This document shows positions 1-64,000 of a DNA stretch of 64,000 nucleotides, piece after piece. Both the position numbers and the translations under genes were made by a program. The notes under the pieces were generated by a model that searched no databases, was not told where the DNA came from, and worked only from the letters and a program-made list of their open reading frames with translations. The DNA comes from Apostichopus japonicus (taxonomy: Eukaryota; Echinodermata; Holothuroidea; Aspidochirotida; Stichopodidae): NCBI RefSeq assembly GCF_037975245.1, contig NC_092575.1, positions 4,028,501 to 4,092,500 of the forward strand, read 5' to 3'. The first letter of the stretch is position 1. Every line of letters begins with the position of its first letter.

Positions 1-3000
1 TTTGTTTGAACACATGCCAGGATTAACTGCTGGCAATTTCTCCTTAACAATTAATAGCAGGAACCGCTTCCACAGGGAATCTTATATTACAATAACTATA
101 TATGGCTGGCTAAAGACTAAATTAATAATCTGAGCATTACGAAAGTGTGACCAGTAGCTCTGGGTCTAATCCTAAGTGTCGTTTATTACGTCAAAGAAAG
201 ACATTTTTCTCATGATTTTTAAAGATCTGTAATGAAATCGCAATAAACAAAACAAGTTTCTCTGTACACATGTATTTGATTGCGAGATAGATAATGAGTA
301 ATAACTAATAATCATAATAGCATGTTAACAGCTGTGCTAATTTATTACTTGCCAGCTGGCTAGGCTGATGGATTAGACAAGTTTAGTGTTGGCTTGGATA
401 GGTATGTGATAGGTATAGTATAGGAGGAGCACAGCAAACATACACATACTGGAAAACAAAACTGTTGTTACTGTACATGTATCGGTATAGTTAGTTAATC
501 AAACGTGTCAAGCAAAGACAATAATAAAGGTTCTGTGGTATCCGACCAAGGACATGCCACCAAAGTACAACTGGGGGGGGGGGGGGGAGAAAAGTACATC
601 AACCTCAGTGTTTGCTGTCATTGAAATTTAATATCATCCCACCTGGACAATAGATTATCAATTAAGAAGGATTGCAGCGCACAGAATGGAGGAATAAATA
701 CAAGATAATTTAATAAGCTCTGAAAGTGTTTTGTAACTTTGGGGGTGGGGGGGGGGGAAGAGAAAAAGGGGATGTTTTAGTTGCTGAAAAAAAGAGGACA
801 TTTTGTTTTTAAATATTTGATGTTTCCTTGCTGAAGATCAAAAAATTTGTCTCATTCTTATCACCAAAGTTTAATCAATGTATCCATCATAATGTGAATG
901 CAAGAATACAGTAGCTAGCTCACAATGTTTCCACCTAACATTATGATGTGTACATTAGTCAGGTACCGTAGCTCGTAGCAACCGATAATATAACCATAAC
1001 AAATGCTCTCACCCTGAAATGTTGCATAAAACCAACATGCGTACAAGACTTGATGCATCTGTGTCAATCTCAAGGTGACATAATTGGCTGCAGTTGCTTC
1101 CTTTTGTCACAGTTATGAATCACTACGGTATGTTGCAATGTCCCATTTATCGGAGCTGTTAGAATTTACATTCATCAAAACTGGCAGGTTTAGCAGAATG
1201 GTGGGTTAAAGGAGAAGCAGTAAAATTCCCAATATCTTCCCTCCCCCCACACCCCCATTTGGAAGTGGGGGGAACAGCAAAATTAGAGCACCACAGTGGG
1301 ACTGACGTATTGTAAACTGGGGCCAGAGGCAAGCTTGGAGCGCAAAGCAATGTTGGCATGGGGGGACTCTCCATAGGCTCCCTGGTGGGGATAAAAGGGA
1401 GGTGAAGGTTTGCTGTTTTCATCATTTCCAGAACTTAATATCAGTTTCAAATCAGCATCATTTTGGTGGTTTTTAATGCAAGTATATAGAAACCAGCAGG
1501 TAGAAGAAAAAAGTTGTCTATCCTCCTGACCGAGGGTTTTTTCTTCTTTTCCCCTGATGTATAGTTGGACGGTTACAAAAGACTACCTGTATACGTCTTC
1601 ACTGTGCTTACTACTCCCCATCTAGTCACGTAGCTAGCCTAGCAGTATTGAAAGCGTATTCTTCACTCAACCCACTGACCTAACAGTTACTAACCCACAC
1701 TTCACGAGTTACAATATTCACAAGATTGCTTTCATTTTCAATTTCTTTGTGATCACTTTTAAATATTGTTGCATCAATTCAAGACGACAAAAAACCCAAT
1801 CAGAGGCAGTAAAGAAAAAAAATTACTACAAGTAAGAAACTATGTATATATTTACTGTATATTTTTTGTATAGTCATGTCATTCTTCCAACAGTTTCACC
1901 AATACTTCTCTACATGTATATAAACTGTACAAGCATCAAGTACAGTCGGTATGTACATGTGTCATTTGTCCAGTGTAAAATAACGTACATGTGTTTATGC
2001 TTCGTATTAACACAACTGCTACAGTACAGTAGGTATATACTATGCTGGTAGTTTCATATTTTATACTATCATGTTCAGTACACCGTGAAAAACACATATT
2101 TTCTGAATCGATTTCGACAAATCTGCCGACAATGTGTTACCCACTGACTTAAAACTTCCATAACAATGCAAAATGGAGTACGACTCAATGCACTAACAAT
2201 GTTTCCTTCAAAATGTAGCAAAATGATAAAGGTTCTGGGCAAAGTAAGTCAACTGTCTCAGCAAATTCAATTGATGACTCACACAGCTGAATATCTGTAT
2301 AGAACTGCAGACGCAACCCAAGAAGCTCCTCTAAATTAGAGGTTTGCATTTTCTAAACTCGTCAAACAAACAAGTCATATACATGTTTCCAACTCTGCAT
2401 ATACACCGAGTAGTATTGTTGATACGTACACAGTTGAGATTTTCGCTACAACTTCTGAAAAAAAACGCACTTATTTTTCAAATTTTGAGTAGTAATTTTG
2501 AATGCACTGACCTATCTCTCTTAATCAAAGATAGATTTTTCCTGCATAAAAACAACACAAACTGCTAAACAACTTTGGGCTTTGTATACAAAGGTTCTTG
2601 ACCATATCGCATGTGCGATGAAATACTGGATAAATTATTCCCTGGTGATGGCAATAATTTAGTGACGTTTTGGTGAAATAGCCATTTTGAGGGTTAATGA
2701 ATTTTGTTTAACTCATAAAATACTGATCAGTAATGTGGTATCTGAGTACAAAATAGGCATAAGGCATATAGTTGCTAAATTGTATAGCAGATTTGCCTAT
2801 TCTGCATCTGAGAAGCTGATTTCTCAACGTCATATTAATTGTTCTGGTTGACGCAAGAGGGAGAGTCGTGACGATACAGGCAGGTGAGTGAGAAAGGGTA
2901 GTTAATATGCAGAAACTGCAGAGATGCAAACATCAATATATATATGCGTTGTGTGAAAACAGGGACGTACTTGAACGGCTTTTTCTCAGTCTCCCTGCAC

Positions 3001-5582
3001 AGAACTAAACCTCTTGTGTTGCAATCTGAAGGAAAACCACTTAAGTAACAATGAAATACTTCATGCATCAAGCCTTAAGTTTCACAATCTTAGCAACTTA
3101 ATAGCTAGAATAAAAAATGAAAGTGCTTAAAAATCTAATGGATATAACAGGGTTCCCACTGGCATTTTTTTTTAAATTACAGGACACATCAGGTATTCTA
3201 AAGGCTTATGGGGGCGATAACATTCTGCTGATAACAAGCAGTAGAACGAGGCTCACGTTAAGTACAAAAATTATGTTATTTTTGTAATTTTTTTGTCTAA
3301 ACCATATCATGAGTTTGTGTTCTTAATGTCTTGGCTGCCTTTCTTGTCCACTGGCAAAACTGCAAAATCCACTGGTATTTCACCTGTCAATAGCATGAAT
3401 TTAGAGACCTGTATACACACAGCACACCCATAACTCATTGATACAGGTCTTTTAAATTTGACCAACATTGACACACTGCTCCACACTGCACAGTATATAA
3501 TTATTACTGCTAGTCCCATATAAACCAGCATAGGAGCTATAGCTCAGGCAAATTTTCGTTAATTGTATACCATACCAACTGTTGCATTAATCAAAGAGGT
3601 ACATCAAATATGCAGTACGGTAAGTAGAAGGAATCCACCCCCCCCTTTTTCAAATTAAACGAGCCGTGAGCAATCACTGCCGTATTCGCTACGTAATTAT
3701 ACGACACCATAGTGGTCTGCTATCTGATGCATTCCCAAAATAGAGAGTGTATCACAGTTTTGTCAGATAACGGGAAATTAGATAAAGCCTCCCGGGCAAG
3801 TCTACAGCATGACATGAATTCCATCCCATACAGTCGGACTACTACCGTGCCAGCTAGTCCTTCCCAGTGCGAGATATTACTATCCAGACACACACACGTG
3901 TAGGTTACAGTGTGCCATCACTGTTGCATACATGTTGTACAGTAGCACTTGAACACGTCTGTTAACAGAGATCGTCCGCAATGTGTGAAAGTATCACACC
4001 TACCACTCTTCTACAATGAGAGAGAGAGATTTGCTGTTTGTATGTTCTTCATTCGTTTGCAGACAGCATTCATGTGCATACACATACAGTAGTTTACAAG
4101 TTAGCATACTGTAGCTTTAGAACAGCTATCATGTTTTCATTGCATGTTAAATGTGTAAAGGCAATCGTAACCACAATGACATTTTAACTCAATGACATTT
4201 AACATTTAATAATCAAGAGGTCACTCTTATATAATTTGTCTCCATTTTATTATTTTTTGTGTGGGGGGAGGAAGGCACATATGGGAGAGAGGGGCATTAA
4301 CACGATAGCATTTTGAATGACAGACTTCATATCTTTAATTGCACCCTGAGGCAAATTTACATTATTACCACGTCAAAATATTCCCCATTATACGCTGGAA
4401 TAGGCTGAGCAATGATGTAGTACTAGTCTTCAGTACTAGGAAAGGTTCTGCAAAATAATTAATTTCTTATCTTTGCACCGACAAAGTCAATCTCTGACAG
4501 ACAACATTTTTTTCCTTCCTTTGAATTTGGTTTTTTCAGAGTTCCAGACAACAATTTTTTTCTTATTTCATTTATATGTAGCTGTAGGGTGATATGAAAT
4601 GGAATTTCAAAATGGCATTAAAACTGAGGCCATTAGTTTTACATGTCTTGTTTATATATATATATGGTAAGAGTTCTCTTTATAGTCTAAACAATAAATT
4701 CAAAAGAGAGGTTACTAAATTGCAAAACTTGCTTAACAGTAACTTACTTTTAAGAAGGAAAATTTTCAACAACTACCTTCTGCAGAAATACCAAAAATTT
4801 CAAGATTGTAAAACAAAATAACTTCTTAAATTGCATAATCTGCTCAATTTGGAAATTTTCTGTAGCATTTTGCTATGAAATATCAGAGAAAATTATTTCG
4901 TTCATGAAAATTACAATGAAAAGAGTCATAAAATCCATTTAAGTTAATTATGGAAAGCTTAACAACCCCTCCATCTGCCCCCCCCCCCTTTCCAAGCTAT
5001 GATATAAGAGCTATAAAAAAACAACTCCACTACCACCACCACACACATCTCCATCTGTTTCATTGCCTGAAAAATTCAGGCAGAAAATATCTGCCCTTGT
5101 GGAATATTTTTGAATAAATTGTCCCTATTAAACCTGTAGCATCATCTGAATAGTCAGTTTACAAGGTAATTACAGCTGTTATAAATTTTAATGAGTTGGG
5201 AAATATTAGATTCCAGCACAATGTACAGAGCTTCAACCAGACTGGCGGGTGGTGATTGATTAGCATTTCTTAGCAATCAACCTTGCTACTGAGTCTGAGA
5301 TAGATCTGTTTGGAAGTTTCTGGTTATAAATAGATCCCGATCACAGGGAATCATTTAGTGTTAACATTTTGTTGCAGTTTTAAAGGGTCTGAAGTTTGTT
5401 ATCTCTGATGATAAAGTGCTCTGATTCCTATGGAAAAAAACCTGCTATATATACATATTTGCACGTGTATAGCAACTTGCCCATTTGGCACAGCATTTTG
5501 TGATTAGGAATTAGATGAATGATTAATCCTGGGATGTTGGCCTTTAAGAATTCTTCATGTCAAGAACAACTTCAGTCCAGAT
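1..5582. other. Left part of 14-3-3 intron 1, no gene seen
   Basis: This stretch is AT-rich and has no reading frame resembling a known protein. It holds G homopolymers near 573-588 and 742-757, short A/T microsatellites and a GA run near 4018. It lies downstream of the minus-strand 14-3-3 first exon at 11219-11282, so it is most simply the start of a long first intron. I searched the minus strand for the well conserved second 14-3-3 exon and did not find it, so that exon should lie left of position 1. Confidence 0.5.
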
Positions 5583-6919
5583 TAGCGTTGTGCGGAAGTC
5601 GGATTTCACACAACCGGTAGTGTTGCAACATGAATACCGGTATCGTAACTACAACCGGTATTTTCCTCAACTTTCATCTACGGTTCAAAGCACTTAGTTA
5701 CGAGACTGTCAATGTCATACATTCAATATGCATAGCCTAGGCTATGTACATACTCTTACGCGCACGTTTATAAAAAAAAATATAAAAAATAACACGCTAC
5801 ATTAGGGCCTTTGTTTTTTAACATACACTTCCAAAAAGAAAAGCACAAACCTTGAAAACAAGCAACCCACACCATCCTTCATTCATACTCGACGTACGAT
5901 ATTAGATTAACACGTTCGCACGTGGATTAAACTTGTAATCCGTACACAAACATAAATTGGGAGTTCCCCACTATTCCATGATATTGGAATAGGGCAACCC
6001 CTTCAAGTTCAAAAGTTCACAATGAAAAGTTTTTAACTATCAACAAGTTACCACGTGTTTGGAACTTCAGACAATTAGAATATAACATAGGGGCTACGTA
6101 AATACGAGATTACAAACTACATACATAAGAATAGTACAGATTTATTTATATCGTTAATCGGCTGTTGTTTACTCCAGGAAATATACTTTGAATACGTGCA
6201 ATATCAATCTTTCGTACAAAAGTTCTTAAAAATTGAAAAAGTAGCGAAAGATAAATATAAATGACATCGTGGAACCCCCCGCATTAATAAACGAATCCAT
6301 TTCATTACAGCATCAAATCTCAAGTATTGCACTGCTGTGTACCAGTACCGTATCCTAGGCTATAATAATATACAGTCCCGTGCGAAGATGGATTTAAACT
6401 GGATATACTCCCTGCGGTTTTGGCTCAAAATTTATAAAATCGTTAAAATTATTATAGCAAAATGAGGTGAAATGCATAAGGGTAAGATTTTGTACATGGG
6501 AACCTTGACAATCATCGTTTGAAGGAAGAATAAATAACGAAAATTTCAGAATAACTTTGAGGTCCCGTACATGTTGAGCGCAAGTAACGTTCGATATTTA
6601 TTGTAGCCTAGGTCCAAATTACTACGTGAAAAGTTGATTTGTTAATATATAGCCTAGTCTAGGCCAGTACGTAAGTTGATCAGATATTATTCAAACTAAG
6701 AACACAGAAACCAGAAAAAATTGTGTTTTGTTTTCTTTATTTCAAATAGTAACACGTAGATATTTTTATTATGTCCGGGATTCCCGGGAATGATACCGAA
6801 ACGAATATAATAACCGGTTGTTTTCCCAATACCGGTAGTAGTTAAACATTGCACTGTGATCGGGATTAGTCAATACCGGGATCGGGATACCGGGATTACC
6901 GGGATCCCGCACAACCCTA
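5583..6919. mobile_element. Non-autonomous hAT-like DNA transposon with exact 8-bp TSD
   Basis: The element starts TAGCGTTGTGCGG and ends CCGCACAACCCTA, giving imperfect terminal inverted repeats. It is flanked by an exact 8-bp duplication, gtccagat, at 5575-5582 and 6920-6927. An 8-bp duplication with short TIRs of this type is typical of the hAT superfamily. Subterminal regions are rich in CCGGTA and CCGGGAT motifs in both orientations, which may be transposase-binding repeats. The 1337-bp interior has no transposase reading frame, so it would depend on a helper element. It lies in the 14-3-3 first intron. Fragments of the same family recur near 34055-34116 and 37118-37145. Confidence 0.85.
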
Positions 6920-6927
6920 GTCCAGAT

Positions 6928-9900
6928 GCAAATGCAAAACAAGCTACAGTAGGTTAGGTACATCCATTACAATGCTAGTGTGTTAGTGCTATTTCACTTA
7001 TTATGTTCATTTCATTTAAAAAAACCAACAGTATAAACAGCAAATATTTGTAAAAAGGAGTATTATAGTGTCTGGAAATAAGCAGATAGTCTTTAACAAC
7101 TTAAGGGGACACAAACCCTACCCTCATCTTTGGCTTTATATCACAGGCATGTTTGTAAATGACAACTCTCCCCCACCCACCCCCAAAGGGCTGAGAAGTT
7201 CCGTTCGTGAGGTGCTAGTTTGTAAGTCGTATCTGAGAGCTGTCATAACTGTTAAATCTGTGATGTCATAATGCCACTACGATCTGAAACATTTGACTTT
7301 CTCTTTGAGTTTTTCCTTTTCATGTTTTTCAAGGTAGAATGTCAACTGTGTTGACTCTGGAGCCTTATGCCATCATAACAGCATATATGCAAGACCATCT
7401 CTATTTACAGAAAAAACAACATTGTAATTAAATATCATAAAGGAAAGCATCAACAAAACTGAAGGAAAGCATAAACAAAACTGTAGTACATGTTGCTCAA
7501 TGATGACCTCATTAGACTTGATCAAGTCATCAGCGTTAAAGTGCGTGAAAAGATTTAATCCGTGTTATCTCTCAAACAAACAAAATCATTTTCCTTAGCT
7601 GTTTGGGAGAGTTCTTGACAGTTTTCTTTTACCACATAGACCAATGAATGGTTGGGCTTGTGATTCTTTAACTGTTTTAAAGATCTGCTGAAAGACTTCG
7701 ATTACACTAACTCACTCACACTATACTGTTTTAGCTGCTTATGCATACAACTGTACAGTATAATAAAATATAATAGCCGAGACCATATATGGAAATGACT
7801 TAACAAGATGATAATTACAGTTTTTGACAGTGCATTGTATTTTACCCTTACAGTTCAAACTTTCATGAACCTGAAATAAACCCAGATCCTTCCTATATCA
7901 GACTTTGATCTGGCATTATAGAGCATTCTACTAAATTAATTAATTCACTACCCATACTGAAACTACAGGAGTATCTCTAGACTCTTCACTGTATTATATA
8001 AAACTATGTGAAATGTTAGTGATTTCAATACCAACAATCAAAACTGACGCCAGCCTGCTGAGAACAATGGCAATTGAACAATGTTTGCAATTTACCTGAT
8101 AGATCCACTCCAATGAGTCAAAGCATACAATGATAGCTTAGTCAGCGTTTTCAGAGAAAAAGGTCTTGTGTAGAAAAAATACTATATGATGAGTACAGTA
8201 TGTATGTCAGCAGTCGGAAACTAACGTCGGGCATGATCGCATACAAGAATTTGAACAACTTTTGACTCTGTTGCAAAAATCTGTATATATGTGTTTAATC
8301 ATGCAAACGTTTTACCAATTCCACACTAACTGGTATAAATTTATGTACTTGATGTTGTATATTGCCCTATGCAGCATTGAGCCTCAACATTAACATTGAT
8401 TGAAGCCTTGAATTAATAGAGACAAAACATTGCATTTCATTTGATTTCTAGATCTATGCATTCTTCTCGAAAGAGCTACATTTAGTTTGGTGATAGCCCG
8501 GTTTCTGAGAAACACGTTTCAAAAATGAATAGTACATGCCAACCTTACGCATTATGAATTGTTTCAATTAAAATTGTGTTCCGAGAAGTGGTTACAACTT
8601 TTGACTGTTAAAGATGGCACGTTACAGGGTCCATCAGTGTGCAGGTAAATACAATACTGTATGTGTAACACAGACTGCAAAGTTAGGGGGACATGTGAAC
8701 ATACAGTTCACCACCAACATACAGTTCTCCTCTACACACTGATTTTAACATCTTAACTATGAATGTATGAATATTAACAGGAAACGTTTTTACATATTCC
8801 TAAGGTATACGGTCTTCATAACAACAGGTATAGCAAGACAATATAACTAACTTTTAAATTTTAAATTTATGTTAATACTATCCTCTAAAGGAGAGTGGCC
8901 ACCCTTTCACAAGTCACACTTGTAATAAAAGGTAGATGAAAGGGTAATAGTTCCTTTGTCTTTGCTTTACAGGAGGACAAGACGTTGAAGGTATTTTAGG
9001 TAGAGGCAAACGAATAGCATTTCAATAATACATTGGTATTGGTAGGGACCATTGCCTCAATATATCAAATCTACATGAAGATAAATTATCATATTTATGG
9101 ACAGGGAATTGGGGGATGAGTTGAGTGGGAAAGAGACTTCAGCCTATTGGCCTACATCGGTATGTACACTACAACAAACAGTAATAACAACAAACTGTGA
9201 TGGTTACATTTTGTCCAAACATTTCCAAACAACACTGGCATACATATTAAGTTAACAAAAAACTAACCATTGATTGATATTATATTATACTTAAATTTCA
9301 CCATCTACTTCTTAAGTAAAGTATTTGTAAAGAAAGTGAGTACTTGAAAAGAATTAGAATTTAAGTAAAATGATGAACTTTTATGTAGGACAGAAAGGAA
9401 TACTATATACTGTACTGTAGTATCCCCACCCCTGTCAAATGGCCTTGACCTTTCTCTTACATTGTTTAGCTGATCTTACCAACTGGACTCATGAGAGCAT
9501 TACTTTATTTCAGAAAAGTAATTACAGGTTTGTATATGCATGCATTTAGAAGAGTGCTTTCTCTTTCATAGAAATAACAGGTCTGTTGGACTCTGCTCCC
9601 ATTAGAAGTTGTCTCAGCCAATGTACAATGATTCTGCAGTACACACACTATCATATAGGTCTATATACGCATGCAGTTACAGTAGTATCATGTACACTAG
9701 CATCCCAACTTCCATCCCCTGATCCAGTTTCTATCATAAGTTGTCTCAACCAATGGTCACATTCTCATATCCCTACCAGGAGGCCACATCTCATTATGAT
9801 GAAGAGTCTTAAAAGGGTTAAAATTCAAGTAGATATTTGGGTATATTTCAAATCTTCAATATATAAAATTAAGGGATAATTTCTGTTGTGATAAGACATG

Positions 9901-11218
9901 AAAGTCAACATTCAAGGGTAATGGCTATGTGGAATTTGTCAGTACTCTGCTCTTGTTGGTAAACTCACAAAACAATTGACCAGTTCTACTACGACCTGAC
10001 CATAACAATTATTACAAACTTTCATATCTCAGTGAAACAGTTTCAATATCTCTTCCTTGAGGTTGAAGTGAAACCTTCACTATTTCAATTCAATACTAAC
10101 TTATACCACAACCTTTGCCCAAAGCCAATCATTATGGTTTGTACACAAGTAAAGTGGCCTACACAGTGTTTTGTATTGGAATTGACTCTCGATGCTTTCC
10201 ATCTACATCCGATTCTAACCGGAACAGACTCAAATACTATAGATGACTTCTTCGAGTTCTTCGAAGTGAGCTTGTGACATATATATGTAGTAAAAACAAA
10301 TACTGGTAATGATAGGCTTATAATGGGTTCTACCACTGTCACTGAACAATATCAGTACTACCACCAGTCATAGGCTGATCATCAACTCTCAAACATGTCA
10401 CAATCTGCTCTACTTTTTCTTTCTTAAATTTTTGCCTATTCAAGATTTTATTCCTTCACCAAACCCACTGCCCAAATCCACTGCTATGATTCATAGTTAA
10501 ACATGATTCAGAACTGTAGAGGTGTATATGAAGAACATTCAATTATTATATGAAAATAATAAAAGAAGAAACTTTAAAACAAAGATTTATATATTATATG
10601 ATCAATATTGATTTTATTATTTTACACAGCTTATAACATAAAAAAAAAAACGTATGAAGCCCTTATCCTAGACCTGGACCTAGCGAAGCCTTATCCTGGA
10701 CCTGGGCCTCAGCTAGGGCACCATAACTTACTAATACTATAGACTGTATTACTATCAGCAGGTCCCTAAGTTAATCCTGAAATTTAAAATGTAGCCTAAC
10801 TCTATAGCATAACAGATTAACACAATATTTAGGCCTAGGCTACGAAGGAGATGTAATGGAGGGAGGAGATGAAATGGAGGGAGGAGATGTAATGTCATCA
10901 GAATCACCAACATTTAGTTGCAGGCTTTCTCAGTTTTTCATACATTCAGTGTTTCCTTGTGAGTATAGGTTGTAACATTAGGAATAACTGTTGGTCACTC
11001 TGATGACCGTACACAGCTAGTATAGAAGTACAAGGCCTAGGCCTATATGTTCTTGTAAAGTCAATGACTATCGTTGGTTACCGACGTTGGTGTGCAGCAG
11101 TCATTTCATTGAACTAGCGTCTGTTGTTAGGCAATACCTGTTCACAGTACAAAAGCCTGATAGCAATGAGGTTTTCGTTAAGACATTCAGAGAACTACAC
11201 CAACGTGAATGATCTTAC
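6928..11218. other. Right part of 14-3-3 intron 1, no gene seen
   Basis: This is AT-rich sequence without recognisable coding exons. A frame at 10085-10342 (minus) is open, but I could not match it to any family. A short tandem repeat with a unit near gatgtaatggagggagga occurs around 10850-10895, and a two-copy 'tatcctggacctgg'-type repeat occurs around 10664-10707. It lies between the first coding exon of the 14-3-3 gene and the hAT element on its left. Confidence 0.45.
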
Positions 11219-11282
11219 CGTCGTAACGTTCTGCCTGTTCCGCTAACTTAGCCATGTAAACGTTCTCTTCTTTGTCTGCCAT
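11219..11282 (-). CDS. YWHAE: 14-3-3 protein (epsilon-type), first coding exon only
   Basis: 14-3-3 proteins are dimeric cytosolic adaptors that bind phosphoserine/threonine motifs in signalling proteins. The exon reads from ATG at 11282 and encodes 21 residues ending VYMAKLAEQAERYD, the hallmark first helix and dimer region of the family. The first base of the next codon precedes a consensus donor, G|GTAAGA. Interrupting the reading frame immediately after AERYD matches the exon-1 boundary I recall for vertebrate YWHAE, which favours the epsilon type over zeta. No later exon is seen in the remaining 11.2 kb to the left, so the gene is partial and its first intron is long. The family is very likely; the isoform is less certain. 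Confidence 0.85.
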
Positions 11283-11600
11283 TTTCGTGAAAGTTTACTT
11301 CTCCGGATTATAACAGATGAGAAGAGTCTACCTCTTGTGGTTGTAGATTTCCAAAACTCGTTAACATGTGCATGTAACTGTACGTACGTGTGTAACGGGG
11401 TAATGATAGTAGTCTGCGTTAAAAAAGAAGTTCCGTTGATCGTCTGGGTGAATCACCTAACATGTATTTATAATATTATTCCGCCACACCTTTCTAACCC
11501 ACCTGTCCTGTGTGTTTACAAAGCTTCCGCACAATACACATTTCCCCGCATTTTTTAGTCCATCTTACGGACACAGATCAACTAGGCAGCAAGAGGAGAG
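11283..11600 (-). promoter_or_regulatory. Probable 5' UTR and promoter region of the 14-3-3 gene
   Basis: This is the sequence immediately upstream of the 14-3-3 start codon on the minus strand. It has more CG dinucleotides than the surrounding AT-rich DNA, which fits a housekeeping-type promoter. I see no convincing TATA box or initiator, so the transcription start cannot be placed. Confidence 0.35.
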
Positions 11601-12114
11601 GTAGTTCTAGAAGAGAAAGTACTATGGGCTGAAGTTGGTCTATATCAGCGATGGGTTCGCCATTGATCTTCTGGAACAAAGTAAAATTTTGTAACAAAAT
11701 CCGTGATACCTACTCCAGTGACAAAAACGGTTAACAGATAAAACCAGTAATTAGAACTAACTTGCATGTAGTCTTCATTTATAGCTTAAATATGCCACGA
11801 AATTAATTCTTTTCGGTGTTTATGTGGGGGAGGAGGGGGGAAGGGAGCCCCAGATCCCCTATGTGCGAGTCGGATTCCACGACCTCTTCCATAGTTTAAA
11901 TTCTGGATCCGCCCTTGATTTGTGTGAGAAAACCTTCAGCCACAAGTTTTCGAATGGGGGCCTAGCCACATAAATTTCCGGGGTGCACGACCTTTACCCT
12001 CCTCCCCTAGAAAATAAAGAGAGATCAGTCCCCTCCCCACTAGCATACAGAATATTACAATCAATCCTATTATACAGTATATAAATATGTTACATATATC
12101 TACATACAGAGAAA
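11601..12114. other. Intergenic spacer, nothing recognised
   Basis: I see no gene, RNA or clear repeat here apart from G-rich runs around 11825-11845. Confidence 0.4.
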
Positions 12115-12122
12115 CGTCAATA

Positions 12123-12416
12123 CAGGCGCGTAGCCAGGAATTTGCCAAGGGAGGGGCGAAACTGTAGATTCGGCATTGCAAACTATCTAAGCGTAGCGCC
12201 ATCATAATTGGCGCGAAGCGTACAAGAAAATTTTGGTTGAAAATGCCTCCCAGATCGCTGAAAATGGCACTTCCCAGGCCTTGTAAGTTGCATCTTAGCA
12301 TTTTCTCTTTTGAAAATACTAGCGATATCATAAAAACATTAAAAATAAAAATAACAAATATGCTCAAGGGAGGGGGCGGCTGCCCCCTTCGCTCCCCCCC
12401 CTTGGCTACGCGCCTG
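12123..12416. mobile_element. 294-bp hAT-like MITE with exact 8-bp TSD
   Basis: The element begins CAGGCGCGTAGCCAGG and ends CCTTGGCTACGCGCCTG, so the TIRs match over about 15 of 16 positions. The flanking duplication cgtcaata is exact, at 12115-12122 and 12417-12424. Together these mark a hAT-type non-autonomous element. Most of it can be read in both strands, but nothing suggests a real protein. The same right end recurs at about 62524-62540, joined directly to a Gypsy fragment. Confidence 0.85.
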
Positions 12417-12424
12417 CGTCAATA

Positions 12425-12668
12425 AACAATAAATGTGTTATTTCATGTGTAACATTGTAACTGCTTCAGTTCCCTGTAACCTAAATAATACGAAACGTTA
12501 CAAAGCAAGGCAAACATCCATCTCTCATCGAGAATGAGAAAATCATTTAAAACAGCGCCCTCTAAAAATCAACTTCTCGCGGGATTGACGCTAAAGTTAC
12601 CAATCTATATCACCACATAAGTAATATATGTAAGTTTGTATATCACACTGAAGTGTCTAGCACGTGGG
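12425..12668. other. Short spacer, nothing recognised
   Basis: This is AT-rich spacer between the hAT MITE and the U2-headed insert, with no features identified. Confidence 0.4.
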
Positions 12669-12873
12669 ATATATCTTCTCGGCTTTTTGGCTAAGATCAT
12701 GTGTAGTATCTGTTCCCTTCGAGGGGGATCGTGATACACACTTGACGATGATCACACAGTCACAGTCTCGATGCAAGGGGACTGGGGTTGAGAGCGGATC
12801 AGTCGTTCGCTTGTTTGGTGTTTCGTGCCCAGGTTCTTTCCTAGGTGACTTTTCTTAATAAGTATATATCTTC
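12669..12873 (+). mobile_element. U2 snRNA-headed retro-insert (SINE-like) with 10-bp TSD
   Basis: Positions 12671-12716 match the 5' end of U2 snRNA at about 41 of 45 positions, including CTTCTCGGC, TTTTGGCTAAGATCA and the branch-point-pairing segment GTGTAGTATCTG. After about nucleotide 45 the similarity stops: the U2 stem IIb, the Sm site and the 3' stem-loops are replaced by unrelated sequence of about 145 bp. That body includes a CCCTTCGAGGG hairpin and a second hairpin, CCCAGG...CCTAGG. An exact 10-bp direct repeat, atatatcttc, lies at 12669-12678 and 12864-12873, consistent with a target-site duplication. This points to a U2-headed SINE or a chimeric snRNA retrocopy, not a functional U2 gene. 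Confidence 0.65.
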
Positions 12874-14359
12874 AGAGTTAAAGCTCTTTACATCTGTTTG
12901 CTTGCAAAACTATGCCGCAAGAACCGAAACGTCAGACCCTCTAACGCCCTGTTATTAAAACTGTTTTGCTTGGTGACCCCATTTTCACCTTCTTGTCGAC
13001 CCTCTAGTGGGTGAATGTCGTGATCTGGGAAAGGGAAAGAGGTATATCCCCTAAAATTTTGAGAATTTTGTTTTCAAATGATTAAGGATGCTTAGCTGCA
13101 AACTGGTGGTATATTTTGCAACTTTAGAAGTAACTTATTTTTCAAGACGGTTCCACAAATACCGACAATTTTTGTTCTTCCGAAGTTTCGGCGACACTCC
13201 AGTGAAAACATCATAACTACCCTAAAAGGTGTTCGCGACCGCCAATTTGAATACCAGGGATTTAACGTATATACATCTACTTTGGAAGAGAAAAGAAGTT
13301 TTGTCCAGAAAGTGATTCGAACCTGTGACCTAGATCAGGATTATAAGTTCAAAGGTGACGTCCTAGAAAACGAATTCCTTGCTCCTTCAAATTCCGATAT
13401 TATCCTAACCCAGGCGCGGTTCCATAATTTTAAAGGGGAGGGTGTGCAACCCTGGGTTCGTTGAAGCTGACTTCCATGTAGAAGGATCCTCTTCCTCCAC
13501 CAGAATTTGTTGTTGTTGTTGAAATTTTAGACATAAAATGGTGCATTCTGAGGCATACTTGACAAATTTGGTTCATAATAAGGTCTACACGCAAGGTAAC
13601 TCCTTTCATATTGTGTGTGTGTGGGGGGGGGGGGGAGGGGGGGAGGGGGGGGTACACCCCCTGGATCTGCCCCTGCTAACCGCTGTTGTCTGTTCATAAT
13701 TTTCACACTTTTCTTATTATTCTATAGTACATTTCATGAATCACAAAATCAAAGAAGATATTAACACGTTTTGTGCAAAATGAAGGTTTGTTATCTCTCG
13801 TCATTACATTATTATGTGCGAACAGAAATTTTGTTGTTATGTCGTTCACCCCAAATTCATTACGTTCCCTGTTATAAAAAAAAAAAAAAAAAAAACAACC
13901 AGGAACCATTGCCCTATTCAAATTCGCTGCAGTCCAGTATAGCTGAAAGCAATCTTCGGTGGACAAACTTATTATTTTGTTGTTGACGACAACAGGAAAC
14001 GAAGTTTGGTTCTATCCATTACATTGAAAACAGTTCGTTCAGTATGGCTGCAGTGATGATGAATAGGGTCGGTGCATTCAACCCCCTCACTACTTAACAA
14101 AACGGTTAGGCGGGGAGAGCACACTGACCGTCGTCCGTCTGATGCGGACTATTAGATTTTTGGTATTACACGGATTTCATGTACCGTTCTCGTATTCACT
14201 CTTCCTGAAATATTCATGGATTTTTATGTAGGCCTAGGCTGTCCCGAGATTATCCACGAATTGTAAAAAGGATCTGAATAATTTTAGTTTAACCTGGTTT
14301 CGTAGAAACAGCTTGAATGTAAGCTGAAATTGGATACCACTTCACACGTATGTGCAACT
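12874..14359. other. Intergenic, low-complexity tracts only
   Basis: I see no gene here. A (GT)n run followed by long G tracts lies at about 13609-13652, and an A tract of about 19 lies near 13877-13895. Around 13294-13345 the minus strand carries a tRNA B-box-like GGTTCGAATC, which could be a decayed tRNA-derived SINE but has no supporting A box. Confidence 0.4.
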
Positions 14360-14738
14360 GAGTGATACAGTGGCGGCGGAACCGGGGGGGGCTTGGGGGG
14401 GGGGCTCAGCCCCCCCAATGAAAAAGTTGAGGGGGCAAATGCATGATAAGCCCCCCCAATATTTACCAAGGCTCCGAAACGTGCATCTGCCCATTTTTCA
14501 ATGCATACTTGTCGATCTGTCCAATGCACACGTATATTATATAGGTGTAACAATTTTAGTAATTGCTGGGGGACCCTCGGTCCGTCCCCTGGCTACAGAC
14601 CACATTGTCACCCCAACCGCGTCTTCACGCCCCGTGAAAAGTGGAAGCAGTGAGTGTGAGTACCGGTAAGCGTAACACAACTTCGTCTTAGGCCAATGAC
14701 TTGCCTCATTTCAGCCAGTTCTCCAACATCCCCTTTCT

Positions 14739-15795
14739 TAGTGGCGGAGCGTTCATATATACAGTCAGGGCGGATGCCCCCCCCCCTGACGGACTCAAAT
14801 GGACTGCTGGCGCCCTTTTCAGCTTTTCACTACTTTTCACTTATTCGCGATTATTGACTATTTTATTGCGCTCTCATATACCTATTGACATTTGTCATAT
14901 TCTGTTGTTGTAATTTTCCGACACAATGGCGACGACACCTATTTATTCTCCGTTTATCTGCAAATTAGCAGGGCCCGGAAAGGGTCATTTAAGGGCGGCG
15001 GAACCGGGGAGGCACAGGGGCACGTGCCCCCCACTTTTCCTCAGGTTAAAAATGTGCCCTTTTTCTACATAAAAATTGAGGTGTCTCAAGTTAGCAAGAG
15101 GCCAGGGAACCAGAATGAACACTCGGGAAGGGCCGTTTCCGGCCATCTGAGGGGTTTGTAAAACCAAAAATTTTCTTGTACGCTCCGCGCCAACCGATGG
15201 TGGCGCTCCGCTCAGATAGTCGTGTATACAACTTTCAAATCCTGGCTACGCCCCTGACTTCTAATGAATTTCTGTGGGTCAAACTCAAAGCTATTTCGAA
15301 TGGAAAAAAATTGTTAAGATATTATCAAGAAATAAACTCTTATTCGGAAGATTCCTACATTAGCAACTAGCATGATTTCACCTCGTTTTTACTCAAAACA
15401 AAACTTGTTCCTTGTTTCCCAATTTGCGCATTGGATATTGCAGTGCTAATATGCATATTTTCCTTGAGGGTGGGGGTGGGGGGGGGAGCGTTGATGGAGT
15501 GATGTGTATACGCAAATAAGATAATACAATAAGAGTTATAAAGGGTACTAAATATAAGGCTGTATCATTCCCATCGAATTTCTGCAAAGTGCCCTTCGAT
15601 GTCGGTGCCCCCCCCCAGATTAAAAGTGCTTCCGCCGCCCTTGGGGTCATTACCTGCAATCTAGGGAGTATCTTTATTCAAAAAATTTCTGTACGCTCCG
15701 TGCCAACCTGTGGTGGCGCTCCGCTTAGATAGTGTCGAAAGCGCCCCTACAGACCATTCTTGCCCCCCTGACCAATACCCCTAGCTCCGCCACTG
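14739..15795. mobile_element. Middle hAT-like element inserted in the outer one
   Basis: It starts TAGTGGCGGAGC and ends GCTCCGCCACTG. The flanks are ccctttct at 14731-14738 and cccttact at 15796-15803, an 8-bp duplication with one mismatch. A second copy of the same family lies at 38067-38460. That copy lacks the inner insertion, so it serves as an internal reference for the structure. The element has no coding capacity. Confidence 0.85.
14990..15643. mobile_element. Inner hAT-like element inserted in the middle one
   Basis: The termini are TAAGGGCGGCGGAA and TTCCGCCGCCCTTG, with an exact 8-bp duplication, gggtcatt, at 14982-14989 and 15644-15651. In the sister copy at 38067-38460 the sequence runs straight through the target gggtcatt without an insert. 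That confirms this 654-bp block as a separate, later insertion. No transposase is present. Confidence 0.88.
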
Positions 15796-16124
15796 CCCTT
15801 ACTACACTCAAAAACGTCTTTGCGAGTACACTACGAGTAATTGCTACTCTCTTAAAACACCATCGAATATACAAATTACAATGTTTTTACAGACTTTTAC
15901 GTGCAATATGAGAAATTGCAGGCGTGAGACCCATATTTTCGGGCTAGGTATTCGCAGCATAAAACACTCGGCAAGTGCCGTTTCCGGCCATCTGGGGATT
16001 TGAAAAAAACCCAAATTTTCTTGTACGCTCCGCGCCAACCGATGGTGGCGCTCCGCTTAGATAGTATCCATGCACACATTAGCCCCCCCAATAATTTTTC
16101 CGTTCCGCCGCGCCTGGAGTGATA

Positions 16125-16726
16125 CATAGTACTCCCAGTAAGCTTCCGGACTTTGGAATTGTACTTCACCTCGGGCAAAAATACTGGTCTGGATGAAATC
16201 TACTTAAACTTGGGTATTGGATGATCATATTTGAACCATAGAACAACCAAAACAATGAGTGGTCCTCAAAACTCTACCCATCCCGTTAACAAAGATCCAA
16301 CATCAATACAATGCCTTAGGACTTTCACCTATTGATATGGTCACCTCATGTTAGGTAGTGGTCTCTGAAGGGCATGGGTGTACCTATTACACCAGTCTCT
16401 GTGTTATTCTATGAACACCCATCGAAATGAGAAGGCTTGAATTTTCAACACATAGTTTGTGGTTTCAAATGAGCCTCTATTGGCTTCCTAACCCTTGGGA
16501 AATACTCAACTAAATTTTAAAGTTAACAATCTGGTGGAGAGGGAGGGGGGTTTGGCCACACACTTAGAGGGCTAATGAGATATATGGCTTGACCTAAAAG
16601 TTTTCTGACTAAATGGATCTCGTATGCATTCTGTACCAATAAAAGGGCACCTATTTGAATTGCCTGTATAGTTGTAACTTACAACAGAAGGGCGCTTTGT
16701 TAATTACAAATTTCGTATGCATGAAG
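16125..16726. other. Spacer between hAT elements, nothing recognised
   Basis: I see no gene or repeat boundary in this stretch. Confidence 0.4.
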
Positions 16727-16734
16727 GCATTTTC

Positions 16735-17212
16735 AGGGATGAGACTGAGCCGGGAAAAAAAAATCTGAAATTCATCAATTGCCGTCCTTGGGTAGGGGTT
16801 TAAGGGGAGGGGGTGTTCCCTACCCTTGAGAAAATTTTTGCCAGGTAAGGAGGGCTTAGATGCAAAATGGTGGACTTTAGATGGAATCTATCACATCACG
16901 TAACTCGCCAAAAAAGTGTGGAATTTCTGCTTGTATAATTTATCCATTAGCTTTTTTGAACCAAAAAAAGGCTTTTTTGCTTGCTCTGTGCTACTTGATT
17001 CCACCACTGGTCAAATTCGGTGTTCCAAACCTTCACAGTCCAGCATGTTCGGCAAAAAAAAAAAAATAAAAAAAAAAAATAAAAAAATAAAAAAAAAAAT
17101 AAAAAAAAAAATAAATAAAAAAAATATAAAGAACGCGAATTACGAGAAAAAACGCGAAAATGAAAAAAAAAAAAATCGGAAATCCGCGTTTCCGCGGAAG
17201 AGTCTCATGCCT
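16735..17212. mobile_element. hAT-like non-autonomous element with A-rich interior
   Basis: The left end CAGGGATGAGACTG and right end AGTCTCATGCCTG form inverted repeats. The flanks share gcatttt (16727-16733 and 17213-17219), a 7-bp match within an expected 8-bp duplication. The interior contains an almost pure A tract with T interruptions at 17054-17125 and CGCG-rich words near the right end. No credible protein is encoded; a lysine-rich frame across the A tract is an artefact. Confidence 0.65.
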
Positions 17213-17219
17213 GCATTTT

Positions 17220-18128
17220 GGAGGTTTTTGTCCCCCCTACAGAACTGGGGATGGGGCTGGTCAAAACCCTGTCGGCCAACCCTTTGCTTTCATTTCAAGA
17301 CAAAATCCACAATCAGGCAAGACGTTACAGATTATATAGGAAGGTCGCAGTCTAGTAACCTAATTGCAAACAATACAATAATCAGGGCTAAAGAAGCAAT
17401 TTTCATTAATTAATGAGGCTAATTACATCTCACAGGTTTGGACGAAATACACACACACACACACTCGCACAAACACAAACAAAAGCAGAATTTTTTGAGC
17501 CATCTCTTTATTTCCCAAACAATGATATTTTTTTGTGGTCATACTTCAAATTTAAATAGAAAGACATGATCACCTGCTTCTGCCAAAAACTTTATCATAA
17601 AATTTCTTTGCATTTTTTAATCTTATAAAATACTATATTTTCAAATATCCTGATTCTCACAGTTTCCTCGTTTCCTACTTTGTAAGTCATAATATGTGAC
17701 ATTTTTTCATCGTCTTCAAAATGTATGAGGTTCATAGAAAAACACAGATAGACAGAAAACCTTGGGCTTGATATCAAAGCTAAATAGAACCATCATTTCT
17801 CAATACCAAGAAGAAGAAGAAGGAAAAATTGCTGTTAATACATAATTCAAAATATTCTTTCTTGGAAAAAAAAAGAAAAGAGAAAAGAACATAAATTAAG
17901 GAAATAAATTAGGGGAAAAGAATATCCTGGGAGGACAGAAATAAATAAATATTTCTCTTCTTCTATATCATAATTAATCTAAAAAATGCCAAAAGAAAAC
18001 AATAACAACTATGTATGGAATGGTATGTTTCTTTCCTTGCAAAGAATTTGCCACACATTATTTACCCTTTGATGCCAAATACATTTTCCCACTCCTTGTC
18101 CTGTTTATTTTTTTTTTTAAATTTTTGG
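17220..18128 (-). other. 3' flank / probable 3' UTR of GGNBP2
   Basis: This AT-rich sequence lies downstream of the GGNBP2 stop codon on the minus strand. On that strand AATAAA occurs at 18104-18109, very close to the stop, and at 17507-17512. The second is a reasonable candidate polyadenylation signal for a 3' UTR of about 0.6 kb. A (CA)n run lies near 17451-17464. Confidence 0.4.
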
Positions 18129-18320
18129 CTAAGCATTGGCTATATTCCTCTGGTTAAAGAAGTTCACGTGATTATCCAATTTGACCCTCCTCATAAAGCG
18201 TTGGTGGAGGTTCTGCCTAAGTTGGGCTCTCTGAGAGTCCAGACACTGGTGGCTGGCGTGGAATTCGTCAATTTCTTCCGGTGCTAGCTTGCAGTCTTCG
18301 TCACAGAATAGATGCGTCTC
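18129..18320 (-). CDS. GGNBP2: GGNBP2 exon 13 (last coding exon)
   Basis: The exon is 192 nt including the TAG stop, with acceptor TCTCCAG|GAG. It encodes the conserved C-terminus: an EEIDEF segment and QLRQNLHQRFMRR...LDNHV (human QYRQHLKEKFNKYCRLNDH). Confidence 0.93.
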   Translation of the reverse strand, partial: ETHLFCDEDCKLAPEEIDEFHASHQCLDSQRAQLRQNLHQRFMRRVKLDNHVNFFNQRNIANA

Positions 18321-21300
18321 CTGGAGACCAGAAAGAGAGAAAAGGACGAACGTTGAAGATATGCGTGTGATTGCTATGCAGCCTGTCACAGACACAACCG
18401 AAACAATGCTTTCCAAAGTGTCTAGTGTGTGAGAACGGGACGAATATTGAAGACATGCGTGTGATTGCTATGTAGCCTGTCACAGATAGAACAATGAACA
18501 ATGCTTTACAAAGTGTCCAGAGTGTGTCAACCACAGTTATTTCTTGGTTGGAATGTACTAATGTGCATGATTTAAATGTTTCTGATGCATGAAAAGAGAT
18601 CCACTACCAAGAAAGTAGCATATTCTTCAAAGCTTCCATGTCATTCTATTATAGGGATTGACGAAAAGCAAATAATACTACAGAGAAAACTGGATATTAT
18701 AGTAACTTCTCTAGACTGTATAAATTTACCAAAGGAAGTCTGGATAACTTAGCCGGATAGATCCCTTAAGGTAATCAAGAAAATGATGCTTCTCGTGAAA
18801 CGAAAGAGGGAAGGGTGGGGTAGGGAGGGAGGGAGGGAGGGAGGGAGGGAGGGAGGGAGGGAGGGAGGGAGGGAGGGAGGGAGGGAGGGAGGGAGGGAGG
18901 GAGGGAGGGAGGGAGGGAGGGAGGGAGGGAGGGAGGGAGGGAGGGAGGGAGGGAGGGAGGGAGGGAGGGAGGGAGGGAGGGAGGGAGGGAGGGAGGGAGG
19001 GAGGGAGGGAGGGAGGGAGGGAGGGAGGGAGGGAGGGAGGGAGGGAGGGAGGGAGGGAGGGAGGGAGGGAGGGAGGGAGGGAGGGAGGGAGGGAGAAGAA
19101 TGGGTTCCTGCAATGTATTTGGGTAGATTATATCACAAGGTTCGTTTCCTTTTTTATCATCTTGTTGATATCACAAGGTTTGTTTCCTTTTTTATCATCT
19201 TGTTGATATCACAAGGTTTGTTTCCTTTTTTATCATCTTGTTGATTTGTTCTTATAACACACAGCAATTGGAGAAATACATAGGCCAGGCTCCTGTCAGT
19301 CACCCATACATTACTAGTCCTGCACACAGTATGATAACAAACCCATCATAATGGTAACAATATCATCATAGAGATTATAGCGGACTATCTCTCCCTCTCT
19401 GCCCACCTGTCCGCTTCCCTCATAAAGACTACTACTATAAGGATGCACTGATTATAGCATTTGTTTTTCCCTCTTTAAAGCAGCATTTTGTGTTTTGTCG
19501 CCGTTTTCTTCTTTTTTGACATGTCCATCGAGTTTTTTACATATATCAATCACAAAACAGCAAACTAAGATATTAGCCAAGTTTTTCCCTGCCAACAACG
19601 TTAATTGGCGAGTAACTAAGGATATTTGCAGATAATGAGAATAGTGTCCATGAAAAATTCCATACTTAAAATTAATCGCATACAGTTCCCTTAAACCCAC
19701 TAGTTTGAATTCAACCAATCAGAGATGCAGGTTTAGTTATGAGCCGTTGCTAAAAATAGATTCAAGACTTTGCGTTGGTACAACCAGGGAGTGGTTACCG
19801 AACTCCCTGGTACAACTGCCATGTAGACTGTACACAAATCAAGCATGGTGTTGTATTACGTATTGGTCAATGACATTCGTAGTGCTTAAATATTCATATT
19901 ATGGGCGAGGTTTATTGGGATCCCAACGGAAAATATCTTGGAGAAAAACAAAGTTGAAAGTTGCAAATTTTTCGACTTTTATGCCACCATTTGAAGTAAG
20001 ATTTAAAAAGATAAGCTAGTTATGTATGTTGTTATGGCATAGTGGAGTCAGTGAGGTTGAGAAAAATCAAAGAAAAGGACTCAAAATGCTGCTTTAATAC
20101 AATTACCTCTAACATGTCTTGGAGTGTGTGTGTCCAGCCTACTGCATGTCTAAGCTGCCTCTCGTTAGAACACCGACAGATCTTGGCGACTTGATCACTC
20201 TCATAATTTGCGCTGCCCTGTAACATAAAAAAAATTTATATATATATATATATATAAAAAATAAAAATGATAGAAAAATAAAAGATATTAAGGAAAACTA
20301 TGCATTCCTGGTGAGATCTTGACCAGATTTATGACTGCAGTTCTCAAAAGGTGTATGTTGAAAGGAGGAAGACAATAATAATAGTAAGAATTATTACAAT
20401 AACAGCAACAATAATAATCCTAATAATATGTGGACTAAAATGCTAACTTGGAAACTGACAAGAATATTCCAAGTGACTTTTGGGAGAGAATTGGACTTGA
20501 GCAAGTGTCCTGAATGATTCAATCCTTGAGCTAAAGAAGACTGTTTTGGTTTACATTATGGATGCTGGCCAAAAACTATATTGGTTCTTTCTCTTGAATT
20601 TTTGCATTTGAGTGAGCACAAGATTTAAACTAATCAAGTAGAATATTTTGTCAATCACTTCAGACGTCTCAAAAACTATATTGATTCTTTCTCTTGAATT
20701 TTTGCATTTGAGTGAGTACAAGATTTAAACTAATCAAGTAGAATATTTTGTCAATCACTTCAGACGTCTCAGCCCTCATTAAACTGTTTTTTGTTGATAA
20801 TTCTCTGGAGGGATTACATGGGATATAATTATTAATTAAGTTGCATACTTTTCAGAGCATGACTAATCAACTTGAAATCTGATACAGTATAGAATAGTAT
20901 TTATTGAATAGTTGAATTGGAAAATTGACCAGATGACTGGACAACAATGTAATTAAACGTAGAGAAGTTGGGTTGTCCAATCACCATTCAGGTTCAGTTG
21001 ACTGACAAGATACACATTACATTGTCAGCAGCCTGTCAGCCAACAAAGGTCAGCAATGAAGAGTAAAACGGAGAAAACTTTGGTTGACAAATCACCATTC
21101 AGGTTCAGTTGACTGACAAGATACACATCACATGGTCAGGAGCCTGTCACCAATCAGGTTCAGTTGACTGACAAGATACACATTACGTGGTCAGGAACCT
21201 GTCACCAATCAGGTTCAGTTGACTGACAAGATACACATTACATGGTCAGGAGCCTGTCACCAATCACCATTCAGGTTCAGTTGACTGACTAGATACACAT

Positions 21301-24300
21301 TACATGGTCAGGAGCCTGTCACCAATCACCATTCAGGTTCAATTGACTGACAAGATACAAATTACATGGTCAGGAGCCTGTCACCAATCACCATTCAGGT
21401 TCAGTTGACTGACTAGATACACATTACATGGTCAGGAGCCTGTCACCAATCACCATTCAGGTTCAGTTGACTGACAAGATACACATTACATGGTCAGGAG
21501 CCTGTCACCAATCACAATTCAGGTTCAGTAAACTGACAAGATACACATTACATGGTCAGGAACCTGTCACCAATCACCATTCAAGTTCAGTTGACTGACA
21601 AGATACACATTACATGGTCAGGAGCCTGTCACCAATCACAATTCAGGTTCAGTAAACTGACAAGATACACATTACATGGTCAGGAGCCTGTCACCAATCA
21701 CAATTCAGGTTCAGTAAACTGACAAGATACACATCACATGGTCAGGAGCCTGTCACCAATCACAATTCAGGTTCAGTTGACTGACAAGATACACATTACA
21801 TGGTCAGGAACCTGTCACCAATCACCATTCAGGTTCAGTTGACTGACAAGATACACATTACATGGTCAGGAGCCTGTCACCAATCACCATTCAGGTTCAG
21901 TTGACTGACAAGATACACACTACGTTGTCAGGAGCCTGTCAGCCAACAAAGGTCAGCAATGTAGTAAAACATGCAGAACTTTGGTTGACCAATCACCATT
22001 CAGGTTCAGTTGACTAACAAGATACACATCACATGGTCAGGAGCCTGTCAGCCAATAAAGGTTAGTAAATGTGTAGTAAAAACAGAGAGAACTTTTATTG
22101 ACCAATCATCGGTTACAGGGATAAACGCTCACCTTGACCAGACACCCTGATGAGTTGGTTCTACTGTTAGAGGAACCGCTTGTTGATTTCTCCCCTTTAC
22201 AGTCAGCACATATCTCTCCCACGCCACAAGGTTCTTCTTCCTGGAACTCTCCTGTGTGCGAGTAACAACACCCAAAACACACAAAATAATTAAATTTACA
22301 ATGTAACATATTGATCTTCAAATTATACAATGCACAGGGAGCTGGTGAATAATTCAACCACTCCATAACAAGCTGACGTCACTTCTGGAATTCTCCTGTG
22401 TGCGAGTAACAACACCATATGATTTGTTTAGTCCATGTTTAAGCTTGACTCATTTAAAATTGACCGAAGCCTCAGTGTAGCTGAGTGTATTTAAGTTGCA
22501 AAATTTACATGGTAACATTTGATCTTCAAATTATACAATGCACAAGGGAGCTGGTAAATAACCTTTGCCAGATAATTGCAATTACAATTCTGCCCCTGAC
22601 TCTTACATACAAATGGCTATGACAGTGGTGGGTAACTATAGAGGGTATCGCTGGAATATTTTTCAAGAAACACCCTTTCCTAAAGCTTCTATCCTTCTCT
22701 GTAGACTAGCTTGAAACAATATATGTTGTGTGATTAAGCGCACAGGGATGTTAACATGCAATATACACCTGACTCTAGACTTCTAGTAGGGTGTCTTAGT
22801 TGATCAATCAATCTAATTCGAGTAAAACAAAGGTACTTTGGTAAAATCAACATGTATAATGCAACAAAACATCATGAAAGTAGGCCTTCTGGGTTGATTC
22901 TGGTGCTATTCAGTACTAGAATCTTTCAAACTTTTGCAATTATTTTTCCGGTTCCGAGTGTGATGTTGCTGTGACTTACCGCACATCGCTGGACGACCCT
23001 TATCTTCAACGCTGCCTTTGTCATTGTTGTTGGGCGTGTCGTGACGTTGTTGACCGTTGGTTAATACTTTGGTGGTCTTACCGTTGATGGCAGGCCCTTT
23101 AGGAATAGAAGCCTTGGGTTCTTCTTGGACAGATGTGGACAGACACTGAGGAAAGCAAAAGAGAAATCATCTTAGAAGCGAAAAATTTCAACGTGGACAT
23201 TTTTTAAAATCGATACTTTTGATACCCTGCAGTCATTTGAAAGATACTGTCAAAATAACTGTCCAATCTCCTACAAAAGTCCACATAGTTGGTGCTGAAA
23301 TTGACTTTAGAACCCAACAATGGAAAATAAGCAGGTGAGGTACCCATGATGAAATTAACTTGCATCTTTTGGGAACCTGTTACCTGATGGTTTTTCTTCT
23401 TGAGATATCATGCTTACAACGTTTCACAGTTTATTCTCTGACCAATATAACTCTACTAAAACAATAAAGCATTTGTTTCCCACTGATTTTAAATCCTTCC
23501 ATCCCGTTAATTTTTTTTAAAATCCTATCCGATTCTTACCTCACACGTGGTTTCATTTTCTTTTTCAGCCTCACAGCACCCATGCGGTTTCCGTTCTGTG
23601 GTTTCCGATTCTCCGGCCACTTCCGGTTTGGGGAGCGATTTGTTCTTCTTCCGGGCTTTCTTCCGCTGTTTCTTCTGTTCTCGTCTCTGCTGCCTCTCCT
23701 CATCCTCCTTGTTGATTTCTTGACAGATGAGTTCGATTTTACTCAAGCCGTGCTTCGCATCGAGAGCGACCTGTTTGGGAATTTGAAAAGAGGGGGATAA
23801 CAAAAATATTTGAGAATGCATTAAAAGCGGCAAAAAAACCATGGTCGCTACCACCGTAAACAGTTAGCAAACCAAAAATAATTGTTGACAAGAATCACAG
23901 GATAGTAATGAAGAGAGTCTGAACTTGATTCAGGTCTTTCCCTGTTTTGCACATCTTGTGCAAAAACCTTCCGTTCTCTCTGAAATGATCCCCCCAAAAA
24001 AATCAGGGTCTCGTTCACATTTTAGCAATGAATACAGGTTCACTATATTGCAAAATTTGAACTGGTAGTCCTAATGCCTCCTTATTACCTCTTATTACCC
24101 AAATCATCTAGTTAAAGGAACTTCTTAACAGCCATGCCTTTTATCAGGTCAAAGGTACCTACTTTTTTTTTTAACGTATTTTACGTAATATTACCGTTTT
24201 TAATCTCTTGTTTGTTATACCTCATATTGTACTTTCATAACCTCTTATTGTTTTGTTTTAAATCACATCCTATTGTATTTTTTATAACATCTTATTGCTT

Positions 24301-27300
24301 TTTTACTTTTTTTGTTGTTGGTATTTTAAGATTATTTTTATTGGGTCATTATATGTTTTCACTGTATTTATTTCCTTGCTATCGTTTTTTGTTTTTTGTG
24401 AAGTGCTTTGATACTCTTTTTGATTAAGCGCTATATAAATGACGTATTTATTTATTTTACTCATGCAATCATTAAACACTGGAGATTTCTGAGATTCTCA
24501 AAATGTCTTTCAGGCATGCAAAGTACCATGAGGTTGCTCAAGCCTTCAGACTTTAAAAGGATACTCCAGAGGAAAATTTATTTTTGACTGATGAAAGAGG
24601 AACATATTCTAAGCACTTCTGGTGTAAATTTGCATTCAATTCCTACATAGCTTGTCAAAGATTATACCAAAAGTGAACCTGAAGCAATTAGGTGTGATGT
24701 CACAGTTGCACACATGGCAGCAAACTGTTTTATTTTTCACTCACTTGGTTTGGATTGGATAGGGTTCCAACTTTAGGGGTGGTGAAATTACCAATATACC
24801 AAGGACATATAGTGTGTTCATATTGAGATGTATCCAAGTTTGTGAAGCAGGAAATTGGATGAAAAGTTTTAAAGAATGACATAGAAAGAAATTTGTCAGT
24901 GTGATTTCGATGACATCACACCTGTTTGCTTCAAGTTCTCTTTCGGTGGAAAAAATGTTTCAACTTCAATTGCTGTTATATTGAAAACAGCACATAAGAA
25001 TTGAATTCAAATTCCAACAGAATGCTTACAACATGTTCCCTCTTTCTAAGCTATCCATTTAAGGACCTGTGTGAACTGATCAGTACGAGAATGTGGGATG
25101 ACATGTTTTTGTGGTTTTGATTGAAATGTGAGAGCTTTGCTCTAGGACAAGAAAACCCTGAAACAGCACATTTGCTGCTAATACCCTTGTAAGACTCTAC
25201 CTCAAATGCTTTCTGCAATTTGTACATGCCCACATGCACCAGTAGACTCCAGGCTTGTTCCTCTGCAAGGACCTTCTGTCGAATCCTATGGAGCCTGTCG
25301 TAGATGTGGAGACCCAGACAGGTGAGAATCTCCTCCTGGGCTGCCTCTAGGGTCTTTGCGTGACGTTCCCGACGTCTGTCGAACGAATGAAGAAAATTTA
25401 CAAGTCGGTTAAGCTGGGCAGTGAGTTGGTTTGTAGCTCTTTGATGCCAAATATCTATGATTACCGAGACTTTGTTCAATTGATGAATTAGGAATGAACA
25501 CTCCTCAATGTCTGGGAATAATATCAAAGGGCGCAACCTCTGGGATAGTAAAAGTCTGTATAGCCAAGTAAAATTTGGAGGAAATGACGACCGTTTTCCA
25601 AAATACTGCCCTCATCTTTTATCACCAAAAGCATAATTTAGTGTTCACATGTGGTGATCTGCAATTTCTTCATTTTGCTGGATCATAATAAAATCTTCTG
25701 AACATACTAAAAGGTTTGTGTGAACAAAAACTTGCTATATAACTTTGCTTTTGTGTAGCAAATTTGGTCACCGCTTTCTCCCCGGCATTTTACTTCACGA
25801 TAACAGGTTATTTCAGGCCTGCTGCTACTGGCAGGAATCGAAGAAATGTGCACTTACACTCCGCAGAGATCGGGCTCTGCCCTCTTGACGAGTTTCTCGA
25901 TGTAGTCCGTATCGCAGAGGACGTGGAGGTGATGTTTCCTCGGACAGTATCTGATTCCCTGGTACATCGATGGACAGAAGTCTTTGTCTTTGGGAGGTTC
26001 CTGGTTCTGGACCAGAATGTGGAAGGCAGTCATGACCTTTGACTTACACTCACTACAAAATCTGTCGACGAGACAAGAGAAGAAAAATAACAGTCAGGAC
26101 TCTTCTTGAATCCCATCTAGGACTACCTGTTGTAAAAACTCACCTCTTTCCTAAAATATTGATGATAATCAAGTATTGAATAGTAGTAATATACCTACTG
26201 TGATATTTCACCACACAGAATATAAATCTGCCACATCATAGAGGTGTTTATGAGTATCGTAATTTGGCTGCCTAAATTTACAGATGCAGATCTAAACCTG
26301 ATATGACCCCCTCTAAGTATGTTTCCTCTTCAATGACTTTTGACATTATATTAAGCATCGTTACTTGGATTTCATTAAAGGAATCAGCAGCTGCTTGCAA
26401 TTAAACAAAATAAATGTAACAAATCTACCAAGTATTGCTCAGAATAAGATTGCAAAAATTCACATAAAGCTCTTGTTCACCAAATAAACAAGGAATAGAG
26501 AGAAATTCATGATCTGAGCTAAAATTCTTAACTTGAATTTGTCAACTGGTTACTCTCCACTGAGGTATTGATGACATCTAAGCATTAAATTTGCAAACTT
26601 TCAACAAACTTGGTGACATTTCCTTCATCGTTTAGAAATGAAAACTGACTCGTCAGTTTCCAAAATTCAAAGTCATCGGACAGAATTGTCAAATACTGTC
26701 AAAGTTTTTTTTACCAAAATCACTTTTCTGAGGTACCTGTAATAATCACTCACCTGTGCTTACTGAGATAGGCATCAGTGGTTCTCTTCAGTTCACAGGA
26801 GGATATCGTTATGACTTCCTCACGACAAGGTGTTTCCATGGCTTCCCAAATATCTTCCCAATTTCTAATTTAAAAAAAAAAAAAAAGTTTTAATGAAATT
26901 TTTTTTATTTATTTATTTTTTTTTTAGATCATTAAATTGCGCCTCTATAAAGATGAAGAAAAAAGAAAATGGAGAAAAAGAAAGAATCTTCTTTTTGTTA
27001 AAATTTTTTTTTGACAGAGCAACATATTAAAGCATAATGCAAACCCCAAACTATAAGTAAACAAAGGAACAAGGAACAGCAGAAATTAGAAACCACTGGG
27101 ACTGAGACACATCTGGACTTACCTATTTACCTAATTTAAGTGTCATAAAGGTATTGTTTTTCAAAGCAAGCCTGTCAGTACTGTCCACTTCAACAACTTG
27201 TGATAATTTACTAGTTTGCAGGTATGTGGGAAAACAAATGACTGGGTCTTGTCTTAAAAAGTTATATATTACATATGACAGCTTGCATCACCATCAAACC

Positions 27301-30300
27301 CCTACCCCTCTCTTTGCAACCCCCCCCCCCTCAAACAATGAGACCACAACAACAGATGGACTGAGAATAACAGGTGACTACATTTTAATATTTAGGATTC
27401 AATGTTTTGTTACATAAGTATAAAAGAATACTAACCATTTGGTAACTTTTTTCAAGAAGATAAAAATATTTATTCATTTTATCTGTCCTCACCTTCCTTG
27501 CTTCCCATTCACACCAAATCAAAATGATGTGTAGAAATACAAGTACTCAGCTTTAGTTTGAGGAGTTTTGTTTCCAAAAGCCGATTATAACCAAACCATC
27601 CCCATGATCACAAGATAAAATATTGTTGCTTACGAGAGTAGTCTGACTTTGTGGTTATCCAAGGAATGTAACTGACACCTCTTGTTTCTCCTGTTCTTGT
27701 GAATGCTATCCACTATGTCGTTCAGCTTTGGTCTGAAACAGAGAAAGTTTTAAAAATAAAAATTAAAGAGGAAAAGAAAAGTATGAATGGTATTATTGGA
27801 CAACTTTTACAGTTTTTGTCCCTTCTGTAACTGTTACTTGTCTTTTAACCTCTGAAGAAGATCCTGCTAGGATCGGAACGTCAGGCCAACATTCTTTTAC
27901 ACACAACTTTTACAGTCTTCGGTAGTAAAATGAATTCCTGGATATCAATGGGGCAATAATAAATCTCACCCTTGAACTCTTTGGTTGGAATACAGTTGCC
28001 TGGTCTCGCAGAGTCTTTAATGGGTTACGCAGACACTTTAGAAATATAACATTTTGAAATGAAGGGAATAAGAATGGGGTGTAGTTAAGGGTCTATCAGA
28101 ATTGCTGGTCTAAGGTAAGGAAGGCTATTTAGCAACATAAACTTCACCCATGAACACTTAGGACAGAGTACAATTACCTTGTGTCAGATAGCACCTCCTG
28201 GGTAACAGACATTATCTGAAAAGTGCGACTCTGGAATGAGGAAGGCGTGGGGAGAGGGGTGTAGTAAGGATCTAACATGTTTGCCGGTCTAAGGTGATAA
28301 GTTTATTGGTGATATATATCTCACCCTTGAACACTTAGGATGGAAAACAGTTGCCTCATGTCGTAGAGTACTTCATGGGTAACAGACATCTCAGCTCTGG
28401 GGGTGATGAGTAGCGGTTCTGTGGCATGGGTCAGCTGCTGTTCCTTCAGACGGTTGAAGAGCTCCTCCATACTGAAGAGAGAGAGAGACAAACAAGAAAA
28501 CAAAAATCAAACCGCTGTCAAGGCAACCCATTTTGCTAAGTGTCTTGCACCCTTTTGGAAACACTTTGATGCTTTTTGGCTAATCAGTCCATGTCTGGAG
28601 TTTGAATTATACTCCAGCTGCACAAAATTTATTGTGTACAGTATATATTAACAATTTCTGTAAACCTTGTTGGAATGCAAAGATATAATCTACACAAAAA
28701 GAACAAAAGGAAACACAACTGTACCCAAAGGTTCATGCATGTAGGCTATTAGCCTAACACAATAATATATAACGATTACAGTACTGCAGTTGGTATGCCT
28801 AAGCAGCAGCTTCCTGTAATAGCCAGTGTGGACATCTTGCCAGGTTTAATCAAGTTACTTATACAAATTTCTCTGCTCAGTCTAGAAGAAAGTTTTATCT
28901 TTTTTATTTTTTTCTTCTTATTTAGTCATAAATCAGCCAAGTAGTGCATAATCACATCTAGGTATGTCTGCCATAACATTTGCAGTAGAGTAGGTTCTTG
29001 GGTAGTGAATGATACTTGTTTCAAAATGGAACAGACAATCCTAACATGTTAGACAATTTGGAGTCACATTAATGTCACTCTAACCCTAACCCTAATGTTG
29101 TTTTTGTTCCAGCATAGAGTACTTAATGACAAAAGCCCAGAGGGAGATTTTTGAGCTGCAAATAGGCTCTACATTAATAGAGAAGCAATCCCAACCAATC
29201 TTAAAATGTTTGTGCAAAAGAAAAATCCTGCAGACAACCTCTTTAGGCATCTGTTCAGATGTTAACGCAGATCTCCTAATTTAATGCAAAACTTAAGAAT
29301 GAAAGCCTCCCAAAGGACGGGACAGAATATTTTTTTTTTCAAGTTTCTAAGCCTGATTCCATCTTTAACATTCCAAGTTACTGTATCTCTTTTTTTTTGT
29401 AACTCTTTCATATTGTGATCACTGATAATAGACTATATTTAACTCATGATACATTATCCTCTCCATTTGATGGCTTCAAAGAATTAGGTTATCAAATGTG
29501 GTAAAAAAAAATAGGAACATCAAGTCAGATTTAAAACAAAATGTTACAGTTATATCCGTGGTGAACATAATGTGATAATCCCTCCCCCCCCCAGGCCCTG
29601 CCCCCTCATCCCTGTTTATAGATGGTACTTAAATTTATGTGATAAAGAAAAATCCTACAAACAACTTAATTATTCAGACATCTATTACCAAAGATCAAAT
29701 CTCCTAATGTAGAACAATAAATTGGACAAGTCTCCCAAAGGAGGTGACAGAATATTATTTTCAGTTCTCTTACCCTGATTCCAAGCTATCTCTTTAGTAA
29801 CTCTTTCATGTTGTGATCACTCGATTATGAACTTTATTTTATTCATGATGTATCCTCTCCATTTGATGTGTCTTTAAAAATTAGGTTATAAAATGTGCCA
29901 ATTAAAATAGGAATACCAGACAGACTTAAAACTAATGTTACGTCTGTGGTGAGAATAAAAGGATAAACCTCCACACCCCACTGAAAACCCTGAACTTTGT
30001 TTACAGACAGTACAAATTCAAACAGAATTCCTGAAAGCTGTTGCATTTCGTACATGTGCACAAGCCAATGTTTGCATTAATCCTTTAGTATTTAACATTC
30101 ACCTGTAAGATTTATGGCTGACAACTCAACAGGTAGAAACTGCTTTCCTTTTCATTTCCAGCCAAAATCTGTTTTCAGTTTTTCAACTGGAAACGGTCTT
30201 CAATAGCACTTCAACAATTATGATGTCCACAGAAAGGTAGTATGAAAGATTTATGCGAAATTCCTCTCGTGTCAGTAAAGTTATATGGTATTTTTTAGTG

Positions 30301-33300
30301 CCATGTGAACACACACTGTAAGTGATTTTTTATTAGTATTTGTTCATATTTTTCATCAGGTAGCCTTCTTTTATTGCGAGACAGTTTGACGACGAACCTA
30401 TATAATACAACCAGAATGATTTTGCTTCAATTCGAGATATCCTTTAAAAGGTACGACGACTTTAAAGTAGTTTACCTTCTTCGGCAACCGACGCACGGAA
30501 CGCAGTCTTGTAGTGATGAGCTGAAGATGTCTCCCCTCGGGACCATGAGAGCAGCAGCCAACTCATCTCTAGAGAGAAGCGCAACTTTCTGGAGGAAGTA
30601 ATTGAAAGTAATGAGACGCATGATACCATTATAATTAACATTTCACATTAGAGCTCCTTCCCCCACCTCCTTCCCCCCCAAAAAAAAAGAAAGAAAGAGA
30701 AGGCTTGAAAAACAACGTACACATGGAAAACTACCTTTTTAAACTTTGCAAACAAGCCTCCCATCCCTTGCCAGTAATGAGGAGAAGTGAACATACTATA
30801 GTACAAACACTTTTTGAGAAAGCTGACGGCAAAAACATACCAGAACAGCAGCATGGAGGTGTCGATGACTTCAATTCAAATATAGACTTCTGCTTGTTCA
30901 CCAGAAATAGCTATCATAATATAAATTATAAATGTACTGATTTCTACCATGAGATGCTTAATACTGTAAGTTTTCAGAGTTTGACCTCTGGTGACCTTTG
31001 ACCTCCACCAGAAACATTAGGGTTCTTCCTCTCAATGTGACATATCTACATACCATGTATGAAAGTATCTATGATTCCTGTCACGAGATATCATGTTTAA
31101 AAGGATTTCAGTGTCTGACATCTGGTGACCTCGATGATTTGACCTCCACCAAAAACAATAGGGTTTCTTCCTCTTAACATGACGCATCAACATGAATAAA
31201 GAAAAGTATCCATGGTTCCTACTTTGAGATATTACCAAGCTGGATGTTTACACAACACACACACACACACATACACGCCATCATGACTTCAATGGTATAT
31301 AACTGTTATCATGGAAACCAAAAATGGCAGCTGTAAGTTACTGTACGACCTTCTTGAAATAGTTTGTTCAGATTTTCTCACTAAAATCTTTCCAAAAATG
31401 GGTGTTTTTTTATTCATATTTATCATTCACACAATGGAGGGTTCACATTTCATTAAATATATATATATATGCACTAAGGATATATTATGAAGAACAATAG
31501 GGAACATCCTTATCAACTTGGACTGAAACAAATAGCACTTTGGAATCCACCCTTCGCATGACCCCCCCCCCCCCCCGATTATATTTGGCACTTTAGACAT
31601 AAAGTATAAGGATGGTTATGACAGACTTGACAGTGCTCTCTGATAGTTGGTACACAATACACATCTTGTTCAAATGTATTGTTGTCATCATCCAGATTCA
31701 CACAATATATATATACAATACTTAGTAGCTGACATTGCATTAAAGCTGCAACTGAAACTTTGATGATTAAAAGATTGAATTTAAACATCACTTCGCTCTG
31801 TGTACCATTTCAACTATAAGGGTTAATGTTGGTGGTATTGTTGGGGTAGGTGCACTGGTATAAAATCAATGCGATATACTGTATGGTCTGTGCGCCAAAA
31901 GTCAAATTCCAGAAAGTCTCCCATTACCCTTTACACCACAGTGACTGCCTTGTACAACTATTATTTAAAGGGATGCAGTCTTGTAGGTTCTTGTAAGTTT
32001 GCTGTATGACAAACACACATGTGCCAAAGTGTGAAAAAAATCACTACAGCAAAGTTGTTGCAAACATGGTGACTTGAACTCTGTTCAAATTTTGGTACCT
32101 CGGGGGCCCAAGCATTAACTCCCAAAATGATGGAGTAAATGTGATTTCTATGATATCAATTTTTCTTTGCGAGCCAGCAATTTCAGGAAATTATTATTCA
32201 ACAAGTCTACTTTGAACTGTTTGTATTGCACCTCACCTGAGCAACAAATGAAGTAAAAATGTATACTTGCCAAAGTATTTTCTCTTTAATAGCACATGCC
32301 AAGTTTTCTGACAATTTATCAATTGCTTATGATTTCATTAAAGAAATAACTAAGCCATGTAGACCACCATTTAATACCAGAAAGAAGGGACACCTTGTAG
32401 TGTTTTAGTGCTGCTCATACAGTACAATATTTGGAGTCACTAAGGTTTAAATATCATCATTGAGTCATTTGAACTTGATCAAGATAATACAGCATTCTTA
32501 TCCTGCCATAGGACTGACAGGAGCACAACACTAATCATAAGACATTACATAGTCTGTATACCACATACTCCCCTAAACTCCACTAAGTAGTGGTCTGTCC
32601 ATTTGCAATGGCCAAAATTTCTGTTTGGACAACCAAAATCAGACGGTGGTCATATGACGGGCTACTAGTTGTTTACATCAATTTCAGATTGCATTGTAAA
32701 TACATGTACTGTAAATACATATTGCTCCTACAATGTAAATATTGATCATCATTTGTTATTTATGAAAACCAGATTTGTTGTTCAGACAATGGAAACATAA
32801 AACATAGAACTTGGTTGTTTGAGAGACGACCAGGTAAACTTCTTAATTTTTTTCCCCTCAAGTAGCTTCTTATTTGAAGGAAGAAAAAGTGACAAAACTT
32901 TGATGCAGTACAAAGTGGCAAAATGATAGATTGCAAAAAGTATAGAATGTTATTTTATTGTTTAAACTAAAATTTATGCATCTTCTTAAGTTCTTTAGCC
33001 ATGTGAATCTTGGAAATTTTATAACGAGATTGAAAATGAGCTGCTTACCAATGGAAATCATACCTGTTAAATTAAATGTAATACAGTACTGTACCTACAA
33101 TGCTGACATCCTTAATTGCTAAATTTGTTGCAAATGGAAAGTTATGTCTTTTGGCAATGAATATAGAGGAAGCTTGCCAACATATAAATAACCTTGAACA
33201 TAATAGAAAAAAAAAGTGGGAAAAACAGAGCTAATGTTAGACTTACCTCCATGAAAGCGTTGATCACCTGATGACCATATTTATAACAGGCGTCACCTGT

Positions 33301-36300
33301 GTGATTACAAGTCAGAGCATCTATCTCTGGCATTTCCATAATCATCTGAAAATAAAGAAGAGATAAAAGGTTTATTGGATGGGTCTCTGGGCAGTGAAGG
33401 CATGGTTGTGTGGAATGGGAGGGGTTGTGTGGAAGAGGAGGGATGAGGGGCAGTGTGGAAGGGGAGGGGTGAGAAAGCACTTGACAAATTGGAAAGAAAA
33501 CATAAACAGGTACAACTGGATGTGGCTGTTTAGGCACTGTTATTACAATTACTACAGTTAAATATCTTTTCCAAAGCTGCAAAGTCACAAGCACTGATCA
33601 ACTAGTGGACTGATTCATACTGTTTTAGTGGACTGGTAAAGACTGAAACTGAAGGAGGAGAAGGTGGCAGTTAAGGAAATGTAGGAAATGACGACAAAAG
33701 GTAAAGATGACAATTGTCTAAATATTGCAACTTATAAACTGTGCACAGAACAAGTCTGACAAACTGTACTACAGTATATATGACAACATTGAATCCCCTT
33801 TCATTCACATCATCATGAATGTCTTTTCTTCTTATTGGGATCTCTCTATCTTACAGTACCTCCCCTAACCATGAAATAAGAGAGCGGATGTCGCCCCATA
33901 AACAATAGATTGCTGTGATTGGAAGGATGGTTATTTGCAGTTATTGTAATTGGTACAGTAACTCAAGGTTACAAAAAAAAAACTTTAAACCAAATGTACA
34001 GTAGATCTATGCAAAACTCAGAGGCCTTCCCCCAACTTAGTGTACAGTACTTGTGAGCATTGTGCGGGATCCTGATCCCGTAGTCCCGATCACAGTGCAA
34101 TGTGTCACTAGTACTATAGTAAAGGCTTCGTAATTGACGCACCCCCGTAATTGACGCACCTTCAATTATTACTAGCAACGATAAAGAAGGCCACCTAAAC
34201 TTTTTGCAGTCAAGCAGAATTATATATTTCATGAGTTTGAATCCATTTCAGCTATTTGCTGACCAAATTGTGGTATTTTTTAAGCTTTTAACACCCTCCC
34301 CCCAGTTTTACACATTTTTTGGACATTTGGAAATCTTACTCCCTAAAAATAACCAAAATTAATTCAAAATGATACCACTACTCTCTGGGACCTGACCTGT
34401 CTAAGCTTAGAGGTTCAGAGCATAGCAAACGGCATCCAAAGTCAATGGATGTATACTTAGGCCTACAATACAGTTAGCTTATCGACGCATGTGTCAATTT
34501 AGGGGTATGAAAGAACTTGACACAGCAGACATTTTGTGGTCAAATTCTTCTCAATTGTACGTTGCGTAAGCACAGAACAATAAATATTTTGAGATCATTA
34601 CATTTCTAAGGAACTACACATATGAAAAGTGCATGCAGTTGGGTGATTTTGATTTTATGTTGACCGACATCGTCAATCCAATCCTTAAGTGCGTCAATTA
34701 TGCGGTCACACTAATTAGCGTCAACTCACGACAACTCACGACAACTCAAGACAACTCAAGACAACAGGCTTAAAATAACATCAAATACCATCAAATACAA
34801 CTGATGTTATCAGAGTATATCTGGAAACACGTTTAAAACTGACTGGAACCAGCGTGCATACAGATCTTTCACGGGAAAAAATGTTTTTGTCGTAAAAATC
34901 GCCAACTTTTTTCTAACGTTGAATTAGACGACGTGATGCTATTGCGCTTGCGCAATGCCATCGGACCGAACCATTATAATATGGGTGGGTTTGTGCTAGG
35001 TTTGGAAAGTACCTTGTGTACAGTGTCGGTAAGGTGGGTTGTCGTACTAATAAAGCACCAAAGTATGGTGAACAGTGTTCGACTTATGGCCAAAAAATTG
35101 CATAGCAACAAATTTTGACAATTGCTATACAATATTTTTGTTGCATAGCAGTTCCCCAATATTGAATAGCAGTTTTGAAATTACCACAAAACGGACCAAA
35201 TGTTGGCGATCAATGTATTAACTAGAAAATGTTTGTTTATTATTATTATTATTTATACTAGTGTTGCTACGATAATCGTTTTCAATATCGGTATCGGCCG
35301 ATATTTGCAATATCGGCAGCATATCGGTATCGGTAAAATTTTGCCTAATTGCCGATAACAGCAAACCGATATTGAACTTTTCTTTTTAACAGCAGAGCTA
35401 CCTGTACTTATTTTTACTTGCAATGATTTGTTAATCTGCCCAAGACGATCCATTTCTTTAGCGTCAGTTAAACTCAGATTCATTTTCGATTAATATCCAT
35501 GGAAACCTGACTCCGTAACATCTAAAAACACGTCTACGGCGCGCGAATATAACCATTGACCTTCGTGAACCTTGGCCTACACACAGCATTAGTGCAGCAT
35601 ATATACACTGTACTAACCATTCATTTCCTCAAAGGCCTCCGTGAAAACCTTGAACATGATGCATACAGTAACTGCACAGTTCAACAGTGTTGGAAAACCT
35701 TGTTCAATTTCCCGCGAACACAATGCCGATTTCCCGCCGGTGTTCGCCTGCCTAGCACGCGTAACGTGCGAGCATAAAGGCGTGGTGTCCAGGGGCCCGT
35801 CTTAGGGCTATGGTGGGGTCACGGGGTAGAACCCCTCGTGGGGATCCTTGGGGCGAAAGCACCCGAAAATTGTCATTTTTTGGGATGACTGGCGATGAAA
35901 AAATTCGCAGTTGAGGATGCAAAATACTGTCAACTTTTTTTTATTTAAATTGTCACGAAACTGATGAAAATTTTAAAATGACAAGTTAAAGTAGCTGTAT
36001 TATGTTATAAAATGAAAAGAGATTTAATCTGTCTTTCAATCTTTAAAAAGTGCAACTTACAAAACTTCCGATATTATGAAACAAACAACGTTCAGCAAAG
36101 CCCCGTTTCTAGACTGCCTAACAATGAATAGCGTGCACTATGCGTACATTTTTACAACTGCAGTGTTTAACCCTATACCTAACTACTGTACCACGGTACA
36201 TGTGCTGCGAATTTGCCCAGGTACCTTCCCAACAACTGTGAGCTCATCCCCTGTATAACACCTGTTTGTTAACATTTTTTGGCACGTTGCCAGGGAACCT

Positions 36301-37621
36301 TTTAGTTACGTGAGATCCGTAACCGCCGAGGTGGTTAGGCTATTTGCTTTACACTTAACTATGGTAGGATATTATTTTTTCAGGTTTTTTTTCGCTATAC
36401 GGTCAAGTCAATAAGTTGTACATTGAGTATGAACTCAATAAATTATAACTTCTACATTGTGATCGACAGTTCGTAAGTTAAGGTTTGAGTGTTTGCTCCC
36501 AAATCTGACTAGGAATTTGTATCGCACAAATCGGCAGAAAGTGCGATGCTGATTTGAAAACGTCTCGCAAGTTTGTCGTTTTGGATCGCATTTTGCGATG
36601 CGATACCGGAAAAATCGAACACTGATGGTGAATGAACTCCAAATCAAATTATTTAATGTTTTAAAATAATGAATACTTGTTATTATTTTTCCATTTTAAA
36701 ACATTAAATAATTTGATTTGGAGTTCATTCACCATACTTTGGTGCTTTATTACTACGACAACCCACCTTACCGACACTGTACACAAGGTACTTTCCAAAC
36801 CTAGCACAAACCCACCCATATTATAATGGTTCGGTCCGATGGCATTGCGCAAGCGCAATAGCATCACGTCGTCTAATTCAACGTTAGAAAAAAGTTGGCG
36901 ATTTTTACGACAAAAACGTTTTTTTCCCGTGAAAGATCTGTATGCACGCTGGTTCCAGTCAGTTTTAAACGTGTTTCCAGATATACTCTGATGACATCAA
37001 TTGTATTTGATGGTATTTGATGTTATTTTAAGCCTGTTGTCTTGAGTTGTCTTGAGTTGTCGTGAGTTGTCGTGAGTTGACGCTAATTAGTGTGACCCCA
37101 ATTATGAGCCCACCATGCTACCGGTATTGGGAAAACAACCGGATATTACGCAGCATTGTTACGAATGCAGAATTCTGCGTCCAGGACACGTTTTGGCCAG
37201 GGACGCAAACTCTTCAAATTGCTTGCATTCTGCATGCATTCAAGTTTACAGAATCATTATATAGTCTGTGCTGACTTTATACAAGAAAGAATAATGAAGT
37301 GTCCAACTGTGGTGCTTCAGTTTAGGCCTAATGTTACAATAATTCACGTTAGGGAAAGAAAACATAAGTTGGTAAAATAAGGTTCCAACGTAACTAACCG
37401 CTTTTAACTTCGACAAAAGCAACCCTATAAACTATAAAAAATGAACACATCTTTAGCAGCCATGAATGATTTCAACTACCCTATTATGATCTCACCGTAA
37501 AGTTTTCATCGACAATTAGTGGCATTTGACGACGTTTGAACAGGGTCATTTGTCGTGGCATAGGACGGTGTATGAGGCCGTTCAGTGCAGCTGGGCAGAC
37601 GGAGATTAACTTGGATTTCAT
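18129..37621 (-). CDS. GGNBP2: GGNBP2 (gametogenetin-binding protein 2), complete gene span with introns
   Basis: GGNBP2 (also ZNF403) is a conserved animal protein reported in spermatogenesis, placental development and tumour suppression; its biochemical activity is poorly known. I assembled 13 exons from consensus GT/AG sites whose phases all agree, giving 1893 nt and 630 residues (human 697). Order of landmarks: N-terminus with KRRQMPLIVDEN (human FERRQIPLYIDD) about 28-39; CVPCVGCRRS about 105-113; LNDIVD...NKRCQLHSLD about 165-186; Cys/His cluster FCSEC...YCPRKHHLHVLC about 233-282; RRERHAKTLEAAQEE near 301-315; a basic coiled-coil-like stretch in exon 9; and the C-terminal QLRQNLHQRF...KLDNHV. 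The start at 37621 is preferred because MKSKLISVC aligns with human MARLVAVC; an in-frame ATG lies upstream at 37666. The middle acidic/Cys-rich part is shorter than in vertebrates. Identification is firm. Confidence 0.95.
18348..18525. repeat. Two-copy tandem duplication (about 90-bp unit)
   Basis: The phrases 'gaagayatgcgtgtgattgc' and 'caatgctttmcaaagtgtc' each occur twice, about 88-90 bp apart. The repeat lies in GGNBP2 intron 12, directly beside exon 13. Confidence 0.75.
18823..19094. repeat. (GGGA)n microsatellite, about 68 uninterrupted units
   Basis: 272 bp of pure GGGA on the plus strand, which is the template strand of GGNBP2, so the nascent RNA carries UCCC repeats. Such a tract can form G-quadruplex or triplex DNA. 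It lies in the last intron. The frames through it on both strands (GRE and PPSL repeats) are not genes. Confidence 0.97.
19131..19240. repeat. Three-copy 39-bp tandem repeat
   Basis: The words 'atcacaaggtttgtttcc' and 'ttttatcatcttgttgat' alternate three times just beyond the GGGA array, in GGNBP2 intron 12. Confidence 0.85.
20107..20217 (-). CDS. GGNBP2: GGNBP2 exon 12
   Basis: The exon is 111 nt, phase 0 at both ends, with acceptor GTTACAG|GGC and donor GAG|GTAATT. It ends LQDMLE, aligned to human LVELLD. Confidence 0.85.
20571..20770. repeat. 100-bp perfect-length tandem duplication
   Basis: 20571-20670 and 20671-20770 are almost identical, with only a few substitutions (for example ttggttc/ttgattc and gagcac/gagtac). 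This indicates a recent tandem duplication in GGNBP2 intron 11. Confidence 0.95.
20980..22065. repeat. Minisatellite, 62-bp unit, at least 16 copies
   Basis: The unit runs from 'caccattcaggttcagttg' through 'gacaagatacacattac' and 'ggtcaggagcctgtcacc'. Copies vary by substitution and by loss of short blocks; first and last units carry extra 'aacaaaggtcagcaatg' sequence. The array fills most of GGNBP2 intron 11 and ends about 70 bp from exon 11. Confidence 0.95.
22133..22251 (-). CDS. GGNBP2: GGNBP2 exon 11
   Basis: The exon is 119 nt, with acceptor CACAG|GAGAG and donor AAG|GTGAGC. It encodes a Cys- and Ser-rich linker (CGVGEICADC). The acceptor and its upstream intron are duplicated at about 22385-22562. 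Confidence 0.85.
22236..22562. repeat. Duplication of the exon 11 acceptor region
   Basis: 22240-22364 and 22385-22562 share 'ctcctgtgtgcgagtaacaa' and 'gatcttcaaattatacaatg'. The distal copy carries about 75 extra bases in its middle. The duplication includes the 3' splice site of exon 11. Confidence 0.85.
22980..23145 (-). CDS. GGNBP2: GGNBP2 exon 10
   Basis: The exon is 166 nt, with acceptor CCTCAG|TGT and donor G|GTAAGT. It is a low-conservation linker rich in Lys, Asn and Thr, supported mainly by splice sites and a continuous frame. Confidence 0.85.
23540..23770 (-). CDS. GGNBP2: GGNBP2 exon 9
   Basis: The exon is 231 nt, phase 0 at both ends, with donor GAG|GTAAGA. It encodes a charged helix followed by a basic RREQKKQRKKARKKNK run (human QEKKRQKRKNRRKNK), a plausible nuclear-localisation or coiled-coil segment. 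Confidence 0.93.
24170..24465 (+). mobile_element. LINE 3' tail fragment (CR1/L2-like)
   Basis: The segment ends with GTGAAGTGCTTTGATACTC...AAGCGCTATATAAAT followed by an (ATTT)n tail. This resembles the conserved 3' end of CR1/L2-type LINEs and the SINEs that share it ('AAAGCGCTATATAAAT'). The 5' boundary is uncertain and no reverse transcriptase is present. It lies in GGNBP2 intron 8. Confidence 0.6.
25201..25375 (-). CDS. GGNBP2: GGNBP2 exon 8
   Basis: The exon is 175 nt, with acceptor CGACAG|A and donor GAG|GTAGAG. It encodes RRERHAKTLEAAQEEILTCL and LHRIRQKVLAEEQAW, nearly identical to vertebrates. The open frame continues past both splice sites, but the extensions are intronic. Confidence 0.95.
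25858..26061 (-). CDS. GGNBP2: GGNBP2 exon 7
   Basis: The exon is 204 nt, with acceptor CGACAG|A and donor GT|GTAAGT. It carries the Cys/His cluster FCSECKSKV, YCPRKHHLHVLC and AEPDLCG, and ends exactly where human GGNBP2 reads into RRERHAKT. Confidence 0.95.
26754..26864 (-). CDS. GGNBP2: GGNBP2 exon 6
   Basis: The exon is 111 nt, with acceptor AAATTAG|AAAT and donor AG|GTGAGT. It encodes WEDIWEAM...YLSKHR, aligned to human WMDVWELM...YLRKHR. Confidence 0.93.
27634..27732 (-). CDS. GGNBP2: GGNBP2 exon 5
   Basis: The exon is 99 nt, with acceptor TTTCAG|ACC and donor TC|GTAAGC. It encodes PKLNDIVDSI and NKRCQLHSLD, among the most conserved stretches of the family. Confidence 0.95.
27838..27893 (+). 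mobile_element. Degenerate hammerhead-ribozyme motif of Penelope type
   Basis: CTGAAGA at 27852-27858 is followed by a 5-bp hairpin, GATCC-TGCTA-GGATC, then GGAAC, a two-base ACGT stem III and GTCAGG. This is the type I hammerhead layout (CUGANGA, stem II, GAAA, stem III, NUH) reported in Penelope-like elements. The GAAAC core is changed to GGAAC, so it is probably inactive. It lies in GGNBP2 intron 4. Confidence 0.55.
28325..28471 (-). CDS. GGNBP2: GGNBP2 exon 4
   Basis: The exon is 147 nt, with a pyrimidine-rich acceptor (a CT run before CAG) and donor GG|GTGAGA. It continues SMEELFNRL (human SVERLFSQL) through to LFSILSVQG (human LYTLFYVHG). Confidence 0.93.
29217..30015. repeat. Diverged tandem duplication of about 400 bp
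   Basis: 29217-29640 and 29645-30015 share an ordered series of matches: 'gaaaaatcct', 'tcccaaagga', 'gtaactctttcat', 'tgtgatcact', 'tcctctccatttgatg', 'attaggttat' and 'aataggaa'. Identity is moderate, so the event is old. It lies in GGNBP2 intron 3. Confidence 0.8.
30476..30588 (-). CDS. GGNBP2: GGNBP2 exon 3
   Basis: The exon is 113 nt, with acceptor CTCCAG|AAA and donor AG|GTAAAC. It encodes the conserved DCVPCVGCRR motif, a short Cys cluster shared with vertebrate GGNBP2. Confidence 0.93.
30950..31240. repeat. Two-copy tandem repeat (about 135-bp unit)
   Basis: Both units contain 'tctggtgacct', 'tttgacctccacc', 'aatagggttt'/'attagggtt', 'cttcctct' and 'aagtatc'. The repeat lies in GGNBP2 intron 2, with a (CA)n run following near 31255-31272. 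Confidence 0.8.
33247..33345 (-). CDS. GGNBP2: GGNBP2 exon 2
   Basis: The exon is 99 nt, phase 0 at both ends, with acceptor TTTTCAG|ATG and donor GAG|GTAAGT. It begins MIMEMPE, matching human MVMEFPD directly after the exon-1 join. Confidence 0.9.
33380..33477. repeat. G-rich tract in GGNBP2 intron 1
   Basis: Repeats of the type gtgtggaa-ggg-agggg lie just upstream of exon 2. Frames that look proline- or glycine-rich across it are artefacts of composition. Confidence 0.6.
34703..37098. mobile_element. DNA transposon with 370-bp terminal inverted repeats
   Basis: Arms at 34703-35072 and 36729-37098 are inverted copies with high identity, beginning C/GGGTCACACTAATTAGCGTC. The target duplication caattatg is exact (34695-34702 and 37099-37106). 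Just inside each end lie about five tandem 10-bp words of the type acaactca(c/a)g. The interior has no recognisable transposase; a frame at 36435-36647 (minus) matches nothing I know. The 8-bp duplication would fit hAT, P or Merlin-type elements, but the long arms and terminal sequence do not settle the superfamily. Confidence 0.85.
36622..36733. repeat. About 40-bp perfect hairpin inserted at the inner edge of the right arm
   Basis: GGTGAATGAACTCCAAATC... (36625-36665) is repeated inverted at 36694-36733, with a loop of about 28 bp. The left arm has the junction without this block, so the hairpin was added to the right arm only. Confidence 0.8.
37496..37621 (-). CDS. GGNBP2: GGNBP2 exon 1 (coding part)
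   Basis: The 126 nt encode residues 1-42 and end in phase 0 at donor ACG|GTGAGA. Transcription presumably begins further right. An alternative in-frame start at 37666 would add 15 residues, but the alignment to MARLVAVC of vertebrate GGNBP2 favours the start at 37621. Confidence 0.85.
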
Positions 37622-38058
37622 GTTGATGAAACAAACTTTGTGATGGAGGAGAGCATACGTTTTCAAGAATTTCCGATAAATCCGGACCGTGAAGAAAGCT
37701 TAGTACAATTCGTTTTAGTTTTAAAACTGAACTGAACAGCCTAGGCCTACTTGCTGAGTAGTTTAATCTGTGAACTGTACTTTCCCTCAAATCAGCTGGA
37801 CGGGTCGCAAACACAAATGCAATACTAGAGTCGGCCGTAGCTTTGTATGATGCACGTTGGCAATATCGCGCGTGGCTGGAGTGGATGTAATGCCAACAGC
37901 CGACGCAATAGGCGTTTTTCCACCCTCTTGACTGTAGTGAGACTGTTATGGTCGAGCGCCATCCAAATATGTTTCCAACTTACGACGCAGGGCAAATAAA
38001 CGACAGAGGCCAACGCTGGCTTATCTTTCACAGGGGTGTTGCTAGACTTCTGTTAGGG
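37622..38058. promoter_or_regulatory. Upstream region of GGNBP2 (probable 5' UTR/promoter)
   Basis: This region lies directly upstream of the GGNBP2 start on the minus strand. It is locally richer in CG dinucleotides (for example tatcgcgcgtgg near 37864). No TATA box is evident, and the transcription start cannot be fixed. Confidence 0.35.
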
Positions 38059-38066
38059 GTCCCAAT

Positions 38067-38460
38067 CAGTGGCGGAAGCGTCCATACAGTCAGAGGGGGG
38101 GGGGGGGGAGGGATGCCTTCCGACGGACTCAAATGGACTGCTGGCGCCCTTTTCAGCTCTTAACCACTTTTTACTTATTCGTGATTATTGACTTTTTTAT
38201 TGCTCTCTCATCTACTTATTGACATTTATCACATGTTGTTGGAGTAATTTGGCGATGACACCTATTTATTCTTCGTTTATCTGCAAATTAGCCAGGCCCG
38301 GAAAGGGTCATTTCCGGCGATCTAGGGAATATCTTTACTCAAAAAAATTCTGGCGCTCCGCTAAGATGTGTCCAGAGCAGTATATAGCTCTGACAGTGTC
38401 GAAGGCGCCCCTACAGACCATTCCTGCCCCTCCTGACCAATACCCCTAGCTCCGCCACTG
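38067..38460. mobile_element. hAT-like MITE, sister copy of the 14739-15795 element
   Basis: It starts CAGTGGCGGAAGCG and ends GCTCCGCCACTG, with 8-bp flanks gtcccaat (38059-38066) and gtctcaat (38461-38468). It shares long interior matches with 14739-15795, including GGACTCAAATGGACTGCTGG and ATTTATTC-TCCGTTTATCTGC. It lacks the 654-bp inner insertion of that copy. Confidence 0.88.
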
Positions 38461-38732
38461 GTCTCAATGCTCTTCTAGAGGGGAAGAAGCCATTACTTAT
38501 TTTCTCAAAAATAAGATTCTGAAAATTTGGGAAGTGGGCTGACAGATATCTCAAGTAGCGGGGGGGGGGGGGACCAAATCCCCACCCTCTCTTTGAAAAC
38601 CGGCAAAAAAGGGTTGACTGGGGATGGAGGAGTTCTTGTATGCAGGCCATTCCTAATCTAGGATTTGTTGTGAAAATGTAGATTACACAAACAAGCAATA
38701 AGGATCCAACTGTTTCAATACTTGTGTTCGTG

Positions 38733-39142
38733 AATGGTGGGTACATCAATCTCTGACCCCATAACATTCCATCTGGGGAACGAAGCTAGCGAATGCAAAG
38801 AGCACCACTCAGTAGGATGAATTTCAGCAACAGTTTTCATGTAGGCCTGGTTCCTGAATCCTTGTTTTTTTCTTTAATGGTGGGTTCATCAATCTCTGAC
38901 CCCATAAATACATACCATCAGGGGAAGGTAGCTAGGGAATGCAAAGAGCACCACTCAGTAGGATGATTTTCAGCAAGTTTTCATGTAGGCCTGGTTCCTG
39001 AATCCTTGTTTTTTTCTTTAATGGTGGGTTCATCAATCTCTGACCCCATAAATACATACCATCAGGGGAAGGTAGCTAGGGAATGCAAAGAGCACCACTC
39101 AGTAGGATGATTTTCAGCAACAGTTTTCATGTAGGCCTGTTT
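38733..39142. repeat. Three-copy tandem repeat, about 144-bp unit
   Basis: Units start at 38733, 38876 and 39020 with aatggtgggt. Each contains 'atcaatctctgaccccata', 'gcaaagagcaccactcag' and 'ttttcatgtaggcctg'. Copies two and three are nearly identical. Confidence 0.93.
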
Positions 39143-41758
39143 CAGCCAAGGGGAGGGGGGGGGGATTTTAACACCACAGGACATTGGTCAAAACCCCCCC
39201 ACCCCTTACATCTACATGTCTGGTGCCAGTATTGTTTTTTAGTCATAGAAGGAATACAGGGATACCTTATAACCACGAGGAAGCCACAGTTCACACAGGG
39301 ATGAAAGTGCATCAAAATGCTTTTATTTATAAAAACATAACAAACAATGCATTGCCATTCTTTGGCTCTTAAGTATGTATAACATCCCAAAATAATACAC
39401 TTGAAAAAATTCACTTCAAATCAATTACAAGAAATATGTACCACGCATTTAATTCAACACTTAAAGTTCAGACCGTGGCAGTCACTTTAAATGATCTTGT
39501 CCTTACAGACACACCCCCTTTGTATCATCATTCATAATATATCTTTAAACATCATCACTTCTGTTCATAACCTGCATGCAGCAGTGTTTCAACTATTTTA
39601 AGAAATACCCCGTTTATTCAACCCTGCAGCTTTTAGACACATTCCCTTGGCAAATATCTCTCCACAAACATGGACATTATCCCTTCACAAACACGGACAT
39701 TTCCTATGGATATTCACAAACAGAGGCATGGATAGTTGACTGGTTGCTTTCTCCATCTAATATATGCTCAACGTTTCAGACACTCAAAACATAAAGGTCA
39801 TACTACATATTGCCCCTTTATTTCAGCCTGCTTCTGGGTAACACTCCCAACATTTCCTCTGAGTACCTTACTAACCAAAAGGGTTCTTATCCTCCCAATG
39901 TATTCATAGACAAAAGGATTGAGGGGGGGTTGGGGTGAAATTATAATGAACTGCTCTCTTCTTTACTGGAGGTCACTCTGGTGTTAGCAGACGGCTGAAG
40001 AGATGAGTAAAGTTTGACAGTATTTCTGATCAGTCTTTTGTGATGATCTATCAATCATTAATGGCACCTTTCACCATTAATGGCACCAAATGCAATGGCA
40101 CCTTCCAAGGAAACCTAAAATAAAACATAAAATGTGCTATTCACCAGTTTTGCATACTTTATTCAATAAAGATGCAACCATCTCAAGAGTTTTATTACTT
40201 CTGTTGGAAACACCCGAATAAACTTCTCACATCCGTCATCTGCCTTTGTGTTACTATGCTGCATAATGATCTAGTTTGGACTTTAGCCAACCCCTGTGAA
40301 ATGCAAGTTAAACAAACCATTTCGGGGCTTCTCCCACATGTACATGTGACTTCTTAACGTCATAAAAACAAAACTGCCTCTAAGATGATATTTATGGAAA
40401 TAAATAAGAAAGATTAATCAAGACAACTTTTCAAAGTTAAGGTGCATACTGAAAAAAATTAAATGAAAGTAAATACATCCACACAGACAAAATATGTGAC
40501 AGTCTTGGTTATTCTAATCCTGTAATATTTGAGGTCAAATACGGGTAATCGGCAAGTTCTGATAATGATATACGGTATTTGTGTTGTAAGACAGAAACTA
40601 AGTCATGAGAAGTATAGAATAAGAAGATTTTCATCCGCTTTCATAATAAACCAGAAAAACAGTGAGATTGTTCATCTTTACCAGAAAAAAGAAACCATTT
40701 GTATCTTGTGCTTGAAAGTGCTTGCAGATACTCCACATGATATTGCATTTGACAGTAAAGTTAGGCGATTAAAATTGTCGCCCTCAAATTTAAATGTTTA
40801 ATGTTTTCGTGATTTAAAGTCCTTGTTTAAAACACACAAACAAACACGCACACAAACACGCACAAATAAACACACAAGCATCACAAGTATGGAGAACTTA
40901 TACACAACCAAATATACAACAAAAGCAGAGTACTTGAAAAATTTTGGTCCAAATCAACGACTTCATTTGATAATTTGTATCTAGCATATCTAGCTGACAA
41001 AATGACTAGCAATTAGCAAGTGCGAGCAGGGGGTTGCTGGGGCTGGATGGGGGTAGCTAGGGTGGGAGCATTTATGGCTAGTAAAGGTGAAGGTTGATAG
41101 GATTCTAGGGCAATAAGTCACATTTTTCCATAAAAAAAAAAATGGGAGGGAAGGAGGAAGAAAAAGGGATGTTTCTGTATTGCCAGTTTGTACATGTACT
41201 ATTTAGCCACCCCCGCCTGCTCCTCCTTCCTTCACGTTAACTTTCATGACTTTGAGATTATGGATCTAGAGTATAAAGGCTCTTAAAATGACCTCATGAT
41301 GTCATTGGCTTCAATTTTCAACACCGTTAACTTACTAACAGGAAAATATGTGAAAGGAAAACATTAAAAGAGAGAGAGTAAATAAAAAGTTAGGGTCTCG
41401 GTGGCAGTATGACATCACAGATCTACAATATCACAGCTCCAGACACAACCTTTAAACTAGAATTTTTACTTCACTATCTGTCTCTATCTAACATATCAAC
41501 CTAACTTATAACAATTATTGGTCAGGTAAGTGCTAAGATTTAAGAAAGTCAAATATGAGTCAGAGATAGGTAAGTATCGTTGATCGTAAACACCCAAGTC
41601 AGTAAGTTCTGGGGTACCTCCAATATGGAGTGAGATTTTTTCTAAGCCGTTTTGCAAGAGTTTGTCCTTCACAAAAAAAAAAACGTCACTGTCACGTAAA
41701 GCGAAAGACGATAGCTGGGTTGTGTCTTCTCCAAAAATGTTAATGTTATGTGATTGTA

Positions 41759-41801
<43 letters not shown>

Positions 41802-43660
41802 GAAAACGTAATGAGTTGGAAAATTTAGAACAGTGAAAAAACTTCCAGCCTCCACTGGGATTCGAACCTGGGCCTCCCGCTTTATATGCGGACACCCTAA
41901 CAAACTAGGCGATGGTCGCTGATTGTATGTCCAGAGGTTCAAAACCGGTAAGGAAGGTCGTAATTCCATTGTAGGCGTTTGTCACCTGTATCGAACAATA
42001 CTAGTTCTGTTTTTGGTGACATATTTGCCCTACTCTAGAGATCAAACATGATGCTAACCAACTCGAAATCATTTGTGATTCCTAAAGCCGGATCTCGAAA
42101 GAGATACTTTGAACAGACTATATATATACATATATACATTTAATGTGTACATGAGAGCACGCTTCAAATGTGTATGTATGGTCTGTCATGTGAAAAAAGA
42201 AAAAAATCATTTCCATTTATATCACACAAACATTTCATACAATTTTCAAATGTTATTATGTAGAGTAATGTGTATGTCCATCCTAGTACCTGTCGCAATT
42301 ACATGCATGTCACATCTTTCCGATTCATATGCCCTTTGACATTATAGATTTATAAAGGTTGCCTTTTCAATCGACGTTCTGAAGCTATAAAAAGACTTGG
42401 AAATTCAAGTATTATGATGATGAGTAGCTATTTTATACTTCAGTTCCTCTCCCAACAAGTTTCAGGTACTTGACCGCAAGTAAAGATTTGCGTGTATAGT
42501 GTAATCGACAACAGAAAAACTGGCTGTGAAATCAAAATCAAATATTGAAAGGGACAGACAATTATTTACTGGGTAGGACGGGACCTGAAAACCAGTAAGC
42601 TAGAGATTAAAACCATAGTAACTGAGCCATCCCTCTCTCGGTTGGTGGCAAAGTAACTTTTTTGGGAGGAGAGATCGTTCTCCCAACAACGGGGTGTGCC
42701 AAACAGGTGATATGATCATAACTGGATCAGTGTCTTTTTTTTCGTCTGTCTATAAATCAACAGACAGACAGACAAATTATTGGAAGACTCACTCTCTGCT
42801 CCAATACTTTAACCTAACTTTTTAACAGTCCAATGGATGGGATTTCTCTATATGTGTGCAATTTGTATTCATTTTACTGTATGAGTGTGTGAAGTTTTTT
42901 TTCTTCTTTTCAAATTATCTTTTCTTGTCCTCCTGTAAGCTTTCTTTATAGGGCGTCTATATCAAGATGAACTAAACATAGTCTTGTACCTAGCCTGGAA
43001 TACAAGGGGAAAAATTCTTCTCATGATTAAGACAAAGAAGAAGTTTACTCTTTCCCAACAAACAGATTTTACCCCTTATTTCAATCGTCATGTGGAACAA
43101 TTAATTCGCTGTAGAACTGGATAAACTTTAAAAGATAAAATAGGAAAGTAGCAGGCTCTGTAGCACTCGAAAAATGGTAGTAGCGTTGTCGTCATGGTGA
43201 TATGAATAATAGCATTACGGAAAGATCTATTTAAAGAAGAAGAAGAAGAAGAGAAAAAGTAAGGATAACGAGCAGAAATATAGATAATTAATAAATTTAA
43301 GTCACAAGACGAGACATTCAAACCAATTGCTATTTCTTCACATTTACCGATTATTTACAACAACAACAAAATATTTAAAATTGCCATGAATATTTTTTCC
43401 CTTTCCCAAACCAAGAAAAAAATGCTCTACCAACAACATACCCCTCCCCCATCTTAAAAAATGAATGGCTATGTCCTTTTCCCCAATACAAAAAAAAAAA
43501 ATTACCCAACATAAATTACACACAAAAGTACTGTACCAATCTTTTCACAAAAATGTTAAAAATCTACATTTCCAAACTATTAACTAGATAAGAAAAAGGG
43601 AGAGAAAAAAATCTGAAAAAGGGGGTGGGAAAAAAATCGTTTGCACATTTTTTTTCTTCT
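39143..43660 (-). other. Malectin 3' flank, possibly long 3' UTR
   Basis: I see no other gene here. On the minus strand an AATAAA lies at 39322-39327, among others, so how far the malectin 3' UTR extends is unknown. The stretch holds an (AT)n run (about 41764-41798), a tRNA-like relic (about 41838-41925) and a short AG run near 43229-43252. Confidence 0.4.
41838..41925 (-). pseudogene. tRNA-like relic (decayed tRNA or tRNA-derived SINE)
   Basis: The minus strand reads GCGACCATCGCCTAGTTTGTTAGGG, a TCCGC-ATATAAA-GCGGG anticodon arm and a B box, GGTTCGAATCCCAG. The anticodon arm folds, but the T stem and acceptor stem pair poorly. This is therefore more likely a relic than a working tRNA gene. 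Confidence 0.5.
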
Positions 43661-43899
43661 TTACAGCCTGCATAGGCAAAATAGTGTTGGAATAAAAACA
43701 GCAATTGATATAAGGATTGGGAATATAAGACTACTGTCGTCTGACGCATAAGGATCGACAGTTTTTGGTCCCGATTTATGCTTTATCTTCTGTTTCTCTC
43801 GTATTTCTTTAGTTTCGTCGTCTTCCTCGTCATCTTCCCCTCCGTCTGGGTCCTCTTCATCATCTGTGTTCCAGGGAAGAGGCGGTAGTTGAGGGACAT
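43661..43899 (-). CDS. MLEC: Malectin exon 4 (last coding exon)
   Basis: The exon is 239 nt including the TAA stop, with acceptor TTTTTAG|AT. It encodes [10 protein letters not shown], the acidic linker, [15 protein letters not shown] and the C-terminal membrane helix ending FCLCRL, identical in its last residues to human malectin. Confidence 0.96.
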
Positions 43900-46800
43900 C
43901 TAAAAAAAAAAAAAAATTTTTTTTAAAAGGGTGTGAAGAATTCGCGCAAAAAGAAACGTCTAATGCCGGTAATCTGACCTACTTTCGAATGAGGTGTAAC
44001 AGAAGTTTTAGACACCACCATCGATCCCAGAAAATACACACACGGCTGCTACCGTCGGTAATTAGACACTAGTGTACAGTCAGTACATACAGCTGCGGTC
44101 AATACCCACAGCACAGCGTACAAACGATACAGCGATGGACATCTCAGGTCCAGCTAAAGATAACAAGGTATCACGTTTCATTACTGTCCGCATTTTGTAA
44201 CGACAGAAACAAAACGGTATTTGCAAGCAACAGAAAGTTAACTTTTTCAGATGGCCGCACGCGGTTTGGGGCGAGTCTTCAATGCCTTTAAATTTGAAAA
44301 GGTATTCAGACTCGGTTAGACGTCTTGCAACTTGCGCGAGATGAATTTGGAAAACTTTCGTACAGTTTGGTAAAATTTTGGTATAAACTGTTGTAGGCTA
44401 GGTAGATTAAGTGCATGAGTAGAATGGAGACAGGTAAGAGAGGAGTGTAGTCAATAATTCACTAACAGTCTATCTAGTAAATTTTCCACGCAAACTGACA
44501 GAAGACAAATTTTGATAAAGTTTTGAAATATCATCATATTTCGGCCCTCGTATGGAATTAACCAAATTTAGAGTAAAACTTTCTGGGCGACGGAATACTG
44601 TAAATAATCAATTATTCAAACGGAATGTATTGATCGAATTGAGATACATGACAATAACTTAGATTAAAGAAGGAATGTAGCTAAAGATCGTTCAATAAAA
44701 CGGGAGAATATGGTTGCAGAGTGATCCTACTGTGCGTGAGCAGGTCAAAGGCCATACTGTACGAACATAATTTTACCAGTTTTGCCTACGGGGTACATTG
44801 CGAAAATCCATTAAAGGGATATTCTTGACAAAGTAAGTGGATCGAGAGTGATGATGGGATTAGTTTAACTTTGGTAGCATAAATTTTGGTAAACATGCTG
44901 ATGTTCTTTAATGGATAATATTTCTTTAAAGGGAATCATGTCAAATGCATTATGAACATCATATTAGTGTTCTAATTTACTTAACAGATATTTTGTGCCG
45001 TGGAATTGTACTTTAACGATCACACAGTACACTCATTTTGCATGTGAAAAAATTGAAAAAGACAAAAGGGAGACAATAGACCCAAACTTTGAGAAGTACT
45101 ACAATTGACATCAACTGTTCACTTAAATTACTTCTCTGGGTGAATAAGGGGTTAATCAACGGTTTAGTGTGCGTTACTCACAGGATTAATGCACGATCGG
45201 GCGATAATGCAAGCGATGCACGAGGGCAGAGCGTAGCGGAGCCCGAGTGCATCCAGCGATAGCATTAACACCTGGAGTGCATTAATCATGTGAGTAACGC
45301 ACGCTAGACCGTTGATTAACCCCGTTCATTCATACACTACCATTTGTGTGGGGGAAAAATCATAAAACAAAACATTTTTGGTTATATATAACCAAAGATT
45401 TATTAAAGTGATGCCCCGTAATTTTACCGTGCGTTACTAACAGGATTAACCACGGTCAGCTGACCTGAATGGACCAATAGGATTTAGGAATCTTTACTAA
45501 GTATGAATGAACTCCCATTATTTCATCATGAAAGACATATCGCATCAAATGATCACGAACCGTTCAAGGAGTGGAGAAATTACAGTAGTACGTGTCATGG
45601 CCGTTGCCATCTCAGTAGGTAGATGAACAGTACTTACAGTACAGGTATTGAGTTATTGAATACTTACCTTCTAGATTACCTTTAACTAGTACGATTGCAT
45701 TGATTTTGGGGTTGTCATGGTCACCCTGTAAAGAAAAATAGAGAATTGGTTACAAAAGACTGCATGATCATACCAAATGTTTTACATGCATCACATTTCA
45801 AATTTTTCCAAAGAGCAGAATCCTGACAAACATTTTGATACTTTAAACAGACCTGATACTGTGCGGCACTTTGCCACTGCATGGGCATAAAATATATCCC
45901 CTAGCACCAGAGGTTGTAAAACATTTTCACTCTTGTCTTAAATAATGAGATCTGAATCATTGCCATTTTCATTGATTAAAGTGGAATTCATTAATATACA
46001 GTGTTTAACCCCCAGGTGGTGCAGTATACCCCATCCCCTTCAATCCCCCATCCCCTCCCCCAACTTTCTGGCAATTTCAACAAGCTACCAAGCAGACATG
46101 TCATGAGTCCATACTCATACTTAATATTCTGGCATAGTTGTCTGTACTCGTACTCGGCCTTGTGAATCTTCACTCTTGAAGGCATCTTGGAATCTAGTAT
46201 ACTGTATACAATCCAGTGCAAACTTTAGTATTTCTCATTGAGAGCCTTGTACTGTACTCGTACACATGCTGCTGTGCTCATGGTCTCATACTACAAGTAT
46301 GCTAGTACAGGTACTGTTCCTGGCATTGCTCAAAACTTTGGAATCTAGTGTATACTCCAGTGCAAACTTAAGTATATATTTCTTATTGAGGGCCTTGTAC
46401 TCATACCCATGCTGTTGTGCCCATGGTCTCATACTATAAGTCTGCTAGTACAGGTACTGTACCTGGCATTACTCAAAATTCTTGAATCTAGTGTACACTC
46501 CAGCCCAAACTTAACTATTTCCCTTTGAGAGCATTTTAGTCATACCCATGCTGTTGTGCCCATGGTCTCATACTTCAAGTCTGCCACAGACCTACTGTAC
46601 AGCTCCTGGTATTACTCTTTGGAGTCTAGTATCCAGTGCAAAGTATCCTTGTATCCTTGCAAAGTATACTAGTATCCAGTGCAAACTTAAGTATTTCCCT
46701 TTGAGAGCCTTGTACTCGTACCCATGCTGTTGCACGAACACTGCAAGTCTGCTCCAAGTACCCGACTGTATTATTTGTCATTGTTTTTTTGTTACTAATT

Positions 46801-49800
46801 ATAAACAGCCCAATGATGCATCCGGAGTTGGGATTGCCTTTGTCAATTTCTAACTAGAGGAAACATTAAAAAACCCATATTTGGTGCTCATTAGCTTTAA
46901 TAACTACTTACTAACACAATTAAGCAACAAGGAAGAGATTTAAGAAAACATTTGGATAAATAGTTCCTTCTGCTTAATTTGTATGTTCAGTAATTACTAC
47001 TAATATTGAAGAGGGTCACAGATGAATCAGTACCATGCATCTTAGTCTGGTCCCAAATCCTATGAGTTGTAATAAACCTAGCAAACAGCTTTGATAGGGT
47101 TCATTTACTGTATAGAGGGTGAACAGTGCTAAACAGATTACCTATTCACTCTAGTCACTGTAGAGCGAGAGTATTGAGACAGTGAGGAGACAGGTAAGCA
47201 AGGAACGCAGTTAATATTACTTCTACCTACCTTCACAAAGTCCACTTCTAAATTACCCTCGAAATCAGAAACTTCCCCGTTGACTTGCACCTTCCCCTTA
47301 GAAATTGAGAAAGGAACGACTTCGTCGTGGGCGGTTCCGAGACCAACCTTATCATATATATCGAGATCTGAGACCACCGTGTGTTCGTTGAGAGTAACAT
47401 CAAACACCTGAAACCCAACAAAGACAGAGAGAATGTATGTTACTTAGTTCATACATCATAGAAGGATTACCCTGGTAACAGCTCATCATAAGTGACGTTA
47501 AGGGATATCTTGCATGCAATGTTACACCAAAGTTCAAAGTAAGCATTGGGATACACTGCAAGGCCAAATAGACTCTATGACAGGGGTGGGCAACCTTTTT
47601 GAATGAATGGGCCAGATATAAGGGGTGAAAATTTACTGGGCCGCACTTAACCAACGACCTGCTGTTGATTTCAAACCTTTGATTCCGAGGACACACATCT
47701 ATGTACTTAATCTGTATTCACAAAAACATAATGTCAATACAGTACAGTTGATAATTAATGGGAATAATAGGCCTACCTGACAGCATCATTACTGCCGATA
47801 AATTCTAAGCAGCTAGCTTGTTTTTTGTGATGATGTAAAATAGATTGATTTTTCCCCTTTTTCTTGAGACATCTCACAGGCCGCAAAAAAATCACTGGCC
47901 GTAGGTTGCCCACCCCTGCTCTGTGAGATAGTACTTACCTGTCTCCCACTCAACATCTGCATTTTCACATCTGCACTTTTTCCATCTGCATACTTTTCCT
48001 CCGAAATGGAAGTGCAGATGTTGAGTGGGGACAGGTACAGTAAGTGAAGTAAATCATACTATGAAGTGGTCTAAATACAGTGTTTCATACACTAGCCAGA
48101 TAGTGCATACAACACCATTGACCATGATCAAACAAGAAAATAGGAAATTGTTTTAAAGGCATTGAAGACTTGCCCCAAACCTCGTGCCGCGATCTGAAAA
48201 AGTTAACTTTCCGTTGCTTGCAAGTGAAGTTTTCTCCTTGTCGCTACAAAATGCAGACAGTAATGAAACGTGATACCTTGTTATCTCTTATCTAGACCTG
48301 AGATGTCCATCGCTGCTATGTACACTGTGTTGTGGGTATTGACCGTAGCTGTATGTATCGACTGTACACTAGTGTCTAATTACCGACGGTAGCAAGCTGT
48401 GTGTGTGTTTATGGTGTCTAACACTTCTATTACACCTCATTCGAAACTAGGTCAGATTACCGGCATGAGACAATTCTTTGTGCGCCAGTCTTCACACCCA
48501 TTAAAATAAAGTATAAATCAAGGACAATCCAGGATTTGTCGTTACCGAACTTCAATATCTGACAAGAAATATGTCAGGGAGTGTACTTACTAAGAAATGA
48601 TCTTCTTTAATTGAAAGCAAAGATTTGTAATTCCATCAAATTCATTAAAAAAAGTCTAGAAATCACTTGTACAACAATACTTGCATTATTCTCCACTTTG
48701 TGATTAATTTTTAATTTGATTGATTTTAAAATTACCTTTCAAATTAAAGTAGAAAACTTATTTTGATGAAAGATTTAAAAAAAAAAGAATTAAAATTGAT
48801 ACTGCAGTCTGTACTGCTATTTTTTTTTTTTTTTTACAAAATTATCCACAAGAAGAAAGATTCTGATTAAACAGTAAAAGCCCAAAAAGAAGGAAACAAT
48901 GTCAGTCATTGTCAAGCACATGATTCCACTCACAAGTAATCACATCAATTATAAACCACAACATCATGTTCTTCAAGTTCATGTGTTTAATCCCTTTGCG
49001 AATCATTCATCATGCAGTTATACAGTACTCAAGTTCACCACACCCGATCTTCCGATCTGCCCAGTGAAGTGAACTGTTTGCGTATTGACTATTAATGATT
49101 AATGTACATTGTTAATTAGACACCTTGGTTGCTCTTAAGCTCTATTCAATGTACGAACAATAGAATTCATCATCTCCAGACAGCAGGCCTACTGCAATAA
49201 CAAGTACAGTACTGCGGTATATATCTCATGCTGATGATTAAACTGTACATATACTGTATATACTATACAGCAGTTGAATTATCAGTAGAGTTCACTGTGT
49301 ATACTGTATAGTATTGTAGAGACAGTTCAACTTACTACTGTACGCACAGTGCTTTGTTATAGAGAGCAGTAAAGTTGGATTAAATGCAACAGGATCTTTA
49401 CTTTAAGCTGAAATGGTACAGTCTGAGTCTACCAGTTAATTTGAAAAGCTACATCTAGGCAACCAGCTACAGTAATTTTTAAAGCTAGACAGAAAATAAG
49501 CTACTTTTAGCTACAAAGATAAAAGCTACTTTAAGCTTCAAAGGCAGCCAGGTACTTTAAGCAGTAGCTAGCTGTACAGTGGTAGTGCATGCGGTAAAGT
49601 TACTGTACATTACTGACATACAGTAGTAACAGTTTCACTCAGTTGATTGCCTTTTATAGCTACTTAGCTAGTTGCATGTACTTGTGTAGCTTAAAGTAGA
49701 AGTCCTTACTGCTGAAACCAGTTTACATGCTATAACATATTTAACATACAGTAACACTGTATGCACTATTAAAGGACTTCTACGTTTATAAGCTACAAAA

Positions 49801-52800
49801 GTACAAATGCAACTAGCTACTTCAAGCTATAACTTGCAACCAGCTACATTAAGCTACAAGCTTTATCAAGCTAGATTGGCTACCAGCTACTGTATACTGT
49901 AATACTTTATGCTTCAAAGAGAAACAAGCTGCTTTAAGCTACAATTAGAGCTCTACTTTTAAAGATACAAAGATATGAAGAAAACAAGGTACTGTACTTT
50001 ATAAAGGTTTCAATGTCAAGATTTATGTGAGTGATAGGAAAGAGATTGTGGATATAGTTTCTTTGCATGATTTCCTGTGTTATTGTTATTTTACTATTCA
50101 CTGATATCGGTGGCTGTCACTCTTATACGTTGAATTCCAAATTTACGACTCATTGATGTTCATCCCTTAAAAATGATGTGATTGACTGAACGTTATACTA
50201 AATGTTGTTCACTTTTGTAGGGTTGCCACATGTACTGTAGGTACAGAAATAGAGCAATGTATTATAAGTAAGCCTGGAAATATGAATTTAGTCCAAAAAT
50301 ATTTACAATTTAGCTTCAATGGTGAATTAATGAAGGAAGTACAAAGCGTTTAACGCTTGGAATAAATCTTTGATTTTTGCTATATAATTTTCATAGTAAT
50401 ATTTTGTAAATGCAAGACCAGAAAAATTATGCCCTTCTAGTAGAAGGATTAAAAAGAAAGACAAAATGTCCAAATCTTTTCAGAGAGAAAATAAGAACAA
50501 CCAAGCAATTCTTAAGGGAATTGATCAATTGATGTAGACTCGGGGAATTAAGGCAAACAAGTTCTCAATTTCTCATATTTGTGTTACAAGACTATGGTAC
50601 ATACTGTATTGATCACGGTCATTAGGGCAAAGTTTGTATATAATATACATAATACATAAATATAAGGCAAACGTTCGTTTTTTTTCTTGTAGAGAAGAGT
50701 AGAGCTGTACATTGGGCCCATGATGTTTCAACTTTTGATTATTTTTCAACTTTTGCATTGATTATTCTAAACTCACTTACAATTATATGCATGACTAGGT
50801 ACCAAGCAACCAAACAAAGATATTTCCAAAACTGTACTTTTACATTGTAACAATCAGGCTATGCATACAGTACCATAATTGCCAAGTTTACTGTACCTAA
50901 AGTAAACTGCGTTCTTCAACAATAAGAATTTCTTATTGATCATGTTTCATTTTGTAAGTACGCCCACTCAGTTTCGAAAATGTTTTATAAAATTGTGAAA
51001 TCATGCCATGCTTGAATGCTTTGCAGTGACAGCATGACCGTATCTGCATACTATGTTTCTATCGGATCAAGGTTAGGAACTGTACATACTGTCAATATCA
51101 GTGCTTTGAAGCACAATATGTGAGGACAGTATAGGGTGGCAATTAGAAGGTTTTAGAAAATGGGTCCAACTGGCTGGTGAGCTTTTGGCATTTATGCCTA
51201 ATTTTATTAGCTACTGTGGTCTTATATCCGTACCGGTTGAATAATACATCAGACATTGGACATCAGATTGAGAAAATACAATCAGTGTTAGCTCAGTGGT
51301 TACCGCCGGTGCCTTTCAATCATAAAGTCCCCGGTTCGAGTCACTCCAAGATTAATGTATGTCCTCCAGTTACTGAGTTGTTGACAATTCATATTCATGG
51401 ACGTTAAATATGAATGTACGAGACTGACTTCGGTCAGCTTGCGGCTTTGATATCCAATGAGGCTTCTTCGTGAGTTCGCGAGTAAAATACATATATACAT
51501 ACAATGCAGACATGAGCTCTTTAATACCGCGGATCCTTCCATACTGTAAGTAATGAACCACTACTCAAAGAAGCCAATCTCCTAGTCCTAGCACACTCCA
51601 GCACACACAATGGTACAGGACATTACATGAAGAAAGACTGGCTGCTCTAAAGATAAATTAAAACTACCACCGGACAAACATTTGAGAACTTTCAGTAAAC
51701 AATTTAAGTGAATCATTAACAAGAACATATTGTACCAGGTGTTCCACTGGTGCATACAGTATTTACTGTATGTAATGGTAAAGTCAATTACATAAAGGAG
51801 AACGATATTCTCTAATATCAATAACGCCAAAAAGGTCTGAATTTAAGCAAAGATCATGAATAGCTTGACTCAGTTCTTAGAAGACTAATTACAGCAATGA
51901 CAGAAACAAAATATAGATAAATATAAGGCAAAATTAGGGAAACATTAGTATATTCAGGCAATATGTTTATGTGTGTGTTACAAAAATTTACTGTTTTGTT
52001 ACTTTGTAAACTGTCGAAATCACATCCTAATTATCCTATTGGATGTCAAAGTCACAAAGATATGGATTTTTCTACTGTAATTTGATGATATTTTGTAAAT
52101 TGCATATCTGGTAACAGCAAAGCCTATGATCATGTCATTAAGGCAATTGAGCTGAAAATGAATTTCTTTATCTCTGCAATATAATATAAATCATTTGTCT
52201 ATGAACAAAGGAATATTATATACAGTATAATATACATTTCTACCAAAAAACATTACATTTTGAGGAATCCTGAACCAAGAGAACACTGGCTCAGTCTGGC
52301 TACTAATAAAAGACGGATTTCAAATGTATGACCAGCAAAGCTAACAAGCAATTTTCAAGTTTTCCAGCTTGCCTTTTGAAAACGACTTAAAAAAAAAAAA
52401 TTAAACAGTACTTAGACAAAATGCAAGTCGAATAGCTTATCAAAATATGTAATGTAATGAATTTGAAAGCAGCTGATGCATTTGTAAGTTAACAAAGATT
52501 ACATGTCTCGTTTTGTAACACTTCACTAAGCCAATCTGAGTTCAGAGAAAATACTCACGTGAAGTATTGCACTGTAAGTACTGCACTAAGTACAGTACTT
52601 TATAGCACGTGTATTGTACACAACAATGTAATAAGTTTGACATAATCTATAACAAACAATTTAAGTGATCAATCATACAAGTACAACTATACAGTTAGTG
52701 TTGTGTACTGTAAGTCTGCAATTGCCTTAGAACCATTATGTCTTAAATCTCCTCCTCATGAGTGAAAAGATTTCAAATGTATCACATTTCAAGGATTGAT

Positions 52801-55800
52801 TGGCACATGATTAACATGATTTAATAGGAATTTAAAGACTTTATTTTCATTACTATAAGTCTTTGTGTAATATATAATATCAACCAGGCTTGGAGTTACA
52901 AGTCTGAGACTCTTCTAACTCCATGGTCACACACAGACCTGCAGTATATACTTATAGTTCTGGTTTCACAACAGGAATCAATATGATATTAACATAATTC
53001 CTATTTAATGTACAGTTAGTGTTTAACCCACGGTTCCTGTCACTAATTAATGCTCAGTCAAATTTTTCAACTCAAATACTAATGACTAACTACTGTACTG
53101 TACTGTACAGTATGTACTCAACTACTGTAATGTTGAGATCCTTTGAAATTACTACATAAGTATATGCAGGTTATCAGCTTTCACTTTTCTATGTCAATAT
53201 CCCTTTGTGTGAAAACCTACAACAACCATACTGTAATGTACAGGTCACTGTTACACGTGTACCAAAAAATGACATTTATACATTCAATTATGTACTTGTC
53301 CAATCAATGATGAAATGTTTGAAAGAATTTTGCAGAAATATTGTAAATGGCTTTGTTCTCACTGCCTCTTTCACTTTCTGCCCGGGTGTCGTTTTTGTTA
53401 AATGCAAGATAAACAACTGGATTGTGTTATTGGATCCAGCGCATGTTATTACTCTGTAGTGCTAACTTACTGCTAAGTACTGTACTAACAATACATTAGT
53501 AATTACTGTATGTGCCTTCCTTCAAAAGCAGGAAGCAAAACTGACCGTCCGGGAAATTCAACTGCATTGGAAACTTGTTATATTCAGAGTACTGCAGTTC
53601 TGTACTGTAGAAAACATATAGTTTCCGGGATACAATCATTAAACACTCTTGTAATGTAAACAGCATTAAATGTATGTATGATGTCGCAAAATCTGGGAGT
53701 GGGAGTGGGGGAGCACAATGACAAAATGACCAGCCCTGTCATCTTTACTATCCCGTAGATCTGACCTTTGCTATAAGGCCTTTACTGTGCATGTATGAGT
53801 AGTTTTCATTTCTAACTTTGAATTTTAAGCCTAAACACACTATTGTCCACAAAATTCTCAATATTTCAACGTCTTATTAATAACAGACCTACTGTAAGTG
53901 AATTTTTGAATTGTTTATTGTGCATTGATTATTTTTTGGACACATAATGGTCACATTCTTATCTCATTCTGATCATACACTATATTACCATATAATTTTG
54001 TCCATTTATTTAAAAATCAAAAGGTTAGTTGGCAGCAACTTTGTTTTGGCCAACAACTGAAGGGTTCATCAGGGCAGTTATTTGAAGGGTGTGAAGACTC
54101 GCGCAAAAAGAAACGTTTAATGCAGGTAATCTGAACAAAAAGGTTAAACACCACCATCAATCCCTTAAAATACACACACAGCTTGCTACCGTCAGTAATT
54201 AGACACTAGTGCAATTCAGTACATACAGCTGCGGTCAGAACCCACAGCACAGTGTACAAAGGATGCAGCGATGGACATCTCAGGTCCAGCTAAAGATAAC
54301 AAGGTAGCACGTTTTATTACTGCCTGCATTTTGTAGCGACACTAACAAAACGTCACTTGCAAGCAACAGAAAGTTAACCTTTTCAGATGGCCGCACACAG
54401 TTTGGGGCGAGTCTTCAATGCCTTTAAAAAATTGTGTAACAATGTGGTCACTGGTTAGCAATGCTGACAAGCAAATTTCAAGTTTCCAAACTTGCTTTTT
54501 GGGCACAAGTTGTTTTCAATGTTCAGTAGACAAATTTTTTGTCTCTTCACAAATTATATAAATGAAACAAATTTTAAAGTAGCTAAATGAATTTGGCAAG
54601 GTACAACTATTTAAACTCATTTTATAACACCTCACTGAGCCAAGAAACACTCGCATGAAGTACAGTATAAAGTGCTAAACTGTGCAGTACTTCGTTGCAC
54701 TTGTATTGTACACAACGATGTAAAAAGTCCCCGCTTATGACATAAAATGAGCAATCAATCATCGGAGTAACTAGATGCAATTAGTGTTGCCTAACATTAA
54801 ATCTTACTCTTCTCCCCCCCACCCCCCCCCCCCAAGGACATTCTTATCAAAAATGTCTGGAGAACTTAAAAGGAGGAAAATAATTTATTAACGTAACACA
54901 AACTCTTGGTTTTCTCCTGCTCCATTCGACAAATGCAGGTGAGAGTAAAGATAACAGTACTGCAGCATAGAATTCATATTATTTTTATTTTTACATTATT
55001 ATACAGTACAATTGCACTTTGTCTAAATGATAATTCTGCAATAGTTCATTTTTCGCTTTAAAAAAAAAAACATGAAATTAAAAGGGAAGTACACAATTTC
55101 AGTGGGAAGTGAATTAGGGTTTTACACTGTAAGTTGTAAGAATGGCATGTACAGGCTTCCTGACATCTTTGATCATACAATAACACACAAATCCACATTG
55201 CGTGATAACTTACAATTTGTCATCCACTACGAAACTCTCAATGGAGTTAACTGTCCCCCGAATGTACTTAACTTTCACTACAACACATACAGTATATATG
55301 TATGTAAAAATCTTTGTGCACATTTCATACAATGACTAATGATGAAAAAAAGATTACTCTCACAGTCATGAATTAGAATTGCTTCAAATTTTTAGCATCA
55401 AGTTTGCTAATGTTTCAAAAAGTATTTTTCTGAAGGTTCTTCTGGAGGTTGTTCCCACATGGAGAAGAGGGTTAGAAAGGACAATAGGATGTCTCAAGGG
55501 GCAGGGGTACTGTGGGTACTACTGTAGGTATGATGCAAACAGAGGGGCAGAAAGGCCTCAACTTTGATCATACAGAAGATGACAATTTTCTTTCTTACTA
55601 GCATAGTCCAGGTCAAAAGTAAAGATGATACTTAAATTATTATGTACACTCCTACGCTCTACTAAAGTTTTTGGTTAGTTGCGAGAGCAGTGACCGTAAG
55701 TCAAATGGAAAGTGCAAAACACATCGGTTGACCCTGCATCAACTACAGTATCCAATCTTTCCTGTACAGTAGTAAACTTATCCACCAACTGCCAGCATCT

Positions 55801-58800
55801 GCAGTATTCGTGAAGTAGACAGTCCGTTTACAAACTGCAAACTTTGCTTGGAATGAATTTGGTACTTCTGTGTGTCTGGCTCTAATCAAGGATCCAGTAG
55901 AAGCAAAATACAAGGAATTGAACCGCAGAGTGAAAGTGAATATCTGTCAGTAATACCAGCAACAATTCATTAACCTGTCCTTCCTTGTACTATCACCATC
56001 ATCTGTAATAGTGTAAGTCAAAAGTGTTTCACCTCAGAATACCATCAACTGAAAAGTACAGTACCAAGTTTCACAATTATACATACCTACTGTAATTATG
56101 AATGGTTTTGAAATTTTGAGGAATAATGTATACGGATATATCTCTAGTGTGTGCTTTCATTATTAACCTTGATAATGATACAGGTTATCCGTGGTGCCAT
56201 TGTTTCTTGTAAATTAGGCTATATAGAGAAATTAAACTTGCAAGTCAAACTTTGCTAGACTTTTTGTAAAATCGTTGATCACCAGTAGGATCATTTTGAT
56301 AAGATACAACCTTATTACTGCTTAAAGGAAACTGTTAGGCAGGGTTTACATTATAGATCAGACCTCACATACTTGGTGTTTGGCAAATTTTGAAACAAGA
56401 TAAATTGATATTGAACCCCAGGGCATCCTGTAAATTACATTGGACCACAGTACCTCCTCACATCAAATGTCCCAGGTGCGAAATCTTCATCTTAGTCCTA
56501 TAGTTGTTTTAATACCAGGACAAAGGCATCAGTGAGATGTTTTACTTACTGAACAGTGAAGATTCATTTCATCTTGTTCTCTCATTCTAGAGACTCACAT
56601 ACCTGCTCCCCTATTCTGGGCTCATTTGAGTCAACACAGAAAACACACTCTGTGCTCTGTTTTACATCTAAGAAAGTGTTTCCCTTCTTGAATCATCCTT
56701 AAGACTTTGAACAGGATAAATTTGTTCATTCATGCAAATGTCATCCTGTGAAACCCGCAGACTCCCAATCACTGCGCAGCCCAAGGACCTCAGCATAGCT
56801 TAATTGATTAAATGTATGGCCAACTTTATAATACTAACATCGTTTGAGAAATACTAATTGAACCATACGTGCAAATAGCCAGCAATTACTGTAAGTCTGG
56901 TTGAAGGCCTGGTGTAGAGGTTAGAATTTCCAACCATCAGGTGTCCTCATTTGAAGTCCTCAGGCTGACACCAAAGATGAGACTCAAAACCTTGCTGTAG
57001 TGCTGCTGAGTGGTGATTTGGTACAAATTTCTGGTTCATCAATTATCATATGGCTTTACTGTACCTTTAGGTGATTTTAAAACTGGTTTGTAAACAAATC
57101 ACTTTTTGGGGGTCATGGCTGCACTGCAGTGATGGTGCCTTCACCTCCCTCAGTATTTAAGAAAGAGGTCAGATACTGAGAAACACTCTTGTCCAGAGGA
57201 TGGGGACATTAATTGGACATTCAGGAGATGGGAAGGGTGCAACAATTACAAACTTTCTTGTATTTCACACTGAACCCTCATCATAAAGAGCTAACTTAAC
57301 TTAACTGTACTGAACTGACATCACCTTTAAAAGTGAGCCATCATTCACTCCACAATGCTACTGTACTTACTCCATCCAGTGCAGGCCAAACATGCTGATG
57401 CTTAAAGAGTGTGAAGACTCGCGCACAAAGAATGTCTCATGCTGGTTATCTGAGACTAGTTTCGAATGAGGTGTAACAGAAGTGTTAGACACCACCATCG
57501 ATCCCAGAAAATACACACACAGCTTGCTACCGTAGGTAATTAGACACTCATACAGTCAATACATACTGTACAGCTACGGTCAATACCCACAACACAGTGT
57601 ACATAGCAGCCATGGACATCTCAGGTCTAGATAAAAGATATAGGTATCACATTTCTTTACTGTCTGCATTTTGTAGCGACAGGAAGAAAACTTCACTTGC
57701 AAGCATCTGAAAGTTAACTTTTTCAGAGCGCAGCACATGGTTTGGGGCAAGTCTTCAAGGCCTTTAAAGAAGAACAATAATGACAGTAGTTTACATTTTC
57801 CTAAACATACTTTTTTAAGTTTTCAAATAGCACACCGGAAACTTAAATCCAAAGAGGGGATAAAAACATTGATTTTTGGTCTCCGTACTTGAATTACGAA
57901 TTTAGGAGTTTGCAAACACTGCTACGACCTTGACCAGCACTCAGATCAGTGAATGACATCACTATGATGATCTTCAGATTGTAGTGAATTGTTCAGTAAA
58001 AGGAGCTGTATGTGACGTTCATGTCTGCATAACTGTTATTTTCCTTTAACTTAGGACGCAATGTCCATGACCTTAATAGATAATTGATGTCATTGTGTTT
58101 CTTGATAATCTCACCACATATGTAAAAGTTGTTTTTAATTTTGCAACAATTTCTCCTCCAAAAGGTCTTGTATTTCATTCACAAAGCAAGCAAGCAATAT
58201 CCTTAAGGTATATACACTTAACGATAAAAGACGCTTCTAAAACAGTGATGATTAAAACTGATTCCTCCATGAATCAACTGATATGGTCAATGAAAGCTGT
58301 ATTCTGTTGAATGTTTCCAAATATTGGAATAACTGTCTTCCGAATTGACCAAATAGCAACAGTCATGGTAATTCAAAAGATGACACAGTTGGCGGGTATG
58401 ATAGATGATACAGTATGAATGTGTTCACTTACAGCTCAAAATGGCACAATAATAATTATAGTAACAATAACTCCAAACTAAGGCTAGTTTAAAACTCCCC
58501 AAATCATATTAAACAAATTGGAAACCCAGCTGTTTCTATGCATTCATATGCATTCTATGCATTCATATCATGTATCACTAGCATTAAAATGCTTCTGGGA
58601 CATCTTACATATTTGAGGATATTCCTGGGCCAGTAGGCCCTACATAAAATCTGGGGACTGGTCCAGATATCAGGGACATTATCATGAATCCTAACATTTA
58701 GAATGTGTAGACTAGCCTATAGATGCCTACCACTAGTACTGTACTACTGTATGTTTGTAGTAAAAGTCAAACATAGGATAGGCCTAAAGCCTTAAACACA

Positions 58801-59253
58801 AGTTAAATGCAGCAGTCGTTAGGGTAGGGCAACAGGCATTGCAAATACAACAGCCTACAGTAGGTATGATTAAGATAGACATTCATATTTATCACAATCA
58901 CAAGGTACCTTCTCTGATCGAGCTGCAAACCAAACTTCTGAAAACTTTAGCACCAGTACATAGTCACCATCGTCTTCAACAGGAATCGAGTAACTAAAGG
59001 TATCTACGTGATAGCGTTCTGTTTGATATAAGATAGCATCTTGTAAGGGCACTCTTTGAATGTTTAGGGCTTTACCATAGTCCGACGGGGTACCTATGCG
59101 GTTGAAATCCGCCTGATAGTGAACCCCATTAACGTCTATGTGTTCAGGTCCCCCACAATTGACGGCAAAGATAACTTCTGGGGCCCCGCTCGAGAAACAT
59201 AAGAAAGTTAGACCAATAAAAGGAATACATATGCACCAAATCTGATGATCCAT
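43661..59253 (-). CDS. MLEC: Malectin, complete gene span with introns
   Basis: Malectin is a type I ER membrane lectin that binds diglucosylated high-mannose N-glycans, works with ribophorin I, and takes part in glycoprotein quality control. Four exons joined at consensus sites give 819 nt and 272 residues (human 292). Visible parts: signal peptide about 1-23 with hydrophobic core [10 protein letters not shown]; malectin domain about 26-190 ([44 protein letters not shown]); an acidic [16 protein letters not shown] linker about 205-220; and a C-terminal membrane helix [20 protein letters not shown] with terminal CRL. Of the five carbohydrate-contact residues known from Xenopus (Y67, Y89, Y116, F117, D186), the equivalents here are Y59, Y81, W108, F109 and D178, so one Tyr is Trp. 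Identification is firm. Confidence 0.97.
43927..44287 (+). mobile_element. TTAA-flanked MITE, copy 1
   Basis: The ends are AAGGGTGTGAAG and CTTCAATGCCT, both adjoining TTAA. The internal words GACATCTCAGGTCCAGC and GAAAGTTAACTTTTTCAGAT are shared with the other three copies in the window. TTAA duplications are typical of the Kolobok and piggyBac superfamilies. It lies in malectin intron 3, immediately beside exon 4. Confidence 0.85.
45148..45323. mobile_element. Palindromic hairpin MITE (about 176 bp)
   Basis: The arms begin GGGGTTAATCAACGGT and include GTGCGTTACTCACAGGATTAA, mirrored at the right as GTGAGTAACGCAC...ACCGTTGATTAACCCC. Each arm is nearly 50 bp. Between them lies a CG-rich core (gcagagcgtagcggagcccg). 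A partial arm copy occurs at about 45430-45460. It lies in malectin intron 3. Confidence 0.8.
45668..45725 (-). CDS. MLEC: Malectin exon 3
   Basis: The exon is 58 nt, with acceptor TTTACAG|GGT and donor G|GTAAGT. It encodes [19 protein letters not shown]; the Asp of DNPK is the last ligand-contact residue of the pocket. Confidence 0.95.
46187..46740. repeat. Four-copy diverged tandem repeat, about 120-150 bp unit
   Basis: Units begin at (t)tggaatctagt near 46188, 46338, 46482 and 46619. They share 'gagccttgtactcgtaccc', 'catgctgttgtgcccatgg' and 'ccagtgcaaacttaagta'. The repeat lies in malectin intron 2. Confidence 0.88.
47231..47407 (-). CDS. MLEC: Malectin exon 2
   Basis: The exon is 177 nt, phase 0 at both ends, with acceptor TTTCAG|GTG and donor AAG|GTAGGT. 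It encodes [12 protein letters not shown]...[12 protein letters not shown]...FVK, the second half of the carbohydrate-binding domain. Confidence 0.96.
47581..47918. mobile_element. hAT-like MITE with CAGGGGTGGGCAACCT ends
   Basis: The TIRs CAGGGGTGGGCAACCT and AGGTTGCCCACCCCTG are perfect over 16 bp. Flanks ctctatga (47573-47580) and ctctgtga (47919-47926) are an 8-bp duplication with one mismatch. This terminus is widespread among animal hAT elements. It lies in malectin intron 1, about 170 bp from exon 2. Confidence 0.92.
47938..48036. mobile_element. Hairpin element, about 26-bp arms
   Basis: TACCTGTCTCCCACTCAACA at the left is mirrored by TGTTGAGTGGGGACAGGTA at the right, with inner repeats of catctgca. 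This is a small foldback insertion lying between a hAT MITE and a TTAA MITE. Confidence 0.75.
48157..48500 (-). mobile_element. TTAA-flanked MITE, copy 2 (inverted)
   Basis: This is the reverse-oriented copy: AGGCATTGAAGACTTGCCCC at the left, GTCTTCACACCCA at the right, with TTAA on both sides. It lies in malectin intron 1. Confidence 0.87.
49435..49960. repeat. Degenerate AGCTAC/GTAGCT-rich region with inverted repeat
   Basis: The words agctac, gctact and tagctac recur throughout in both orientations. Within it, GTAGCTTAAAGTAGAAGTCC (49686-49707) is mirrored at 49772-49796 (AAGGACTTCTACG...AGCTAC), forming a hairpin with a loop of about 64 bp. Confidence 0.7.
51286..51540 (+). mobile_element. 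tRNA-derived SINE
   Basis: The head has an A box, TTAGCTCAGTGGTTACCG, and a B box, CCGGTTCGAGTCAC, spaced as in a Pol III tRNA promoter. It is followed by a non-tRNA body containing an inverted repeat (gactgacttcggtcagc). The right boundary is uncertain. Confidence 0.65.
54085..54423 (+). mobile_element. TTAA-flanked MITE, copy 3
   Basis: GAAGGGTGTGAAGACTCGCGC opens the copy and CTTCAATGCCT|TTAA closes it. The left TTAA is altered to ttatttg. It lies in malectin intron 1. Confidence 0.83.
54424..57405. other. Malectin intron 1, no gene seen
   Basis: This stretch holds only AT-rich spacer and a C homopolymer cluster (54815-54834). The open frame at 55072-55335 matches no family I know. Confidence 0.4.
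57406..57763 (+). mobile_element. TTAA-flanked MITE, copy 4
   Basis: The copy opens AGAGTGTGAAGACTCGCGC and ends GTCTTCAAGGCCT, with TTAA at 57402-57405 and 57764-57767. It lies in malectin intron 1. Confidence 0.86.
58909..59253 (-). CDS. MLEC: Malectin exon 1
   Basis: The exon is 345 nt and encodes residues 1-115, signal peptide through [10 protein letters not shown]. The donor is AAG|GTACCT in phase 0. The open frame runs 24 more bases into the intron before a stop, which is not part of the gene. Confidence 0.95.
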
Positions 59254-62200
59254 TGCACCAATCCAACTGCTTGAATGACAGACTTGCCTCGAGAAATCAG
59301 GGATTATTTTCTTCAGTTAGCCTATACTGGCTATAGTTCGCGCTGAAATGTTCCTAGGTTGCACGAAGAACACTAATCACATAAATCTCCGCCTGCACAG
59401 TTACAGCCAGTTAATGCAAAGTAAAAGCTCAGCCAGGTAGCCTATGATGTGATCTGACTCAAGTTGAAAGCTGGTTATACGAGCGATACATTACCGGTAC
59501 CTAGGCCTATACTCTGTACATGTAGTAAAACACTGAAGGCCTACACTGCGATTCAATGTAGTACAACATATGTCAGACCAAAATGCATGTGTACTCGCTA
59601 TATATGTATAGTACTAGGTAGCGGTAACGCTATATTCATAAATGTATGTATACGTGTGTTTTTGAAACTGTCAAATACCATTTCGCCATGTGTACAACGT
59701 ATGGAACGCCAATCGATTGAGGCTCGCTGCAGACATGATTCCTGATAGTCTAGTACGGTACTGTATTATTCTGTCCTGGAAGTCAATAGCAGGGAGATCT
59801 ATGATAGCATGCTTTTGCCACCTTTAAAATGAATGTGCTGGGCATTTTAAAGACATTTTACGTCAACGAGCAAAAAATAAATGAAAGGAAAACGTGCAAT
59901 TTGTCTGTACAAACATATCGAGTTTAAGGAAAATTAGAAATGATTTCGTTTAGTAAATGACCGACTTCTTCCCTGTCCACACAGTAGCTCAAATTATATT
60001 CAAATAAATGGGGCTCTAATGATGCGTTAAAGTTTATCAGTCTCTTTGTGTTTATTTTACATACCGTCTCCATTCACTTGCAAAGCTCGACATGATGACC
60101 GATGAAAATAAAATAAAGTATAGTACCGAGACTGCTAGAGATCAGTTGTGATAAGATTTTTCGTTTGAATCATACATTAGACACTCCGATGTAATGTTTA
60201 AAGAAAGTGCTGCTTGAAATAACTTGACAAAAAATATTGCCTAGAACGGAGCATGTAATTCCCTTCCTACGGTTGAAGTTGAAAAGATATTGAATCAACT
60301 GGGTCTGTCTTTCAATTTCTTCTTCTTTTTTATTTTATTTGCACCAATGTTATATTCAGTAACTGTAAAAACATGTTTTTTATTACATAATAACATAACA
60401 ATAAACTAAAATAATGGCTACAGCAACCAAAATGCTTCATCTGAAGCACAAAGAATCTTGTAACCTGTTAAGTTGTGTTTGGTGAGTTTTGTTAGTTTAG
60501 TTTTGATAACTATTACATTTAAAGATTCAGGTGAAAACCTTTACTGACTTTCAAGTAGCATATTCACTGGAAGGCTGCAGGGCTTTCTCTGAGCCCACGA
60601 TTTCGCCCACAGTCTGGTAATTCAAAATATTAAAGTTATTTCAACCTTTGCCATAGTTAATATTTCTGATTAATTAGCAACTCTAAGTCAAACTTGTGTC
60701 ACAATTGCCTCCAATTTTCTAATGTGTTTGTGGCAGTCCGCGACCTTCACTCTCATGTACACATCGTCACATTGCTAACTAAATTCTTTATCCACTTATA
60801 CAGAGCTCGGGAAAATAACAACTGACAGATCGGGCTCCATACGATAAATTTATAACGTTAAAACGTTACGTCAATTCAGAGATTCTTACATTATTATAAC
60901 AGAAGAATGAACTTTCCCAAACCTGGTAAATTAATGGAAAGACAATTAGAAGGAATGTCTTCATTTTTATGATAAGGACTGTTTTGGACAATACTGGGCA
61001 TATTTCAATGCTATGTTTGGTTTGGTCTTACTAGCACTCCCTTGGTACAGTGGGGTGCAAAATGCTAAAGAGCAGTTGCGTAGGACGCTATCACAGAGTG
61101 AGGGGAGGGGTGGGGTAACGCTGGGGTCTAGGGTGTATTCCCCAGAGGAAGTTTCGTTTATAGATGCTACAGTGACCCAAATGAGACTTTGGAAATGTTA
61201 ACCTTTTTATTTAAAAAATGTCGACTAGTTTCTCAAAAGTTTGTATTTTATCTCGGAAATGCGAGTTGTTCGGAGATGTTCCTAGAAATTTTGACTTGAT
61301 AAACATCGATTTTTATCTTCACGGTAGATTTCGATGTTTAATCAGTAGAAAGAGAACAGCGCCACTATTATGGTAGAATCCAAATTGGTTCTTTGTCAAT
61401 GCGATACGAATATGACATGATGATATGAGCGTTATGTTTATACGCTCCCTCATGGAAAAGTAAAATCATATTCGTCTCCATAGTGTAGAGATTCGCAAAC
61501 GTTTACTACTTAAAGCTCCATGATCCATACTTTTGATTCGTTTAAATTGTTCCGTTTCCAAAAATATAGCCGGCTCTCTTGCAGCTGCTTACAGAAGCTT
61601 AGCAGAAGATCTCCTTTTCGAAAGATCGAATGTAAAACTGTAAGTATTAAATGTACATGCGTGAGCGCAGGTCAATATGGAGTTGATTGTTAGTCGTTAC
61701 TGCCACGAAAGCAGCAGATTTACATGTTCACGAAATCGGCTTTTAAGTATATTTTATAGATATAATCGAAAGGATTTCCTAATGTTGAGTTTTATTTCTT
61801 AATTGTCTTTGCTAAGTTCAATAAATATGGAATGTATCGCTCAGCTTACGTCAAAGGAAAGGAGCCATTTTTTTAAATATTCTAGCCTACATGGCGAGAT
61901 ATTTATTTTCGTGTTAGTCTGTTCATAAATATAGTAACTATGTATTCATCATTCGTGACATTTACGACAAGGAAAAGGTATATTAAAACAGTAAATATTT
62001 CTATTTTTGTCGTAATTTGTGATAAATCTCCATTGAATTTGGCGCCTTTTTTATGGCTCCAAAATGAGCCGTTATATTTGCCTCCAACTTGAATTCGTTA
62101 CAGGAGAAAAATGCACAATTTCGGTAAAAGTGGCTAGATTAGTGTTAATTGTTTATTTTTAGTATAAGTATTAAATACTCAGGCGCACAGCTTGGCTAGG

Positions 62201-62430
62201 CTCCCGAAATAGCAGTTGTAGCTATACTACCGTTAGACGGTAGGATACGTTACATGTATTGATGTAGGCCTACGTAATTGACTACAGCAAGAGTACGTGT
62301 GTAACAAATTGCGTTCTGTATATTTCTGACTGTCTGTATCTGGTTAATGAGCATGGTGAACACACGTCTGCATTAATTAACCTGTCTGTATTAATTAACC
62401 TGTCTGTATTTTGCGCATGTTTTTGTCCCG
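59254..62430. other. Upstream flank of malectin, no gene recognised
   Basis: The first few hundred bases should contain the malectin promoter and 5' UTR, but no core element is clear. No plus-strand exon is convincing, although ACT|GTAAGT near 61639 could be a donor of an untranslated exon. Confidence 0.4.
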
Positions 62431-62435
62431 TCTGA

Positions 62436-62496
62436 TACTGTTACTTGGCATTTAGCCTTTGAAGATTATCCTGCTATGATCGAAACGTCAGGCCAA
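62436..62496 (+). mobile_element. Second degenerate hammerhead-type motif
   Basis: ctgttacttgg...cctTTGAAGA, hairpin GATTAT-cctgct-ATGATC, GAAAC, GTCAGGCC. It aligns with the 27838-27893 motif across the shared flanks 'actgttactt' and 'gtcaggccaac'. Here GAAAC is intact but the first core base C is T. Confidence 0.55.
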
Positions 62497-62502
62497 CTTA
62501 CC

Positions 62503-62540
62503 TTCGCCCCCCCCCCCCCCCCCCCTTGGCTACGCGCCTG
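62503..62540. mobile_element. Orphan right end of a hAT MITE
   Basis: A C tract followed by CCTTGGCTACGCGCCTG equals the right terminus of the 12123-12416 element. No left end is visible, so the element is truncated or lost its left part when the neighbouring sequences joined. Confidence 0.7.
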
Positions 62541-63180
62541 GCAATACGATTTTGAATTTAAGCATATCTCGGGCAAAGATAATCCGGCTGACGATCTGTC
62601 GAGATTCCACAGCCATGCAGGGCATTGCAAGACCACGATTGAGGACTACGTGAACTATGTATGTAGCAATGTCATGCCAAAAGCGATGAAAGTTGAGGTT
62701 ATTCAAGGCGAGTCTTAACGCGACAGTGAGATCCAAGCACTCCGAAATGCTCTAAACAACAGGAGATTGAAGCGATGAAGGGTTCGAGCTTTCATGTACG
62801 TGAAAAGATAACTTTCGGTATTGAAGGTGTTGTCCTAAGAGACACACGCATTGTGTTGCCACAATCCTTTAGTGAACAAGCTATCGACTAAGCCATGCTT
62901 CACATCAGGGCATAGTCAAAACGAGGCAATTACTGTGGGAGAAGGTTTGGTTCCGTGGCAACGGTAATGCCGATCAGAGCAAAATAAAAGGTTGCTTAAA
63001 GTGTCAGATACAGTATAAACGCCAACCCCAACTCCACCCGAGCCGTTACGGATGACAGAACCCCCTAATGCTCCACGGAAATCTGTATCCATGGATTTCA
63101 TAGGACCCTTTGCGGGCGGAGAGTACATAATTGTAATAGTTGAACACTATAGTTGGTATCCGGAAGTCATTTTGAAATGT
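62541..63180 (+). pseudogene. Decayed Ty3/Gypsy pol fragment (RNase H end to integrase start)
   Basis: The first frame (about 62541-62718) reads FEFKHISGKDNPADDLSR, the typical end of a Gypsy RNase H domain. Downstream, other frames carry remains of the integrase N-terminal zinc finger (a CLKCQ-type pair near 62997-63012) and a later MDF-like start of the catalytic core. Stops and frameshifts interrupt it repeatedly, so it is dead. No LTRs are seen. Confidence 0.8.
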
Positions 63181-64000
63181 TATGAAATAACAATCTGCAA
63201 TTAATTTTCATAACATGTGTAGTCAAACTTGTAAGGACTTTGAAAGTAATGACAATTTGCACTTAACTCTTTTGCATGCAGTGTTTATAGTATGTGTGTC
63301 GCATCAAGCTAGATTTGTCTGTAACCAAGACAGTGTTGAACCATATTTGAATTTTATTATTGTGACAAATATAATTTCACGTAACCTGTGAACTTGTTAA
63401 TATTGATAAATCCAAAAGAACAAAAGAGATGACAAACAATAACATTATTGTTGCTACTATAGGCTCTGGTTTATTGAATGATTATATGATCTCTGCAGTG
63501 ACTCTGCCTCAGTGCACACATAATTGTTTTCAGCATTACCATTTGTTGGGGGTCTAGCGATATCTATAACTGAAGAATGTAATAGTTGTAAAATGCAGGT
63601 AAGGGCAATTCCATACATCTACCCTCCCATGTAAGGTAGTATATGGAAGACTGTTTAGTTATTATCACGTCAAATGGTGGGTGTCAATGAGTCACCTGTT
63701 GTTGTTGTTTCCTTGTCCTGGTCGTCCTATTGAAGACGGTCAAGTTTTTCTTTGTCCTTGACACCAGCAATAGTTTGAATCGGTACAATGTGTGAGTGAA
63801 TTGCGCGACAAGATTAGGACTCTAGTTAAAATTTTCCTGTAATAAATAACTAGTGTGCTAAATATGTCTAAATTAATTCCAAAGATATCTACATATACTT
63901 ACGGAAAACTTCGTGTAATTTTGAACGGGGATATCTTCGTTGCAACAAATGGATGCAGACATTTTGGTAACATCGAAATGAAGGTTTCTAAGGGGATGAA
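63181..64000. other. Right edge, nothing recognised
   Basis: This is AT-rich sequence with no gene, RNA or repeat that I can support. Confidence 0.4.

Follow-up and report, generated by a model that had tools for sequence, protein, structure and literature searches.

The sea cucumber Apostichopus japonicus carries a family of SINEs of approximately 191 nt, in which the 5' end of U2 snRNA is joined to an unrelated body, and copies of this family are found both dispersed over the genome and inside U2 snRNA genes. The element is probably a non-autonomous resident of the U2 genes that is transcribed from the U2 promoter, is mobilised by a Keno-like LINE, and spills over the genome at A|TC sites. 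The sequences directly support the family itself, the identity of its head to U2, the duplications, the 5' truncation, the insertions in U2 genes, the intact promoters there, and the insertion site held in common with a LINE. From the arrangement as a whole, we infer that the U2 promoter drives transcription, that the head acts at the 5' junction, and that this LINE is the partner.

A U2-headed SINE and its genomic copies

The window, which is the whole stretch of 64,000 nt that was analysed and spans 4028501-4092500 of contig C15, contains one dispersed copy of the family (Table 1). A first-pass annotation had described this copy as a U2 5' head, including the branch-site-pairing segment, fused to a body that is unrelated to U2 and lacks the Sm site, and this description holds. 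The head differs from the genome's U2 at a single position (GGCTTTTTGG instead of GGCCTTTTGG), and a window position equals the U2 nucleotide plus 12670. Past the head, only a 7-nt chance match to U2 is found in the young-subfamily sequence of the SINE, and no Sm-like site is found in that sequence, the site in U2 being GATTTTTGC. The exact 10-bp bracket and its overlap with the CTTC of U2 were also read correctly, and the CTTC of the left repeat doubles as U2 nt 5-8. We refine the length of the duplication to 9-10 bp, because the element itself ends with ...AAGTA in other copies and the A at 12864 is thus common to the element end and the repeat.

Table 1. Coordinates of the window copy and of the SINE insertions in U2 genes
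Feature	Position	Strand	Description and basis
Whole unit, dispersed SINE copy	12669-12873	+	Sequence; one family member
Left target-site duplication copy, atatatcttc	12669..12678	+	Sequence; 10-nt exact duplication
U2-derived head (U2 nt 5-45)	12675..12715	+	One mismatch to the genome's U2 genes; Rfam RF00004, 50 bits
U2 branch-site-pairing segment GTAGTATC	12703..12710	+	Numbering against the genome's U2
Position equivalent to the U2-LINE insertion site (nt 38/39)	between 12708 and 12709	+	Passages of PMC4640811 and array junctions
SINE body, constant 3' end ...AAGTA	12716..12864	+	Family alignment, consensus, body 31-mer
First 3' hairpin, CCCAGG ... CCTAGG (consensus CCTGGG)	12828..12845	+	Predicted RNA folds of consensus and tail
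Second 3' hairpin, ACTTTT...AAGT (young-subfamily consensus ACTTTTT CTT AAAAAGT)	12848..12863	+	Predicted RNA folds of consensus and tail
Right target-site duplication copy	12864..12873	+	Sequence; exact 10 bp
SINE in U2 gene	C16 31006762		5'-truncated, starting at GGATCAGTCG; U2 nt 39-53 duplicated (15 bp); the gene also carries a LINE
SINE in U2 gene	C16 31021624		Promoter and U2 nt 1-40 joined to a truncated SINE; after it, another SINE body beginning TCTGTTCCCC
SINE in U2 gene	C16 31059287		U2 nt 1-45 (one mismatch) directly joined to body; no second head
SINE in U2 gene	C16 31132304		U2 nt 1-45 directly joined to body; no second head
SINE in U2 gene	C16 31133747		U2 nt 1-45 directly joined to body; no second head
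SINE in U2 gene	C16 31134545		5'-truncated, starting at CTGACGATG; U2 nt 39-53 duplicated (15 bp)

Family status, which had been proposed from this one copy, is borne out by the pattern counts, all of which cover the whole genome (671,581,487 bases in 35 contigs). A 31-mer of the body, with up to two mismatches, is found at 1,595 places on many contigs, compared to 0 for the control, and the flanks of the copies differ; the unit is thus not the single genomic copy that the first-pass annotation had named as evidence against a family. A 33-mer of the head is found at 1,145 places, with the true U2 genes counted in, and a 32-mer of the tail at 721. Similarity searches gave at least 45 matches with the window unit as the query (40 of 2,418 first-look candidates scored) and at least 47 with the consensus (40 of 3,314 candidates scored), the best identity among the matches listed being 97%. 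An exact 21-mer of the body gave 0 matches in a viral contig collection. The family alignment comprises 46 copies of at least 160 nt, leaving out the duplicate locus L006 and shorter matches. In addition, we read 40 loci found through an exact body core and 20 found through an exact tail; all 20 tail loci contain the SINE, and 13 of the 40 core loci lie inside one larger repeat and were copied along with it.

These data bear on the reading of the window unit as a diverged U2 gene, a U2 retropseudogene, or a piece of a larger repeat. The Rfam scan of the window calls the copy U2 (12671-12757, 50 bits, with a gathering score of 46), where the conserved portion of the printed alignments is the first 45 nt, and the 13 core-anchored copies do sit in a larger repeat. 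However, a body without U2 similarity and without an Sm site does not fit a diverged full U2, and the larger repeat accounts for those 13 copies only. The window copy, bracketed by a duplication of its own, lies outside it, and other copies have different flanks and separate duplications. Contig C16 holds a 645-bp tandem array of U2 genes, further U2 genes lie on C15, and exact U2 sequence across nt 28-63 is found 56 times on C16 and 4 times on C15, at 60 places in all. The dispersed heads are therefore not general U2 retrocopies, and we regard this reading as scarcely credible.

We next fitted subfamilies to 95 full-length copies, a sample collected by similarity in which the numbers are not genomic frequencies. 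The fit gave 22 young copies, of which 14 have 98-100% identity, and 73 older copies, of which 67 have 90-97%. In the set with 85% identity or more, the young copies differ at 4 of 812 head positions vs 50 of 2,937 body positions, and the older ones at 89 of 2,580 vs 437 of 9,551, the body figures being raised in part by subfamily variation. The young-subfamily head is identical to nt 1-45 of the genome's own U2, including ATCATGTG, and the identity ends at nt 45, which bears out the comparison with the species' U2 genes that had been suggested earlier. Some older heads show GTAGCATTATG where GTAGTATCTG is expected, in the branch-pairing segment (for example L111, L134, and L142, with GTAGCATTATG-like forms in L104 and L137), and the present U2 genes give no explanation for this form.

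Several arrangements of the copies were also observed. One tail locus, L116 (C2:21947504-21948900), is an array of full and truncated SINE pieces in tandem, linked by TCCTATCC-type spacers, as if a satellite had been seeded through repeated insertion or unequal exchange. The larger repeat, with the flank ...GTTGAAGACATCCCCGA, holds a 5'-truncated SINE in L092, L097, L098, L099, L101, L108, L132, L133, and L145-L149. Exact matches of the body core lie about 15 kb apart on C8 (11.75-11.90 Mb and 20.87-20.89 Mb) and C10 (14.81-14.84 Mb), and this spacing suggests larger tandem units containing the SINE. Elsewhere in the window, self-comparison reveals a tandem repeat array with a period of about 62 bp (20939-22108), and a long GGGA-type simple repeat at 18783-19244 can be read as an open frame of GGRE repeats. 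On the - strand, there is an open frame with a malectin domain (58870-59253; PF11721, E 1.1e-21) and a tRNA-like match of 35.3 bits (41847-41919), possibly another SINE head.

Duplications, truncation, and target sites

Exact flanking repeats of at least 10 nt are found in 11 of the 46 aligned copies vs 0.17% of shuffled flank pairs, a figure that counts L032 and L033, which have their flanks in common, twice. When one mismatch is permitted from 11 nt on, a duplication is found at 41 of 88 3' ends vs 2.8% of shuffles, and these 41 include five rows of the L116 array and two AT-microsatellite sites. The duplications are 11-16 bp long in 33 of the 41, with a range of 9-18 bp. Many copies are truncated at differing points of the 5' end, and the 3' end ...AAGTA is constant. 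As judged from these sequence features, the target-site duplications together with variable 5' truncation and a constant 3' end indicate that the SINE has spread by target-primed reverse transcription. Spread as DNA, in the manner of a MITE or a satellite and with no retrotransposition, could draw on the tandem array of SINE pieces at L116, but it is at odds with duplications that vary from 9 to 18 bp and with truncation confined to the 5' end; terminal inverted repeats around the unit were looked for and none were found. We consider it highly improbable.

The empty sites have A before the break in 36 of 41 cases, and T and C after it in 31 and 22 of 41, respectively (each p <1e-6 vs the base composition of the window), where the A at -1 is partly ambiguous, the element's own last base being A. 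With four array rows and the two AT sites removed, the counts are A 30, T 25, and C 18 of 35. The U2 sequence past the site, TCTG, follows 29 of 667 exact SINE tails (4.3%; the control for the tail pattern gives 4 places), compared to a background of 0.36% in the fetched loci. Seven of these 29 tails lie within the U2 array and 22 outside it. Among the 22, seven are inserted in the U2-derived head of a different SINE copy (L180, L186, L188, L189, L190, L035, and L121), one is a place on C20, and 14 are in other sequence, including two apparent duplicate pairs (L178/L179 and L032/L033). Leaving out the array, C20, and head sites, the rate is 14/652. This residual rate and the insertions in heads lead us to conclude that the U2 site is therefore a landing site wherever it is present and that U2-like sites are favoured elsewhere.

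SINEs and LINEs inside the U2 genes

Screening 20 fetched U2 loci with the SINE body revealed a SINE inside one array U2 gene (L050 and L051 are one place) and a second SINE 1.2 kb from a C15 U2 gene (L044). A pattern that picks out U2 genes interrupted before nt 35 by AA, and that leaves out a second insert type ending ...AAAAGAA|ATCTG (L053), matches 23 places, of which 22 lie in the C16 array and one lies on C20. When the 22 array junctions are read singly, six have the SINE at their end and the other 16 have a LINE-type tail, and the C20 place is a SINE ahead of a U2-like fragment. In all six SINE-bearing C16 genes, the insertion lies exactly at U2 nt 38/39 (Table 1). The two 5'-truncated insertions with the 15-bp duplication correspond to loci L164 and L174, and the gene at 31021624 looks as if a later insertion had split an earlier seamless one.

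The seamless insertions retain the U2 unit upstream, with identities of 497/497 (31132304), 497/497 (31133747), and 399/400 (31059287). Three SINE-bearing units and an intact U2 unit lying among them fall within 3.35 kb, and upstream the three match the reference unit perfectly over 505, 497, and 497 positions. The copy at 31132304 is identical to the young-subfamily sequence at 191 of 191 positions, and two dispersed copies, L126 and L180, match it perfectly over 188 and 185 nt, respectively. Diagnostic bases include CCCCTCGGG in the copy at 31133747 and TGATCCC in that at 31059287.

Alternatively, the head could have been captured once, when a LINE reverse transcriptase switched template onto U2 snRNA (compare the U6/L1 chimeras); the chimera would then have spread from dispersed sources via cryptic or neighbouring promoters, and the U2-gene insertions would be by-products of site preference. 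Template switching of L1 to snRNAs is established and counts for such a capture. Most copies are dispersed, 1,595 body matches standing against six SINE-bearing U2 genes, and the insertions into SINE heads show that the U2 site is hit there too, so that the U2 genes may be one target among others. However, the dispersed copies have no visible promoter of their own, whereas copies in the array have the complete U2 spacer and promoter, and one of these is exactly the young subfamily. Young heads are also nearer to U2 than their bodies are to the consensus in the counts given above, with subfamily variation inflating the body figure. On balance, a single capture appears unlikely, and we favour the U2 genes as the residence of the source copies.

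The same site is used by known LINEs. In the passages of PMC4640811 on which we draw, the U2 sequence past Utopia insertions begins at nt 39, and Keno, which has an AP-type endonuclease, has the same 3' flank; Utopia duplications are absent in arthropod families and 20 bp long in reptile ones, and the reptile families are weakly specific and insert at U2-like sites elsewhere. In the C16 U2 array, the LINE L161 has one uninterrupted frame of 1,162 aa with APE (PF03372), RT (PF00078), and zf-RVT (PF13966) domains, and its best match among solved structures is human L1 ORF2p (E 5.6e-82). L161 is the LINE whose protein was examined, and the other array LINE calls rest on matching tails. In its domains, its site, the continuation of U2 from nt 39, and an L1 protein as the closest solved structure, the array LINE resembles Keno; in contrast to Keno, the SINE is non-coding and mostly dispersed.

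The SINE and the array LINE tails have the junction ...AAAGTA|TCTG in common. What their 3' ends have in common is limited to about AAAAGTA, the U2 junction, and a possible hairpin, and no longer tail common to the SINE body and the array LINE 3' ends was found. A weak ACTT/AAGT hairpin can form in one LINE tail, and in the predicted fold the other does not form it. The exact LINE tail ACTTGAAAGAAAAGTA is found at 17 places, 15 of them on C16 at 30.89-31.16 Mb (control 4). We also searched for a partner tail in nine 2-kb regions downstream of LINE-type RTs (from 150 RT places listed), which need not all reach a LINE 3' end, and found nothing convincing in them; a 12-nt tail match in L155 was judged to be chance. 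Two other arrangements are seen in the C16 array. L053 (235-892, turned to the U2 orientation) carries the second type of insert in the U2 site, which has the tail CATTAAAAGAA|ATCTG and a coding-looking 3' part. In L046 and L047 (near 31,041,000), the sequence breaks 19 bp before the start of a U2 gene, beside an RT of a 961-aa class that is present on other contigs too.

The SINE could thus reside in U2 genes and depend on a different partner, namely a Utopia-type LINE with a restriction-like endonuclease, the second array family, or an unseen dispersed LINE of relaxed specificity. Utopia shares the insertion site, and its reptile families show the weak specificity described in the cited passages of PMC4640811; a second insert family is present at the U2 site; and the tail of L161-type LINEs is confined to the U2 region, whereas the SINE is found genome-wide. 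This last point is the weak point of a Keno-like partner, and it implies that the same machinery goes off target far more often with the SINE than with its own RNA, or that a second LINE is involved. On the other hand, the junction ...AAAAGTA|TCTG is common to the SINE and the L161-type tails and not to the second family, and duplications that are mostly 11-16 bp long suit an APE-type LINE, unlike those given for Utopia in the same source. A different partner is somewhat unlikely in our estimation, and a Keno-like LINE is the one that we prefer. The short common tail and the older GTAGCATTATG heads also count against the preferred reading.

A proposed cycle and its relation to known elements

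Pol II transcribes U2 from a promoter that lies upstream, and an internal Pol III promoter is not a defining feature of snRNA-headed SINEs. In the young sequence, the best A box matches 6/8 and the best B box 6/9 consensus positions, values matched by 98% and 96% of block shuffles, respectively, and T runs occur at nt 15-18 (T4, in the head), 146-149 (T4), and 176-180 (T5). Because the A and B boxes are at shuffle level, this sequence test does not support Pol III transcription of the SINE, and we set aside the element as a Pol III SINE. Among the features that the first-pass annotation had named for checking, Pol III boxes were therefore not recovered, and the comparison with LINE tails gave only the short match described above. 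The older consensus folds with a predicted -70.3 kcal/mol (z -3.5) and two hairpins at its 3' end. A hammerhead-like CTGACGA was spotted by eye in the body; an Rfam scan of six loci, with E up to 5, gave no ribozyme.

In the cycle that we propose, source copies would reside in U2 snRNA genes at nt 38/39, and the U2 promoter would transcribe U2 nt 1-45 together with the SINE body, so that the head is the 5' end of the host gene. The LINE protein would start priming at the nicked U2 site or, elsewhere, at A|TC sites, possibly aided by pairing with read-through UCUG in the RNA, and reverse transcription would most likely be carried out by the Keno-like L1-type LINE of the same site and array. In a U2 target, the head of the cDNA may pair with the upstream half of the site, so that the 5' junction is seamless and a further source driven by the promoter arises. 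Landing elsewhere at U2-like A|TC sites would leave copies such as the window copy, which lack a promoter and have duplications that are mostly 11-16 bp long.

The role of the head is modelled on R2, in which upstream 28S sequence in the RNA helps to form the 5' junction. R2 and its short non-autonomous derivatives reside in the multicopy 28S rDNA and are transcribed with the host gene. By analogy, the SINE may share with R2 the residence in a multicopy RNA gene, co-transcription, and the use of upstream host sequence at the 5' junction; unlike R2, it sits in a Pol II snRNA gene and not in rDNA, and there is no sequence kinship. Mammalian snRNA/L1 chimeric retrocopies also join the 5' part of an snRNA to other sequence and have a duplication. 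Those are separate chimeric events, in contrast to the amplified family with subfamilies described here.

The closest known elements are the SINEU of crocodilians, which, as Kojima is said to have described in 2015, have U1 or U2 heads that were gained repeatedly and are mobilised by Tx1-clade LINEs. Like SINEU in its general layout, the sea cucumber SINE has a U2 5' head and an unrelated body, is dispersed, and has duplications. Unlike the crocodilian elements, it is also found in U2 genes, at the site of a U2 LINE and under the U2 promoter, and we know of no report of such residence for SINEU. The U2-type head itself is thus already known, and what is new here is that the host belongs to another group and that a source can be seen within the parent gene. 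Searching the open-licence literature, we found no U2-headed SINE outside crocodilians and birds and no SINE resident in U2 genes. SINEU is named as a class in passages of PMC8010984 and PMC5753468, and the latter gives it as a Repbase class and cites Kojima 2015 for sequence-specific Tx1 LINEs in crocodilians.

The family also bears on genome annotation. The window copy passes the Rfam gathering score, so some of the U2 genes counted with Rfam in genomes of this kind may be SINE copies. In the published annotation of A. japonicus, 159,644 bp of SINE (PMC10344927) and 996 splicing snRNAs are given, and both figures may be affected by this family; as an estimate, 1,595 copies of about 190 bp would exceed the annotated SINE length, some copies being truncated. 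For another sea cucumber, 41,260 SINE copies are given in the cited part of PMC13228809, and relatives of the U2-headed SINE may already be annotated among them.

A copied U2 head carries no promoter, because the U2 promoter lies upstream and is used by Pol II, and this is the puzzle of snRNA-headed SINEs. With the chances evenly balanced in our view, U2 snRNA genes may be the source genes of the present SINE, which would use their snRNA-type Pol II promoter, restore that promoter through a homing head whenever it re-inserts, and scatter promoterless copies; snRNA-headed SINEs in general, SINEU included, would then originate in the same way. The U2-gene copies with an intact promoter make the origin of the head, its transcription, and its homing testable in one array, and they could explain the origin of snRNA-headed jumping elements.
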